57,129 nucleotides of DNA from Phycisphaerae bacterium (GTDB taxonomy: Bacteria; Planctomycetota; Phycisphaerae; Sedimentisphaerales; Anaerohalosphaeraceae). The DNA lies in contig JAAYCR010000072.1 of the NCBI GenBank assembly GCA_012729675.1, positions 1 through 57,129 of the forward strand, given 5' to 3'. Under the pieces are notes generated by a model. The model was not told where the DNA came from. It saw nothing but the letters and a program-made list of their open reading frames with translations, and ran no database searches. Below, piece by piece: positions 1 through 57,129 of this stretch (the stretch's first letter is position 1; each line of letters opens with the position of its first letter). Position numbers and translations under genes: made by a program.

Positions 1-216
1 AAAAGTTTCCGAAACACCGCCATTTGGCGGGTGTCTTTACATTAAAGAGCTTTATTGTCGCCTCTGTCCAAAAATTGATAGCCTCGGTTCGGGGTACTTT
101 GGAGTCCCAACGCGCGACCGGGGGGGGCGTGGTTCGGCTTCTGGATTCTGGTATTTCTGAATCTTTTTTTAAATGGTGCTTCTTCCTGTCCGGTCAGACA
201 AGTCCCACCGCCTGGC
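1..216. other. Left-edge stretch without a convincing gene
   Basis: No reading frame here has a plausible start signal, protein-like composition or recognisable motif. The open frames that cross it look like shadows of the small zinc-ribbon gene on the minus strand. It lies inside what appears to be the end of an integrated element. Confidence 0.4.
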
Positions 217-414
217 TCAGTACCCGCTTGGCCTGCGCGGCGCTGATCGTGCCGGGGCTGTATCCGGCGGCGCGTGCTGTGCGGCCTGCTGTCGTTTCCA
301 GCGGCGGCGCATGTACTGCCGTTGGTAGTCGGCGCGGCAGGGGTTGCAATGGCTGCCTGTCTGCCTCTGTCGCTCATTGCAGACGATGCAGGGTTTATTC
401 AGTGCGATCATCAT
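217..414 (-). CDS. Small zinc-ribbon protein, phage-like
   Basis: A 65-residue basic protein. Its N-terminal half has two CxxC pairs (CIVC near residue 9 and CNPC near residue 24) followed by a YQRQYMRRRW-type basic helix. This pattern is common in small phage and mobile-element proteins with a treble-clef or HNH-like zinc fold, but the HNH catalytic residues are not visible. The Pro/Ala/Arg-rich C-terminus is low complexity. Two ATGs are adjacent at the start and no clear Shine-Dalgarno site precedes them. It lies downstream of a terminator-like hairpin and in the same direction as the neighbouring element genes. Function is unknown; whether it is expressed is uncertain. Confidence 0.4.
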   Translation of the reverse strand: MMIALNKPCIVCNERQRQTGSHCNPCRADYQRQYMRRRWKRQQAAQHAPPDTAPARSAPRRPSGY

Positions 415-450
415 CGAACAATATGACAGGTTTTCGGGGCGGGGTAAAAG

Positions 451-482
451 AAAAAAGCCGCGCCCGTGTTGTTGGGTGCGGC
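451..482 (-). terminator. Intrinsic terminator after the 508-792 gene
   Basis: A 9-bp stem (457-465 pairs with 474-482, one GU pair) with an 8-base loop is followed on the minus strand by six T residues (the A run at 451-456). It lies 26 bases past the stop codon of the minus-strand gene at 508-792, where a Rho-independent terminator is expected. Confidence 0.75.
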
Positions 483-507
483 TTCTGGTGTTGCGGTCTG
501 GGTGCGG

Positions 508-792
508 CTATCGGCTCAAGATTGCTTTCGGCTCCGGCCAGTAGTACAGGCGGCCATCGTGAAAGCGTATGCGGGTGTTCTCTCCGTCAATGTCCCGGCC
601 ATCGGCCAGCCTGATGAGTGCCTTGTGCAGATCGGCCTCAAGCCTGTTGACACCGGCGTAGAGATCGACCAGCGCTCCGGCGTAGGCTTCGCTGACATGC
701 GTGAGTTGATCGAGCAGGGCGGCTGCATCGGATACCAGGTTGTTGATTGCGGCCAGTGCTGACGCTGTGGTTTGTGTTGCTGTCTGCTTCAT
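508..792 (-). CDS. Small phage-like hypothetical protein (94 aa)
   Basis: A 94-residue protein, mostly helical, with a Thr/Ala-rich N-terminus and a middle that looks like a coiled coil (AGVNRLEADLHKALIRLADG). It ends in a beta-rich stretch (TRIRFHDGRLYYWPEP). The ATG at 792 is chosen over upstream in-frame starts because CAGGAGT precedes it at normal spacing. An intrinsic terminator follows. It starts 31 bases after the minus-strand frame ending at 824, so the two could be co-transcribed. I do not recognise the family. Its place beside a tRNA-fragment attachment site suggests a prophage or integrative-element gene. Confidence 0.6.
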   Translation of the reverse strand: MKQTATQTTASALAAINNLVSDAAALLDQLTHVSEAYAGALVDLYAGVNRLEADLHKALIRLADGRDIDGENTRIRFHDGRLYYWPEPKAILSR

Positions 793-823
793 TGCTTCAT
801 ACTCCTGTAAAAAAATATGGGGG

Positions 824-1156
824 TTATTGGCCGGACGCTCCGGCCAGTTCGATGATCTGTCTGCGGACGCTCTCCGGCAGGGTATCCCACCGCTCAATCA
901 GGGCGGTCAATTCGGGGTATTTTTGCAGGCAAAAGGTTATGCTGGAGGATATGCCGCTTTTTTCGATGTCTGTAAGTTCTTTTGTTTTCTGTGTGTTAGC
1001 GTTTTCGTCAGACGGTTTGCTAAACCGTCGAGCGGATAACAATCCGTTCCCCGGGTTCGAATCCCGGCCTCTCCGATTTTTCTTCTCCAAAACGCCTTTT
1101 TTTACCCGGCAATTCCTGCCTATGTCGCTATCCAATAAAAAAGGGCATGCCGACAA
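824..1156 (-). CDS. Hypothetical protein; reading frame runs through the tRNA fragment
   Basis: The open frame is 110 codons, but its first third is the antisense of a tRNA-Ser fragment (a SNPG-type peptide is the usual antisense translation of a T arm). Its first ATG lies inside the terminator hairpin of the neighbouring ppdK gene. The plausible protein is the C-terminal half, ending LIERWDTLPESVRRQIIEL. This resembles a short helical tail seen in small planctomycete and phage proteins: a KYPELTALIERW-like helix, then LPESVRRQII. A TTG near 1042 could be the true start. The chimeric N-terminus may simply result from integration into the tRNA gene. Function unknown. Confidence 0.3.
   Translation of the reverse strand: MSACPFLLDSDIGRNCRVKKGVLEKKNRRGRDSNPGNGLLSARRFSKPSDENANTQKTKELTDIEKSGISSSITFCLQKYPELTALIERWDTLPESVRRQIIELAGASGQ
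1011..1075 (+). other. 3' fragment of tRNA-Ser(GCU), probable integration (att) site
   Basis: The segment has a complete anticodon arm (loop TTGCTAA at 1017-1023, anticodon GCT at 1019-1021), a long class-II variable arm, and a T arm (CCGGG-TTCGAAT-CCCGG, 1051-1067). It then has the 3' acceptor strand CCTCTCC and discriminator G at 1075. The 5' half (acceptor 5' strand and D arm) is absent: bases before 1011 do not fit a tRNA. A 3'-only tRNA copy is the usual scar left by an element that integrates into a tRNA 3' end. The orientation places the element to the left, in line with the phage-like genes at 217-792. Confidence 0.8.
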
Positions 1157-1170
1157 TCGGCACGCCCTTT
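1137..1170 (-). terminator. Intrinsic terminator of ppdK
   Basis: An 11-12 bp stem with one mismatch (1141-1153 pairs with 1157-1169) has a three-base loop. On the minus strand it is followed by six T residues. It lies 26 bases past the ppdK stop codon. Confidence 0.85.
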
Positions 1171-1195
1171 AGGGGGTTACATCAAAGAGCAAACC

Positions 1196-3193
1196 TTATT
1201 TCTTTTTGCCCTTGGCTTTTGTGTTGCACTTGCCTTTGCAGGTGCAGCCGTACTGGACAGCGGCCTGCGCGGCGGCCAGACGTGCGATGGGCACGCGGAA
1301 CGGCGAGCAACTGACGTAGTCCATGCCGACCTTGAAGCAGAACTCGACGCTGGCGGGGTCGCCGCCATGTTCGCCGCAGATGCCGATTTCCAGGTCCGGG
1401 TTGATGTGACGGCCGCGTTCGATGCCGACGTGAATCAGCTCGCCGACGCCGTTGACGTCGATGCTCTGGAACGGATCGCCTTCGAGGACGCCCTTTTCGA
1501 CGTACTTGCCCAAAAATCCGCCAGTGTCGTCACGGCTGAAGCCAAACGTCATCTGCGTCAGGTCGTTGGTGCCGAAGCTGAAGAACTCGGCGACCTCGGC
1601 AAACTGATCGGCCAGCAGGGTGGCCCGCGGAATCTCGATCATCGTGCCGGTGAGGGTCTTGAGCTTCTTGAGGTTGTACTTGGCCAGCACTTCCTTGTAG
1701 ACGCGCTTGACGATGGCGTACTGGTCTTTCAGCTCGTTGACGTCGCAGGTGACCGGGATCATGATTTCCGGATAGGGCTTTTTACCATTCTTGGTCAGCT
1801 CGGCGGCGGACTCGTAGATGGCACGCACCTGCATCTCGGTGATTTCCGGGAAGGTGACGCCCAGACGCACGCCGCGATGGCCCATCATCGGGTTGACTTC
1901 GTGGAGGCTCTCAAAGCGCTTGACCAGGTCGTTCATATTGAGATCCAGCGCCTTGGCCAGCTCTTTGCGTTTGCCTTCGTCCTGCGGGACGAACTCGTGC
2001 AGCGGCGGATCGAGCAGACGAATCACCACCGGCATTCCGTCCATGGCCTCCAGCGTACCCTTGATGGCCTTCTTGACGTAAGGCGCCAATTCGGCCAGGG
2101 CTTTTTTGCGTTCGTCGGTCGTCTTGGACATAATCATCTTGCGCAGGTAGAACAGCGGCTCGTCGCTGCCCTTGCCGTAGAACATATGCTCGGTGCGGAA
2201 CAGGCCGATGCCTTCGGCGCCGAAGGATTTGGCCTTGGCGGCGTCTTCGGGCGTGTCGGCGTTGGTGCGGATGCCCATCGTGCGGCACTTGTCGCAGATG
2301 GCCAAAAAGTCCATCAGAACCCTGTTCTCTTCGCCCGCATCCATCATCGGGAGCTGACCGACATAAACGTTGCCCTTTGTCCCGTTCAGCGTAAGCCAGT
2401 CGCCTTCCTTAAGGACGGTGTCGCCTATGCGGATTTCTTTGCTCGTCAGTGCGACGTGAATTGCACTGCAGCCGACGATGCAGCACTTGCCCCAGCCGCG
2501 GGCAACCAGCGCCGCGTGGCTGGTCATGCCGCCGCGTGCCGTGAGGATGGCTTCGGCCGCACGCATGCCTTCCACGTCTTCGGGGTTCGTTTCTTCACGG
2601 ACAAGGATAACCTTCTTGCCGTTCTTGACCCAGTTGACTGCGTCCGCCGCCGTAAAGACGATCTGGCCGCACGCCCCGCCCGGGCCGGCCGGCAGGCCTT
2701 TGCACAGCACGGCATGGTCCTTTTCGGTTTTCGGGTCGATGATCGGGTGCAGCAGCTCATCCAACTGCGCAGGCGTTACACGCGTCACCGCGATCTCCGG
2801 AGTAATCAGTTTCTCTTTGACCATATCGACGGCCATCTGGATGGCAGCCGGACCGTTACGTTTGCCGACGCGGCACTGCAGCATAAACAGACGGTTGTTT
2901 TCAATCGTAAACTCGATGTCCTGCATATCGCGGTAGTGCTTTTCGAGCCGGTTCTTGATGGCTACCAACTGCTTGTACAGTTTAGGCATGCCGTTTTCGA
3001 GCGTGACCAGGTCCTTGTTGTGTTCGGACTGGGAAGCGGCGTTGATCGGTGCGGGAGTGCGCGTCCCGGCCACAACGTCTTCGCCCTGGGCATTCACCAG
3101 GTACTCGCCGTAAAACTTGTTATCGCCGTTGCCCGGGTTGCGCGAGAACGCCACACCCGTGGCGCAGTCGTCGCCCATGTTGCCGAAGACCAT
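1196..3193 (-). CDS. ppdK: Pyruvate, phosphate dikinase, C-terminal part (gene split by in-frame TAG)
   Basis: This is codons 281-945 of a gene whose first 278 codons lie at 3197-4033 in the same frame. PPDK interconverts pyruvate + ATP + Pi with PEP + AMP + PPi. Visible here are the MVFGNMG..TGVAF.RNP motif of the ATP-grasp domain and the phosphohistidine swivelling domain (GGMTSHAALVARG, His near codon 506). The PEP/pyruvate TIM barrel is also visible (GLFRTEHMFY; catalytic Cys in GICGEHGG near codon 886). The end is a Cys/Lys-rich tail (TCKGKCNTKAKGKKK). The ATG at 3193 lies inside a conserved motif and is not a true start. If the stop is real this half is untranslated or needs readthrough or reinitiation; otherwise one sequencing error explains it. 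Confidence 0.9.
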   Translation of the reverse strand: MVFGNMGDDCATGVAFSRNPGNGDNKFYGEYLVNAQGEDVVAGTRTPAPINAASQSEHNKDLVTLENGMPKLYKQLVAIKNRLEKHYRDMQDIEFTIENNRLFMLQCRVGKRNGPAAIQMAVDMVKEKLITPEIAVTRVTPAQLDELLHPIIDPKTEKDHAVLCKGLPAGPGGACGQIVFTAADAVNWVKNGKKVILVREETNPEDVEGMRAAEAILTARGGMTSHAALVARGWGKCCIVGCSAIHVALTSKEIRIGDTVLKEGDWLTLNGTKGNVYVGQLPMMDAGEENRVLMDFLAICDKCRTMGIRTNADTPEDAAKAKSFGAEGIGLFRTEHMFYGKGSDEPLFYLRKMIMSKTTDERKKALAELAPYVKKAIKGTLEAMDGMPVVIRLLDPPLHEFVPQDEGKRKELAKALDLNMNDLVKRFESLHEVNPMMGHRGVRLGVTFPEITEMQVRAIYESAAELTKNGKKPYPEIMIPVTCDVNELKDQYAIVKRVYKEVLAKYNLKKLKTLTGTMIEIPRATLLADQFAEVAEFFSFGTNDLTQMTFGFSRDDTGGFLGKYVEKGVLEGDPFQSIDVNGVGELIHVGIERGRHINPDLEIGICGEHGGDPASVEFCFKVGMDYVSCSPFRVPIARLAAAQAAVQYGCTCKGKCNTKAKGKKK

Positions 3194-3196
3194 CGT

Positions 3197-4033
3197 CTAA
3201 ACGTTGACCGCCGTGCCCCATTCGTCCGGGATATTCTCAATTCGCCGGTAGCTGACGGCACGCTTGCCGTTCCACGATGAAAACACCGCGTGAATCCCGC
3301 CCCAAAGCTGATCCATCGCGTTGTCCGGGAAGGGCTTGCCGATGACATCCTTGACCTTCTTCTTGAACGCCTCACACAGTTCTTTCAGATCGTCGGCGGT
3401 CATGTCGGTGTCGCTCTTGTACCCTTTAGACTTCTTCAGATCGTCCATGATTTTCTCAAGCTGACGGCGAATACCCATGTCGTCCTTCGGCTCGATCCCC
3501 GCGGCCTTTTCCATCACCACGTCCGAGTACATCATAATCAAACGGCGATACGCGTCATACACGAACCGCTCGCTGCCCGACTGGGCGATCATGCCCGGAA
3601 TCGTCTGACTGGTCAGACCGACGTTCAGAACCGTTTCCATCATACCCGGCATCGACGAGCGGGCGCCCGAACGCACCGAAACCAGCAGCGGATTCTTGGC
3701 ATCCCCGAACTTCTTGCCCATGATCTTCTCGGTCTTGGCCAGCGACTTGGCCACTTCTTCTTTCAGACCGGTCGGATAGGTCTTCTTGTTGGCGTAGTAA
3801 TAGGTGCACACCTCGGTGGTGATCGTAAAGCCCGGAGGTACCGGTACGCCCAGCGAGGCCATCTCGGCCAGGTTGGCGCCCTTGCCGCCGAGCAGCTCTT
3901 TCATTTTGGCGTTGCCGTCGGCCTTGTTGCCGCCAAAGAAATAGACCATCTTTTTCGGTTTTTTCACGGCGGCGGTTTTGGTTTTTGCCGTCGCTTTTTT
4001 GGTTGTTTGCGCCTTAGCCTTCGCTTTAGCCAT
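3197..4033 (-). CDS. ppdK: Pyruvate, phosphate dikinase, N-terminal part ending at a premature TAG
   Basis: This is the N-terminal ATP-grasp portion. After a basic Ala/Lys/Thr-rich leader (residues 1-29), the family sequence starts at MVYFFGGNKADGNAKMKELLGGKGANLAEMA. The ATG at 4033 is preferred over upstream in-frame codons because GGAG precedes it and the family start follows. The frame stops at TAG (3197-3199, codon 279) inside GTAVNV-stop-TMVFGNMG. PPDKs normally have Gln there, so a single CAG to TAG change explains the split. TAG also ends other genes here (12056, 31521, 40012), so it is a normal stop codon and not obviously recoded. It is transcribed divergently from the nusA region. 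Confidence 0.9.
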   Translation of the reverse strand: MAKAKAKAQTTKKATAKTKTAAVKKPKKMVYFFGGNKADGNAKMKELLGGKGANLAEMASLGVPVPPGFTITTEVCTYYYANKKTYPTGLKEEVAKSLAKTEKIMGKKFGDAKNPLLVSVRSGARSSMPGMMETVLNVGLTSQTIPGMIAQSGSERFVYDAYRRLIMMYSDVVMEKAAGIEPKDDMGIRRQLEKIMDDLKKSKGYKSDTDMTADDLKELCEAFKKKVKDVIGKPFPDNAMDQLWGGIHAVFSSWNGKRAVSYRRIENIPDEWGTAVNV

Positions 4034-4235
4034 AATTCTACATCTCCTGCGTTTAGACTGCCATTTCCATTCGTTTATGCGAACATTATCACTTCGGCCC
4101 GACACAGGCCGGATATGCGTCTTGGTGTTCTCACAATGATTAAAGGACGTTGACTATAGAAGAACGGCGGCGGCTTGTCAATCAGGAAATCGCCGCGATT
4201 GACGGATTTTTTTCTGTTCATCGTCTTTATAACTC

Positions 4236-4263
4236 TTGACAAGGCGAAAGGTTACACTATAAT
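4236..4263 (+). promoter_or_regulatory. Sigma-70-type promoter upstream of the nusA leader
   Basis: A perfect TTGACA (4236-4241) and a perfect TATAAT (4258-4263) are separated by 16 bp. It points rightward, into the structured RNA and nusA, and should start transcription near 4270. It is one of the best promoters in the window. Confidence 0.85.
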
Positions 4264-4269
4264 ACCTGT

Positions 4270-4570
4270 TTGTTTTACGTTAAGAACGTGTCCGAAAGGC
4301 ATTTGTATGTTTGCAACAGGAACAGTAAGTCGTGCAAAAGCATAGCGTTACAGTATGCTGGCTACGGGCGCAGCGTGTGCGCCGCCGACTGTGTGATGAT
4401 AAGCGAAGCTCTTCAGGAAACGTGCGGACCGCGAGGTTTTTCACGGAGGGCAGCATGGCCGATTGATGGGAAAACCTGACTCGGCCGTCGGGTCTATTGG
4501 TGATCCGAGGCTTGATTGTGTGCTGCATCGACGTAAAGTGGCGACCTGAAGGTTTCCACTTTTTATTTTT
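4270..4570 (+). ncRNA. Highly structured leader or stand-alone RNA upstream of nusA
   Basis: About 300 bases run from the consensus promoter to a terminator-like hairpin with no convincing gene. Several perfect stems lie in series: AGCATA/TATGCT (4339-4344 with 4354-4359) and GGCGCA/TGCGCC (4367-4372 with 4378-4383). A three-way junction follows, closed by GCAGCA/TGCTGC (4450-4455 with 4521-4526). It holds GGCCGA/TCGGCC (4457-4462 with 4481-4486, extended by GGG/CCT) and GGGTC/GATCC (4490-4494 with 4502-4506). I checked for RNase P, tmRNA and SRP RNA signatures and saw none. It may be a cis-regulatory leader of nusA or an independent RNA. Stems are read by eye; covariation is untested. Confidence 0.55.
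4535..4570 (+). terminator. Terminator or attenuator hairpin before nusA
   Basis: A 7-bp stem AAAGTGG/CCACTTT (4535-4541 with 4556-4562) carries an inner ACC-TGAA-GGT hairpin. It runs into the T-rich tract TTTTATTTTT, 20 bases before the nusA start. It could terminate the upstream RNA or attenuate nusA. NusA itself modulates termination, so autogenous control is a reasonable inference. Confidence 0.6.
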
Positions 4571-4590
4571 GCAAGAGGAAAAAAGATAAA

Positions 4591-5817
<1,227 letters not shown>

Positions 5818-5861
5818 AAGTCGTCGAAACGACTTGATTCGGTACATTACGGAGAACGGTT

Positions 5862-8567
5862 TTGGCAAAATCGACACGTGTTTATTTATTGGCCAAAGAG
5901 CTTGGCGTCCAAAGCACAGCCATTGTGGAAAAGTGTCAGGCCGAAGGGCTGGGCGACATCAAGAACCACATGGCGGTGATCTCTGTCGGTTTGGCTGCGA
6001 CCATTCGCGAGTGGTTCAGCGAGGGCGATCATGCCACGGCGGTGGAAAAAGCCGCGCCGGTGGACCTCAAGAAGGTTCGCGTCAAACGCAAGAAAAAAGA
6101 AGCCGAGCCGGCCGCCCCTCAACAGGAAACACCGACGGAGACTGCACCGGCTGAAGTGGCCCAGACCGCTGCGCCGGACATCGCAGCCCCCGTCGAAACG
6201 GAACCGTCTTTGGCAGAGCCGGTCGCCGAAGCGCCGCCGACCTGGGCCGAGCCTGCTGCTGAAACGCCCGCAGAAGAAGCGCCGCCGGAACCTGAGCCGG
6301 AACCTGAGCCGCAGCCGGAACCTGAGCCTGAGCCACAGCCCGAGCCGGAACCGAAAATCATTCTGCCTGCCGGCCCTATGCTTGACAAACCGAAACCGGC
6401 CGTACTGAGCGGACCGAAAGTCATCCGGGTTGAGGCCGTCGATGAAGACGCCTACCGTCGTCCGCCGGGCAGAAGCCGTTCTCAGCGCCCCGGACAATCA
6501 CCGCGTCCGGCGCGGTCCAGAGCGATCGCCCCGGCGGTTGAACCGTTGATGCCCGGCCCGACCGCAGCACCCGGTGGAAAAGGGAAAAAATCTGGCAAAA
6601 TCAAAACACACGGCCGCCGCAAAGAAGGCAGCGGTGATGCGCAGCGCGACCGCGGCGGGTCGGACATCAAGCGAGTTCGCCTTCGGGATATGGAAGAGCG
6701 CAAGGCCCGTCTGGCTGCCGCCGGCGGGAGCAGTCTCCGCGCCAAACCGTCACGACGCATTGAGGCGCGTTCCGCCGACGATATCGGCCTGCCGATTGAA
6801 CGCCCTGCAAAAGCGTATGTCCACGAGCCGATCACCGTCAAAGACCTCTCGGCGGCAATGGCGGTCAAGGCCGGCGATATCATTACCAAATTGATGGCGC
6901 AGGGCGTGATGGCGACCGCCAATCAAGTCATCTCAACCGATGCGGCCGAACTGGTGGCCTTTGATTTCGGTACGGAATTGGTCATCGAACGCAAGCATAC
7001 CATTCTGGAACAAATCGAAAAAGCCTATACGGAACGGTCCCGCGAGAACCTCCAGAAACGTCCGCCGGTCGTGACAATGCTCGGCCACGTCGATCACGGC
7101 AAAACGAGCCTGTTGGACTATATCCGCAAAACCACTGTTGCCTCGGGCGAAGCCGGCGGCATTACCCAGCACATCGGCGCTTACCAGATCGAAATCCACG
7201 GCAAAAAGATCACCTTTCTGGATACGCCCGGCCACGAGGCGTTTACCGCGATGCGTGCCCGCGGCGCGAATATGACCGATATCGTTGTGCTGGTGGTCGC
7301 TGCCGACGACGGGCTGATGCCTCAGACCATCGAAGCGATTCACCACGCCAAGGCCGCCGATGTGACGATTCTGGTTGCCCTCAACAAGATCGACCTGCCG
7401 GGCGTTGATATCAACCGTATCTATGGCCAGTTAGCCGAACATGCATTAACGCCCGCTGAGTGGGGCGGTTCCACCGAAGTGATCAAGACCAGCGCGATCA
7501 CCGGACTGGGGATCGAAGAACTGCTGGAACATATTGACTTTACGGCCGAGGATAAGAATTACAGCGCCGATCCAAAGCTGCCCGCTTGCGGCTGGGTTGT
7601 CGAATCGAATATGTCGCCCACAAAAGGTCCAGTGGCCACCGTTCTGATCAAGGAAGGCCATATCGATAAAGGCGATATCGTTTTGGCCGGCGGTGTGTAT
7701 GGCCGCATCCGCACCATTACCGACAGCCGCGGACGCAGCATCAAAACCGCCGGGCCGTCAACGCCGGTCGTCTTGACCGGTCTGGACGGCGTGCCGCAAG
7801 CCGGGGATAAATTCTATTGCCTGGCCGATGTCAATCAGGCCAAGCAGGCCGCCGAGGAAATGCAGCGGCTCAGCCGTGAGCAGACACTGGCCAAGCGCTC
7901 GCAGATTACGCTGGACAATCTCTTCAAGCACATCGCCGAAGGCAAGATCAAAGAACTCAACCTCATCGTCAAGGCCGACGTGCAGGGGTCGGTCGATGTG
8001 CTCAACAAGTATCTGACCGACCTGAATACCGACGAAGTCCGCGTCCGCATTATCCACTCGGCCGTTGGCGGCATCAACGAGGGCGACGTGCTGCTGGCCG
8101 AAGCGTCCGGCGCGATCATCATTGGCTTTAACGTCGTGCCCGAAGACCGCGTCCGACCGCTGGCCGAAAACAAAGGCGTCGATATTCGCCTCTACAACAT
8201 TATTTACCGCATCACCGAAGACCTCAAAGCCGCGATGATCGGGATGCTCGAACCGGAGTCCGAAGAAAAAATCCTCGGTCGAACCGTGGTACGCGATACG
8301 TTCAAGGTCTCCGGTCTGGGCACGATTGCCGGCTGCTATGTGACCAACGGCGTTATTCCCAAAAACGCCAAGCTCCGCCTCATTCGCGACAATATCGTGA
8401 TCAAGGACAAGTGCACCATCGAGTCGCTCAAGCACTTCAAGGACGACGCCCGAGAAGTTCGCGCCGGACTGGAATGCGGCATCAAAATCGCCGGATTTGA
8501 CGACATCAAGCTGGAAGACATCCTGGAGGCCTTCGAGATCGTACAGATTAAACGGACATCGCTTTAA
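5862..8567 (+). CDS. infB: Translation initiation factor IF-2
   Basis: A 901-residue IF-2, the GTPase that brings initiator tRNA to the 30S subunit. The start is TTG at 5862, with GGAGAA upstream and the family opening (M)[16 protein letters not shown] right after it. Order: N-terminal IF2_N helix domain (1-55), a long Pro/Glu linker with PEPEPEPQ-type repeats (about 75-170), a basic Arg/Gly-rich stretch (about 200-290), and a second IF2_N. The GTPase domain follows, with GHVDHGKT near 408, DTPGHEAF, and NKIDLPG, then domains II, III and the fMet-tRNA-binding IV ([24 protein letters not shown]). The PE-rich spacer is low complexity and likely disordered. Confidence 0.97.
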
Positions 8568-8573
8568 GCGAAG

Positions 8574-8677
8574 AGAATAGATGATAGATGATAGAAGTTA
8601 GATAACGGCACGGAAAAAGAATAGAAATAAATTTGAAAACTCCTGACTCCTGGCTTCTGACTCCTGACTTCTGATAA
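8574..8677. repeat. Two heptad (7-bp period) repeat tracts in the infB-rbfA gap
   Basis: The first tract (8574-8608) is five 7-mers of the type ATGATAG: AGAATAG, ATGATAG, ATGATAG, AAGTTAG, ATAACGG. The second (8643-8677) is five 7-mers of the type CTGACTC: CTGACTC, CTGGCTT, CTGACTC, CTGACTT, CTGATAA. The second ends four bases before the rbfA start codon, occupying the place where a ribosome binding site would sit. Confidence 0.85.
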
Positions 8678-8680
8678 ATT

Positions 8681-9085
8681 ATGGAAACACGACGACAACT
8701 CAAAATGGCACGGGCAATTCGCGACTCGGTCAGCCGTGCGATCAGCACCAAGCTCAGCGACCCGCGCATCACCGGTCTGGTCAGTGTGACCGGCGTGACG
8801 ATCTCGCCGGACGCCAAAAACGCTACGGTTTCTCTCAGCGTGTTTGGGGCCGATGAGACCGCCTCCAAGCTGACCTTTACGGCGATTCGCCACGCTGCCG
8901 GACACATCCAGGCCATCCTGGGCAAAGACCTGCCCGGCCGGGTCTGTCCCCATCTGAGCTTTGAGCTGGACACCACAATGAAAAAGACTCTTGAAACGCT
9001 CCGGCTGATCGACGAGGCCGAGCAGGAATACCAGGCATCCGACGAAGAGGAAACCGAATCGGATGAGGACGATACGGAGGCGTAA
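8681..9085 (+). CDS. rbfA: Ribosome-binding factor A
   Basis: A 134-residue RbfA, a KH-fold 30S maturation factor. Family features: METRRQLKMARAIRDSVSRAISTKLSDPRITG, then VSVTGVTISPDAKNATVSLSVFG, and a Leu-rich helix with PHLSFELDTT. The C-terminus is very acidic (DEEETESDEDDTE). It completes the nusA-infB-rbfA order found in most bacteria. No Shine-Dalgarno site is visible because heptad repeats abut the start, so it may depend on translational coupling or an unusual initiation context. Confidence 0.93.
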   Translation: METRRQLKMARAIRDSVSRAISTKLSDPRITGLVSVTGVTISPDAKNATVSLSVFGADETASKLTFTAIRHAAGHIQAILGKDLPGRVCPHLSFELDTTMKKTLETLRLIDEAEQEYQASDEEETESDEDDTEA

Positions 9086-9110
9086 ATCTCTCTGAAAAGG
9101 CGATACGGGT

Positions 9111-9818
9111 ATGAAGAACAGCAAAGACTACAGTCCTAAACTTGCGAAACTCTTGAAGACGCTCAAAAAAGACGCCGCACCGATCGCGCCGCCCGTCTAT
9201 GCGGATCCGGTGGAGGCGATTGTCTATGCCTTTATCAGCGCCTTTGCGACCGAGGCCAATGCGTCCAAAATCATTAATCGCATCAACAGCCATTTTGTCG
9301 ATATCAACGACCTTCGCGTCTCGCGGCCGGAGGAAATTCTGGATGTCGTCGGCGAGACGTCTTCGCCGAAGGCCGCAGCGTCCGCACAGTCCCTGTTGGC
9401 GGTGCTGAATGCGATCTTTGAAAAATACGACAAAGTCAGCCTCGATATGCTGACCGAGGAAGGCAAGCGTCAGGCCCGCAAAGATCTCGAAGAAATCCCC
9501 GGAATGACATCGTTTGCCGCCGCCTATACCGTCCTGACAGCGATCGGCGGGCACGCCGTGCCCCTGACCGAAGGCATGGCCGATTACCTGCGCCAACAAG
9601 AATTGGTGCATCCGGACTCTACACTGCAGGAGATCGAAAGTTTTCTGGAGCGGCAGATCGCCGCAGCCGACGCTTATACATTTTATACCCTGTTCCGTGC
9701 CGAGAGTGAAGGCAGCGTGCACGCCGCGCCAAACGCGAACGCCAAAGCCAAAAAGGCTCCCGCCAAAAAAACCGGCGGCAAAAAAGCGACGGCCAAAAAG
9801 AAGACTCCTAAAAAATAA
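9111..9818 (+). CDS. Endonuclease III-like HhH protein lacking catalytic residues, with histone-H1-like tail
   Basis: A 235-residue protein. Residues 30-200 follow the HhH-GPD (endonuclease III) layout: DPVEAIVYAFISAFATEANASK, a helical domain, the hairpin IPGMTSFAAAYTVL (129-142) and GHAVPLTEGMADYL (147-160). Nth has a catalytic Lys in its hairpin (GVGRKTA); here that position is Phe. The catalytic-Asp motif VDTHV aligns with LTEGM. There is no cysteine, so no 4Fe-4S cluster. Residues 207-235 are a Lys/Ala tail like histone H1. It is probably a DNA- or RNA-binding protein, not a glycosylase. It lies 25 bases after rbfA and 25 before hisG. Family assignment is by fold pattern only. Confidence 0.7.
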   Translation: MKNSKDYSPKLAKLLKTLKKDAAPIAPPVYADPVEAIVYAFISAFATEANASKIINRINSHFVDINDLRVSRPEEILDVVGETSSPKAAASAQSLLAVLNAIFEKYDKVSLDMLTEEGKRQARKDLEEIPGMTSFAAAYTVLTAIGGHAVPLTEGMADYLRQQELVHPDSTLQEIESFLERQIAAADAYTFYTLFRAESEGSVHAAPNANAKAKKAPAKKTGGKKATAKKKTPKK

Positions 9819-9843
9819 CCATTAATTTGCAGAGGATCCAATA

Positions 9844-10719
9844 GTGTCAGAACACGTTTTAAAACTGGGCATCCCGAAAGGCAGCCTTCAGAATGCGACC
9901 TTCGATTTGTTTGAAAAGGCCGGTTTCAATATCAGCGGTTTCGAACGCAGCTATTTCCCGCGCATCGACGACCCGCAGATTCAGTTGATTCTGCTCCGCG
10001 CTCAGGAGATGAGCCGCTACGTCGCCGAAGGCGTGCTGGACGCCGGCTTTACCGGGCACGACTGGATCATCGAAAACGCCTCCGATGTGCACGAGGTCTG
10101 CCCGCTTCAGTACAGCAAGGCGACCGCCAACCCGGCGCGCTGGGTGCTGGCCGTGCCCAACGAATCGGATGTACAAAAGCCCGAAGACCTGGCCGGCGGC
10201 ATCGTGGCCACCGAGTTGGTCAACGCCACCCGCCGATACTTTGAACAAAAGAACGTCAAGGTCAAGGTCGAGTTCAGTTGGGGCGCCACCGAGGTCAAGG
10301 CGCGGCTGGTCAACGGCATCGTCGAGCTGACCGAGACCGGCTCGTCGCTGAAGGCCAACAATCTGCGCATCATCGATACGATTCTGGTCTCCACGACGCG
10401 GTTCATCGCCAACCACAGCGCCTGGAAGGACGACTTCAAGCGGCACAAGATCGAAAACATTGCGATTCTGCTTAACGCCGCGATTGACGCGCGGACGCTG
10501 GTCGGCCTCAAGCTCAACGTGCCCAAACATAATCTTCAGGCGATCCTTGATCTGCTCCCGGCTGAAAAAAGCCCGACGGTGTCGTCGCTGGCCGATTCGG
10601 AGTTTGTCGCAGTCGAAATTCTCGTCGAAGAGAGCGTCGAACGCGAGTTGATCCCTCAGCTCAAACGCGCCGGCGCCTCCGGCATCTTTACCTATCCGTT
10701 AAACAAGGTGATCCATTAA
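9844..10719 (+). CDS. hisG: ATP phosphoribosyltransferase (long form)
   Basis: A 291-residue HisG, catalysing the first step of histidine synthesis: ATP + PRPP to phosphoribosyl-ATP. The start is GTG at 9844, with AGAGGA ahead and the family opening LKLGIPKGSLQNATFDLFEKAGF. The PRPP-loop region reads VELTETGSSLKANNLRIIDTIL. The length and the C-terminal ACT-like regulatory domain (about 215-291) mark it as HisG-long, which is feedback inhibited and does not need HisZ. It follows the rbfA group, and hisF lies alone 20 kb away, so histidine genes are dispersed here. Confidence 0.96.
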   Translation: MSEHVLKLGIPKGSLQNATFDLFEKAGFNISGFERSYFPRIDDPQIQLILLRAQEMSRYVAEGVLDAGFTGHDWIIENASDVHEVCPLQYSKATANPARWVLAVPNESDVQKPEDLAGGIVATELVNATRRYFEQKNVKVKVEFSWGATEVKARLVNGIVELTETGSSLKANNLRIIDTILVSTTRFIANHSAWKDDFKRHKIENIAILLNAAIDARTLVGLKLNVPKHNLQAILDLLPAEKSPTVSSLADSEFVAVEILVEESVERELIPQLKRAGASGIFTYPLNKVIH

Positions 10720-10755
10720 AAAATTTTAATTGAAACCGCCGACATAAAAGGAAAA

Positions 10756-10890
10756 ATTCGAAACACGAAATTCGAATCCCGAAACACTATAGAATTTCTC
10801 AATGACAAAAATTCAAAACAACTCGTTTGAGACATTGGAATTTCCTCCATTCGAATTTGTTTCGAATTTCGATATTCGCATTTCGAATTT
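10756..10890. repeat. About 135-bp palindromic CGAA-rich heptad repeat element
   Basis: The left arm (10756-10787) reads ATTCGAA, ACACGAA, ATTCGAA, TCCCGAA, ACAC. The right arm (10850-10890) is its complement-like counterpart: CGAATTT, GTTTCGAATTT, CGATATT, CGCATTT, CGAATTT. Both arms step by seven bases and together form a large imperfect inverted repeat. The element fills the hisG-yebC gap. Confidence 0.8.
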
Positions 10891-10933
10891 AACGCTGTAC
10901 TCTCGTCGGCAATAACACACTTAGGATACGATT

Positions 10934-11683
10934 ATGGCTGGACATTCGCACTGGGCGGGGATTAAGCACAAAAAAGCCGCCAACGACGCAAAACGCGGAA
11001 AACTGTGGAGCAAAATTGCTCGTATGATCATCGTTGCCGCCAAGGTCGGCGGCGGCGACCCGGCGGCCAACCTGACGCTGCGCTATGCCATCGACAAGGC
11101 CAAGGCCGCCAATATGCCCAAAGACACCATCGAAAAGGCCGTCAAAAAGGGAACCGGCGAACTCGGCAACATCACCTATGAAGAAGTCCTCTATGAAGGC
11201 TACGCCCCCGGCGGCGTGGCCGTGATGGTCGAGGGGTTGACCGACAACCGCACCCGCACCGCACCGGAGATCAAAAAAATCTTCGAACGCCGCAACGGCT
11301 CGCTGGGCGCCGTCGGCTGCGTAAGCTGGATGTTCAAAAAACGCGGCCTCATCACCGTCAAGACCGACGCCATCGACGAAGAGTCCCTGATGGAAGTCGC
11401 CCTGTCCAACGGCGCCGATGATATGGAAAACATCGGCGAGTTTTACGAGATCACCTGCGCCCCGGACGCCTATGACGGCCTCAAGGCCGCCCTCGAAGCA
11501 AAGAACATCCCGCTGGACAGTGCGGAACTGTCGATGCTGCCCGAAAACACCGTGACCGTGACCGACCCGGAAATCGCCCAGCGGATCCTGTCGCTCATCG
11601 AAGAATTTGAAGACCACGACGATGTCCAGGAAGTTTACGCCAATTTCGACATCCCCGACGATATCCTCAATAAAATCCAGTAA
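10934..11683 (+). CDS. YebC/PmpR family (TACO1) protein
   Basis: A 249-residue member of the YebC/TACO1 family; members act as transcriptional regulators or translation factors for polyproline sequences. The signature start MAGHSHWAGIKHKKAANDAKRGK is intact, as are NMPKDTIEKAVKKGTGE and YEEVLYEGYAPGGVAVMVE, and the NGADDMENIGEFYEI segment. The C-terminus is acidic. GGATACGATT precedes the ATG. A strong intrinsic terminator follows, so this is probably the last gene of the cluster. YebC family genes often sit with ruvC; no ruvC is present here. Confidence 0.95.
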   Translation: MAGHSHWAGIKHKKAANDAKRGKLWSKIARMIIVAAKVGGGDPAANLTLRYAIDKAKAANMPKDTIEKAVKKGTGELGNITYEEVLYEGYAPGGVAVMVEGLTDNRTRTAPEIKKIFERRNGSLGAVGCVSWMFKKRGLITVKTDAIDEESLMEVALSNGADDMENIGEFYEITCAPDAYDGLKAALEAKNIPLDSAELSMLPENTVTVTDPEIAQRILSLIEEFEDHDDVQEVYANFDIPDDILNKIQ

Positions 11684-11689
11684 TGTGAC

Positions 11690-11719
11690 GGGGCGAGCCT
11701 GCGGGCTTGCCCCTTTTTT
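11690..11719 (+). terminator. Intrinsic terminator after the YebC-family gene
   Basis: GGGGCGAGCC (11690-11699) pairs with GGCTTGCCCC (11704-11713), one GU pair and a four-base loop, and six T residues follow. It starts seven bases after the stop codon. Confidence 0.93.
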
Positions 11720-12055
11720 CATCCCTCGACCTGAATTCATTTCCCTAATGGCTGCCCTTTGTGCGGATAAGCCTGCGCAAGGATCGATCCCAGTCCAGAT
11801 AGTGGAAACGCTATTTATTCGACATAAGTCTTTTTAGAATAAGCATAAAGCAATGGTTTTACTAAAGTTATGGATGTCCCCCCCTGAACCATCTATTAAT
11901 CCGTGTGTCGGCGGTTCAGGGTTGTCTTTGCGATACATTCGGGACTCCATGTGCAAGGGTTTTGAAGGTCTTGATTCGCATTCCGTTCACTTCAGAACGT
12001 ATAAACCAAACCCATCGCTTTGTAAAACAAGGACTTCCAGATTATTCAGCAAGCC
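11720..12055. other. Non-coding stretch between the YebC-family gene and the dockerin gene
   Basis: Short open frames cross it on the plus strand, but none has a ribosome binding site or protein-like composition. No repeat or RNA signature is evident. It contains the 3' side of the convergently oriented dockerin gene. Confidence 0.5.
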
Positions 12056-12760
12056 CTAATGCAGGCAATATCCCAGCCAGAACATCCCCAACTTGGCAAG
12101 GTCATCGATATTAACCTGTCCATCGCCGGTTATGTCTCCTATGACGGGTATCGTCTCGGTCTGCCATTCCGCCGCGACATAGGCGAATTCTACAAGGTTT
12201 ATAATTCCATCCGAGTTAAGGTCCAGCCCACAGATACATTGTTCATATTGGGAGTACACCATATCATCCAAGCAATAATTTTGCTGATGGTTGCCCGTTC
12301 CACCTACTAACCGAACTGAGGTAAAAGGTGTATCCGAGATGAATCCCCAAAATTCGCCGCCGTAACTATTTGGAATGAATCCTACGTAAGGCAACAAATC
12401 GTCGATGTAGATCAGCAGGTAGTTTCCAGAGCCGCCGGGACCGCCTAACGTCCAATTTCCCCCAAATCCGATAATCGCAGAAGCAAAACTCCATCGGGTT
12501 GTCGGCTCATTCTGACTGGTTGATGCCAAGACATCCTGATAGAATTCTTGAGCAGGATTGATATGACCTGACTCGGTTGACACAAAACTTACCCCGAAGT
12601 TCAGTTGGCTGTCCGAAAAATCCTCTGTTACAAATGACCCGCTCAGTGCATTTTCCCATTCTGTCTTGTCGGTGTAAACCGTAATCTCCGCTTCACTTAC
12701 CGCGACTATCGAGGACATGAAGGTTATCAACCCCACTTCCCAAATCAGTAATTTGCACAT
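12056..12760 (-). CDS. Secreted protein with C-terminal dockerin-like domain
   Basis: A 234-residue exported protein. The ATG at 12760 is chosen because AAGGA lies eight bases upstream and a signal peptide follows (MCKLLIWEVGLITFMSSIVAVSEA). The middle (EITVYTDKTEWENALSG..EDFSD..) resembles beta-sandwich domains often seen in planctomycete surface proteins. The end has two EF-hand-like calcium repeats, DLNSDGIINLVEFAYVAAEW and DITGDGQVNIDDLAKLGMFW, as in type I dockerins. Dockerins bind cohesins, or in planctomycetes may act as surface anchors. It stops with TAG. It is divergent from the glycan-degradation genes that follow, so it may belong with them. Confidence 0.8.
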   Translation of the reverse strand: MCKLLIWEVGLITFMSSIVAVSEAEITVYTDKTEWENALSGSFVTEDFSDSQLNFGVSFVSTESGHINPAQEFYQDVLASTSQNEPTTRWSFASAIIGFGGNWTLGGPGGSGNYLLIYIDDLLPYVGFIPNSYGGEFWGFISDTPFTSVRLVGGTGNHQQNYCLDDMVYSQYEQCICGLDLNSDGIINLVEFAYVAAEWQTETIPVIGDITGDGQVNIDDLAKLGMFWLGYCLH

Positions 12761-13286
12761 AAGCCATCCTTTCTTATCTTGATAAGTTTGGATGTTCCAA
12801 AAAATCCCATTAACGGACATTTTCATCATATATTGTACCGTCGAAACCACAAAAGATATCAATATTTTCGGAAGTTCATAATAATATTTTACAGCTTTGA
12901 GTTTCCATTTGTCAGTGTTGAGAGAGTGCTGGTTTAAAGCCGCGGCGTAAAACACTTTCGATATTAATGACACGCCACTTTTTTGAGCAATATAAACATC
13001 TCTCACAAAAGGACTTATGTCCAATGTATCAAGTGTGTGCAGAATAAATAATTATGTATTAGACAAATGGCTAAGAGATTAATATAGTTACGGTTAAGAG
13101 TGCCATGAACGACAAATATGCTATTGTGGATCATGTTTTGGTGGAAACTCTGATGCAGATATTAATAGAATTGTTACCGCAGTTAAAAGGACAAAGCCAA
13201 ACCTCACCTCTACAGACGACTGAACCTCTAAACGAACCGCTTGACAGGTCAAAAAAACCAACCATTGTATTGAATAGGAGAGAATC
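12761..13286. other. AT-rich divergent intergenic region
   Basis: A 526-base spacer between the divergent dockerin and esterase genes. A 61-codon plus-strand frame (13105-13290) overlaps the esterase start and has no good ribosome binding site, so I do not call it. The region should hold both promoters, but I cannot pick confident -35/-10 pairs. Confidence 0.45.
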
Positions 13287-14771
13287 ATGAAAAACGCAAA
13301 ACCATGGTGTGTAATGTATTTGACTTTAGCAGTATTGTGGAGTGCGGCAAGCGCCGCGACCATTGCCCCTGACGCAACACGAGTGCAGAGCAATGCGATT
13401 GCCCTCATTCCGCAATCGGCGGCCGACGGAAGACCGGCAATGGTTCCCGCTCCCGTGGCGTCTTCAAACGCTCCTGCCTTCAGGGCACATCCTTCACCGT
13501 ATAATGTCTCGAATGCTCAGTATCCCCGGATTGAGGCCAACTCGCGCGTCACCTTCCGGTTTACTGCCCCCGATGCCGAGAAGGTACAGGTTGCCCTTGT
13601 CACGTCCGGACAGAATTCATTGAATCCGCTTCCTTACGATATGGTGAAAGGTCAGGACGGTGTGTGGACTTACACCAGCGAACCCCAAAGTCCGGGGTAT
13701 CACAATTACTGGATGATTGTCGATGGGGCAACCGTATTGGATCCTGCTACGAATGCATTCATTGGGTACAGCCACATGTGCAACGGCTTTGAAATCCCGG
13801 AACCGGGGGTGGATTATTATGATTTAAAGGATGTTCCTCACGGTGACGTGCTGATTAAGAATTACTATTCCAAGACCCTTAATGCCTGGCGTCGTATCTT
13901 CGTCTATACACCGCCGCAATACAGCAAGGACGCCACAACCCGCTACCCGGTGCTCTATCTTCAGCACGGCGGCGGCGAGGATGAGCGCGTATGGATCGAG
14001 ATGGGGCGAACCCACCTGATTCTGGATAACCTGCTCGCCGAGGGCAAGGTCAAACCGATGATTGTTGTCATGGAAACAAGTTATATGCCCAGGCCGGCCG
14101 GAGGGGGTGGGGGCGGGTTTGGCGGATTCGGAGGTGCCGGCGGCGGATCTTACGGCCAGTTGATGATCAATGATCTGATCCCTTGGGTGGACAGCAACTT
14201 CCGCACGCTGTCCGACAGGGAACACCGGGCAATGGCGGGCCTTTCTATGGGCGGAATGCAGACGGCATCGGTTACCATGGCCAACCTTGATACGTTCTCG
14301 CACATCGGACTGTTCAGCGGCGGCGCCGCGATTGGATTTATGGGCGGTGGTTTCGGAACGGGTTCCGATACGGCTCCTGCACGACTCGACCTGAGCAGGA
14401 TCTATAATGGTGCAATGACTGACCCGGACGAATTCAACAAGAAAGTCAAGGTCCTCTTCATGAGTTTTGGCTCGGAACCTCCGCTGGAGAATCCGGAGGG
14501 CCTGAAGCGGCATCAGGAACAGCTCGTTGCCGCCGGGATCAAGAACAGCTATGTGTATATTTCTCCCGGAACCTCCCACGAATGGCAAACATGGAGAAGA
14601 AGTCTTTATACATTCGCTCCTCTCCTGTTCAGGGATGCGGCAATAACCGCATCAGGGACTGACACATCACCGGCAGTACCGTCAGAGTACACCCCGCCGC
14701 GAGAGGAGGATATTGTTGACGCCGCTTCATCATGGTTGCTGCGGCAGCTTCAGGGTAATAGCGAACCGTAA
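13287..14771 (+). CDS. Secreted CE1-type carbohydrate esterase (feruloyl/acetyl-xylan esterase-like)
   Basis: A 494-residue exported alpha/beta-hydrolase. After a signal peptide (about 1-25, ending SAASAAT), residues 65-170 form an early-set beta domain (VTFRFTAPDAEKVQVAL..YHNYWMIVDG) as in XynZ- or Fae-like esterases. The hydrolase domain has GLSMGG (nucleophile Ser near 320) and GTSHEWQTWRRSLYTF (His near 431). Residues 271-288 are a Gly-rich insert (GGGGGGFGGFGGAGGGS). AGGAGA precedes the ATG. It is first in a same-strand row with a GH43 enzyme, an accessory protein and a beta-helix lyase, so it likely removes acyl groups from xylan or pectin side chains. Confidence 0.88.
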   Translation: MKNAKPWCVMYLTLAVLWSAASAATIAPDATRVQSNAIALIPQSAADGRPAMVPAPVASSNAPAFRAHPSPYNVSNAQYPRIEANSRVTFRFTAPDAEKVQVALVTSGQNSLNPLPYDMVKGQDGVWTYTSEPQSPGYHNYWMIVDGATVLDPATNAFIGYSHMCNGFEIPEPGVDYYDLKDVPHGDVLIKNYYSKTLNAWRRIFVYTPPQYSKDATTRYPVLYLQHGGGEDERVWIEMGRTHLILDNLLAEGKVKPMIVVMETSYMPRPAGGGGGGFGGFGGAGGGSYGQLMINDLIPWVDSNFRTLSDREHRAMAGLSMGGMQTASVTMANLDTFSHIGLFSGGAAIGFMGGGFGTGSDTAPARLDLSRIYNGAMTDPDEFNKKVKVLFMSFGSEPPLENPEGLKRHQEQLVAAGIKNSYVYISPGTSHEWQTWRRSLYTFAPLLFRDAAITASGTDTSPAVPSEYTPPREEDIVDAASSWLLRQLQGNSEP

Positions 14772-14841
14772 AATATATTGACTGATTGCATGGTTGACAA
14801 TTGTGCCGTCCTATGACAACTATATTTAGGAGAATCACACT

Positions 14842-16305
14842 ATGAAAGTAATCCGAATACTTACGAATGCGCCTGCCGGGATTGCACAATCCTGTTTCTT
14901 TACAATTACATTTTTATCTCTATTGACGCCGGCATTGGCGCTTGAAGGCCAGGTCGGTATCCACGATCCATCCACGATCATGAAGTGCGACGGCAAATAC
15001 TACACGTATGGTACAGGCGGCACAGCATTGGTCTCTGACGATGGATGGGTATGGCGTGCCGGTACCCGGGCGACGCGCACCGGTGCAGCGCCTGACGTCA
15101 TTCAGATTGGGGATCGCTACTTACAATATATTTCTCACGGTACCTTCATTTGGAGCAAAAGTCTGGATCCGGAATCCCCCGATTATCAATGGCATGATGG
15201 TAAAAATGCCTTCGGAATGGAAGGGGAAAATGATTTCATGAATCCGATCGACCCGGGGCTGTTTCTTGACCCGACCACCGGGAAGTTGTGGGTGGTCTAT
15301 GGTTCATATTTTGGTTACCTCCGGGTAGTCGAACTCGATCCAGACACCGGCGAGCGCGTCGATGATAAATCCTACAACGTCGCAGTGAACTGCGAAGCGG
15401 CTACGATCATTCATCACGAAGGATACTATTATTTGCTGGCGACCCACGGCAGTTGCTGCGCGGGTTCAAATTCCGGCTATAATATACGAGTCGGCCGCTC
15501 AAAAAATGTGACCGGCCCCTATATCGACAACATGGACATTGATATGATGCTGGGCGGCGGAAAACTTGTCTGTGGATCCAGAACCCGACTAATCGGCCCC
15601 GGCCACTTCGGCCTGATCGATGAGGGTGATGGCGTCCAGAAATTCTCACTGCACTGGGAAGCCGATCTTGACAGGAGCGGCAGTTTTGGCATTTTAGATA
15701 TTCTTCCATTGCTATGGAAAGACGGCTGGCCCGTAGCCGGTCAACACTTCAAGGCAGGTGTTTACGAAATCGAATCCGTCCGCACCGGATCCGCCCTCGA
15801 GATTGCCGTAGAAGGCGTACCTGTCGGCGGAGGGCGTGGCGGCGCAAGAGGACTCGGCGGCAGACGCGGTGGCGGTGGCGGCGCAACCACTGTGGTTCCC
15901 GACCAGGATGTCGCAGAAGTCTCAGTCAACTGGCCGAAAGGCGATATTGACATTCGTATGGCGATCTATATGTGTCAGGCTCAGCAGAAATGGTCGGTTA
16001 CCCCCGCAGAAGGCGCCGGAGGGTATCTCGGTGGACCCTATTTCAAGATCACAATCGCCGGTACAGACCGAGCTCTGGCCGCCATCGAAGGCGGTGAACT
16101 GGTCTCCGTTCCTGAGTTTACAGGTGCCCCTGAGCAACTTTGGCGCATTGATCAGCTCACCGACGGAACGTGGCGTATTATGCCCAAGTCGATCCCGAAT
16201 ACGGATGAAAAAATGGCTCTGTCAGCGATCGGTCACAGTTTTGCAACTCTGGAGAAGTATGATCCCGACAGTGAGAAACAACGCTGGATTTTCAATCTGC
16301 CTTGA
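14842..16305 (+). CDS. Secreted GH43-type arabinanase/arabinosidase with C-terminal beta domain
   Basis: A 487-residue exported protein. After a signal peptide (to about residue 33) a GH43 five-bladed propeller runs to about 300. The base Asp is in GIHDPS (near 42), the central Asp region is NPIDPGLFLD, and the acid Glu is in NCEAATI (near 184). GGYNIRVGRSKNVTGPY-like text matches arabinan-active GH43. The C-terminal part (about 315-487) has QKW and QLW repeats as in ricin-type beta-trefoils. It is broken by a Gly/Arg-rich insert (GGGRGGARGLGGRRGGGGG, about 328-350). AGGAGAATC precedes the ATG. It lies 70 bases after the esterase. Confidence 0.87.
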   Translation: MKVIRILTNAPAGIAQSCFFTITFLSLLTPALALEGQVGIHDPSTIMKCDGKYYTYGTGGTALVSDDGWVWRAGTRATRTGAAPDVIQIGDRYLQYISHGTFIWSKSLDPESPDYQWHDGKNAFGMEGENDFMNPIDPGLFLDPTTGKLWVVYGSYFGYLRVVELDPDTGERVDDKSYNVAVNCEAATIIHHEGYYYLLATHGSCCAGSNSGYNIRVGRSKNVTGPYIDNMDIDMMLGGGKLVCGSRTRLIGPGHFGLIDEGDGVQKFSLHWEADLDRSGSFGILDILPLLWKDGWPVAGQHFKAGVYEIESVRTGSALEIAVEGVPVGGGRGGARGLGGRRGGGGGATTVVPDQDVAEVSVNWPKGDIDIRMAIYMCQAQQKWSVTPAEGAGGYLGGPYFKITIAGTDRALAAIEGGELVSVPEFTGAPEQLWRIDQLTDGTWRIMPKSIPNTDEKMALSAIGHSFATLEKYDPDSEKQRWIFNLP

Positions 16306-16360
16306 TAATTAATCACGGATCGCAATAGTCATAAACCAACATGTTTAGATAAGGATATTA

Positions 16361-17050
16361 ATGATGATTTCGCAATGGAACTTCCACAGATCGTTAGGTG
16401 TTGTATGGGCTGCATCTTTATGTCTGGGTATAACGGTCGTATCCGGTTCTTCTGCCAACGACCATGAAACCTTTATTTTGACTCCCCAATCAGCACAAAA
16501 GGCGCCAAACTCCGATGGTTTTATTCAACTTTGGCATCTCTTGGAACCTATCTCAGCCAGTGGAGAAACCCAGAATGCCGTTCAGGCAACGGTTAAAACG
16601 GAACATTTTCCCGGACAATTCACTGTGGTGCCAAAAGACGGCGATAAGGTTACGGTTAACGGAACAGAACTGACGTGGCATGACGTTGACACAAACAAAT
16701 ATAATATCAATCTTTATTATTTTGCTCAGGCACACAGAAAAAGTCCTTCCGGCGCCTTGTTCTGGGCGGTGACGGTTATCAATTGCCCCGAAGAGATGGC
16801 GGGTGTACGTCTGGCGGTCGGTTCCAACTCGGCCTCCGTCTGGTGGGTTAACGACAAAGAAGTCATCGGCATCTACGGAAACCGGCAAACGGTTGTAGAT
16901 GACGGCATCTCAAAACGACTTACGCTTAAAAAAGGTCGAAACGTCATTCGCGGCGCCATCGTCAACGGCAGCGGAGCCGCCGATTTTTGTGCCCGGATTC
17001 TTGACCGTGAGGGCAAACCCCTCAAGAATTTTACCATACATCTGAACTGA
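16361..17050 (+). CDS. Secreted accessory beta-sandwich protein of the glycan locus
   Basis: A 229-residue exported protein with a signal peptide (to about residue 32). I do not recognise a catalytic motif. The pattern FIQLWHLLEPI..., YYFAQ.., SASVWWVNDKEV, LKKGRNVIRGAIVNGSGAADFCARILD, DREGKPL resembles the beta-sandwich module often attached to planctomycete sugar-active proteins. There the VWxNG/LxxGxNxI pattern recalls PA14- or CBM-like domains. AAGGA precedes two adjacent ATGs. It lies between the GH43 and lyase genes on the same strand, so a role in binding plant polysaccharide is a reasonable guess. Confidence 0.65.
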   Translation: MMISQWNFHRSLGVVWAASLCLGITVVSGSSANDHETFILTPQSAQKAPNSDGFIQLWHLLEPISASGETQNAVQATVKTEHFPGQFTVVPKDGDKVTVNGTELTWHDVDTNKYNINLYYFAQAHRKSPSGALFWAVTVINCPEEMAGVRLAVGSNSASVWWVNDKEVIGIYGNRQTVVDDGISKRLTLKKGRNVIRGAIVNGSGAADFCARILDREGKPLKNFTIHLN

Positions 17051-17125
17051 GGAAACAACTGAATTCTTCCTTTCACAGAGTCGGGGAATCGCAAACAACA
17101 GCTTACCTTACAAATGGAGGTTATG

Positions 17126-20029
17126 ATGAAACACAGTCCTTTCGCGATAATGTGCGTGCTGTTTTTATTTGTCATCCCGGCAGCGTTGCTGCATGGCCAA
17201 TCATACTACCCTGAAAAGCCTGAAGATCCGGGAGCCGTCTATTTTACGCCGGACAATTTTACGATCCATGCAGACGGTATTGGCGATGACTCCGATGCTC
17301 TGCAGGACGCTGTCACGCGTGCAGGCGGAGGAATTCTTTTTATTCCCGCGGGTCGTTATCGTATCACAAAGACGATTATTGTCGGTGGCGGAACCCGTCT
17401 TATCGGCTATGGCAAGGAACGTCCTGTCATTGTATTGCCTGCAAATACACCCAGTTTCCAGTGGGGAACCGGTAAGTACATGTTCCATTTCGCACAATAT
17501 AATCTCCCGCGTTCGAATCCGAATACACCTCAAACCGCTCCAGGTGGAGGCGGCCGAGGCGGTTTTGGAAGACGAAGCATGGCTTTCAGCGATGCTTCAG
17601 AAACGGCTTTTTATGGCGGCATGGACAATATTGATATCGTCATCGAAGAGGGCAATCTCGCCGCAATTGCAGTGCGTTTTCACGTCGCCCAGCACAGTTA
17701 TTTACGGCACATGGATTTTAATATCGGCACGGCCCGCGCCGCGGTTGAGGATATCGGAAACCAGATTAATGATGTTAATTTTAAGGGCGGCAAGTACGGT
17801 ATCATTACAAAAAGAACCTCCCCTGTCTGGCAATTTCTCCTGATGGATTCACACTTTGAAGGCCAGAGCGATGCCGGTATTCACACAATGGAAGCCGGTT
17901 TTACCATGGTTCGGGTGAGCTTCGAAAACATGCCGGTAGCCGTTCAAATTGCTTTGGGGGAAGTGGAACAGCTTTATGGGCGCGACCTGCAAATGAAGAA
18001 TATCAGTTGGGCCGGGGTTAAGCACGGCAATGCTGAAAATCTTCATTCTGCCGTAACGTTCACGAATATCGCGTGCAGTGATGTTCCAACGTTCTATCGC
18101 GGCGATGAGGTGCTCAAGGGTCCTTCACAGCATTATGTCGTGGACAACTTCTCAGTCGGCCTCGATATCGGGCCGGACGGCAGAGAAAAGGGAGTCGCCA
18201 TGCATCACAAATCGCGTGCGCTCTCAGAACCGCCGCCGTCGGTTCCAACAGATATTCCAGCACTGCCTCCAATGAGTGAATGGGTCAATGTCCATACACT
18301 TGGCATCACTGGCAATGCCGACGTTACGGAAACATTAAGAGAGGCAATAGACAAACATAAAGTGCTGTATTTCCCGATGGGACGATACAATGTCTCTGGA
18401 CCGGTAAGACTTAAAAAGGATACGGTGATCATCGGTCTGCATCCAAGCAGAACGACACTTTCCGTTCAGGGTAACGCAGGAACCGGTGAAGAACCCGTCG
18501 GTGCTGTCATTGCTCCCGGGGATGGAAAAAACATTGTCTGTTCGATTTCCGTTTCACCCGGCCCCTATGCCGGGGTACTGTGGATGGCGGGGCCGCATTC
18601 CCTGATGGATGATGTTTCATTCGGCGGCGGCGGCGGTATGGGCCGCCGTGGCGGCGGAGGAACAACAGCACGGAATCCCGATATTTGGGTGACCAACGGA
18701 GGCGCCGGGATTTTTCGAGGTGTCTGGCCGCACGGCACAAGTTCCAGCGAAGGATTCGTGATTGAAAACACAACAACAAAAGGCATCATCTACCAGATGT
18801 CCGTTGAACACCACAACCGTGTCGAACTGGTCATGAAGAATGTCGAGAACTGGGAATTCTATGCGTTGCAGACAGAAGAGGAAAATCCTGCCGGGCATAC
18901 TGCAAATGCCATGCACATGGAGGATTGCAAAAATATCCTGTTTGCCAATACCTATATGTACCGTGTCTCCCGTATAACATGGCCGACAAAGTACGGTATG
19001 ATCATAAAGGACTCTGATAATATCGTCTTTGAAAACATGAAAGTGTTCAGTCAGACAAGGCTGGCATTTGATTGTGCTGTCTATCATGAAAACAGCGGGG
19101 TGGAAGTCCGACAGCAATTCTTTACGAACTTTGTTATTAACAAGGATCTTAAATCACCTGAGCCGCTCCCGTTGCCGGAAAAGCTGTTCCCCAAAAATGC
19201 CGCTCTCGAAAAACTGGCGTCCGGCTACAGAAATGCGGCAGGTCTGACGACAGACTCCAAAGGAAATCTCTATTATGCCGATGACTCTAACCGCAAAGTT
19301 TACAGGTGGAATGCGGCGGATAAAAAAGTGGAGTTGTTGACAGAGACTCCGAATAACCAGCCAATGGTGATGGCGTTTGTTGAACCTTCGACGCTGCTAA
19401 TGGTGGCACGAGAAAACAGAGTACTCGCGTTGGATGTATCACAAGAAGACGCAGGCCCGCAGGTCATTACCGGTGTACCAGAAGCCGAACCGGGTACGAA
19501 GCTCCTGATTCCTGTGGGAATTCATAACATGATGTCGGTGTTGGATGATCTGCTGGAACATCGTGATTATACGTATCGCATGGGAAGCAATACCGCAGTC
19601 GTCAGTATTCAGGAAAATGCTCGCCGCGAGTATTTCTATGCACCTAATACCCAAACAGCCGTCAAGGCGGGGGGCACCTGGCGTCCGCTTCCTCAGAGTT
19701 CAAATATGGCCGCGTTTGCACCGGGAGATACATTCTATGTCGCCAGCGAAGACGACGGCAAAACATACCGGGCGAAACTGAATAAAAACGAGACACTTAC
19801 ATACTGCGTTTTTGCCGAGCGCGGCGGTACTGCGGCTGTCGAAGATGCGGCCGGAAATGTTTACATCGCCAGTGATCAGGTCTATATTTACAACAGTAAA
19901 GGCGAGCAGATCGGCGTACTCGAAATACCGGAACGCCCGGGCAGTCTCGCCTTTGGCGGTCCCGATCATAAAACGTTGTACATCGGAGCACGCACTTCGC
20001 TGTATTCTGTACGCACAGGGAACCCCTGA
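17126..20029 (+). CDS. Secreted beta-helix (pectate lyase-like/GH55-like) protein with C-terminal propeller
   Basis: About 967 residues. The ATG at 17126 fits best: TGGAGG ends five bases upstream and a signal peptide follows (MKHSPFAIMCVLFLFVIPAALLHGQS). Two right-handed beta-helix halves each open with a pectate-lyase-3 phrase (DDSDALQDAVTRAGGGILFIPAGRYRITKTI and NADVTETLREAIDKHKVLYFPMGRYNVSGP). This is the layout of GH55 and related lyases. Residues about 700-967 form an SMP-30/gluconolactonase-like propeller (AAGLTTDSKGNLYYADDSNRKVYRW). Gly/Arg-rich inserts lie near 138-150 and 499-514. The likely substrate is pectin or a beta-glucan; I cannot decide between lyase and hydrolase. Confidence 0.82.
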   Translation: MKHSPFAIMCVLFLFVIPAALLHGQSYYPEKPEDPGAVYFTPDNFTIHADGIGDDSDALQDAVTRAGGGILFIPAGRYRITKTIIVGGGTRLIGYGKERPVIVLPANTPSFQWGTGKYMFHFAQYNLPRSNPNTPQTAPGGGGRGGFGRRSMAFSDASETAFYGGMDNIDIVIEEGNLAAIAVRFHVAQHSYLRHMDFNIGTARAAVEDIGNQINDVNFKGGKYGIITKRTSPVWQFLLMDSHFEGQSDAGIHTMEAGFTMVRVSFENMPVAVQIALGEVEQLYGRDLQMKNISWAGVKHGNAENLHSAVTFTNIACSDVPTFYRGDEVLKGPSQHYVVDNFSVGLDIGPDGREKGVAMHHKSRALSEPPPSVPTDIPALPPMSEWVNVHTLGITGNADVTETLREAIDKHKVLYFPMGRYNVSGPVRLKKDTVIIGLHPSRTTLSVQGNAGTGEEPVGAVIAPGDGKNIVCSISVSPGPYAGVLWMAGPHSLMDDVSFGGGGGMGRRGGGGTTARNPDIWVTNGGAGIFRGVWPHGTSSSEGFVIENTTTKGIIYQMSVEHHNRVELVMKNVENWEFYALQTEEENPAGHTANAMHMEDCKNILFANTYMYRVSRITWPTKYGMIIKDSDNIVFENMKVFSQTRLAFDCAVYHENSGVEVRQQFFTNFVINKDLKSPEPLPLPEKLFPKNAALEKLASGYRNAAGLTTDSKGNLYYADDSNRKVYRWNAADKKVELLTETPNNQPMVMAFVEPSTLLMVARENRVLALDVSQEDAGPQVITGVPEAEPGTKLLIPVGIHNMMSVLDDLLEHRDYTYRMGSNTAVVSIQENARREYFYAPNTQTAVKAGGTWRPLPQSSNMAAFAPGDTFYVASEDDGKTYRAKLNKNETLTYCVFAERGGTAAVEDAAGNVYIASDQVYIYNSKGEQIGVLEIPERPGSLAFGGPDHKTLYIGARTSLYSVRTGNP

Positions 20030-20065
20030 ACTGCCGACACGCATAAATTATAAAATGGCTCTTCT

Positions 20066-20236
20066 TCAATAGGTCTGGTTGGTCAGATGGATCGCCGAGA
20101 TGACGCCGTCCAACTCGCCCTTGATAAAGGCATTATGACGGACGCCTGTGTGCTGTTTGAGTGCTTTTTCAATCGTCGCGGCACAAGAGGCGAAGTGCAT
20201 GTCGCTGATTTTGTGGTCTGTTGTTTTGATGGCCAT
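20066..20236 (-). pseudogene. Remnant of a heavy-metal-associated (HMA) domain protein
   Basis: The 56-codon frame from the ATG at 20236 reads ISDMHFASCAATIEKALKQHTGVRHNAF, close to the HMA consensus GMxCxxCxxxIEKAL. The first Cys is Phe and the protein stops soon after. It looks like a copper P-type ATPase or chaperone N-terminus left after deletion. It follows a damaged oxidoreductase fragment on the same strand. A small functional protein cannot be excluded. Confidence 0.5.
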
Positions 20237-20247
20237 GCTTGCGTTCG

Positions 20248-20454
20248 CTATAGCGAAAAGCGTTCGTGATGGATTCGTCTCTCGTCGATGTTCAGTTCGT
20301 GCAGGGCCGTGATGACCTTGTTCATCATCGCTGGCGGGCCGCACAGATACACGTGAGGTGTCGTCTGCGCCCGGTCGGGTTCCAAAGGCGATGAAGAAAT
20401 CGTAAAGGGATGCAGTTCAGAAAGTCGGCCCGGCCGGATCAGCTTGAGGGACAT
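20248..20454 (-). pseudogene. Internally deleted ferredoxin-reductase-like fragment
   Basis: The 68-codon frame contains GRLSELHPFTISSSP, typical of the FAD-binding domain of ferredoxin-NADP reductase-like enzymes. It jumps almost at once to HVYLCGPPAMMNKVITALHELNIDERRIHHERF, the extreme C-terminus of their NAD-binding domain. The roughly 100 residues that should separate them are missing, so this is a deletion remnant. Its C-terminus is 12 bases from the HMA fragment. Confidence 0.7.
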
Positions 20455-20509
20455 AAACCAGCCGGGATGCCTGCAGCCGATACTCTTTGCTGAAATGCTT
20501 CGTCTTCAT
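20453..20509 (-). mobile_element. N-terminal scrap of an IS3-type OrfA transposase
   Basis: From the ATG at 20509 the minus strand reads MKTKHFSKEYRLQASRLV, the usual first turn of an IS3-family OrfA helix-turn-helix protein (K.K.FS.E..L.A.RLV). It then runs into the oxidoreductase fragment in another frame. It suggests an insertion sequence passed through and caused the deletions nearby. It is too short for a firm family call. Confidence 0.45.
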
Positions 20510-20645
20510 GGACACTCTTGTAATGTGGACTCATATTGTGCATTTCCAAGCCCCTCGTTTCCAGTCTCCGCTGCCCGTTTAGCACCGCACACATCCCGCC
20601 CCTGTCATCATTTTGGTTTTTTGCCCAAAAATTATTAAATTTAGA

Positions 20646-20683
20646 ATTGACACACTACATATTGTTGTTACGATAGTGTCAAT
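20646..20683 (+). promoter_or_regulatory. Promoter of nrdR overlapped by a palindrome
   Basis: ATTGACAC (20646-20653) and GTGTCAAT (20676-20683) form a perfect 8-bp inverted repeat with a 22-base centre. The left arm contains TTGACA (20647-20652), and TACGAT (20669-20674) lies 16 bp downstream, so the dyad brackets a sigma-70-type promoter. The half-site ACAC...GTGT is like NrdR boxes, which would suit autoregulation, but the central AT-rich core of the consensus is not exact. Confidence 0.55.
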
Positions 20684-20732
20684 GTCTATGATATTGTATT
20701 GGGAATACTCCTTGCCAGCTGGGGATTCTACC

Positions 20733-21221
20733 GTGAGGTGTCCGTATTGCAAAGAAGACCGCGACAAAGTCATCGATTCCCGTTCGAGCGACGGCGGGCG
20801 GGTGATTCGGCGGCGGCGTGAGTGCTTGGCCTGCCAGCGGCGATTTACCACCTATGAACGCATCGGGGAGAATGTCAAACTCAACGTCATCAAAAAAGAC
20901 GGCACCCGAGTTCCCTATGACCGGTACAAGGTGATTTCCGGACTCCAGAAAGCCTGTTACAAGCGGGCGATCTCGGCCGAAAGAATCCAAGAGATTGCCG
21001 ACAAGATCGAAGAGGATATTTTCCGCAGTTTTGACAAAGAAGTTGCTTCCGGCTATATCGGCGAGCGGGCGATGCGTCATCTTCGCCGCATCGACAAAGT
21101 GGCCTATATTCGTTTTGCCAGCGTCTATCGGGAGTTTACCGACGCCGACGCCTTGTTGGATGAAGTCAGTCAGGCCTTCTCTGAATCAGACAACCCTGAA
21201 CAGCCCGGCCTGTTTTTATAA
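20733..21221 (+). CDS. nrdR: Transcriptional repressor NrdR
   Basis: A 162-residue NrdR, the zinc-ribbon/ATP-cone repressor of ribonucleotide reductase genes. The GTG at 20733 gives the family start (M)RCPYC; longer in-frame starts add an unrelated leader. The zinc ligands are C3, C6, C31 and C34 (CPYC...CLAC). RVIRRRRECLACQRRFTTYERI is the DNA-binding ribbon. The ATP-cone follows from NVIKKDGTRVPYDRYKVISGLQKACYKR to HLRRIDKVAYIRFASVYREF. The C-terminus carries an extra acidic tail. It is followed 50 bases on by another ATP-cone gene. No nrd reductase gene is in the window. Confidence 0.93.
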   Translation: MRCPYCKEDRDKVIDSRSSDGGRVIRRRRECLACQRRFTTYERIGENVKLNVIKKDGTRVPYDRYKVISGLQKACYKRAISAERIQEIADKIEEDIFRSFDKEVASGYIGERAMRHLRRIDKVAYIRFASVYREFTDADALLDEVSQAFSESDNPEQPGLFL

Positions 21222-21271
21222 CTCGGACGGGTCAAAAACAGACATTTTTAGTGTTTGAAAGGGTTAGCGAA

Positions 21272-21820
21272 ATGCAGATTCGGGTTCTAAAATCCGACGG
21301 CAGCACTGAGCCGTACCTGCACACCAAGGTACTCGGCACATTTCATTACGCACTGGCGACAGCCGGCGATGCCCCGATGTTTGCCGCTGAGCAGATGTCC
21401 GAGGCGGTGACGTATTATTTGTATCAGCGCAGGCCGACCGGCCAGATTTCCGCCGATGAAATTCATCTGATGGTTGAATCGGTGCTTACGGCGACGGGAT
21501 TTTCGCACGCGGCCGCGGCCCTGAATCGCTATCGCCTGATGCGCAAGCTCAAGCGGCGGCGGATCGAGGTCGTTGGGGACGCCTCACACAACAAAGGCGA
21601 TTATGCGTCCGAGTGGAGTAAGTCGCGGTTAGCGGCTTCACTGGTCCGAAATCACCAGATTGACGCCCTGACCGCCCGTGCAATTGCCGGCGCGGTTGAG
21701 GAAAAAGTGATCGGAATGAATCTGACACGGCTTCGAAAATCCCTGCTCCGCCAGCTTGTGTTGGGCGACGTGGAAAGTATGCTGGAAGCCCGCTGTCAAC
21801 TGGAAGCTTCGGCCCTATAA
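21272..21820 (+). CDS. ATP-cone domain protein next to nrdR
   Basis: About 182 residues. The ATG at 21272, preceded by GAAAGGG, is preferred to the GTG at 21251. Residues 1-95 match the ATP-cone fold: RVLKSDGSTEPYLHTKVLGTFHYALATAG, then TGQISADEIHLMVESVLTATGFSHAAAALNRYRLMRK. The C-terminal half (about 100-182) is helical and basic, without a recognised domain. It is a stand-alone nucleotide sensor lacking the NrdR zinc ribbon and any reductase domain. The position suggests it works with NrdR in sensing dATP/ATP. Confidence 0.7.
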   Translation: MQIRVLKSDGSTEPYLHTKVLGTFHYALATAGDAPMFAAEQMSEAVTYYLYQRRPTGQISADEIHLMVESVLTATGFSHAAAALNRYRLMRKLKRRRIEVVGDASHNKGDYASEWSKSRLAASLVRNHQIDALTARAIAGAVEEKVIGMNLTRLRKSLLRQLVLGDVESMLEARCQLEASAL

Positions 21821-22151
21821 CAGTCCGCCGGCGGCCGACCGGCGAAAAAACATAAGTTCGGGTGCGAAATGGAGTTCGCGACAGGCAGCCGACGAGAGGG
21901 ATTGCGTCCGCCGCGGCAAAGAAAACCAAATCCGACAGGATGGGGAACAATACTGTGGCCGGCTGCTTGGCTTTATTGGGGAAAGGGGACAGGTAAGGAC
22001 TATTTCGGTCGCCCGCCATGGTTGCCGTTCAAGAGCTGTCATCAGAGGACGTACAATATCTCTGTCCAAAATACGCTCGAACAGATTTCCCGAATTTGAG
22101 CCTGCACCCCGGAAAATGATTTAAAGGGTAAAGGAAAAAAGGGAAACTCGC
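21821..22151. other. Gap with a REP-like scrap, no convincing gene
   Basis: Several open frames cross this stretch but disagree on strand and have no start signals. The segment near 21985-22005 (GGGGACAGGTAAGGACTATT) resembles short dispersed repeats that flank REP-associated transposases in other bacteria. That similarity is from memory and weak. No RNA gene is recognised. Confidence 0.35.
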
Positions 22152-23039
22152 TTACTTTTTTCTACGTCGCAGCATCAAACTACCACCCAGCAACAACACT
22201 AAACTGCAAGGTTCAGGGACGGAGGCGACACGAAACCCTACGCTGCCGGCCTCGATGTCCGGAGTGGCGATGTTCCGGTAGAAAGAACTGAGGAAGTCGA
22301 CGACGCCGGTGTCGCCGAAGGAGCCACCGCGGACGCCGCGTTCGGAACCGGATAAATAAGCTCCAGTATAAAACGGACTTTCTATCCACTCCCAGACATT
22401 CCCCATCATTCCATACGTGCCATTGAGTTCTTCCGAACCGCTACCGACTGCCCACGGGCCGGGAGGATTGGTGGCGTATCCACCGTCCCAATAATTCCAT
22501 CCCGTTCCGCTGATGCCGTCGCCCTGATGCAGCGTTTCGCCCGGTTTTGTTGCGTACGCTTGCAGACTCTCCCCGTTCCAGTAGGCCGCCTTGACCCATT
22601 CATTCTCCGTTGGCAGGAAATACTTTGCATTGCTGTTGCGGAAGGGATTGCTTGCATCGTAGCCGGCATCCGTCACATCCCACACAGTAAAAGTAGTGCC
22701 GTTAAACTTGTATGCCGCCGTGTTTTCAGTGTTGGTGTTGAGCCAGTTAACGAATTGTGCCGCCTCGAACCAGCTTACATTATTGCTTGGGTGGTCAGCT
22801 CCTGTCCAATAGGGGTTATTGGCAGCAAACTTGGCAAACTGGGCATTGGTGATTTCGAACTTGCCCATCCGATAATCATTGTTGACGATACCGTACCCTC
22901 CGGTGGGATTGGTCGCCCCCGAAATCGTCACAAACTCAATCGTGAACTCGTTGGCCGTGCCCTCAGCAAACGTATCCGCAAATGAAACACCCGAAATGAA
23001 CAAACATACAACGGTTGATAATAGAAATGTCTTTTTCAT
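22152..23039 (-). CDS. FGE/SUMF1-fold exported protein with PEP-CTERM tail
   Basis: A 295-residue exported protein. The ATG at 23039 has AAAGGATG upstream and is followed by a signal peptide (MKKTFLLSTVVCLFISGVSFA). The core is the formylglycine-generating-enzyme fold: YRMGKFEITNAQFAKF, NNVSWFEAAQFVNWLN, FLPTENEWVKAAYW, GMMGNVWEW, RGVRGGSFGD, VGFRVA. The catalytic Cys pair of true FGEs is absent (the motif reads RGGSFGDTG), so it is probably structural or binding. It ends VPEPCSLVLLLGGSLMLRRRKK: the PEP motif, membrane helix and basic tail of exosortase-processed proteins. The exosortase gene is not in the window. Confidence 0.92.
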   Translation of the reverse strand: MKKTFLLSTVVCLFISGVSFADTFAEGTANEFTIEFVTISGATNPTGGYGIVNNDYRMGKFEITNAQFAKFAANNPYWTGADHPSNNVSWFEAAQFVNWLNTNTENTAAYKFNGTTFTVWDVTDAGYDASNPFRNSNAKYFLPTENEWVKAAYWNGESLQAYATKPGETLHQGDGISGTGWNYWDGGYATNPPGPWAVGSGSEELNGTYGMMGNVWEWIESPFYTGAYLSGSERGVRGGSFGDTGVVDFLSSFYRNIATPDIEAGSVGFRVASVPEPCSLVLLLGGSLMLRRRKK

Positions 23040-23718
23040 CTTTTCATCCTTTCCCAAAAAGTGGTTTGTAATTGTCGGTGGGTTTTCTCCCCTATCTTTC
23101 CAAGGCATTGATTGTACCAACTCACCCTGTCCGAAATCAAGGGAAAACTAAAAATCCGTAGTTTCCACGGGTTATAAATCGCTACAAAAGCACCCCAACT
23201 GCAGATATAGCGGGTAAAGTCGGCGGGTATATAGAAAAGCTGGAGATAGAGTTAAGCCATCTCCATCCAGTGGTCTCCGTTTTACCTCGACGTTTCTCCA
23301 CTGAAATTTGGCCAATTTCGACTGAAACGTCCTGTCTTAAAACGACATAATAAACAAGAATTCACTAAAAATTCATATTCATCACGATTATCAGTATAAC
23401 AATCGAAATTATAGGCAAAAGGATGAATTAATGTCGAGAAAAATATTAATGCATTGCGAACAAGTGTGTGAGAATCTAATTCCGGGACGTTAGATTTGAA
23501 TTCTCGTGTTTTTCCCCATAGAACCGTTAGAAGTGCAATGTTGCAGCCGCAACCTTTTATCACGCGTTGTGGGCTAATAATTGCGATATTTTTGCGATTC
23601 TTATAGACAATTCTGTTAAAATACGCCGGAGGTGTTGCTTTTCTGTGCTCGAACAGGTACAAAATGACACGGAAATTTAACGTTAACCCTTTTTAAGAAT
23701 TCTCGATGAGGTGACATT
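23040..23718. other. Large spacer before the corrinoid gene; possible IS-end remnant
   Basis: No supported gene in about 680 bases. The segment 23290-23335 (TCCACTGAAATTTGGCCAAT, then GACTGAAACGTCC) has short internally repeated ACTGAAA units like those at IS21-type ends; this is a weak resemblance. The segment 23466-23490 (GTGTGTGAGAATCTAATTCC) resembles 47299-47322 (GTGTGTGAGAATATTTTCCG). A 126-codon minus-strand frame here has no protein character. Confidence 0.35.
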
Positions 23719-24345
23719 ATGGCAGACCTGAAGGCATTAAGCGAAGCGATTATCAAGGGCGACCAGAAGACCGCGGTTGATATCACCAAGGCCGCGATCA
23801 GCGAGGGGATGGCCCCCGAGACCATTCTGGGCGACGGCCTGATTGCCGGGATGAATGTAATCGGTACGCGTTTCAAGGCCAACGAAGTCTATATCCCCGA
23901 AGTCTTGATAGCCGCGCGGGCAATGAAGATGGCGATGGAACATCTGGAGCCGGTGCTGGTGGCCGCGGGCGTCAAACCCCTCGGCAAGGCGATACTCGGC
24001 ACGGTTCAGGGCGACCTGCACGACATCGGCAAGAATTTGGTCGTGATGATGCTCAAGGGTGCCGGCTTTGAGGTCGTTGATCTTGGCGTCGATGTCTCGT
24101 CGGACAAATTCGTCGCCGCCGCCAAAGAAGGCCAGCCGCAGATTGTCGGCCTCAGTGCCCTGCTGACGACCACGATGCCCTCAATGGAAAAAACAATTTT
24201 GGCGCTGAAAGAAGCAGGCATCGCCGCCAAAACGATGATCGGCGGAGCGCCGGTCACACAGGCCTACGCCGACAAAATCGGCGCCCACGGCTATGCGCCC
24301 GACGCCGCCAGTGCGGTCGATCTGGCCAAACGCCTGTTAAATTAA
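23719..24345 (+). CDS. Corrinoid (B12-binding) methyltransferase protein
   Basis: A 208-residue corrinoid protein of the MtaC/MtbC/MtmC type, which carries a methyl group on cobalamin between two methyltransferases. The N-terminal helical cap (1-85) has the KANEVYIPEVLIAARAM motif. The B12-binding Rossmann domain (90-208) has the base-off signature GDLHDIGKNLV (D-x-H-x-x-G), GVDVSSDKF, LSALLTTTMPSM and GGAPVTQAYADKIGAHGY. AGGTGACATT precedes the ATG. It stands alone: no MtaB- or MtbB-like partner or activase is adjacent, so the methyl donor is unknown. A terminator follows. Confidence 0.93.
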   Translation: MADLKALSEAIIKGDQKTAVDITKAAISEGMAPETILGDGLIAGMNVIGTRFKANEVYIPEVLIAARAMKMAMEHLEPVLVAAGVKPLGKAILGTVQGDLHDIGKNLVVMMLKGAGFEVVDLGVDVSSDKFVAAAKEGQPQIVGLSALLTTTMPSMEKTILALKEAGIAAKTMIGGAPVTQAYADKIGAHGYAPDAASAVDLAKRLLN

Positions 24346-24370
24346 GCGTGTTAATCAAGCCCTGCCTTGA

Positions 24371-24411
24371 GCGGCGCACGCCCGATTTGTCGGGGGTGCG
24401 CTGTTTTTTTT
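24371..24411 (+). terminator. Intrinsic terminator after the corrinoid gene
   Basis: GCGCAC-G-CCCGA (24374-24384) pairs with TCGGG-G-GTGCGC (24390-24401), then T residues follow. It lies about 25 bases past the stop codon. Confidence 0.88.
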
Positions 24412-24780
24412 GTCCTGCCGGCGGCTGATTATGCGAAGCCGAAAAATCTACGGCTTGCCGGCGATGCAGAACAGATGCTTTTCCGTGGGTATCAGAAGGC
24501 GATCCAAAAGGGCGCATGTACGTCAATAAATGTGTCACTAATTGCATCGCCTGTTCCTTTAGACAGTTGTTGATTATGAGTTCCGGTTCATCAATCACGA
24601 ACAATCTGTCCCTGCCATCATACACATAATCACACTTTTACCCTACCGGGATCGACAAAACCGTTTGCCTATTCTGTACAGAGTTTGAACGGAATGCCGC
24701 AAGGCTTTGATTTAAGGAAAGTTACATAACATTTAGATCGCTGAAGATAGGGCATTAATGCCCGGGGAAAAAACTGCGCA
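24412..24780. other. Spacer without a recognised gene
   Basis: About 370 bases with no supported reading frame, repeat or RNA signature. It separates the corrinoid terminator from the minus-strand candidate small RNA. Confidence 0.4.
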
Positions 24781-24865
24781 TAAAAAAATCCGCCAGCGGC
24801 ATAAAGAAGGAGGAAAAGAAGTTGGTGAACTTCCCAGGGCTACTACCGCTGGCGGCAGAAGGAGC
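24781..24865 (-). ncRNA. Candidate small RNA with its own promoter, terminator and anti-SD loop
   Basis: On the minus strand, a promoter at 24899-24871 predicts a start near 24864. The RNA opens with GCTCCTTCTG. It is closed by a perfect 10-bp stem, CCGCCAGCGG (24855-24846) with CCGCTGGCGG (24799-24790), followed by ATTTTTTTA. Inside are a GAAGTT-CACC-AACTTC hairpin and an apparently unpaired TTTTCCTCCTTCTTT tract. CCTCCTT is the perfect complement of the Shine-Dalgarno AAGGAGG. The 5' end has a second CTCCTT. There is no reading frame of note. It looks like a trans-acting regulatory RNA, but this is from sequence logic alone. Confidence 0.6.
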
Positions 24866-24870
24866 ATATA

Positions 24871-24899
24871 TATATAGCAGACCCCTCTGAACCTGTCAA
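24871..24899 (-). promoter_or_regulatory. Sigma-70-type promoter of the candidate small RNA
   Basis: On the minus strand TTGACA (24899-24894) is followed after 17 bp by TATATA (24876-24871). It points into the 85-base hairpin RNA. Confidence 0.7.
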
Positions 24900-25083
24900 T
24901 GCTTTTTTTGGAAAAAATTAAAAAATCCGCCTCGATGTCGCTTGTTAAATCCATAAGATATTTCAAAAAATAGGCTTATGGCCAAATAACGAATTGCATA
25001 TAAAGTAAGAAATCGCCACAGAAACGGAAGATTTTCTTGTGGCCAGAACGTTTATATCGCTTTATCGTGTCACTGTCCGGACG

Positions 25084-25872
25084 TTATTTCGCCGCTTGTG
25101 CCTGCTTTAGCACCTCGAGCACCCGAGATTCAAAATGAAACGGATAGACATTGCAACTGAGGGTTTCGCCGGGAACAGCCAGTCCGTCTTTGGACAGGGA
25201 CTGACAGATCAGCTCTTTGTCCTCCGGAAATTCGTCGACGACCATTTTGATGAACAAGCGTTTGAGTGTTTTTCGCCGGTTCTTTTTTGCCAACATTTTT
25301 TCATCGCCCTCTTTGCCGGCGGCCCGAAAGTAACTGCGGATCTTCTTGAGCGTCGGCCGGTCGCCCTGAAAATACTTGTCAAAACGCTGCGAGATCCGTT
25401 CGGGCAGATATTGGGGGGCTTCGATGACCATCTTTTGAATTTCATCCGTGCTGTAGTAAAGAAACGGATCGCCGAAGAACGCGGCCGCACTGTAATTGAG
25501 CCGAAGGTCCGCCAAATATGCGGGCAGCGTCTTGCTCCCTCGCTGCGGGTGCAGAAAATCACGCGGGCCGTCGCCGACCAGAACCGTATAGCAGTAGCGA
25601 TTTAAATCGGGGCGGTTGAACCGGATGATATCGCTGTAGGCCCGCTGAAGCCGCGCCTGGGTGTGGCTGCGGACATCCATAATCAGCACCCGCGAGGTAA
25701 TGGTATCGCGGGCCAACGCGAGGATATCGCCGGGCGCACCGTCGCCGGGCGTAATCAGCTTGACGGATTCCAATCCGGGGTATTCGCCGAGCCTTTCACG
25801 AATATCTTCCAGAAGGACACGATCCATCGTGACGATATGGATCGTATTGTTTCTGTTTGTGTAATGCAGCAT
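25084..25872 (-). CDS. Conserved-looking hypothetical protein (262 aa)
   Basis: I do not recognise the family. The N-terminal 110 residues alternate beta and alpha (TIHIVTMDRVLLEDIRERLGEYPGLESVKLITPG, SRVLIMDVRSHTQARLQRAYSDIIRFNRPDLNRYCYTVLVGDGP), like a receiver or Rossmann fold without the usual phospho-acceptor set. The middle is helical (SAAAFFGDPFLYYSTDEIQ), and a very basic segment near 180-200 (KMLAKKNRRKTLKRLFIK) may bind nucleic acid. No signal peptide or membrane segment is seen. It is the third gene of a minus-strand row after topA and the GroES-like gene. The spacer upstream holds a heptad repeat. Confidence 0.7.
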   Translation of the reverse strand: MLHYTNRNNTIHIVTMDRVLLEDIRERLGEYPGLESVKLITPGDGAPGDILALARDTITSRVLIMDVRSHTQARLQRAYSDIIRFNRPDLNRYCYTVLVGDGPRDFLHPQRGSKTLPAYLADLRLNYSAAAFFGDPFLYYSTDEIQKMVIEAPQYLPERISQRFDKYFQGDRPTLKKIRSYFRAAGKEGDEKMLAKKNRRKTLKRLFIKMVVDEFPEDKELICQSLSKDGLAVPGETLSCNVYPFHFESRVLEVLKQAQAAK

Positions 25873-25874
25873 CG

Positions 25875-25912
25875 TAAATTAAGAATTAAGAACTAAATTT
25901 CTATCTTCGTAT
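25875..25912. repeat. Heptad-period repeat (TAAATTA/AGAATTA type)
   Basis: TAAATTA, AGAATTA, AGAACTA, AATTTCT, ATCTTCG, TATCTTT step by seven bases just upstream of the 25084-25872 gene. It is a weaker member of the heptad family. Confidence 0.5.
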
Positions 25913-25932
25913 CTTTCGTGGTGAATATAATC

Positions 25933-26253
25933 TTATTGCTTACGAAAGACGGCGACGACGTTTTCGACCTCGACGACGAACAGCCGGTTGTCGCCTTCAA
26001 AATCCACCGGGATCGCGCCCTTGGGGTTGAACAGAACCTTGTCGTACTGCCTGAGAGGTAACTCCGAGGACATCTCGATCTCGGCCGAGACCGACACGAT
26101 GCGCCCCGTGATCGTGGGGATTTCGATGTTGTCGGGCAGTTGAATGCCGCCCTTGGTCTGCTTTTTGTCCTCGTCCTTGCGGATCAGGATGCGCTTGCCG
26201 ATCGGCTCAATCGTCTCAAACGGCTCGTTCGGGATGTCCTTGTTGATATCCAT
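25933..26253 (-). CDS. GroES-family co-chaperonin-like protein
   Basis: A 106-residue Cpn10-fold protein. Family features: FETIEPIGKRILIRKDEDKKQTKGGIQLPDN (with the mobile loop), TGRIVSVSAEIE, RQYDKVLFNPKGAIPVDFEGDNRLFVVEVENVVAVF. It has a 12-residue N-terminal extension over standard GroES and a shortened C-terminus. No groEL is adjacent; instead it lies 33 bases after topA. It may be a second GroES copy, serving a main chaperonin elsewhere, or have a specialised partner. Confidence 0.85.
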   Translation of the reverse strand: MDINKDIPNEPFETIEPIGKRILIRKDEDKKQTKGGIQLPDNIEIPTITGRIVSVSAEIEMSSELPLRQYDKVLFNPKGAIPVDFEGDNRLFVVEVENVVAVFRKQ

Positions 26254-26285
26254 CTGTGTTCACTGCCTTATTTTACCGTGGGCGG

Positions 26286-28679
26286 TTATGATTTTTTCGT
26301 TTTGGTGGTTTTTTTACGCGTCGCCGGTTTTGCTTCCGATTTGTCCGGCGCAAGAATTTTTTTGGCCTCTTCTTCAGTGGCGGGCGGCCATTTTCCAACA
26401 GCGGCCAGTTCCTTTAATTCATCCAGTTTTTTCACACTGACGATGGTGCGGCAGCGCGGAAATTTGTTGCAGCCCATAAACGGCCCGCGTTTGCTCTGTC
26501 GGATGACCAGCTCGCCGGTCTTGCACTTGTGGCACTTGACGCCCGTCGGCTCAGCCGGCGGCGCCGGCGGCAGCGGATTGCCCTCTTTGTCCATCTTGAC
26601 GATGGTCTTGCAGTTGGGATAATCCGAACAGCCGAGGAACGGTCCGAAGCGGCCGGTCTTGCGGGCGAGCGGCTTTTGGCAGTTGGGGCACTTGTGTTCG
26701 GTGATGTCGGCAGCGGCTTCGATCATTTGTCCTTCCTTATCACAGGGACATGCATATTTACACTCCGGATATTTCGAGCAGCTCAAAAACTTTCCGTTTT
26801 TGCCGAAGCGATAGACCATCGGGGCCTTGCACTCCGGGCAGGTGTAGTCGCTCGGCTCGGTCTCGGCCTTGGCGTGCTTCATTTCCTCGGCGGCTTTTGC
26901 GAGATTATCTTTGAACGGGCCGTAAAATTCTTCCAGCACCTTGACCCAGTCCAGATGCTGCTCTTCGATCTGGTCAAGCTGCTCTTCCATGTGCCGCGTA
27001 AAGGCCAAGTCCATCACATTCGGGAAAAACTCATTGAGCTTATCGGTTACGATCTCGGCGACATCTTTGGCAAAGAACTTCTTGTCGATCTTCTCGACGT
27101 ACCCGCGATCCTGAATCGTCGAGATAATCGACGCGTATGTGCTGGGCCGTCCGATGCCTTCTTTTTCGAGCGCCTTAACCAGCGACGCTTCGGTATAGCG
27201 GGCCGGCGGCTTGGTAAAGTGCTGCTCGGCTTTGAGGCTCACCGGTGCCAGCGGGTCCTCCGGCTTCAGCGCCGGCAGCCGCGGCTCTTCGGTCGGCGTG
27301 GCCCACACACGGGTAAAGCCGTCAAAGACCAGAATCCGGCCGGTCGCCCGGTATTCGCAGGCGAACGCTTCCGCACGCCCGGCGATGTCCACTCGCGTCG
27401 TGTCCCACTGCGCGGCGGTCATCTGACAGGCCACAAACCGCCGCCAGATCAAGTCATACAGTTTAAATTGCTCGTCGCTGAGAAACATGCGGATGTCATC
27501 CGGCGTCAAATCCGGATCGGTCGGACGGACAGCCTCATGGGCCTCCTGCGCGCCCTTGGCGGCGGCGTAGTAGTTGGGCTTTTCCGGCAGGTAGTCCCTG
27601 CCGAAGCGATGCTCGATAAAGCCCCGCGCGGCCTGCAGCGCGTCCTGCGACAAAAACGTGCTGTCGGTTCGCATATAGGTAATCAACCCCAGCGCCCCCA
27701 TCGAGCCGAGGTCGATGCCCTCATAAAGCTGCTGAGCGATAAGCATCGTGCGTTTGGCGGCAAAGCCCAGCCGATTGGCCGCGGCCTGCTGCAGCGTCGA
27801 GGTGATAAACGGCGGCGCCGGCCGTGACTGCATCCGGCGGGTGGAGACATCCTTAACTGAAAACGCAGCCTGTTGAATCTTCGCGAAGACGGCCTTGGCC
27901 TGTGTTTCGTTGTCGACGTGATACTTGTCGCCGTTGACGCCGACCAACTCGGCCCGAAACGCATTTCGCTCGGCCAGCCACTGATCCTGCTCGGCTAACG
28001 TGCGGCCTTTCTCGCCGGCCGCGACCAGAAACGCCTGCCAGTCCGCACCGTAGTCTTTGCCGGTCTCGGTCGAAAACACCGCCGGGATCAGCCAGTATTC
28101 CTGCGGGTCAAACGCCCGAATCTCGCGCTCGCGCTCGACGATCATCTTCACGGCTACAGACTGCACGCGCCCGGCGCTAAGACCTCGGGCAACCTTCTTC
28201 CACAGCAGCGGACTGATCTGGTAGCCCACAATCCGGTCCAGCACCCGCCGGGCCTGCTGGGCCAGCACGCGGTGCATATCGATCTTGCCGGGTCGCGAAA
28301 ACGCCTTCTGGATATCGGTTTTGGTGATGGCGTTAAACACCACGCGGAAGGTGTTCTCGTCTTTGAGCTTGAGCACCTCGGCCAGATGCCAGGCAATGGC
28401 CTCGCCCTCACGGTCCAAGTCGGTCGCCAGATACACGGTTTGGCACCGCTTGGCCGAGTCCTTCAGGGCGGCAACGGTACGATTACGGCCTTTGGAAATC
28501 TCATACTCCGGCACAAACCCGTTCTCGATATCCACGCTCAGTCCCTTGCCCGGCAGGTCACGAACGTGACCCATCGAGGCCTTGACCTCAAAATTCGGAC
28601 CCAGATATTTATTGATCGTCTTGGCCTTGGCGGGCGATTCGACAATCACGAGCGATTTTTCTGTTGTTGATTTGGCCAT
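26286..28679 (-). CDS. topA: DNA topoisomerase I
   Basis: A 797-residue type IA topoisomerase that relaxes negative supercoils. The ATG at 28679 starts MAKSTTEKSLVIVESPAKAKTINKYLG, the TOPRIM opening; the 16-codon upstream extension is unlike the family. The DLDREGEAIAWHL TOPRIM Asp motif and the active-site Tyr in GLITYMRTDS are intact. Three C-terminal zinc ribbons follow (CPEC..CSKYPEC, CPNC..CSDYPNC, CHKC..CNKFPRC). A basic tail ends the protein (KPATRKKTTKTKKS), resembling tails on two other proteins in this window. It is first in a minus-strand row with a GroES-like gene. Confidence 0.97.
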   Translation of the reverse strand: MAKSTTEKSLVIVESPAKAKTINKYLGPNFEVKASMGHVRDLPGKGLSVDIENGFVPEYEISKGRNRTVAALKDSAKRCQTVYLATDLDREGEAIAWHLAEVLKLKDENTFRVVFNAITKTDIQKAFSRPGKIDMHRVLAQQARRVLDRIVGYQISPLLWKKVARGLSAGRVQSVAVKMIVEREREIRAFDPQEYWLIPAVFSTETGKDYGADWQAFLVAAGEKGRTLAEQDQWLAERNAFRAELVGVNGDKYHVDNETQAKAVFAKIQQAAFSVKDVSTRRMQSRPAPPFITSTLQQAAANRLGFAAKRTMLIAQQLYEGIDLGSMGALGLITYMRTDSTFLSQDALQAARGFIEHRFGRDYLPEKPNYYAAAKGAQEAHEAVRPTDPDLTPDDIRMFLSDEQFKLYDLIWRRFVACQMTAAQWDTTRVDIAGRAEAFACEYRATGRILVFDGFTRVWATPTEEPRLPALKPEDPLAPVSLKAEQHFTKPPARYTEASLVKALEKEGIGRPSTYASIISTIQDRGYVEKIDKKFFAKDVAEIVTDKLNEFFPNVMDLAFTRHMEEQLDQIEEQHLDWVKVLEEFYGPFKDNLAKAAEEMKHAKAETEPSDYTCPECKAPMVYRFGKNGKFLSCSKYPECKYACPCDKEGQMIEAAADITEHKCPNCQKPLARKTGRFGPFLGCSDYPNCKTIVKMDKEGNPLPPAPPAEPTGVKCHKCKTGELVIRQSKRGPFMGCNKFPRCRTIVSVKKLDELKELAAVGKWPPATEEEAKKILAPDKSEAKPATRKKTTKTKKS

Positions 28680-28727
28680 GCGTTCTGCGACTCTATATAA
28701 TAAGGAATAAAATTTAAATAAAAACAA

Positions 28728-28861
28728 CTCCAGTTTTATTCTTTTTAAAGGCTATGTCGATTAATAACCGCCCGCCTTAGCCGCTGTCAAGAAAAAACAC
28801 AATATTCTCTACTCTCCGTTCGGCCCCTTGGTGGACAGCGGGTATTAAACCGCCCCCGTAG
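28728..28861. other. Spacer upstream of topA
   Basis: An AT-rich stretch without an open frame. It should contain the topA promoter, though no clean -35/-10 pair stands out. Confidence 0.35.
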
Positions 28862-29008
28862 GATGGGCTTTAGCCCATCACCACTCCACGCCGCCGCAAC
28901 AATATTCGCAAACCAGAAATGGCTTTTTTTCATAATCCCGAAGGGATTTTAAGTAATTTGGCCGTAGGCTTACGTCTACGGCTAACTTACTGTTGTCCCT
29001 GTCGGGAC
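28862..29008. repeat. Cluster of four hairpin repeats
   Basis: Four tight palindromes follow one another: GATGGGC-TTTA-GCCCATC (28862-28879), AATCCC-GAA-GGGATT (28934-28948), GCCGTAG/CTACGGC (28961-28967 with 28976-28982) and GTCCC-TGTC-GGGAC (28995-29008). The first recurs exactly at 44128-44145, and the second recurs inverted as AATCCC-TTC-GGGATT near 32880-32894. They look like dispersed REP-like hairpins and not terminators, since T runs are missing. Confidence 0.75.
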
Positions 29009-29077
29009 TTACCACCATTGTTGTGGCGATATTAGCATTCCAGCCAACATCAAAAAATTTTCAAATTTTTCCTGAAA

Positions 29078-29133
29078 ATCAATAATTTTAATTGATAAAT
29101 CAATAATATTGATTAATATTCAAGTATATTAAT
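29078..29133 (+). promoter_or_regulatory. Three tandem operator-like dyads before the DUF2089 gene
   Basis: Three inverted repeats are packed into 56 bases: ATCAAT-N7-ATTGAT (29078-29096), ATCAAT-AAT-ATTGAT (29099-29113) and ATTAATAT-TCAAGT-ATATTAAT (29112-29133). They end 11 bases before the start codon of a putative DNA-binding protein, so autoregulation is a natural guess. Confidence 0.6.
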
Positions 29134-29144
29134 TCTTTCAGGCT

Positions 29145-29537
29145 ATGAATAAAAAGACAAAAGACATCCTGTTGCCTTCAAGCTGTCCGTTCTGCGGGGA
29201 GAATGTGGTGGTGACCCGTTTCGAATGCACCGGCTGCGGCAGTGAGGTTCAAGGGTCCTTCCGGGCCGAAGGCGTGTTCTCGCTGCCGGTTGAATATCAG
29301 AAGTTTATTGTCGTGTTTCTGGCCCAGCGCGGAAACTTAAAGAGCATCGAAAAGGAACTTGGCATTTCCTATCCGACGATCAACAAAATGCTCGACACCA
29401 TCAATCTGATGCTTGAGCAGTCGGAAACCATCGCCCCGATGCACACTAAGCTTAGCCGCAAAGACATCCTGGAGGCAATCGATAAAGGTCAGATGAGCGT
29501 CAAAGAGGCCGCAAGTCTCTTGAAAAATCAGCAATAA
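29145..29537 (+). CDS. DUF2089-type zinc-ribbon/HTH regulator
   Basis: A 130-residue protein of the DUF2089 type. An N-terminal zinc ribbon (CPFC...CTGC, residues 14-33) is followed by a helix-turn-helix (SLPVEYQKFIVVFLAQRGNLKSIEKELGISYPTINKMLDTI). It ends with a short helical hairpin (DILEAIDKGQMSVKEAASLLKN) like the segment found in LiaX/YvlB-type regulators. It is probably a transcriptional regulator. The gene is 24 bases ahead of a membrane protein that carries the same helical hairpin, and dyad symmetries lie upstream. Confidence 0.88.
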   Translation: MNKKTKDILLPSSCPFCGENVVVTRFECTGCGSEVQGSFRAEGVFSLPVEYQKFIVVFLAQRGNLKSIEKELGISYPTINKMLDTINLMLEQSETIAPMHTKLSRKDILEAIDKGQMSVKEAASLLKNQQ

Positions 29538-29561
29538 ATCCAACTGAAAGGAAGGAAAAAA

Positions 29562-30356
29562 ATGGAACCATTTGGCTTGTTGTTACTCCTTATTCAAATC
29601 CTTATTCCGGTAGGGTTGTATGTCATTTTAAAATATGCGTGCAAACTATCCTGGCTGACATCGATTTGTCTGGCGATATTGATAATGCCGTTTCTCCTCA
29701 TGCTGCTTGTAATGCCTCTTCACCCCGGTTCACAGTATAAGAGCGCCAAGCCACTGCTTTTAATGGCGGCCATTGCCGCCGTCATTCTGATTATTCAGTT
29801 TCTCCGATGGGCGGCCGGCAGCGATCACAGCGCCGGCGGTGTTGTGACGTCCGAGGAACGGCAGAAAACGCTCAAGATGGTCGATGAAGGCAAGATCAGC
29901 TCTCAGGAAGCCTCCGAATTGCTTGACGCATTGGGCCGTTCCAGTGCGATGCGAGGGCAGGATACATTTTCGCGACTGGATATATTGACGCTTGTGGGCA
30001 TCGGTCTGGTGGTTCTCGGTTTCTTTCTGCCGTGGGTCTTTATCCGTATCGATATGCCGGGGTTGCTGGGCAAGGGGTCGGCGTATCAGGCCGGTTCTCA
30101 CTCCGGAGCCGTCGGATGGGCGGTTTTGGTGATCTCGATCCTGGCGGCGCTGCCGGTATTCATTACCCCGAAAGAGTATCTTTACAAAATGTCGCTGCTG
30201 CAGATGTTCCTGTGGGTGCTGGGCGGGGTGATCACCATCAGTCTGTTGGTGCAGGCCGTACAGGCAAAGTTTGGGCCGGGGCTTTTTGTCTGCCTGGCCG
30301 GGTACGTGATGGCCGCCGTCGCGAGCTTTATCAAATTCAAGAAACTGGCCGCCTGA
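29562..30356 (+). CDS. Multi-pass membrane protein sharing a hairpin motif with the DUF2089 regulator
   Basis: A 264-residue membrane protein with about seven hydrophobic segments: three before residue 85 and four between 147 and 260. The cytosolic loop between them (EERQKTLKMVDEGKISSQEASELLDALG, about 100-127) matches the C-terminal motif of the preceding DUF2089 protein. GAAAGGAAGG precedes the ATG. The two genes form a tight pair. Pairs of this kind are seen for envelope-stress modules such as Lia or Psp; here that role is inference. No enzymatic motif is visible. Confidence 0.75.
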   Translation: MEPFGLLLLLIQILIPVGLYVILKYACKLSWLTSICLAILIMPFLLMLLVMPLHPGSQYKSAKPLLLMAAIAAVILIIQFLRWAAGSDHSAGGVVTSEERQKTLKMVDEGKISSQEASELLDALGRSSAMRGQDTFSRLDILTLVGIGLVVLGFFLPWVFIRIDMPGLLGKGSAYQAGSHSGAVGWAVLVISILAALPVFITPKEYLYKMSLLQMFLWVLGGVITISLLVQAVQAKFGPGLFVCLAGYVMAAVASFIKFKKLAA

Positions 30357-30588
30357 ACACCCCCGACTGCTCGCCCGCTAACCACCACCCAATAAATTGA
30401 AAGTGCGTCATCTTCAAGCGCAGCGTGTGGGTGCGAGATGTTGCATTACGACAAACCTTCAATTTCTTGTTTTACATAGTACATTGAAAATTCGTTTGTG
30501 ACCTTGAATTATCACTTTTCGAAAGACGGGATTTGCGGTAAAGTATCCGACAATCAACATATACCACACAAACAGGAAAGGACAATCG

Positions 30589-31353
30589 ATGAGCGATGTC
30601 GTCAAGATAATGCCGTGTCTGGATATGCAGGACGGGCGGGTGGTCAAAGGGGTGCATTTTGTGGATATTCGGGACGCCGGCGACCCGGTGGACTGTGCGC
30701 GGGCGTATTGTACCGCCGGGGCCGATGAGTTGGCCCTGCTGGATATCACCGCCACCGTCGAAGGCCGCGGCACGCTGCTGGAGGTCGTGCGGCGGGTCGC
30801 CGACGCGGCCACAATTCCCTTTACGGTCGGCGGCGGCATCCGCGACGCCAAGACTGCCGAGGCCGTACTCAACGCCGGCGCCGACAAGGTCTCCACCAGC
30901 AGTGCCGCCTTTCGCCGCCCGCAGGTCATCGACGAGATGGTGCGGGCCTTCGGGGCCGACCGCGTCACCGTGGCAATCGATGTCGATCGCAATCCGTCAT
31001 TGCCCAGCGGCTATGAAGTCTATATCGACGGCGGCCGCACCGCCACCGGCGCCGATGCCGTCGAGTGGTCCAAACAAGTCGCCGACTTCGGCGTGCAGGT
31101 CATCCTCCCGACCAGCAAGGCCGGCGACGGCGCCAAAACAGGATATGACTTGCCCGTCATCAAGGCGATGAAAGCAGCAACGGGTGTCGAGATTGTCGCC
31201 TCCGGCGGTGCCGGCAAACTGGAGCATTTTTACGAGGCCGTTCAGGCTGGCGCAACCATCCTGCTGGCGGCCAGCGTCTTCCATTTCAAGTCCATCGACA
31301 TCGGCGAACTCAAGGCCTATCTGGCCGAAAAAGGTGTACCCTGCGGCTCTTAA
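30589..31353 (+). CDS. hisF: Imidazole glycerol phosphate synthase subunit HisF
   Basis: A 254-residue TIM-barrel cyclase subunit that, with HisH, turns PRFAR plus ammonia into imidazole glycerol phosphate and AICAR. Catalytic Asp residues are in IMPCLDMQDGRVVKGVHF and VTVAIDVDR. Phosphate-binding motifs are FTVGGGIRDAKTAEAVLNAGADKVSTSSAA and IVASGGAGKLEHFYEA. The usual LLTSMDRDGT loop reads ILPTSKAGDGAKTGYD, a departure at a conserved loop. AGGAAAGGAC precedes the ATG. It is monocistronic here; hisG is at 9844 and no hisH is visible. Confidence 0.93.
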   Translation: MSDVVKIMPCLDMQDGRVVKGVHFVDIRDAGDPVDCARAYCTAGADELALLDITATVEGRGTLLEVVRRVADAATIPFTVGGGIRDAKTAEAVLNAGADKVSTSSAAFRRPQVIDEMVRAFGADRVTVAIDVDRNPSLPSGYEVYIDGGRTATGADAVEWSKQVADFGVQVILPTSKAGDGAKTGYDLPVIKAMKAATGVEIVASGGAGKLEHFYEAVQAGATILLAASVFHFKSIDIGELKAYLAEKGVPCGS

Positions 31354-31386
31354 CTCTCCCCCTGTCCTGTTCATAAGTCAACAAAA

Positions 31387-31430
31387 GTGTTACCCATGTC
31401 GTCGGTATAAAGTGTTACCTATGTATCGGT
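31387..31430. repeat. Solo IS481-like terminal repeat, copy 1
   Basis: The unit TGTTACCCATGT, a GTCGTCGGTA linker and a second TGTTACCTATGT, followed by ATCGGT. It is nearly the same as 52394-52439. Pairs of TGTTACC(T/C)ATGT are known to me from the ends of IS481-type transposons; no transposase is present here. Confidence 0.55.
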
Positions 31431-31469
31431 TGACAAAGTATTTTAGCCGACTTTTTTAAACGAGCGGTG

Positions 31470-31526
31470 GCACGGCCCATCCTACTTATCGTAACGGCGG
31501 GCGAACACATCGGTTCGCCCCTACTT
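31470..31526. repeat. Dispersed hairpin repeat scrap (GGCGGGCGAACACATCGG type)
   Basis: GGCCCATCCTAC is the reverse complement of the GTAGGATGGGC repeat at 28859 and 44123. It is followed by GGGCGAACACATCGGTTCGCCC, a hairpin with arms GGGCGAA/TTCGCCC. It overlaps the stop codon of the DUF697 gene. Confidence 0.6.
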
Positions 31527-32708
31527 TTTTCTGAATGGCCTGGTGAAAAATGAACCGACGGATTTCAGGGAGGCGCCGACGAAGGAGACGCCTTTGGCGC
31601 CGGTGTGATAGACGGCGGTGACGGTGGAGGTGCTGGCGTCATAGACGGTTTGGCCGGCGGCGGAGGCGGCGCGGATGGGAGTCCGGATGAAGTTGGTCAG
31701 GCTGTCGCCGGTTTCGTTGAGGGCGTCGGCGACTTTGTCGCCGGTATCCTCGGCCGATACCCCGGCGCGGCGGCGGACGCCCTGCCAGACATCCTTAAAG
31801 AAGATGTCTTTGACATCGGTGTAAAAATCGCCGACGTGGCTGAGCAGGTGGCGTTTGGCCTCGGCGGCGTTCCAGCCCTTGAACGCGCGGCATCGCTCCA
31901 TCGCGGCGTGGCCGGCGATGGTCGTCATAAAGCCGGCGCCGATGCCCTGCGCGATATCGTCGATGAATCGCCCGATGCCCGGCACGCGCGAGCCGAGACC
32001 CTCGATGAGATTTTTGCCCATGTTGATATAGTTGACCGTGGCGATGACGTTGAGGATGTCCAGCAGGATGCGGCACTGCTCGGCGACGGCGGGGCGGGCG
32101 TTATAAACGCGGATGATGCGGATGGTCATCACGAGGTTGCGGTAGATGACGATTGCCAGATCGGCGGATTTATACGGACTCAGCGTCACGCCGATCATGA
32201 TGTCGCGCATAGAGTCGCGCACCTGGCGGGCGGCCAGCGCGTCGATGTCGGCCAGCGCCGGCACAATCGCCCGCGCCTCGACGACCTCGATGGTCGCACG
32301 CAGCGTCTCGGCCGGCGCCGCTTCGGCCAGCGCGCGGTCAATCTGGTCCAGGGCGATCTGGATATACTGGTGCTTTTCGTCCGAGACGGCCGGGTTGACT
32401 GTCAGCCGCTCGAGAAACCGCCGCAGATACCGCAGGTATTTTTTGAGCTGGCGGTCGGGCGCCTGTGCCGGATCGGGGATCACCGGCGGCTTCAGCGCCC
32501 GCGGCACGGCCGCCAGATTGACCCACAAGTACCACACCAGCCAACCGACGGCGGCGGCAATGGCCGCCAAAAACGCATACCCGACCGCCGGGTGCATCCC
32601 CCGCAGCGTCTGATACGCCCGCACCACCTCTACAAACGCGAAAAACGCGAAAAATACCCCCACGGCCATTACGGCCGTCCGCACTATCCGAAACCAGTGT
32701 TTAAGCAT
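31521..32708 (-). CDS. DUF697 (YcjF-like) membrane protein
   Basis: A 395-residue protein. The ATG at 32708 follows GGAAGGG, so the TTG six bases upstream is not needed. Two membrane helices (about 10-30 and 42-62) precede a helical cytosolic region with a coiled-coil-like part (KKYLRYLRRFLERLTVNPAVSDEKHQYIQIALDQIDRALAEA). The DUF697 core runs from SADLAIVIYRNLVMTIRIIRVYNARPAVAEQC to GIGAGFMTTIAGHAAMERCRAFKGW. DUF697 proteins often accompany small GTPases, but none is adjacent. The gene stops with TAG. Function unknown. Confidence 0.8.
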   Translation of the reverse strand: MLKHWFRIVRTAVMAVGVFFAFFAFVEVVRAYQTLRGMHPAVGYAFLAAIAAAVGWLVWYLWVNLAAVPRALKPPVIPDPAQAPDRQLKKYLRYLRRFLERLTVNPAVSDEKHQYIQIALDQIDRALAEAAPAETLRATIEVVEARAIVPALADIDALAARQVRDSMRDIMIGVTLSPYKSADLAIVIYRNLVMTIRIIRVYNARPAVAEQCRILLDILNVIATVNYINMGKNLIEGLGSRVPGIGRFIDDIAQGIGAGFMTTIAGHAAMERCRAFKGWNAAEAKRHLLSHVGDFYTDVKDIFFKDVWQGVRRRAGVSAEDTGDKVADALNETGDSLTNFIRTPIRAASAAGQTVYDASTSTVTAVYHTGAKGVSFVGASLKSVGSFFTRPFRKK

Positions 32709-32721
32709 AAACAACCCTTCC

Positions 32722-32756
32722 TATTGATTACTGATGATTGCTTATTGATTATTGTA
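32722..32756. repeat. Heptad-period repeat (TATTGAT type)
   Basis: TATTGAT, TACTGAT, GATTGCT, TATTGAT, TATTGTA: five units of seven bases, just upstream of the DUF697 gene's ribosome binding site. Confidence 0.75.
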
Positions 32757-32878
32757 TCAACAACGGATGGATAATGGCAAGGGTTCATTTGGATTCGATG
32801 AAGTGTGTATTTGCCGTTGGTTGATTTTTGGCGGGTGGCGGGTACAATAGTGTTTCAGAAGCCGACGAGACAGACTTA

Positions 32879-32973
32879 AAATCCCTTCGGGATTATTGAT
32901 TTTTTTCTATAATAAATCCGTGTCATCCGCGTAATCCGCGGTCAAACAACCGTGATAATCGGTGTGAATCTGT
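32879..32973. repeat. Hairpin repeat plus 9-base-period repeat running into the lipB start
   Basis: AATCCC-TTC-GGGATT is at 32880-32894. Then ATCCGTGTC, ATCCGCGTA, ATCCGCGGT step by nine bases, followed by AATCGGTGTGAATCTGTGTC. The final GTGTC contains the GTG taken as the lipB start, so the lipB leader is repeat-derived. Confidence 0.65.
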
Positions 32974-33646
32974 GTCTGAAAAAGCTGTACCGCTGGATAT
33001 TCGGGATTGCGGGCTGATGCCGTATGCGGCGGCGCTTGCGCTGCAGATGGAGCTGTGCGCGCAGCGGCAGGCGGACGCGATTGCCAATACCGTTCTTGTT
33101 GTTGAGCATCCGCCGGTGATTACGCTGGGGGCGCGTAAGAGCGAAAACAAGCTGATGCTGGATGAGGCCGCGCTGGCGGCGGCGGGGGTTGAGGTTGCGG
33201 CGGTCGGACGCGGCGGCGGGACGACGGCGCACAATCCCGGACAATTGGTGTTTTACCCGATCATTAAGCTCAAAACGCTGGGGCTGGGGGTGAGTGAGTA
33301 TATCCGTCGGTTGGAAGGCATCGGCATTGAACTGCTGGCAGGGCTGGGCGTAGAGAGCGGCCGCCGCAAGGGTTATCCCGGCCTGTGGGTCGGCGACAAG
33401 AAGATTGCGTCTATCGGTGTGCAGATCAAGAAATGGGTGACGTTTCACGGGATGGCGATCAATCTGACCAACGACTTGGCCATTTTCGAGGCGATTGTCC
33501 CCTGCGGGCTGGACGGCGTGATGATGACCTCCGCACGTCAGGAAACCGGCCGCCCCGTTGATATGGCCGCGGCCAAGATACGACTGGCCGGATTGTGCCG
33601 AGCGTGTTTTGAAAAAAGATCGAGCGCCGAACCGAATTGTGTTTGA
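32972..33646 (+). CDS. lipB: Octanoyl-[ACP]:protein N-octanoyltransferase LipB
   Basis: A 224-residue LipB, transferring octanoyl from ACP to lipoyl domains. Conserved parts: VLVVEHPPVITLGARKSEN, GRGGGTTAHNPGQLVFYPI, the lysine in KIASIGVQIKKWVTFHGMAINL, and the thioester Cys in IVPCGLDG. The GTG start at 32972 has no Shine-Dalgarno site and lies in repeat sequence, so the exact start is uncertain. LipA, its pathway partner, is 1.7 kb downstream across an oppositely oriented xylanase. The last codons form one arm of the xylanase terminator. Confidence 0.93.
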   Translation: MSEKAVPLDIRDCGLMPYAAALALQMELCAQRQADAIANTVLVVEHPPVITLGARKSENKLMLDEAALAAAGVEVAAVGRGGGTTAHNPGQLVFYPIIKLKTLGLGVSEYIRRLEGIGIELLAGLGVESGRRKGYPGLWVGDKKIASIGVQIKKWVTFHGMAINLTNDLAIFEAIVPCGLDGVMMTSARQETGRPVDMAAAKIRLAGLCRACFEKRSSAEPNCV

Positions 33647-33666
33647 TCTCGTGTTCGGCGCTCGAT
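33613..33666 (-). terminator. Terminator of the xylanase gene, overlapping the end of lipB
   Basis: A perfect 14-bp stem (33619-33632 with 33653-33666, core ATCGAGCGCCGAAC) has a 20-base loop. On the minus strand it is followed by CTTTTTT. One arm lies within the last codons of lipB. Confidence 0.85.
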
Positions 33667-33679
33667 AAGTCAGTGTATG

Positions 33680-34900
33680 TTATTGCTGTGACGCTTCGGC
33701 AGCGACGCGAATGACCGCATCGAATGCCGGTTTGGGCTTGTTTTCCCCGTCGAACAACAGGGGGGTGCCGCGCGAGAGCCAGGAGACTGCGTCGTTGACG
33801 CCCCAGAACGTTACCATCTTGACCGAGTCCTTGTGCTTCACGAGCGCCCGGAAAAGATTCGTGTAGGCATTGGCCAGCCGTCGGTCGGCTTCGCTGACCA
33901 CGCCGCCCTCCGTACGATCGGCGGCGCCGGTAATGTCTGCACTGGTGGTTCGCTGGCCGCGCACGGACGCATTGACATCCAGTTCGGTGATGTGGATGGG
34001 AAGGCCCAGCGATGCCAGTTCCGTCAGGGTGCGGTCCATGGTTTCAAACGTCGTGGAGATGTTGATGTGCGTCTGTGTGCCGATGGCATGAATCGGAACT
34101 TTCTGCTCCTGAAGCTGCTTGACCAGTGTGAAAAGCTTTTGGCGTTTTCCCGGATTTTCCAGGCCATAGTCGTTGTAGCGGAGAATCGCATCCGGATCCG
34201 CTTCGTGGGCATACTCGAAGGCCTTGGCGATGAAGTCCGGGCCGATGATCTGCGTCCAGGGTGTGCTTCGCAGGACTTCGGAGCCGCCGTCAGCCAGCGC
34301 TTCGTTCACAACGTCCCAAACCTTGATTTTGCCCTTGTAACGCCCAACCACGGTGTGGATGTGCTCGCGCATCCGTTCCAGCAGTTGCTCGCGGGTCGCA
34401 CGGGGGCCGGTGTAAGCTCCGCCGCGCCGGCCGCCTTGACCCTGAGCGGGTGTTTCAAAAGGATCCGCCTGGAAAAGCCATGCGGGGACTTGGCTGTGCC
34501 AGAGCAGCGTGTGCCCGGCAATGTACAAGTCATTTTTCACGCCGAATTCAACATAGGCGTCAGCCGCAGGAAAATCATACCCGTCCTTACCCGGCTTGGG
34601 TTGGATCATCACCCACTTGAGGTCGTTTTCGTTGACGATCTGGTTGAAATGCTTCAAAACCACGGCAGTGTCCGACTTGACCTGCTCCAAGGTTCGGTTA
34701 ACATTGTCGGCCTTCACGTCAGTGCCCGTCGCGATGGGGCGGTTGATGGCCACGCCAATCATGAAATGGTCTTTATAGGCGTCCTTGAGTGTAGTGGGCT
34801 TGGCGGGCGTGCTGCTGCCGTATCCGCTTGTTGCGACAAGGCTCACTGCCAATGCAAATAAGCCCAGGCAAGAGCTGAAGAGGGAGTGTTGTGCTTTCAT
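33680..34900 (-). CDS. Secreted GH10 endo-1,4-beta-xylanase
   Basis: A 406-residue exported xylanase. The ATG at 34900 gives a signal peptide (MKAQHSLFSSCLGLFALAVSLVATSGYGSS); upstream codons do not. The GH10 barrel shows FNQIVNENDLKWVMIQPKPG, AGHTLLWHSQVPAWLF, acid/base Glu200 in VWDVVNEAL, ILRYNDYGLE, HAIGTQTHIN, nucleophile Glu306 in PIHITELDVN, and VTFWGVNDAVSWL. Residues 154-165 form a Gly/Arg-rich insert (GQGGRRGGAYTG) like those in the 13-20 kb glycan enzymes. It sits between lipB and lipA on the opposite strand, suggesting later insertion there. Confidence 0.95.
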   Translation of the reverse strand: MKAQHSLFSSCLGLFALAVSLVATSGYGSSTPAKPTTLKDAYKDHFMIGVAINRPIATGTDVKADNVNRTLEQVKSDTAVVLKHFNQIVNENDLKWVMIQPKPGKDGYDFPAADAYVEFGVKNDLYIAGHTLLWHSQVPAWLFQADPFETPAQGQGGRRGGAYTGPRATREQLLERMREHIHTVVGRYKGKIKVWDVVNEALADGGSEVLRSTPWTQIIGPDFIAKAFEYAHEADPDAILRYNDYGLENPGKRQKLFTLVKQLQEQKVPIHAIGTQTHINISTTFETMDRTLTELASLGLPIHITELDVNASVRGQRTTSADITGAADRTEGGVVSEADRRLANAYTNLFRALVKHKDSVKMVTFWGVNDAVSWLSRGTPLLFDGENKPKPAFDAVIRVAAEASQQ

Positions 34901-35088
34901 GTGTTTCGTTCCTTTCAAAATCGGTTTTGTTTTGTCCAAAACAGTTGTTATAGAGCCGTCATGGCGGCAAGGAAACATACCACCCGCTTGTCCATACGCT
35001 GACCACTATTAAACAGAACTCCTCAAGCCTTGTCAATAGGTTAATTCGTGAGCATTCCGGCAATCTTTCGATCCCTTGCTGTCAATTG

Positions 35089-35118
35089 GGCACAAGTGCA
35101 CCTTTGTGCACCAGTGCC
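35089..35118. promoter_or_regulatory. Operator-like dyad between xylanase and lipA
   Basis: GGCAC-AA-GTGCAC-CTTT-GTGCAC-CA-GTGCC, 30 bases with near-perfect symmetry and two GTGCAC palindromes. No T run follows on either strand, so it is not a terminator. It lies 188 bases upstream of the xylanase start and 206 upstream of lipA. The remaining 34901-35324 sequence holds no gene; a TATAAT at 35273-35278 could serve lipA. Confidence 0.45.
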
Positions 35119-35324
35119 GCAAAAAATTCCAAGCACTAAGCTCTAAATTCAAACAAATTCAAAACAGAAAAACCAAGGTCAAAAATAGCCGTTAAGTCTA
35201 TTGTATGCAATGTGTTATGTTGCCGTTTCTTAAATAACGTGCATAAAATAAAAGGATTTTTTAACAGCAGCCTGTATAATGGTACGCCGTGCAATTAAGG
35301 TTATTTGTGGCAAGAACAGTCATC

Positions 35325-36197
35325 ATGGAAAATAGCTCGTTCCAAACAGATAATAACATCCGACGGCTTCCGCCGTGGCTGAAGCGGCGGATCGGGTCGG
35401 GGGAAACATTCCAGCATACGCATAACACGCTGGAAGTTCACGGCTTGCAGACCATCTGCACGAACGCCAATTGTCCCAATCGGGGCGACTGCTGGAGCCG
35501 GGGGACGGCGACGGTTTTGATTCTGGGCAACATTTGTACCCGAAACTGCCGTTTTTGTTCCGTCGGGCACGGAAAGCCGCTGCCGCCCGATACCACCGAG
35601 GCGGAGCGTGTCGCACAGATGGCCAAAGAGATGGGTTTAAAGTACCTGGTTGTCACAAGTGTGGATCGAGACGACCTGGCCGACGGCGGGGCGGGTCATT
35701 TTCGGGATGTTATATTGCGGTGTCGTCAGGTCGTGCCGGAGTTGGGGGTTGAGCTGCTGGTGCCGGATTTTCGCGATTGTCAGGACACGGCGATTGCGAT
35801 TCTGGCCGAGGCCCGGCCGTTCGTGTTCGGGCACAACGTCGAGACCGTGCCATCGCTGTACAGTACCGCCCGGCCCGGCGGCGACTACGGGCGCTCGCTG
35901 GAACTGTTGCGGAAAGCCAAAGCCGCTTGGCCAGAAATCCAGACAAAATCGTCCCTGATGCTCGGCTTGGGCGAGGCCGACGACGAGTTGATGGCAGTTC
36001 TTAAGGACTTACGCGGCGTCGGGTGCGACCGCGTCTCCCTCGGCCAATACCTGCGGCCCAGCAAGGAGTCGCTGGAGGTCGTGAACTACGTAACGCCCGA
36101 TAAATTCGACTGGTGGGCACAGCAGGCCCGCAGTCTGGGCTTTAGCTGGGTGATGAGCAGCCCGTTTACACGAAGCTCGTATCATGCGGAGGAGTGA
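35325..36197 (+). CDS. lipA: Lipoyl synthase
   Basis: A 290-residue radical-SAM lipoyl synthase that inserts two sulfurs into octanoyl groups made by LipB. The auxiliary 4Fe-4S Cys motif is CTNANCPNRGDC (C-x4-C-x5-C). The radical-SAM motif is CTRNCRFC (C-x3-C-x2-C). The C-terminal Ser ligand is in RSSYHAEE. The ATG at 35325 (MENSSFQ) is favoured over the longer frame because the upstream 12 residues lack family similarity. The ribosome binding site is poor. Confidence 0.96.
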   Translation: MENSSFQTDNNIRRLPPWLKRRIGSGETFQHTHNTLEVHGLQTICTNANCPNRGDCWSRGTATVLILGNICTRNCRFCSVGHGKPLPPDTTEAERVAQMAKEMGLKYLVVTSVDRDDLADGGAGHFRDVILRCRQVVPELGVELLVPDFRDCQDTAIAILAEARPFVFGHNVETVPSLYSTARPGGDYGRSLELLRKAKAAWPEIQTKSSLMLGLGEADDELMAVLKDLRGVGCDRVSLGQYLRPSKESLEVVNYVTPDKFDWWAQQARSLGFSWVMSSPFTRSSYHAEE

Positions 36198-36211
36198 GAG
36201 TACTTTGTGGG

Positions 36212-36239
36212 TTCGTAGTTCGTAGTTCGTAGTTTTGAG
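36212..36239. repeat. Heptad repeat (TTCGTAG type)
   Basis: TTCGTAG three times, then TTTTGAG: four exact 7-base steps just past the lipA stop. The same units recur at 44086-44127 and 49061-49095. Confidence 0.85.
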
Positions 36240-36372
36240 TTGACTGGGGCTTGTTTTTATAGGACGCATGCTTCTGTTTTTATCGCGATTTTTCGCCCGC
36301 CACCGACAATGTATCTTATACTATAGGTGAAGCAGCAATGCTTTTGTCCTACATTTTTTATGGGGGTACATT

Positions 36373-37836
36373 ATGAAACGGTATGACAAAACACGAAAAC
36401 GCAGCGGTATGGCGCTGTTTGCGACTCTGATTTTTATCGCGGTGTTTATGGCGATGGCCGTGGGGATGATGAGTATGTCGTCGCACAATGTGATCGCCTC
36501 GAGCAATCTGCAGACCGTCAATGCCACCCGCTCAACCGCCGAGTCCGGCCTGGAAGTGGTGCGGTACTGGCTCAGTCAGGTTTCTGCCACAAACGGAAAT
36601 GTGTATAGCGATACAATTGACGAGTTGGAAAATATTCTCCTTGACGCCGAAATCGCTTATGTGCCCGTCATCGACGCCGACGGACACCGGGTCCTGCGCA
36701 TCGGCCCCGTTCCTCTGGATCAAGTGCAAAGCCGGAGTTTTGAGGCGATTGTCAAACCCGAATATGAAATGACCGACGTTGATATCACGGTCACAGTCAA
36801 GGGCAACCTCCAGGGGCAGTCCGGACAATTCTCCCGCGCCATGCTGGTCGGCTACAAAGCCGAGTCCGAAACTGTCGCAAGCCCTTACAACTGGTTCGAT
36901 TTCGGTGTGGCCAGCAAAGGACCTTTGAGTTTGAAAGCCCTTGAGATTACTGCGGTCGAAGAGCAAAACGGCATTGATGTTAAGGTCGGCGCAGACGCTT
37001 ATATTGAAAGCATGTTTACCAATGCCGCACTGAATATTAAAAACGCTAAAATCTCCGGCAATGTCAAAATCGTCAATCCTGATGCGACCGTCAGTTGGAG
37101 CGGCGGACAAAGCAGCATCGGCGGCGAAAAAGATAAAAACACCGCCCTGGCCAACCATGTTGAAAGGGGTGTGGCCCCCGTGGAGTTCCCCGTTCCCAAT
37201 CCCGGACACTTCGAGCAGTATGTCAACGGCATCACCATTGACAGTTCTAATGCTGGCAGCTACAGCACCAATGTTACGCTGGACAATGTGCGCATCGCCG
37301 CAGGGACCAATCCCAAGTTCACGGGCAATGTCACCGTCCGCGGCGTGATGTATATCGAACAGCCCAACGTCGTGGAATTCGGCGGAAATGCCGATATCGC
37401 CGGCGTAATCATCGGCGACGGCGACATAACAGACAACTCCGGAACCAATCAGGTCAAATTTACCGGGACCGTCAACAGTTCCAGTGTTACGCAACTGCCT
37501 TCGGATTCGAAGTTTGACGGCATCCGCGACGAATACGGCACCTTCCTGATGGCGCCCGGCTTTGCGGTGTCGTTCGGAGGCAACTTCGGCACACTCAACG
37601 GCTGCATCGTCGCCAACGGCGTCAAGACGTACGGCAACGCCGGCGGCACGATTGCCGGATCGATTTTGAACTTCTCCGACGAACCTATGCTGCTGGAAGG
37701 TAAGGATCTGCTGTTCCGCAAATCCGGCGTCGCCAATATCCCTCCTCATCTGCAAACGCAGAACAACACCTACTGGTCATTCGCCTACAACAGCACGGCC
37801 TACCGGGAGGGGATCGACTTGTGGCCTGAAGAATAA
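36373..37836 (+). CDS. PilX-like envelope protein, copy 1
   Basis: A 487-residue protein with a short basic N-terminus and one membrane helix (KRSGMALFATLIFIAVFMAMAVGMMSMSSHNVIASSN, about 11-46), as in PilX-type minor pseudopilins and planctomycete DUF7305-like proteins. The body (about 200-450) is rich in short beta turns with Asn, Gly and Val (GNVTVRGVMYIEQPNVVEFGGNADIAGVIIGDGDITD), suggesting a beta-helix exposed outside. GGGGGTAC precedes the ATG. A longer paralogue follows after 57 bases. It is probably part of a type IV pilus-like or surface assembly; the pilus motor genes are not here. Confidence 0.75.
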   Translation: MKRYDKTRKRSGMALFATLIFIAVFMAMAVGMMSMSSHNVIASSNLQTVNATRSTAESGLEVVRYWLSQVSATNGNVYSDTIDELENILLDAEIAYVPVIDADGHRVLRIGPVPLDQVQSRSFEAIVKPEYEMTDVDITVTVKGNLQGQSGQFSRAMLVGYKAESETVASPYNWFDFGVASKGPLSLKALEITAVEEQNGIDVKVGADAYIESMFTNAALNIKNAKISGNVKIVNPDATVSWSGGQSSIGGEKDKNTALANHVERGVAPVEFPVPNPGHFEQYVNGITIDSSNAGSYSTNVTLDNVRIAAGTNPKFTGNVTVRGVMYIEQPNVVEFGGNADIAGVIIGDGDITDNSGTNQVKFTGTVNSSSVTQLPSDSKFDGIRDEYGTFLMAPGFAVSFGGNFGTLNGCIVANGVKTYGNAGGTIAGSILNFSDEPMLLEGKDLLFRKSGVANIPPHLQTQNNTYWSFAYNSTAYREGIDLWPEE

Positions 37837-37893
37837 CAGCACACAAATAGTCGTCTTTGGGCAAAGACAACTATTTCAAGAAAGGAGCTTATC

Positions 37894-39744
37894 ATGTGTT
37901 CGGCAGCTTATGTAAGTGCGGTCTCTCAACACAAAAAACGAAACGGCATCGCGATGTTCGCGGCGCTGATCTTTATCATGGTCTTTATGGCCATGGCGGC
38001 GGGATTGATGTCGATGTCTGCGACAAATCTGCAATCCGCCGACAACCATCGCAATGCCAACGCGGCGCTGAACGCGGCGCTGTCGGGGCTGGAAGTGGCC
38101 AAATACCAGATTCTTCAGGCCCCCGTGATCGAGACGTTTACCAACACGGTCTCGGTGGAAGACGCCGACCGGATGTGGCACGGGCATAACGGTCAGGGCG
38201 GCCTGTACGGACGGCTGCTGGCCGCCAATCTCGGCGGGCAATCGCCCGGCAAGGCCAACTTCAGCGGCGGGCAGGAAATCAAGACCGGCCGCGCCAAGGC
38301 TGGACGAGGCAACGGTCCCGTAAACGCTCAGGGCAACGCATGGGCATGGGGGTGGAGACGGCGTGAAAATGCGTCCTTTCAGCTTCGGTTTTTGCGTTAC
38401 GATGACGACCCTTTTACTATCTATGTCCAATCTATCGGCGACGATGACGGGCAGATTACTCGTACCGTTCAGATGCAATGGAAGATTGCCAAGAAGTCCA
38501 AAGTGCTGGAATATGCCGTCGCCAGCCGCGGGCGTATCTGGCTGGACGAGGGCAGCGTCGTTCACGGGCCTTTGTACAGTACGTGGAACCGGCCTGAAAT
38601 CGGACCCGGTATCGAGACCTCGCCCGGCACGGAAGTTCACGGCACGATCAACACTCCCATCACGGTGGACGATGTTGAGGCCAACAACATCCAGATGGAA
38701 ACGCTCGGCGACAACGGCAATCCTATGTTCCACTTTGGCGTGGACGCTTATGATCTTGACGGCAATCCCGCTTTCGGAACATACGGCCCCGTGGACGATA
38801 ACGGCTATCTGTTGGACACGGCGCTGAACCCTGTCTTCGATGAAAATGGCAATCGCATCGCACAGGATTTTGCAAATCGCTATTACAGCGAAGAAGACTA
38901 CGCCAAGGGCTATCACGAGAATATCAATTACGATGTGCCTTTCACCAACGACATGGAAGGCATGCGGCCCGAAGACTACGACACCAGCAATTACAAAGCA
39001 ATGTGCAGCACCATCGGCTCTTACGACCGGACGGTCACCGAATATTTCCCCTACGCCGAAGGCAATTACAGCCAGCCCAAAAGCAGTTCAAGCTTTAAAT
39101 ATACGCGCCGCGTTTATGAAAACAGGACATTCTCAAATGTCAGTGTACCTCAGGGACAGCACGCTCTCTTCAAAAACTGCACATTTGAAAATATTTTGTT
39201 CATTGAAGCCAGAACCAACTACAATACCAATATCAACACGAATTACAGCCAAACCAACAATATCCGTTTTGAGGACTGTACGTTCAACGGGGTTATTGTT
39301 ACCGACGTGCCCAGCAGTACGAATCACTACAGTTGGTGGATGCGTAATTCGCTGACCTTTACCGGCGAATCGATATTTGAAAACACTTCAAGCATTCAGG
39401 AAGCGACGTTGCTTGCCCCCAATTTCAACATCAACATCGGCAGTACCGCACAGGTCGGCGACACCAGCAACAACATCATCAAAGGTGCCCTCGTCGGCGG
39501 CATTGTGGATGTCTATGGCAACGCTGAAATCCACGGCACAATCATCTCCATGTACGACACCAGCGCCTTTACAAACGGATATATCACCAACATCGGCGAC
39601 CTTGAGGACGGCGGCAGCGAAAGCAACGGAAATATCGAGGGTCAGATCACCATTATACCCGATCCCTCACAGCTTTTGCCCAGCGGCATCAAGTCGCCCG
39701 TGGTCTTTGTGTCCGACCGGTTCTCGTATGTCGAAGTGCGATAA
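37894..39744 (+). CDS. PilX-like envelope protein, copy 2
   Basis: A 616-residue paralogue of the preceding protein, with a matching N-terminal helix (KKRNGIAMFAALIFIMVFMAMAAGLMSMSATNLQSADNHRNANAALNAALSGLEVAKYQ). The body is again beta-rich, with right-handed-helix-like strings (NVSVPQGQHALFKNCTFENILFIEARTNYNTN, NIRFEDCTFNGVIVTDVP). GAAAGGAGC precedes the ATG. The N-terminal 17 residues before the helix are unusual in length, so an internal start is possible. It is co-transcribed with copy 1 and the small secreted protein. Confidence 0.75.
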   Translation: MCSAAYVSAVSQHKKRNGIAMFAALIFIMVFMAMAAGLMSMSATNLQSADNHRNANAALNAALSGLEVAKYQILQAPVIETFTNTVSVEDADRMWHGHNGQGGLYGRLLAANLGGQSPGKANFSGGQEIKTGRAKAGRGNGPVNAQGNAWAWGWRRRENASFQLRFLRYDDDPFTIYVQSIGDDDGQITRTVQMQWKIAKKSKVLEYAVASRGRIWLDEGSVVHGPLYSTWNRPEIGPGIETSPGTEVHGTINTPITVDDVEANNIQMETLGDNGNPMFHFGVDAYDLDGNPAFGTYGPVDDNGYLLDTALNPVFDENGNRIAQDFANRYYSEEDYAKGYHENINYDVPFTNDMEGMRPEDYDTSNYKAMCSTIGSYDRTVTEYFPYAEGNYSQPKSSSSFKYTRRVYENRTFSNVSVPQGQHALFKNCTFENILFIEARTNYNTNINTNYSQTNNIRFEDCTFNGVIVTDVPSSTNHYSWWMRNSLTFTGESIFENTSSIQEATLLAPNFNINIGSTAQVGDTSNNIIKGALVGGIVDVYGNAEIHGTIISMYDTSAFTNGYITNIGDLEDGGSESNGNIEGQITIIPDPSQLLPSGIKSPVVFVSDRFSYVEVR

Positions 39745-39793
39745 GAAAACGTAAAAATGCAGATAACAACGGCTATTTGAAAGGAAATACACA

Positions 39794-40012
39794 ATGAAAA
39801 CGACATGGTTATTATTGGCGATGCTGACGGCTCTGTTAAGTCTGTCGGTTTCGGTGGTACGGGTTGAGGCGGCCGGGCTGGAACTGTCGGGCGCGTCGGC
39901 AATGGACGACAGCGGCGAGCCTGCCAATCCTCCTACGGAAGTGTTTCCTTCGACGTTTTGCCAAGACGACGGTTCAGGCGAGCCTGCACCTCTCGAACTT
40001 CCTCTGGAATAG
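39794..40012 (+). CDS. Small secreted acidic protein (72 aa)
   Basis: The signal peptide (MKTTWLLLAMLTALLSLSVSVVRVEA) is followed by a short acidic, Pro/Ser-rich region (LSGASAMDDSGEPANPPTEVFPSTFCQDDGSGEPAPLELPLE) that contains two copies of DxSGEPA. AAAGGAAA precedes the ATG. It lies 49 bases after the second PilX-like gene and before a strong terminator, so it ends that operon. It stops with TAG. I do not recognise a family. Confidence 0.65.
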   Translation: MKTTWLLLAMLTALLSLSVSVVRVEAAGLELSGASAMDDSGEPANPPTEVFPSTFCQDDGSGEPAPLELPLE

Positions 40013-40029
40013 CACCCGTGATGTCACAC

Positions 40030-40070
40030 CGCCCATGCGGCCCCATTGGCCGGTATGGGCGTTTTTTTTT
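40030..40070 (+). terminator. Terminator of the PilX-like operon
   Basis: CGCCCAT (40030-40036) pairs with ATGGGCG (40055-40061), enclosing an inner GGCC-containing stem. Nine T residues follow. Confidence 0.93.
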
Positions 40071-40098
40071 GCACAGCCGGTTCACATCCGGTTTTGTC

Positions 40099-40126
40099 TT
40101 GATATTTTTCTCTGCGCCGGTATCAT
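40099..40126 (+). promoter_or_regulatory. Promoter of the methyltransferase gene
   Basis: TTGATA (40099-40104) and TATCAT (40121-40126) with a 16-bp spacer end six bases before the start codon, so the message would be nearly leaderless. Confidence 0.5.
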
Positions 40127-40132
40127 ACGGCG

Positions 40133-41203
40133 ATGGACACCTACAAAAACAAGATTATCGCCGGCGATTGTATTGAATTGTTAAGCAAGGCCAAAGAGCC
40201 GTTTGCGGACTTGGTGTTTGCCGATCCGCCGTTCAATATCGGGTATCAGTACGACAAATATCACGACAAGGTCGAGAAGAATAATTACCTGGCGTGGACA
40301 AAGGACTGGATGGCGGCGTGTGTGAGGGTGCTTAAGCCGCACGGGTCGTTCTTTATCGCCATCGGGGATGAGTATGCCGCCCACGTGCGGCTCATCGGCG
40401 AAGAATTGGGGCTGACGCTGCGCAACTGGATCATCTGGCACTACACCTTCGGCCAGCAGACAAAAGCTAAATTTGCCCGTTCACATGCTCATATTTTTTA
40501 TTTTGTCAAAGATGAGAAAAATTTCACCTTTAATGACGATGAAGTTCGGGTCATCTCTGACAGACAAAAGATATATAAAGACAAAAGGGCAAATCCTTTT
40601 GGTAAACTTCCCGATGATGTCTGGAATGAATTCCCCAGAGTTTGTGGTACATTTGATGAACGTGAAGGTTGGCATCCATGTCAAATGCCGGAAAGTCTAT
40701 TGGCAAGAATCATTAGGGCATCGACAATGGTTGGAGATCGGGTATTAGACCCATTCAGTGGTTCAGGTACGACCTGTGTTGTTGCATCAAAGCTGAAACG
40801 CACCTATACAGGGATTGACATCTCTCCTCATTATGTAGAAGAAGCTAAAAAGCGAATCAGAATTTCTGTTGATGAACCAATCGCCGGAGAAGTCCCTCTC
40901 AAATGGAATAGCCATTTTGACTCAGAGCTAAAGTGGCTTTATCATGAAAACAAAATTACAACCGATGAGCTGGAAGAAAACGATATTTTGTCAGGCTTAT
41001 TTGCGAATAAATTCAATCTAAGGGTAGGTACACTCGATACACCATATTTACCAAAGGACATCCTTAAGCGTCTTGTCTATCTCCGAAAAGGTGCAAAATT
41101 AGGTCCATTGCAAAGAAATAATAAAAAAACCTCAATTTCGAAGGAGAAACAAAATGGAAAAGTGGTGTCAGGAAGAGATCGATGCTCTTGTAAAACTGTA
41201 TGA
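40133..41203 (+). CDS. DNA methyltransferase, amino-methylating (N4/N6) type, mosaic gene
   Basis: A 356-residue site-specific DNA methyltransferase of the beta arrangement. Catalytic motif IV (DPPFN, residue 31) comes first, then SFFIAIGDEYAA, and the SAM-binding motif I (DPFSGSGTT near 206) comes late. The DPPF motif fits adenine-N6 or cytosine-N4 methylation. The C-terminal 110 residues are Lys/Asn-rich and may be a specificity region. Base use changes within the gene: the first ~325 bases resemble the host, while from about 40465 onward the DNA is visibly AT-rich. It overlaps the next small gene by 50 bases. No restriction enzyme is recognised, so it could be solitary or a regulator. Confidence 0.9.
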   Translation: MDTYKNKIIAGDCIELLSKAKEPFADLVFADPPFNIGYQYDKYHDKVEKNNYLAWTKDWMAACVRVLKPHGSFFIAIGDEYAAHVRLIGEELGLTLRNWIIWHYTFGQQTKAKFARSHAHIFYFVKDEKNFTFNDDEVRVISDRQKIYKDKRANPFGKLPDDVWNEFPRVCGTFDEREGWHPCQMPESLLARIIRASTMVGDRVLDPFSGSGTTCVVASKLKRTYTGIDISPHYVEEAKKRIRISVDEPIAGEVPLKWNSHFDSELKWLYHENKITTDELEENDILSGLFANKFNLRVGTLDTPYLPKDILKRLVYLRKGAKLGPLQRNNKKTSISKEKQNGKVVSGRDRCSCKTV

Positions 41204-41372
41204 AAATAATGATATACCAAGCGATTCTTTAATTAAGGATAAAATCGCTCTGTCGAGGTTTTCTGCTTCATTCAACGATGAATTTAAAAACAAACCTCGA
41301 ACAGAAAAGGAAATTGCCGGCAAGCTTTTAGGTCTTCGAAAAAGTGGTAGATTGCCCCGCTTGCGGCGCTGA
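41154..41372 (+). CDS. Small protein overlapping the methyltransferase 3' end
   Basis: A 72-residue basic protein (MEKWCQEEIDALVKLYENNDIPSDSLIKDKIALSRFSASFNDEFKNKPRTEKEIAGKLLGLRKSGRLPRLRR). It is overlapped by 50 bases by the methyltransferase and led by AAGGAG. The EEIDALVKLY..RTEKEIAGKLLGLRKSGRLPR pattern resembles Myb/SANT-like small regulators near restriction-modification genes. Its last few codons cross back into GC-rich DNA, where the tail is probably not native. It might be a control or specificity protein; I do not recognise a family. Confidence 0.55.
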   Translation: MEKWCQEEIDALVKLYENNDIPSDSLIKDKIALSRFSASFNDEFKNKPRTEKEIAGKLLGLRKSGRLPRLRR

Positions 41373-41419
41373 TAAAAGAAGCCCTCAAGGAATTTCTGGC
41401 CTGGCGCATCGGCCAATAA
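41345..41419 (+). pseudogene. Residual C-terminal coding end of a replaced gene
   Basis: In another frame the GC-rich stretch reads APLAALIKEALKEFLAWRIGQ and then TAA, a coherent C-terminal helix without a start of its own. It looks like the 3' end of the original gene left where the AT-rich methyltransferase segment joins host-like DNA. Confidence 0.4.
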
Positions 41420-41547
41420 AGAGCGGAATGAAAGAAAACAAAAGCGCCGCCGCGCAAGCTGCCCGATCATGCGTTGTTTGATGGGTATCGCCATCCGGTG
41501 GCTTGCGCCGCTGGGCTTTTGTTATGTGCACTCCATTTTGCCTGTGT

Positions 41548-42291
41548 TCAGATGATCTTGCCCTGAAGGCTGATCGTCACATCATTAAACGGCACCTCCA
41601 CGCCCGCCAGCGCGATGGCCTGCCGGGCGATCCGCACCAGGCCGGTGCAGCACGGCACTTCCATGTGCACGACCGTGAGGCTCTTGAGGTTGTTGTGCTT
41701 AATGAGCTGGGCCAGCTTTTCGACATACGGGCTGGTATCGTCCAGCTTGGGGCAGGCAATCGCAATCGCCCGTCCGGCCAGCAGCTTCTCGTGAAAGTCC
41801 CCCATCGCAAACGGCACACAGTCGGCGGTGAGTACCAGCTCAGCATTGGCAAAATACGGCGCCATCGGCGAGACCAGATGCAATTGCACCGGCCACTGCG
41901 CCAGTTGAGACGGCCGGTCGCCGCCGACCGCCGCTGCCGGTTTGGCGGCGGGTTTTTCAAACTGCATCGCCCGCATTCCCGGACAGACAAACCCGGCGTC
42001 CTTTTTCGGCGGCTGCGCTTGCGGCGCAGGCTGCGCTTTTTGCGCATCAAGCCGCTGGAGATACTCATGCGTGGCCGCCTCGTCGAACTCCGCCGCCTCG
42101 CGCTGCTCGATGGTGATGGCGTCCTGCGGGCAATGCCCCAGGCACGCACCCAGCCCGTCGCAATAAACCTCGCTGACCAGTTTGGCCTTGCCGTTAATGA
42201 CTTGAATCGCACCCTCGGCACAGGCCGTGACACACAGCCCGCACCCGTCGCATTTGCTTTCGTCGATCTTGACTATATTTCGCTTTGCCAT
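41548..42291 (-). CDS. Ferredoxin-domain protein, partner of the hybrid cluster protein
   Basis: A 247-residue protein. The first 65 residues hold two 4Fe-4S motifs (CDGCGLCVTAC and CDGLGACLGHCPQ), a bacterial dicluster ferredoxin. An Ala/Pro/Gln linker follows, then a domain of about 150 residues with several conserved Cys residues (VPCCTGLVRIARQAIA, LVLTADCVPFAM, CPKLDD). This layout is common next to hcp, where it likely feeds electrons. It follows hcp 116 bases downstream on the same strand. Confidence 0.85.
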   Translation of the reverse strand: MAKRNIVKIDESKCDGCGLCVTACAEGAIQVINGKAKLVSEVYCDGLGACLGHCPQDAITIEQREAAEFDEAATHEYLQRLDAQKAQPAPQAQPPKKDAGFVCPGMRAMQFEKPAAKPAAAVGGDRPSQLAQWPVQLHLVSPMAPYFANAELVLTADCVPFAMGDFHEKLLAGRAIAIACPKLDDTSPYVEKLAQLIKHNNLKSLTVVHMEVPCCTGLVRIARQAIALAGVEVPFNDVTISLQGKII

Positions 42292-42307
42292 CTTTCACCT
42301 ATTTTTT

Positions 42308-42408
42308 TGACACAGATTCACACAGATTTTCACCGATTAATTTTAATCTGTGTTTTCTGTGTAAATCTGTGTCCAATTATTCTGTCTTCTGACTTCTGAC
42401 TTCTGTTT
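42308..42408. repeat. Palindromic ACACAGATT repeat plus TCTGACT heptads
   Basis: Left arm ACACAGATTCACACAGATT (from about 42310) and right arm AATCTGTGT..AAATCTGTGTCC (to 42373) form an imperfect inverted repeat. Then TCTGTCT, TCTGACT, TCTGACT, TCTGTTT (42381-42408) step by seven and reach the hcp stop codon. Confidence 0.75.
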
Positions 42409-44057
42409 TAGCCTGCCAACATCACTTTCAAATCTTCTTCCGGTGTGCCGACCGGGGCGATGTTGAATTTTTCCACCAGCACGTTCAGGACGTTCGGCCC
42501 GATGAACGCCGGCAGTGTCGGCCCCAGCCGCATGTTCTGGATGCCCAGATGCAGCAGCGTCAGCAGGATGCACACGGCCTTCTGCTCGTACCAGCTCAAG
42601 ACCATCGTCAGCGGCAGATCGTTGACGCCGCAGTTGAACGCGCCCGCCAGGGCGACCGCAATCTGAATGGCTGAGTAGGCATCGTTACACTGCCCGACAT
42701 CCAGCAATCGCGGAATCCCGTCGATGTCGCCGAACGGCAGCTTGTTGAAGCGGTACTTGCCGCAGGCCAGCGTCAAGATCACGCAGTCATCCGGCACCTG
42801 CTGGGCAAACTCGGTGTAGTAGTTCCGTCCCGGCTTGGCCCCGTCACATCCGCCGACCAGGAAAAAGTGGCGAATCTTGCCGGCCTTGACCGCATCGATG
42901 ACCTTGTCGGCCACACTCATCACGGCGTTGCGTCCGAAGCCGACGATGATGGTCTTGTCTTCTTCGTCTGCCGCAAAGCCCGGCTGTGCCAGCGCCGCGT
43001 TGATCACTGGTGTAAAGTTGCCATCCGGGATGTGTGTGACACCCGGCCAAGCCACCAGACCCGTCGTGAAGATCCGATCCTTGTAACTCTCGCGCGGTTT
43101 CTGAATGCAGTTGGTCGTCATCAGGATTGCTCCGGGGAAGGCATCGAATTCTTTCTGCTGATCCTGCCATGCGCCGCCGTAGTTACCGACGAGGTGCTTA
43201 AATTGTTTCATCGCGGGGTAGGCATTGCACGGCAGCATCTCGCCATGGGTATAGACATTGATACCCTTGCCCTCGGTCTGCCTGAGCACTTCGGCCAGAT
43301 CCAGAAGATCGTGGCCGGAAACCAGAATCGCCTTGCCCTTGACTGGTGTAACGCGAACGACGGTTGGTTCCGGATGGCCGAAGCCCTCGGTATTGGCCTT
43401 GTCCAGCAGCCCCATCACCGTCAGATTGACCTCGCCGACCTTCAGCGCCATAGCTACCAGTGCATCGACATCGGTTGCCTTCGGCCCGGTCAGAAAGTTC
43501 AGCGCCTCGTAGAAGAACGCATACACGCTGTCATCCTCAACGCCGAGGATCATCGCATGGTCGGCATACGCGGCCGTCCCCTTGAGGCCATAGACGATCA
43601 GTTCCTGCAAACCCGTTACATCCGGTCCGTTGGTTTCGAGCTTTTTGGCGATGCTCAGGTCCTCGGCCTGACGCAGCATCTCAGTACGATTGGCCGGGGT
43701 CTGCCAGTTGGCCGCGCCGCCGAGCGACTCGACGGACGTGCCGGCCTTCTGCGCGGCGGATTGATAGAGGCTCTTGGCGCGCTGGAGCATCACCCCGGCC
43801 TGCCCGAGTATCGCCTCAATCCGCACCGGGTCAAAGTTCACGTTGGTCACGGTCGTAAACAGCGCCTCGGTGACAAAATGATCGACCTCCCTGTCCTTGA
43901 CGCCCAGCGCGGCGGCCCGATGCATCATCATCGAGATGCCTTTGACTGCATGAATAAGAAGATCCTGCAGGAGCGCGGTGTCATTGTCCTTGCCGCAGAC
44001 GCCGATTCGTGCACACCCTTTACCGCCCGCTGTCTGTTCACATTGATAACAAAACAT
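42408..44057 (-). CDS. hcp: Hybrid cluster protein (hydroxylamine reductase)
   Basis: A 549-residue HCP, which holds a 4Fe-4S cluster and the hybrid 4Fe-2S-2O cluster and reduces NO or hydroxylamine. The N-terminal Cys set is C3-x2-C6-x8-C15-x5-C21 ([22 protein letters not shown]), the short-spacing class of anaerobes. Hybrid-cluster residues lie further along, for example [65 protein letters not shown] precedes the ATG. It is downstream of Rrf2 and cupin genes and upstream of a ferredoxin protein, consistent with a nitrosative-stress module. Confidence 0.96.
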
Positions 44058-44085
44058 TTTCCAATCCTTTCAAAAAAGTCCTTAG

Positions 44086-44145
44086 TTCTTAGTTCGTAGT
44101 TCGTAGTTCATAGTTCATAGTTCGTAGGATGGGCTTTAGCCCATC
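44086..44145. repeat. Heptad repeat (TTCGTAG/TTCATAG) followed by the GATGGGC hairpin
   Basis: TTCTTAG, TTCGTAG, TTCGTAG, TTCATAG, TTCATAG, TTCGTAG: six perfect 7-base steps at 44086-44127, then GATGGGC-TTTA-GCCCATC at 44128-44145. That hairpin also occurs at 28862. A 9-base-period scrap (CTGTGTCAACTGTGAAATCT) follows at 44159. Confidence 0.88.
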
Positions 44146-44189
44146 GCGTCTCTTCTCTCTGTGTCAACTGTGAAATCTGTGGTTGCTCT

Positions 44190-44540
44190 TTAAGCCCGAA
44201 TCATCGTCAAGAGCATCTTAAACTTCACCTCCCCGCGTACCGAATGCGGGATGTTGGCCGGCATAATCACCACCTGCCCGGCCGAGACGTTCAATTCGTT
44301 TCCGGCAATCGTAATCACCGCCTGACCGTCAACAATCTGCACCAGCGCATCGAACGGCGCGGTATGCTCGCTGAGCCGCTGACCGGCGTCAAAGGCAAAC
44401 AACGTCACCGTGCCGGGGTCTTTATCGACCAGCGTCTTGCTGACCACCGAGTCAGTGGCATAGTCGATCAAGGCGTTCAACTCCCTGGCCTTGGCCGTGA
44501 CGGCCTCTAAAATTCCGTTTCGTTTTCGTGCTTCAGCCAT
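44190..44540 (-). CDS. Cupin-domain protein
   Basis: A 116-residue single-domain cupin. TLFAFDAGQRLSEHTAPFDALVQIVDGQAVITIAG (metal-binding His in EHT) and GQVVIMPANIPHSVRG (second His motif) form the two cupin boxes. Such small cupins often accompany Rrf2 and hcp genes in anaerobes; a direct function is not known. Its start codon overlaps the end of the Rrf2 gene by eight bases, so the two are translationally coupled. Confidence 0.9.
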   Translation of the reverse strand: MAEARKRNGILEAVTAKARELNALIDYATDSVVSKTLVDKDPGTVTLFAFDAGQRLSEHTAPFDALVQIVDGQAVITIAGNELNVSAGQVVIMPANIPHSVRGEVKFKMLLTMIRA

Positions 44541-44958
44541 TTTTCACCTCTTCTTTCTTAACAAATTCCGCCAGTGTAACGCTGCCTAAAAAACCGTTAA
44601 TCCCCTGCTGCATCGTATTAAGCTTCGGCCTAACCGGGCAGGCGTCCTTCATCGGACACTTAAAATCGCCCATCAGACAGCGGATCACGCTGACCGGCCC
44701 CTGAATCGCCTCGATGACCTGACCGAAGGTGATGCTGTCCGGCCTGCGAGCCAGCACAAACCCGCCCTTGGGACCCATCGTACTGGTCACCAGCCCCGCG
44801 GCGGCCAGCTTCTGCAGGAGCTTGCACGTCAAGGCATACGAAACATGTTTGGCCTTGGCCAGCACCCGCGCCGACACCGGCACACCCGCGGCAAACCCCT
44901 GAGCCAACTGGGCTGCCAGCCGCAATGCATAATCCGTATCTCGCCGTATTAAGTCCAT
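44533..44958 (-). CDS. Rrf2-family transcriptional regulator
   Basis: A 141-residue Rrf2 regulator. The winged helix is DTDYALRLAAQLAQ..VSARVLAKAKHVSYALTCKLLQKLAAAGLVTSTMGPKGGFVLAR. Three Cys residues lie in RCLMGDFKCPMKDACPVRPKL, at the position that binds an Fe-S cluster in NsrR and IscR. Position ahead of cupin, hcp and ferredoxin genes suggests an NO- or redox-sensing regulator of these. A 21-bp palindrome lies 40 bases upstream. Confidence 0.93.
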   Translation of the reverse strand: MDLIRRDTDYALRLAAQLAQGFAAGVPVSARVLAKAKHVSYALTCKLLQKLAAAGLVTSTMGPKGGFVLARRPDSITFGQVIEAIQGPVSVIRCLMGDFKCPMKDACPVRPKLNTMQQGINGFLGSVTLAEFVKKEEVKNG

Positions 44959-44997
44959 AAGGTTTTTCCGTATTTTTCAAATCCACCGCTGACTTAT

Positions 44998-45018
44998 GTA
45001 GGAATAATTTACTCCTAC
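44998..45018 (-). promoter_or_regulatory. Probable operator of the Rrf2 gene
   Basis: A 21-bp near-perfect palindrome, GTAGGA(A/G)TA-NNN-TACTCCTAC with one mismatch. It lies 40 bases upstream of the Rrf2 start codon, as expected for autoregulation. Rrf2 proteins bind dyads of this length. Confidence 0.65.
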
Positions 45019-45099
45019 TTGAAACAAAAGTCAACAGCATTTTTATAAATTTTTTCAAAAACTATTCGAATTGGATATAACTCTCTATTAAATAACTAC

Positions 45100-45789
45100 T
45101 TATGATTTATCGAAAAGCTCATCCAGCAGTTTCCAGAGCAGGTGTTGGGTGTCGGGGAAATGGCTGTATCCGGCGCGGATTTGGGCGGGGGGTTGGATGA
45201 ATGGGCCGTCGGTCAGTTCGTCGGCGCAGTGGGTCAGCATCTTTTCGATGCTGTCGGCGGTGTATTCGAGGTGGCATTGCAGGGCGAGGACGCGATTGCC
45301 GTATAAAAACGCCTGATTGGCGCAGGCCGCGGTGGACGCCAGGTGCGTCGCCCCCGGCGGCACGGCAAATGTATCGCCGTGCCAGTGAAACGCCCAAAAC
45401 CGCTCCGGCAACACCTCGGACATCGGCGATCCGGCCGCCGTCTGCGTCACCTCAAACCAGCCGATCTCCTTGTGCGGGTTGCGCGTCACCTTGCCGCCCA
45501 GCACATCCGCCAGAAGCTGCGCCCCCAGACACACCCCGACGAGAATTTTACCCTGCTCGATGCATGTCTTGAGGAAGATTTTTTCATCTTTTAGCCAGGG
45601 ATACGCGGCCTCCTCGTTGATGTTCATCGGCCCGCCCATCACAAAGGCCGCGTCTATCGTCTCCGCCGCCGGCAGCGTTTGCCCGGCGTACAAATGCACC
45701 GCCTCGATTGTGTGCCCACGCTGTCGGGCCCACACACCCAGATTGGCCGCATCCTCAAACGGCACATGCATCAATACGGCAATCCGCAT
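45100..45789 (-). CDS. Class I glutamine amidotransferase-like protein
   Basis: A 229-residue GATase1 protein. The catalytic Cys is in LVGVCLGAQLLADVLGG; the His is in WAFHWHGD and QCHLEYT. It resembles the stand-alone GMP-synthase-like amidotransferases of the GuaA-N type with no synthase partner. The ATG at 45789 (MRIAVLMHVPFEDAANLG) is preferred to the TTG at 45795. It lies in the same direction as the preceding oxidoreductase. Its amide acceptor is unknown. Confidence 0.92.
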   Translation of the reverse strand: MRIAVLMHVPFEDAANLGVWARQRGHTIEAVHLYAGQTLPAAETIDAAFVMGGPMNINEEAAYPWLKDEKIFLKTCIEQGKILVGVCLGAQLLADVLGGKVTRNPHKEIGWFEVTQTAAGSPMSEVLPERFWAFHWHGDTFAVPPGATHLASTAACANQAFLYGNRVLALQCHLEYTADSIEKMLTHCADELTDGPFIQPPAQIRAGYSHFPDTQHLLWKLLDELFDKS

Positions 45790-45860
45790 CGTCAACTATC
45801 CATAGTCGTCCAGGCCCTGTCCGGGCTTGTTTGCCTCCGGCGCATTTGAGAGACAATCGC

Positions 45861-47180
45861 TCAAGCGCGGTAGTCGCGTCGGCTGTCGTTGAGCCACGCC
45901 GGGTCGCCCGACCCTTCGGCAAAGGTGCAGTCTGCCGGATTCCACTTGATCGACTGCCTGTGGTAATAGACCAGGTTCACCAAATGGCAGCAGATCGCCG
46001 AGCGGGCGCCGACGCCTTCGTGCGTGATGGGTTTCTTCCGCGTTCCGACCGCCTCGATGAAGTCGGCAACGTGATTTTCCCGAACCCGGTACAACTGCAC
46101 CTTGGCGTCCTTGAGTATATCGCGTTCGACCATCGTCAATTTGGATTCGAGCGTGCCGCCGTCCTCGCGCCGAGTAAAGCGGGCGATCGTCTCTTCGCCC
46201 CGTGTAAAATTGAACTGGCCGCGATTGACCTGAATACGGCCTTCGGAGCCAAAGATGTCCACGCCGAAGCCGTTCTTGTGATGCACCCGTATGCCGTCGT
46301 CATAGACCAGGCAGGCCCCGCGTCTGGCGTTTTGGGTCTCCGGCGGAAGGACTTCCACCGGGCCGCTGTCATCCCGTCCGAGCGCCCACTGCGCGATATC
46401 CAGATGATGCGCCCCCCAGTCGCAGACCATGCCGCCGCCGAACTCGCGGTACGCCCGCCAGTCCGCCCAATGGCTGTGCAGCCCGCGCGGGCTGAGCACC
46501 GAACTGTACGGCCGCATCGCCGCAGGCCCCAGCCACCTGTTCCAGTCCAGCCCCGGCTCCATCGCCTCTTCGGCCAGGTTGCACGGCCGGCCGGGATCGC
46601 CGAAACTGCACTCGATAGACTCAATCTTGCCGATCATCCCGTTCCGGGCCAGCTCGCAGGCCACCCGAAACTCGCGACTGGAACGCTGCATCGATCCGGT
46701 CTGCAGGATGCGCTTATTGTCGGCCACGGCCTTCATCACTTCCACCGACTCGCTGATGCAGTGGGTCAGCGGCTTTTCGCAATAGACATCCTTGCCCGCT
46801 TTCAGCGCCGCCAGGGTAATCAGCGCGTGCCAATGGTCAGGCGTGGCGATGCACACGGCATCAATATCCTTTCGGGCCAGCAGTTCCTCAAAGTCGATAT
46901 AGGTCGCACAGCCGGGCTTTCCATATGTCGGATTGTTGGTATAGAAATCATCCACTCTCTTCTTGGCATCTTCACGACGGGTCGTGTCCACATCACACAC
47001 GGCCAACACCTGCGAACGATACATAAACTGATTGAGCAGCCCGCGGCTTTGGACCCCCATCCCGATGAATCCCATCGTTAGACGGCTGTTTGGAGAGGTC
47101 TCGGCCGCCCATAAGGACGACGGAAGAATCAGGGGAACGGTTGCGGCTGCCTTCATAAACGTGCGTCGTGAGGTTTTCAT
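45861..47180 (-). CDS. Tat-exported Gfo/Idh/MocA-family oxidoreductase
   Basis: A 439-residue protein with a twin-arginine signal (MKTSRRTFMKAAATVPLILPSSLWAAE). The Rossmann start is LTMGFIGMGVQSRGLLNQF; the conserved CEKPLTHCISE and GGGMVCDWGAHHLDIAQWALG motifs follow. This family is greatly expanded in planctomycetes and acts on sugars or their derivatives with NAD(P)-like cofactors. The exact substrate cannot be told. The ATG at 47180 is taken as it starts the signal peptide and follows GGCGGGT. The GATase gene follows it on the same strand. Confidence 0.93.
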   Translation of the reverse strand: MKTSRRTFMKAAATVPLILPSSLWAAETSPNSRLTMGFIGMGVQSRGLLNQFMYRSQVLAVCDVDTTRREDAKKRVDDFYTNNPTYGKPGCATYIDFEELLARKDIDAVCIATPDHWHALITLAALKAGKDVYCEKPLTHCISESVEVMKAVADNKRILQTGSMQRSSREFRVACELARNGMIGKIESIECSFGDPGRPCNLAEEAMEPGLDWNRWLGPAAMRPYSSVLSPRGLHSHWADWRAYREFGGGMVCDWGAHHLDIAQWALGRDDSGPVEVLPPETQNARRGACLVYDDGIRVHHKNGFGVDIFGSEGRIQVNRGQFNFTRGEETIARFTRREDGGTLESKLTMVERDILKDAKVQLYRVRENHVADFIEAVGTRKKPITHEGVGARSAICCHLVNLVYYHRQSIKWNPADCTFAEGSGDPAWLNDSRRDYRA

Positions 47181-47351
47181 GATCATACCCGCCAAATTTA
47201 AATACATTCAATTTATTTAACGATCCGACATGACAAAGCATCGACTTTATGAACAGGCCTGCCGTTCGTCAAGCAAAAAATATCCTTGGCCAAATTGTGT
47301 GTGAGAATATTTTCCGGCAGAACATTTTGGGTTTGAATTGGGTTTGTTTTT
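47181..47351. other. Spacer upstream of the oxidoreductase
   Basis: No gene. GTGTGTGAGAATATTTTCCG (47299-47318) resembles a segment at 23466. Confidence 0.35.
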
Positions 47352-47730
47352 TTCAGTCATCAGTTGTCAGTTATCAGTAAACAGTTTAGGAATATGATCT
47401 TATGGTTTTTGCATAAAAGGAAATTGGGTTTGTTTGTTCATTTTTCAGGAGTCAGGAGGCAGAAGACAGGAGATCGAATTTTGCTTGTTTTATGGTTTTT
47501 AGACACAGATTAACACCGATTAAGGGGATTGTTGTCTTTATCACGAAAAGCACGATGATTTTTTGTGACGGGTTGGTCATTGTTTTCCTCCAGTTCGGGC
47601 GGTGTGCCCGATAGGGGAGTATTATACCACAAAACAGGGGAAAAGGCAAGGGGAAGAGATTGACGATTGACGATGGACGATGGACGATGGGGGGATTTTG
47701 TATTGCCGATTTCCTGTTTCCTATTTTCGA
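47352..47730. repeat. Dense set of heptad repeat tracts
   Basis: Four or five different heptad tracts lie in under 400 bases. TCAGTCA-TCAGTTG-TCAGTTA-TCAGTAA-ACAGTTT is at 47352-47386; CAGGAGT-CAGGAGG-CAGAAGA-CAGGAGA is at 47446-47473. AGATTGA-CGATTGA-CGATGGA-CGATGGA-CGATGGG is at 47657-47691, and TTGCCGA-TTTCCTG-TTTCCTA-TTTTCGA-TTTGGGG begins at 47703. An ACACAGATTAACACCGATT scrap is at about 47503. No gene is visible. Confidence 0.85.
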
Positions 47731-47918
47731 TTTGGGGGGCGAATTTTTCTGGCTTAAGTTGAGAGGGGATGTATAATATGGGCGGCTGCGGCGGGCAGTG
47801 AGGCGACGGAGAGACAAAAACAGGAGTCAAATATGAATCTTAGAATGGATGAATTTGTTTTTTTGCTATCTAAGCTGTTCAATAGAAAGAGGTTGCGTGA
47901 ATTAAAATGTAGAAGGGT

Positions 47919-47937
47919 GTCTGGCCCCTTAAATTTT
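47919..47937. repeat. 19-bp direct repeat, left copy
   Basis: GTCTGGCCCCTTAAATTTT, identical to 48951-48969. It is preceded by AAGGGT, so it reads AAGGGTGTCTGGCCCCTT. It resembles short repeats near REP-associated transposases. Confidence 0.8.
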
Positions 47938-48253
47938 CCCCAAATAGCTCCGGGTTGCCAAATTAAAGATTTTTGTCTCCGGACTAATAAAATGTGTGAA
48001 CCAGACGGATGCAGTAAGATAGTGAAAGCAAAAGTTCCATCATGTCTCTTGTCAGGCATGACCGCGATATGGAATAACGATATGGAAATAACTCGATTTA
48101 AAGGTGATTTTCGGACCGAGCGTCCCAATTGTTATAATAATGCTGCTTGGGCTTGGTTTTTTAATGGTTGGTTTGGCGAATCACCAACCTATCCCGAACC
48201 GGAAAAAATTAATTAATTGTGTCATAAATATGGGTCATATTTGGGGATTGAAG

Positions 48254-48841
48254 ATGCAGACAAGACATATAATAATTATAGCGTTAGTGGCATTAGCAGG
48301 AATTCTATATGTTTGTCTTGCGAGTTCTAAGACGATAAAGGCAAACTATTATTTCTTTAGATTAAAGCTAAGCCGACAAAATTCTGAGCAAGCTAAGCCT
48401 TATATGCAAATATTAACTCAAACTAAGGAAGGAATAGATATATGCATGCGTGATATTAGCATTTGCTATAGCCAAACAAGGGGCTTAAGCAGTTGGGTAG
48501 TTCGAAATGCCGTTGATTCGAAATATGCGATTTCAAGACTTTACGAGTTAGTCAAAAATGGAGAAATTGGAACCGACGTTTTAGTTGAAGCAAATCTTCT
48601 AATTTGGGAAATGGCAAGAGATACAAAAGCCTTAAGGGATATTTACAAAATATTGTCTAACGAAGCAAATAAATCGAGTGACATTCAAAGAAATATCCTT
48701 TTAGTGTTCAGTCGAGGAGCCTTGATCGGAAAAGTGAAAGATGAAAAAAAAGAAGATTTTACTGAAAAATATGAAGACGGTAGCTTGTGGGGGATAACAG
48801 AGGATGAGTTTGTGTTATATTTTGACACAGTTTTTCTGTGA
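48254..48841 (+). CDS. AT-rich hypothetical protein with one membrane helix
   Basis: About 195 residues from the ATG at 48254, where GGGGA is upstream and a membrane or signal helix follows (MQTRHIIIIALVALAGILYVCLASS). The rest is helical and Lys/Asn-rich (KPYMQILTQTKEGIDICMRDIS, YAISRLYELVKNGEIGTDVLVEANLLIWEMARDTKALRDIYKILSNEANKS), perhaps a HEAT-like repeat. The gene is far more AT-rich than its neighbours and is flanked by 19-bp direct repeats and heptad tracts, suggesting recent transfer. I do not recognise a family. Confidence 0.6.
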   Translation: MQTRHIIIIALVALAGILYVCLASSKTIKANYYFFRLKLSRQNSEQAKPYMQILTQTKEGIDICMRDISICYSQTRGLSSWVVRNAVDSKYAISRLYELVKNGEIGTDVLVEANLLIWEMARDTKALRDIYKILSNEANKSSDIQRNILLVFSRGALIGKVKDEKKEDFTEKYEDGSLWGITEDEFVLYFDTVFL

Positions 48842-48987
48842 ATGGGAGAAATAAAAGGGTCAGACACGTTTTTGGTCTCTCTCCCCGTCGCCATTTTACA
48901 GTTTTTGCATTGGTTTTTCATTTTATCTCTTTGTCTCTATCCTTAAAAGCGTCTGGCCCCTTAAATTTTTTTGTTCATTTTTAAGGA
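48842..48987. repeat. Repeat-bearing spacer with right copy of the 19-bp repeat
   Basis: AAAGGGTCAGACACG (48855-48869) is a partial inverted form of the repeat, and GTCTGGCCCCTTAAATTTT (48951-48969) is its exact direct copy. No gene is visible. Confidence 0.75.
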
Positions 48988-49095
48988 ACCAGGAGACAGG
49001 AGTCAGAAGGTCGAATTTGACTTATTCTTACCACCGAGGACACTGAGGACACAGATAGAGTTCTTAGTTCTTAGTTTTGAGTTTTGAGTTTTGAG
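48988..49095. repeat. Heptad tracts beside the terminase gene
   Basis: ACCAGGA-GACAGGA-GTCAGAA-GGTCGAA is at about 48988-49015. A 9-period scrap (ACCGAGGAC-ACTGAGGAC-ACAGATAG) is at 49030. TTCTTAG-TTCTTAG-TTTTGAG-TTTTGAG-TTTTGAG is at 49061-49095. Confidence 0.85.
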
Positions 49096-49117
49096 TTGGG
49101 TCGGATTTAGTTTTCAT
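49064..49117 (-). pseudogene. Gene start swallowed by a heptad repeat
   Basis: After the terminase stop codon, a strong TGGAGG (minus strand, about 49122-49127) leads to an ATG at 49117. The frame runs only MKTKSDPTQNSKLKTKN before TAA, because the codons after the first eight are heptad repeat. It looks like the start of the next gene of the terminase operon, truncated at the repeat. Confidence 0.4.
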
Positions 49118-49144
49118 TTTTTCCTCCATTTGCACACGGGCAAT

Positions 49145-50626
49145 TTAGTAGTGTCGGTTGCGCGGGGGTGCGGCGTATGGGTGATTGATGAAGAAGTAGC
49201 GGAGTGCGTCGATGGGGTGGTCGTAGAGGCCGTCTTTTTCGGGCAGTTCGGAGGGGGATTTGGCGCCGGCGTCGGGGTAGTGGTAGCAGCGGAGGGCTTC
49301 GATGGTGCGAGTGCATCGCGGGTCGATGACCAGGCGGCTGGCGGCGTCGCCGCTGCGGAGGGCGGCGCGGATTTTTTCGATGCCCTCGTAGATGCGGCTG
49401 GAGCGGTAGGTTGCGCGAACGCCAGCTTCGGCCAGCTCGCGGACGGTGCTGGTTCCGGTGATGTCGCTGCGTGCCGAGCCGGCGGGGTCGCAATACGTCC
49501 CGGCCACGCGCGATTCGGGGCAGGGGGTGCGGCGTTTGACCTCCTCGGCGTGCTCGACGATGGGCTTGCGGCGCTGGATGTATTCATCGATGACAAACAC
49601 GCGGCCGTCGTCGTCGGCCTGAATCCACAGGCACACAAACGGATTGACGTAGCCGAAGTCGATGGTGCGGTACAGCGGCAGCGCGGGCTGGTAGGGTGCG
49701 GGCGCGACGTGGACGGCGGGGTCGAACTCGGCAAAGACAGCGTTTTCCAGCGTTGGACGCAGGCAGAGCATCTCGGCCTCGAAGCCGGCGCGGCTGCTGC
49801 GGCGCATCCGGCTGATGCAGTCGTCGATGGCCAGATAGCCGTCGGCGCGGCGGGCGATACCGCGGCAATCTCCCGATAGCGGGCAGCGGCTGCAGCTTCG
49901 GTCGGGCGGGCACGGCTCGATGACCTCCCACATACACCAGCGGAACGTCGGCATGGCGATTTCGTCGGCGCGCTGGAGGATTTGCTGCATCAGGCCCCAG
50001 GGGCGGTGGAAGGTGCTGAACATCTCCATCGCGGCGCGGAGGCCGTCGCCGCTGCGGGTGACGAATTGCGCCGCGGCGAAGAGGTCGGGGTTGAACAACT
50101 CCATCTCGTCGCAGCGGAGCTTGTGGATGTGTCGGCCGCGGATGGCGGGGGCCGATTGCGGCAGGACTTCGACCTTGGCGCCGTTGGTGAATCGGCAGGC
50201 GTCGGTCAGCAGGCGGCCGTCGAGGGCGTATGCGAAATCGTCCTGGAGAAATGCGGCCAGATAGTCATACATCCGATGGGCCTGGTCGCGCGACCCGGCC
50301 AGCAGGCGCGTTTGGCAGCCGGGCTTGAAAAGCCCTTCCAGCAGCGTAGCGACGGCGGCAAGCTGGGTTTTTCCCCCGCCGCGATTGGCCCAGACGACGC
50401 AATCGCCGTTGGCCGCCGGCGGCGCGGCAAAATCGGCGTTGAAGCTGTGCCAGAGGTAGTCCATCGGGCTGTTGTGGCCGGGACAGAGCGAGCGGTCGGG
50501 GATGTTCAGCCCCAGCTCGGCGGCAACGAATCGCCGCAGCAGGTCGCGCGTGGCGGGGCGAGCCGGGGCGGCGGGGTCTTCGGAACAGGCCGGCGCAGCG
50601 GCGCGGCGTGCGGGTGTTTTGGACAT
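49145..50626 (-). CDS. Phage-type terminase large subunit (orphan)
   Basis: A 493-residue TerL-like DNA packaging motor. The ATPase domain has Walker A GGGKT (residues 83-87) and Walker B with catalytic Glu (RCDEMEL, 171-177). The nuclease domain shows Asp323 (TIDFGYVNPF), Asp380 (TYCDPAG) and Asp473 (DHPIDALRYFF). Between them is a four-Cys cluster, C239-x5-C245-x2-C248-x5-C254, which may bind zinc or an iron-sulfur cluster. AAGGAG precedes the ATG. No portal, capsid or small-terminase gene is recognisable nearby. It may be a prophage relic or a domesticated packaging gene; its frame and motifs are intact. Confidence 0.9.
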   Translation of the reverse strand: MSKTPARRAAAPACSEDPAAPARPATRDLLRRFVAAELGLNIPDRSLCPGHNSPMDYLWHSFNADFAAPPAANGDCVVWANRGGGKTQLAAVATLLEGLFKPGCQTRLLAGSRDQAHRMYDYLAAFLQDDFAYALDGRLLTDACRFTNGAKVEVLPQSAPAIRGRHIHKLRCDEMELFNPDLFAAAQFVTRSGDGLRAAMEMFSTFHRPWGLMQQILQRADEIAMPTFRWCMWEVIEPCPPDRSCSRCPLSGDCRGIARRADGYLAIDDCISRMRRSSRAGFEAEMLCLRPTLENAVFAEFDPAVHVAPAPYQPALPLYRTIDFGYVNPFVCLWIQADDDGRVFVIDEYIQRRKPIVEHAEEVKRRTPCPESRVAGTYCDPAGSARSDITGTSTVRELAEAGVRATYRSSRIYEGIEKIRAALRSGDAASRLVIDPRCTRTIEALRCYHYPDAGAKSPSELPEKDGLYDHPIDALRYFFINHPYAAPPRNRHY

Positions 50627-51138
50627 ACGGCTTCTCCTTCTGTTTGGATTGCGATGTTACCCTCTTCTTTTTGGGATATTTCCCCCGTGCCTTCTTTTGC
50701 CCTGTGAAGGCGGGGGTATTATACCAAAAATTCCGAAAAAATCAATATAAATACCATACAGGACGGCGGCTGGGTGGCATCGGCTCTGCGCAGCAGACCG
50801 GTGGCAAATCCTCCCATAAGTACAAAAAACCTGTTTATTTTCGATTTATAAAAATGTCTTCAATCCCCGCCGTTCTGCGGCGTCATTTAGCTAGCATGGT
50901 TCACAAGCGACAGCAGCGGCAGAAGTGCAGCAAAACATGTGAGCGAATATAATGCGTCGTCCAGCGTGGACGATGTTATTTTTATGGGATATTGCGGAGA
51001 ATGGGTTGGCCACACCTCAATTGATACAAGATGCCTGGCACCCTGAATTTGGACAAAAATTGTCCGCCGCCCTTTTTTGATTTTAGCTCTAAGGGGTTTT
51101 CGGTATTTTGGAAATTTGTGATATTTTCAAAAAAAGTG
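50627..51138. other. Spacer upstream of terminase, REP-like scrap
   Basis: No supported gene. GATGCCTGGCACCCTGAATT (51026-51045) belongs to the same style of repeat as GTCTGGCCCC at 47919 and 48951. GGTATTATACCAAAAA near 50714 resembles GTATTATACCACAAAA near 47620. Confidence 0.45.
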
Positions 51139-51167
51139 TTGACAGCAGCGTTGATTGCCGATATTAA
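51139..51167 (+). promoter_or_regulatory. Promoter of the outer-membrane protein gene
   Basis: TTGACA (51139-51144) and TATTAA (51162-51167) have a 17-bp spacer. The start codon is about 300 bases downstream, leaving a long 5' untranslated region with no gene but several purine-rich patches. No known riboswitch motif was recognised. Confidence 0.6.
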
Positions 51168-51472
51168 TCCTATGAATTAGCACTCAATTTGGAGATTAAC
51201 TATATTTCAGGTTCAGAAACGTCAAGGAAAGACGGAAGTAAGGATTTGAAAACTCAATAAGGAGACGACGCCGGAGGTTGGGATCGGCACGTTATTTTCA
51301 TCTCTTAAAACCACCAGCGTCATAGGTCTTTTCAAGAACTAAAATTTTACGTTACCGTTTTTCCTTACACAGAGCACTGAAAATTGAGGCCATAAACGAC
51401 AGTCTGACAAAACATACAGTGTTATGGGCAGTACGGTTTTACGAAACGGAAAATCAATTGAAAGGAATGACC

Positions 51473-52264
51473 ATGAACAAGAAAATGTTTGTAGTGGGAA
51501 TGCTCGTTGCATTCATCAGTGCCGGTGTATGGGCAGTCGGCTTTTCGGGCACACCAACGGCAGAGCTAAAGCAGGGCGAATGGAGCATCGGGTTCAACTA
51601 TATGTATTCAACACAGGACCTTGAGACGACCAAAACAAAATACGGCTGGACCGGAGAACCCCAGGATACGGACGGACTGAAGTTAAAAGACTTCAACGTG
51701 AATCGGTACTATGGCGTCTTGGGTTACGGCATTACCGATCAATGGGAAGTCTATGTTCAGTTGGGCGTTTCCGATATGAAGTTGGAAAACTCGTATTCAT
51801 CTGAAGACAGTTATTGGGGGCTTAATTTCGACAACGATTTTGCTTGGGGCTTTGGCACACGCATCACGCTGGCCCAGCAGGATAATGTTAAGTGGGGTCT
51901 GTCGGCCCAGATGAATTGGTTTGATGCAAGCGTTGATTACAAAGGCGAGGACTGGAAAGATACCTATACCGTGGATGGGTATGACGTCTTGATTGCCTTT
52001 GGTCCTACTGTGGACATGGGCGGTTGGAAGTTGTACGGCGGCGCATTTTACTACTGTATGGATGGCGACTGGGAAGACAAGTACACCGAGACCGGCGAGG
52101 CTGGATACTGGAAGGAAACCGGAAAGCTTAGAGCGGACGGCAATTTTGGCGGCTTTATCGGCGCTCAGTTTGATGTAGCCCAGAGCACAAACATGACGGT
52201 CGAGTTTTCCTCAACCGGCAGCAGCGGCTGGGCACTGGGAACCGGAATCGCGTTTAAGTTCTGA
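51473..52264 (+). CDS. Outer-membrane beta-barrel protein
   Basis: A 263-residue exported protein. The ATG at 51473 has AAAGGAATGA upstream and starts a signal peptide (MNKKMFVVGMLVAFISAGVWAVGFSG). The mature part alternates hydrophobic and polar residues in strands of about ten with aromatic girdles (GEWSIGFNYMYSTQDLE, YYGVLGYGITDQWEVYVQLGVSDMK, DFAWGFGTRITLAQQDNVKWGLSAQMNWFDASVDYKG). It ends in a terminal strand SGWALGTGIAFKF with C-terminal Phe. This is an 8-12 stranded barrel. Family not recognised; could be OmpW-like or a porin. A terminator follows. Confidence 0.8.
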   Translation: MNKKMFVVGMLVAFISAGVWAVGFSGTPTAELKQGEWSIGFNYMYSTQDLETTKTKYGWTGEPQDTDGLKLKDFNVNRYYGVLGYGITDQWEVYVQLGVSDMKLENSYSSEDSYWGLNFDNDFAWGFGTRITLAQQDNVKWGLSAQMNWFDASVDYKGEDWKDTYTVDGYDVLIAFGPTVDMGGWKLYGGAFYYCMDGDWEDKYTETGEAGYWKETGKLRADGNFGGFIGAQFDVAQSTNMTVEFSSTGSSGWALGTGIAFKF

Positions 52265-52300
52265 TAAAATTAAAAGTCGGAACATTTAGTCTCCTTTTTA

Positions 52301-52335
52301 GGAACTGCGGAAAGGCCCCGCAGTTCCCTTTTTTT
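52301..52335 (+). terminator. Terminator of the outer-membrane protein gene
   Basis: GGAACTGCGG (52301-52310) pairs perfectly with CCGCAGTTCC (52318-52327), and a C is followed by seven T residues. Confidence 0.95.
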
Positions 52336-52393
52336 GGGCCGGCCAGGTGCCGAGCAAAGACATAACAAGCTGAAGCTCATTCTATAACCGAAT

Positions 52394-52439
52394 CTGTTAC
52401 CTATGTCGTCGGTACATTTTGTTACCTATGTTACCGGTT
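52394..52439. repeat. Solo IS481-like terminal repeat, copy 2
   Basis: TGTTACCTATGT, GTCGTCGGTA linker, TGTTACCTATGT, then ACCGGT: the same arrangement as 31387-31430 with few differences. No transposase is nearby. The rest of 52336-52582 has no gene. Confidence 0.55.
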
Positions 52440-52582
52440 TGTACCTACCCGCAAAGGCGGACGAGGGGTATACACTCTCTCGAACCTGCACCCCAATTGG
52501 CGGAAATTCCGCACCCTCTCACACGATAGCTGCGCCTGCGTTACAAAGCCAACACGCCCCGCCGAATGCGAAAAGTTTACCG

Positions 52583-53104
52583 TTACATCAAAAACGGGTC
52601 ATAGAAGAACGGATCCAACGGCATTGGCTCGATCTCTTCCATCGCCGCCGGGTAGCTGAACTTCAGGACCGTCGGCTGGGCCAGCCGCTTGAACTCGGCC
52701 ATCGGCATCCACACCGACCGCTGGTGGGAACCCGCCTGAAAGACGATTTCCTTGTCTTTGGCTAAGGTTCGGTCCATCAGCGTTGGCAGGCCATACAGGC
52801 TACCCACCGGCGGCTCGGCGCCGATCTGGACATCCGGAAACAGCATCTCCATCTCGTGTTCGGTCGCCAGACGCACATTATCAGTGCCCAGATGCTGCTG
52901 CAGGGCATACAAGTTGATCTTGCGGTCGGCCGGCAGCACACAGACATAAAATCGCCCCGTGTCCGCCCGCACAATCACAGGCTTGGCCACCTGACGCGCC
53001 GGCACATGCTCGACCGTCGCCAAACCGGCAGCCGTAAAGACCGGCTCATGTTCGCTGACTTTGAAACTGCATTCTTTCTGTTTTAAATAGTCCAAAATGT
53101 CCAT
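52583..53104 (-). CDS. YbaK/ProX-type aminoacyl-tRNA deacylase
   Basis: A 173-residue protein of the YbaK/EbsC fold, which hydrolyses mischarged tRNAs such as Cys- or Ala-tRNA-Pro. Family phrases: VPARQVAKPVIVRADTGRFYVCVLPADRKINLYALQQHLG, LATEHEMEMLFPDVQIGAEPPVGSLYGLPTLMDRTLAKDKEIVFQAGSHQRSVWMPMAEFKRL. GGGAGG precedes the ATG at 53104 (a GTG six bases earlier is less likely). It has an extra acidic, Pro-rich C-terminal tail. It is a stand-alone gene; a trans-acting editing role is likely. Confidence 0.9.
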   Translation of the reverse strand: MDILDYLKQKECSFKVSEHEPVFTAAGLATVEHVPARQVAKPVIVRADTGRFYVCVLPADRKINLYALQQHLGTDNVRLATEHEMEMLFPDVQIGAEPPVGSLYGLPTLMDRTLAKDKEIVFQAGSHQRSVWMPMAEFKRLAQPTVLKFSYPAAMEEIEPMPLDPFFYDPFLM

Positions 53105-53172
53105 AAACACCTCCCTGCTTCAGTTGCACTGATCTCGATTGCGATATTTTCCCTTCCGCAAATAACCCGTTT

Positions 53173-53391
53173 TTAGGGCATTAGCGGAAACAATGGATAC
53201 CCTTGTGGTACGGGCCAGGCGGACTGCCCCGGATCGAGAAATAAGCCGAATACCAGCATTAAAATCGCACCGCCGACAATAATGACAGTGGCCCAGAATC
53301 GGGGATCGTGCACCCAATGACTCAGACGTGTCTCGAAGGCATGCCAGTCGGGCCCGTACCAATGCAAATTGTGAACTTTATGCATCGTCAT
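53173..53391 (-). CDS. Small one-helix membrane protein
   Basis: A 72-residue protein from the ATG at 53391, preceded by GAAAGG. A His/Trp-rich N-terminus (MTMHKVHNLHWYGPDWHAFETRLSHWVHDPRFW) is followed by one membrane helix (ATVIIVGGAILMLVFGLFL). A short Pro/aromatic C-terminus (PVPQGYPLFPLMP) ends it. The His-rich start may bind metal. It is not a recognised family and lies 69 bases upstream of the YbaK gene on the same strand. Confidence 0.55.
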   Translation of the reverse strand: MTMHKVHNLHWYGPDWHAFETRLSHWVHDPRFWATVIIVGGAILMLVFGLFLDPGQSAWPVPQGYPLFPLMP

Positions 53392-53532
53392 AATCCGACC
53401 TTTCAACTATACAACATATCCTGATTATATACTACGCCAAATGATTCTTAAGGTTGTTTCCTATTTACGCAGAAATGAATTATTCACCAAAGTCGGCTCT
53501 TTCGGAAGACGATACACGAGTACTTGTGAATA

Positions 53533-56500
53533 ATGGTGTCAATACCTATTTTGAGATTAATGGACATGTTACGCACAAAATGGATGCTTTCTGCCGCGAT
53601 GGCTCTTGTTGTCGGTACACTGTTTACGGCCTGGATGGTCAAACGCGCCGACGGCCAGATGCGCGCCGAGTTGCTCCATCGAACGGAGTTGGTCGCGCGC
53701 GCGGTCAATATTGAACACGTCAAAGCCCTGACCGGCACAGAGGCCGATCTGGACAGTCCCGATTTTCTGTACCTCAATGCCCAATTAACAAATGTCAAAA
53801 AGGCCAATGATAAATATCGGTATATTTATCTGATGGCCCGGCCTGAAGAAGATAAGGTCATCTTTCTTCTTGATACACAGGACGATGAACAGAAAGAGTC
53901 GCCGCCCTCTCAGCCGGGTGATTTATATGAAGATTGCTCGACGGAACTGCTGAGTATTTTCGACACACAGCAGCCTTTTGCCGAAGGGCCTATTACAGAT
54001 GAATGGGGTACCTGGATTTCTGCACATGTCGCTTTTGTCGATCCGCAGAGGGATGAAACAATTGCCATATTGGGTATTGATGTTGACGCGGAGGACTGGA
54101 AACAGACGGTTATCGCCCGCGCTGCGCTGCCGGCGGCACTGGGATTGGCCCTGATTGCAGCGCTTGTGTTGGCCAGTACCGCCTATGGCCAATACCATTC
54201 GCTGACTAGGACGGAAGCGGTGCTGCGACACACTGAAAACCAGTTCAAGTCGCTGTTTATAAATTCTCCGGTTGCGATCATTGTTCACGATAAAGACAGC
54301 GGCGAAATTGTCGATGCCAATCCGGCTGCCTGCGAAATATACGGTTTTTCAACAATTGAGCAGCTGAAAGGGTCCTGTATCTGGCAGGAACCGCCCTATA
54401 CGTTTAATAACGCACCTAACTGGATTCATAAGGCCGCGGCGGAAGGGATTCATCAGTTTGAATGGCTCGGTCATCACGCTACCGGAAGTCCGTTCTGGGC
54501 ACATGTCAGGCTGAATCCGATAACACTTAACGGAAGAGGGTATGTTTTAGCGACCCTTATTGACATTACCGAACGACAGCGGGCCGAAGAGGCCATTAGG
54601 GACAGCGAGCGCAGGCTTAATAATATCATTCATGGGTCGCCGATCCCGATGTTTGTGATTGGGCTGGACCATCGGATTGTCAACTGGAACCTGGCACTTG
54701 AGGGGTTGAGCGGTATCCCCGGCCCGGAGGTCATCGGAACGGCCGAACAGTGGCGGGCGTTTTATCCTGACCCACGGCCGACTCTGGCCGATCTGCTCGT
54801 CGGTGATGAATTGGATACGATTGATACGTATTATGCCGGCAAATACCAAAAATCGCAGCTTATCGAGGACGCTTATGAAGCGACGGATTTCTTCCCCGAC
54901 ATCGGCGAGGAGGGACGTTGGCTGAGGTTCACCGCCGCTTCGATTCGGGACGCCGCAGGCAAAACAGTCGGCGTCATGGAAACGGTGGTGGACATTACCG
55001 AAAGTCAACGGGCGGAAGAGCAAATAAAAGCCGCACTGATCGAAGCGGAAACACTTAACCGCACGCTTGAAGAACAGACCCGTTATGCCAATCAGCTTGC
55101 AAAAGCGGCTGAGACGGCCAATGTTGCCAAAAGTCAGTTTTTGGCCAATATGAGTCATGAGATTCGCACGCCGATGAACGGGGTGATCGGGATGACCGGG
55201 CTTTTGCTGGACACCGCGCTGACCGATGAGCAGCGGGACTACGCCCAAACGGCGTATAATTGCGGCGAGTCGCTGCTGAGCCTGATCAACGATATCCTGG
55301 ACTATTCCAAGATCGAAGCCGGAAAGTTCGAGTTGGATGTTGTGGATTTTGACCTGCGGGATCTGCTGGAAGAATTTGCGGCGATGATGGCGATCCGGGC
55401 TCACGAGAAAGATTTGGAGTTTATTTGTGCAGCCCATCCGGACGTGCCGTCGTATTTGAGTGGCGATCCCGGACGGCTGCGCCAGATTTTGAACAATCTG
55501 GTCGGCAACGCCGTCAAGTTTACCGACGCCGGCGAGGTCGCCGTTCGCGTCGAGCTGGACACCAAGACCGACGATAAGGTTGTCCTTCGATTTTCGGTGC
55601 GCGATACCGGCATCGGAATTTCGGCCGACAAACTGGAGTACGTCTTTGAGAGCTTTGCGCAGGAAGACGGCTCGACCACCCGTAGATACGGCGGCTCCGG
55701 GCTGGGACTGGCCATCTCCAAACAACTGGCCGAGTTGATGGACGGCGATATCGGCGTAATCAGCGCAAAAGGCCAAGGGTCGGAGTTTTGGTTTACCGCT
55801 CGTCTGGGCCTGCGTCCGGAGGACAGGGCCGAGCGCCGCACGCCGGTTGAGATTTGCGGCAAACGCATCCTGGTCGTCGATGACAACTTGACCAATCGCG
55901 AAATCCTCAAGCTGCGGCTGACCTCGTGGGGCGCCCATGTCGTTCAGGCCGCGTCCGGCACGGCGGCAATGGCGGAAATGGAACGGGCTCATCAGGCCCA
56001 ACAGCCGTTTGACGTGGTCATTACCGATATGCAGATGCCCGAAATGGACGGCCTGATGCTGGGCCGCGCTATCCGGCAGGATGCACACTATAAAGACGTG
56101 CACTTGATGATGATGACCTCGCTGGGCCAGTACAGCAGCAGCGCGGAACTGGCCGAGATTGGCTTTTCGGCCTGCTTGGTCAAACCGGTGCGGCCGTCGG
56201 AACTATACACCCGCTTAAAAGCGGGATTGGAAGGACAAATCTGCAACGCCTCATCGCGCCCGCAAAGGGAAAGCGAATATATACCGCCCAAACTGGATCG
56301 TACCCTGCGCGTCCTGCTGGCCGACGACAACATTACCAACCAGAAGGTCGCGCTCGGACTGCTCAAGAAGCTCGGCCTCCACGCCGATGCCGTGGCCAAC
56401 GGCGCTGAAGCCATCAAGGCGCTGGAAATGATCGATTATGACCTGGTGCTGATGGATGTACAGATGCCCGAAATGGACGGCCTGGAAGCCACGCGCCGCA

Positions 56501-57069
56501 TCCGCCGTCCCGACTCCGCCGTCCGCAATCCCAATGTGCTGATCATTGCGATGACCGCACACGCGATGCAGGGCGACTGCGAAAAATGTCTCAAAGCCGG
56601 GATGGACGATTATATCGCCAAGCCCGTCACGCTGGCGGCGCTGGCCGAAAAACTGGCCCAACGACTTTGCCCGACGCCGCCTGGCGAACCTGAGGCAAAC
56701 GATACGCCCCCGTCGCCCGATTTTTCTTCCGGCGCGGTCTTTGACAGAATAGGCTTTCTGGGACGCTTGATGGGCGACGCTGAAATTGCCGGGGCGGTCA
56801 TCGAGGTGTTCCTCGACGATATTCCCAAACAAATCGCCTCGCTCAAGGCCGCTCTGGACGCCGGCGATATGGAGACCATCGGGAATGTCGCACACACCAT
56901 CAAAGGCGCCGCGGCCAATGTGGGAGGCGAGGCGCTGCGCGAACTGGCGTCTCAAATTGAAGAGGCGTGCAGAGACGGAAATGTTGACTATGCCTACAAG
57001 CACTGTTCGGAGTTTGAGGTTCAATTTTCAATGCTGAAAAATGCAATTCAACGCTCCAGTGTCCGATAA
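53533..57069 (+). CDS. Hybrid sensor histidine kinase with two receivers and HPt
   Basis: An 1178-residue kinase. A membrane helix (about 17-36) leads to an extracytoplasmic sensor (40-195, cache-like) and a second helix (about 197-217). Then come two PAS domains (about 235-355, 360-500) and a HisKA domain with SHEIRTP (His near 542). The ATPase domain follows, with NLVGNAVKFT, DTGIGI and GGSGLGLAIS. Two receivers (phospho-Asp in ITDMQMPEMDG and LMDVQMPEMDG) and a C-terminal HPt (HTIKGAAANVG, His near 1120) complete it. This is a full phosphorelay in one chain, as in BarA. The output regulator is not in the window. The ATG at 53533 is uncertain; ATGs at 53560 and 53566 may be used. Confidence 0.95.
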   Translation: MVSIPILRLMDMLRTKWMLSAAMALVVGTLFTAWMVKRADGQMRAELLHRTELVARAVNIEHVKALTGTEADLDSPDFLYLNAQLTNVKKANDKYRYIYLMARPEEDKVIFLLDTQDDEQKESPPSQPGDLYEDCSTELLSIFDTQQPFAEGPITDEWGTWISAHVAFVDPQRDETIAILGIDVDAEDWKQTVIARAALPAALGLALIAALVLASTAYGQYHSLTRTEAVLRHTENQFKSLFINSPVAIIVHDKDSGEIVDANPAACEIYGFSTIEQLKGSCIWQEPPYTFNNAPNWIHKAAAEGIHQFEWLGHHATGSPFWAHVRLNPITLNGRGYVLATLIDITERQRAEEAIRDSERRLNNIIHGSPIPMFVIGLDHRIVNWNLALEGLSGIPGPEVIGTAEQWRAFYPDPRPTLADLLVGDELDTIDTYYAGKYQKSQLIEDAYEATDFFPDIGEEGRWLRFTAASIRDAAGKTVGVMETVVDITESQRAEEQIKAALIEAETLNRTLEEQTRYANQLAKAAETANVAKSQFLANMSHEIRTPMNGVIGMTGLLLDTALTDEQRDYAQTAYNCGESLLSLINDILDYSKIEAGKFELDVVDFDLRDLLEEFAAMMAIRAHEKDLEFICAAHPDVPSYLSGDPGRLRQILNNLVGNAVKFTDAGEVAVRVELDTKTDDKVVLRFSVRDTGIGISADKLEYVFESFAQEDGSTTRRYGGSGLGLAISKQLAELMDGDIGVISAKGQGSEFWFTARLGLRPEDRAERRTPVEICGKRILVVDDNLTNREILKLRLTSWGAHVVQAASGTAAMAEMERAHQAQQPFDVVITDMQMPEMDGLMLGRAIRQDAHYKDVHLMMMTSLGQYSSSAELAEIGFSACLVKPVRPSELYTRLKAGLEGQICNASSRPQRESEYIPPKLDRTLRVLLADDNITNQKVALGLLKKLGLHADAVANGAEAIKALEMIDYDLVLMDVQMPEMDGLEATRRIRRPDSAVRNPNVLIIAMTAHAMQGDCEKCLKAGMDDYIAKPVTLAALAEKLAQRLCPTPPGEPEANDTPPSPDFSSGAVFDRIGFLGRLMGDAEIAGAVIEVFLDDIPKQIASLKAALDAGDMETIGNVAHTIKGAAANVGGEALRELASQIEEACRDGNVDYAYKHCSEFEVQFSMLKNAIQRSSVR

Positions 57070-57114
57070 GTCTCTATAGGCGTCATCTTGAATGGATACA
57101 TATTCCGAAATATC

Positions 57115-57129
57115 GGGGGGGGGGGGGGG
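57115..57129. other. Run of 15 G at the right edge
   Basis: A homopolymer of G ends the window right after the histidine kinase gene. Such runs at contig ends often come from sequencer no-signal calls and may be artefactual. Confidence 0.7.

Follow-up and report, generated by a model that had tools for sequence, protein, structure and literature searches.

The minus strand of positions 24,781–24,899 in a 57,129-nucleotide stretch of DNA from a Phycisphaerae bacterium (the whole of the DNA analyzed, hereafter the window) carries a promoter-like sequence followed by an inverted repeat and a run of T. The question raised by this locus is whether it is a gene for a small RNA (sRNA) and, if so, what such an RNA would do. 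A sequence-only reading had proposed a regulator undescribed in planctomycetes, with tracts complementary to the Shine–Dalgarno (SD) sequence, and the comparisons described here support that proposal. Set beside its homologues, the locus is best described as one copy of a real, clade-specific, partly phage-borne and uncatalogued multicopy sRNA family of a known functional kind.

Anatomy of the candidate RNA

The features of the window copy are as follows.

24894..24899, minus strand: −35 box TTGACA, from the sequence.
24871..24876, minus strand: −10 box TATATA, with a 17-nt spacer to the −35 box, from the sequence.
24782..24865, minus strand: predicted small RNA of ~84 nt, the 5′ end placed from promoter spacing and the 3′ end from the T run.
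24856..24865, minus strand: 5′ unpaired CU tract GCUCCUUCUG (DNA GCTCCTTCTG), the proposed seed, complementary to CAGAAGGAGC.
24859..24864, minus strand: CTCCTT inside the 5′ tract, from the sequence.
24846..24855, minus strand: 5′ arm of the terminal (terminator) stem, CCGCCAGCGG, in perfect pairing with 24790–24799 and covarying.
24836..24842, minus strand: unpaired conserved segment UAGCCCU, with ~79% mean column identity over 61 distinct copies.
24818..24833, minus strand: inner hairpin GAAGUU-CACC-AACUUC (DNA GAAGTT-CACC-AACTTC), from the sequence and the covariation of helices 2 and 3.
24807..24813, minus strand: second anti-SD tract CCUCCUU (DNA CCTCCTT) inside UCCUCCUUCU, from the sequence.
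24790..24799, minus strand: 3′ arm of the terminal stem, CCGCUGGCGG (DNA CCGCTGGCGG), pairing with 24846–24855 and covarying.
24782..24788, minus strand: T7 tail of the intrinsic terminator, from the sequence, the T run being conserved in the alignment.

The promoter that had been called perfect is present as TTGACA-17-TATATA, but its −10 box agrees with TATAAT at only four of six positions, so that the window promoter is absent from the consensus-scan list. An RNA of 85 bases had been proposed; its site stands, but a +1 at about 24865 gives a predicted length of ~84 nt. The perfect 10-bp stem (CCGCCAGCGG/CCGCTGGCGG) with its T7 tail (24788–24782) was confirmed, as were the unpaired CCTCCTT tract at 24813–24807, which is a conserved unpaired segment across copies, and the second CTCCTT at the RNA 5′ end (24864–24859).

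The covariance model matched the window RNA over 24783–24865 (E = 1.8e-19), and its fold had a z score of −4.1, with none of 200 shuffles equally stable. Homologues and covariation rule out a chance inverted repeat. A plus-strand RNA was rejected (z only −2.0 relative to shuffles, no T run on that strand), and a protein-coding role for the 77-aa ORF spanning this locus is unsupported because indels in the loops of homologues are not multiples of three. In agreement with the earlier statement that no known RNA family was recognized, Rfam 15 gave no match at or above the gathering threshold, either in the window or for the RNA at 20 homologous loci; a weak rimP-leader match below gathering (E = 0.24, 24965–25069) falls outside the RNA and was discarded.

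Two neighboring features were also recorded. A 14-bp perfect palindrome, GGGCATTAATGCCC (24750–24763), lies ~20–30 bp past the sRNA terminator and is possibly a regulator binding site. Directly upstream of the sRNA gene is a 262-aa ORF (25084–25872, minus strand) with no Pfam or NCBIfam match.

Structure and conservation across copies

A first covariance model was made from 14 copies and a second from 73, and structure statistics were taken from a model-fitted alignment of 61 distinct copies. With the bias towards the structure that such fitting brings to pairing statistics, 98.0% of structure cells were paired and compensatory changes, with both sides altered, were seen in 12 of 15 pairs, a favorable outcome of the covariance-model check that had been suggested for the stem. 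None of 500 shuffles came up to the alignment in percentage paired or in covariation score, and in slid controls, with partners shifted by 1–3 columns, pairing fell to 42–49%. Helix 1 (the terminal stem) had 98.4% of cells paired and compensatory change in 7 of 10 pairs; for helices 2 and 3 (the inner hairpin) the values were 96–97% and every pair. Run independently on the unfitted alignment, RNAalifold predicted the same two elements, stem and inner hairpin, and 9 of its 18 pairs covaried.

The most conserved segment among the 61 distinct copies is the 5′ tract GCUCCUUCUG (94% mean), although no pairing demands it; its mean unpaired probability is 0.98. Conservation elsewhere was 85–88% in the stem arms, 71–76% in the inner hairpin arms and 60% in the apical loop, and along most of the T run the per-column conservation was 77–97%. 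CUCCUU in the 3′ strand of the internal loop was present in 49 of 61 distinct copies with a mean unpaired probability of 0.82 (0.70 for the second tract of the window copy). Some divergent short copies are missing the inner hairpin or the second tract. Three short copies (L125:4001–4053, L111:4001–4056 and L112:4001–4056) retain GCTCCTTCTGCCGCC/GCCGTC together with the terminal stem and have lost the inner hairpin; two of them come after genes with PEP-CTERM-anchor-like ends.

Copy number and distribution

The genome to which the window belongs holds four strong copies by the covariance model, and a search of this genome turned up a second copy that is 78% identical. Copies were present in 24 of 24 genomes from five genera of the same taxonomic family, at 1 to ~15 per genome (about 14–15 in G045), and in 0 of 15 genomes from the other 11 genera of that family searched with the covariance model. 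A phylum-wide sample gave matches in 5 of 392 genomes, all of the same family. Within the order but outside the family, a full-strength match was seen in G098 only; weak class and order matches below 34 bits were left uncounted.

Named records bearing the pattern were Sedimentisphaerales, Phycisphaerae or other Planctomycetota metagenome-assembled genomes (MAGs), so that the phylum proposed by the sequence-only reading was correct. The exceptions were one MAG contig labeled Bacteroidales (L164) and one Streptomyces match (L172). The former holds a genuine-looking copy with a good promoter (899–986) on a 4.8-kb contig, for which misbinning or transfer is possible; the latter is GC-rich, has no T run and was put down to chance.

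Promoters and gene organization

Sigma-70-like promoters scoring at least 9/12 within 60 nt were found for 61% of 62 non-redundant copies, compared with 7.7% in mononucleotide shuffles, and 37 of the 62 had an exact TTGAC 34–49 nt ahead of the RNA 5′ end (5% in shuffles). The stem and promoter, which the sequence-only reading expected to recur in related genomes, are both conserved there, the former by covariation and the latter in most copies.

Syntenic orthologues of the window copy were identified in two further genomes (G042.C92 and G045.C228), and all three converge on a corrinoid-protein gene. Identity among them is concentrated in the −35 box, −10 box, RNA and T run; TATA is kept and the flanks diverge. 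Another copy, fixed in the gap between rnhB and lexA, is common to 13 genomes (L036:4979–5062 and 12 orthologous loci). Here a TTGCAA-17-TATAGT-type pair was seen by eye in the alignment ~50–110 nt upstream, which points to a longer transcript; in the rnhB–lexA group the conserved module is probably contained within it.

Paralogues within one genome are 76–88% alike in the RNA, and their 80-nt flanks are unrelated (near shuffle level); two copies of the window's genome (C57 and C89) share some upstream sequence. Neighboring genes vary among copies. Taken together, the promoters, synteny and unrelated flanks argue for separate sRNA genes rather than for one repeat or an operon terminator. As far as sequence and conservation can tell, the locus has the make-up of an independent intergenic gene with its own promoter and intrinsic terminator.

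The organization of the copies also bears on whether the element is merely a shared intrinsic terminator or 3′-UTR element with no role in trans, whose stem covaries because terminators must fold. The stem does close in a T run, and a few short copies lie just after genes for proteins with PEP-CTERM-anchor-like ends (G042.C40 and G045.C9). Most copies, however, have their own promoter immediately upstream and different neighbors, the inner hairpin covaries too, and the unpaired CU tracts, for which termination has no need, rank with the best-conserved segments. We regard this explanation as quite unlikely.

Phage-borne and mobile copies

The multicopy nature of the family and its partial carriage by phages and integrative elements did not figure in the sequence-only reading. 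Within the window's own genome, C57 adjoins a Sak4-like gene, C16 adjoins a tape-measure gene and a DNA methyltransferase, and C89 has an integrase 2.6 kb away. An identical copy, flanked by tail-region genes and an integrase, is shared by prophage-like G015.C148 and the IMG/VR virus contig L190, where it is complete with promoter and terminator (11051–11127) and lies upstream of the integrase. A second IMG/VR virus contig has a full copy with promoter and terminator (L189:10285–10366) alongside phage primase, helicase and exonuclease genes, and G001.C42 adjoins phage-type primase/helicase genes. Tandem sRNA pairs stand right after related integrases in G051, of the same family, and in G098, of another family (L118:2004–2216 and L104:1632–1888). 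This arrangement in two families fits horizontal transfer and suggests that the pairs were moved by an integrative element. The remaining copies have stable chromosomal settings.

Multiple copies, several of them in prophages or beside integrases, are what would be expected of a selfish or mobile (MITE-like) repeat, or of a phage attachment site that had travelled with phages. The unrelated paralogue flanks, the retention of pairing and tracts in diverged copies, and the persistence of syntenic chromosomal copies across genera (13 genomes for rnhB–lexA, three for the corrinoid-gene copy) all speak against it, as does the absence of the RNA from the phage and plasmid record collections searched, where single matches (E about 0.2, covering less than half of the query) were attributed to chance. 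The repeat explanation was therefore given very little credence.

Proposed mechanism and target search

We consider it reasonably probable that the RNA is an Hfq-independent, trans-acting sRNA, present as multicopy paralogues in one Sedimentisphaerales lineage, that blocks the SD regions of a limited set of mRNAs. Transcription from a sigma-70 type promoter would begin at or beside GCUCCUUCUG, leaving this tract single-stranded, while the stem, internal loop and inner hairpin would display the second tract, UCCUCCUUCU, and the terminal stem and U run would end transcription. The exposed tracts may then pair with purine-rich SD regions (AGAAGGAG or AAGGAGGA) of the target mRNAs and so block ribosome binding. 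Paralogues under differing promoters could allow different signals to feed one target set; copies are also located on phages and integrative elements.

SD sites are in use in the host. Its 16S tail, GGATCACCTCCTTTCT, has CCUCCUU (7 nt) in common with the second tract of the RNA, and an SD core is present in 37–39% of genes against a background of 7%; together these make anti-SD pairing feasible. Hfq was not found in the host.

Exact CAGAAGGAG-N-ATG sites were not enriched in RNA-carrying genomes, with ~75 in 68.6 Mb of carriers (self-matches excluded, sums made by hand) compared with 72 in 53.8 Mb without the RNA, and forward-to-control ratios of 2.3 and 2.4, respectively. Longer matches were few, and the best candidate, a prepilin-like gene with a 13–14-nt match in G015 and G047, was dropped, as the match is not conserved in orthologues and overlaps upstream coding sequence. 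These findings weigh against SD blockade, as do the divergent short copies and the probable longer transcript of the rnhB–lexA group. The four genomes of the window's genus have one CAGAAGGAG-N-ATG site in total, the only one in the window's own genome, before a terminase large-subunit gene in the window (49145–50626, minus strand). The terminase SD, CAGAAGGAG, just upstream of the ATG at 50626, is a perfect match to the sRNA 5′ tract and is noted as a lead only. The gene stands alone, with no other phage genes identified nearby in a non-systematic reading of the region.

That complementary ribosome-binding sites (RBSs) are not enriched would be in keeping with a decoy, in which UCCUCCUUCU and the CACC loop mimic the 16S rRNA 3′ tail and bind not mRNAs but a protein or factor (a ribosomal protein, an initiation factor, an RNase or a phage protein). 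Host 16S GGAUCACCUCCUUUCU is indeed similar to UCCUCCUUCU and to the UCACC loop that is frequent among the copies. The best-conserved tract, GCUCCUUCUG, nevertheless diverges from the 16S tail after CUCCUU, and the second tract is missing from 12 of 61 copies, so that a decoy appears unlikely.

The terminase site, along with the existence of phage-borne copies, could also indicate an RNA chiefly for phage control, with host copies silencing phage mRNAs such as that for terminase and phage copies tuning the translation of the host or rival phages. The site is a single coincidence, however; the three other genomes of the genus have none, and no convincing AGAAGGAG start sites were seen at the other prophage loci read. 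Phage control was accordingly rated as very unlikely. A broader proposal, an anti-SD sRNA family shared by Hfq-less planctomycetes and their phages through which host and phage compete or cooperate via the same seed, we put forward only tentatively; in it, the copies on phages and integrative elements would be functional versions of a translation-controlling host RNA.

Should SD blockade in trans be right, the phylum, whose sRNAs have received little study, would gain a multicopy sRNA family with evolutionary support, in a host without detected Hfq; the seed is fixed and natural paralogues are numerous. Phage-borne copies make the use of host-type anti-SD RNAs by phages testable, and the covariance model is directly usable for annotation.

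Comparison with known systems

No planctomycete counterpart of the RNA was found in the literature searched. The closest parallels in kind are the alpha-r14 or "cuckoo" sRNAs of Alphaproteobacteria (NfeR1, CcsR), which have exposed, ultraconserved, repeated anti-SD motifs on variable stems and several paralogues, NfeR1 being Hfq-independent (PMC10746234, PMC10253847). Repeated exposed anti-SD motifs, variable stem sequence and several paralogues are common to both groups. The alphaproteobacterial motif, CCUCCUCCC, is however carried in each of three hairpins; it is absent from the window RNA, which has a stem and one inner hairpin. The motifs of the window family are CUCCUUCUG, at the RNA's 5′ end, and UCCUCCUUCU, in an internal loop, and the single long hairpin containing that loop doubles as terminator. 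Processing from an operon that includes a DUF1127 gene yields the CcsR RNAs, whereas the window family mostly has its own promoters. The two groups showed no relation in sequence or through Rfam, and the homologues identified here belong to Sedimentisphaerales and Planctomycetota rather than Alphaproteobacteria.

The csRNAs of the streptococcal CiaRH regulon are a set of some five closely similar paralogues. Their effects on comC are post-transcriptional and additive, and come from pairing close to the SD and start codon of comC (PMC3091779, PMC4507080). These RNAs are streptococcal and CiaR-controlled, and the window family is of another phylum and sequence. Listeria LhrC1–5 are likewise multicopy; they block an SD through redundant CU-rich sites and do not need Hfq to bind their target (PMC4132741). 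Multiple copies (for LhrC) and CU-rich SD-blocking sites link the window family to LhrC and other UCCC sRNAs (RsaE, SprD, FsrA). LhrC differs in its UCCC motifs, its three sites in two stem-loops and a linker, and its LisRK control, as well as in sequence, phylum and layout; UCCC is absent from both tracts of the window RNA, which are CUCCUU.

Prophage-carried regulatory RNAs such as DicF, c4 and the anti-sRNA AsxR have mRNAs or sRNAs of the host or of phages as their targets (PMC12197685, PMC4104026, PMC5069750). The phage copies of the window family differ in bearing the same seed as the host copies and would thus add to or imitate the host RNA rather than neutralize it by complementarity. 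Given feasible anti-SD pairing in a host where Hfq went undetected, and by analogy with alpha-r14/NfeR1, the csRNAs and LhrC, what we best infer for this family is RBS blockade in trans.
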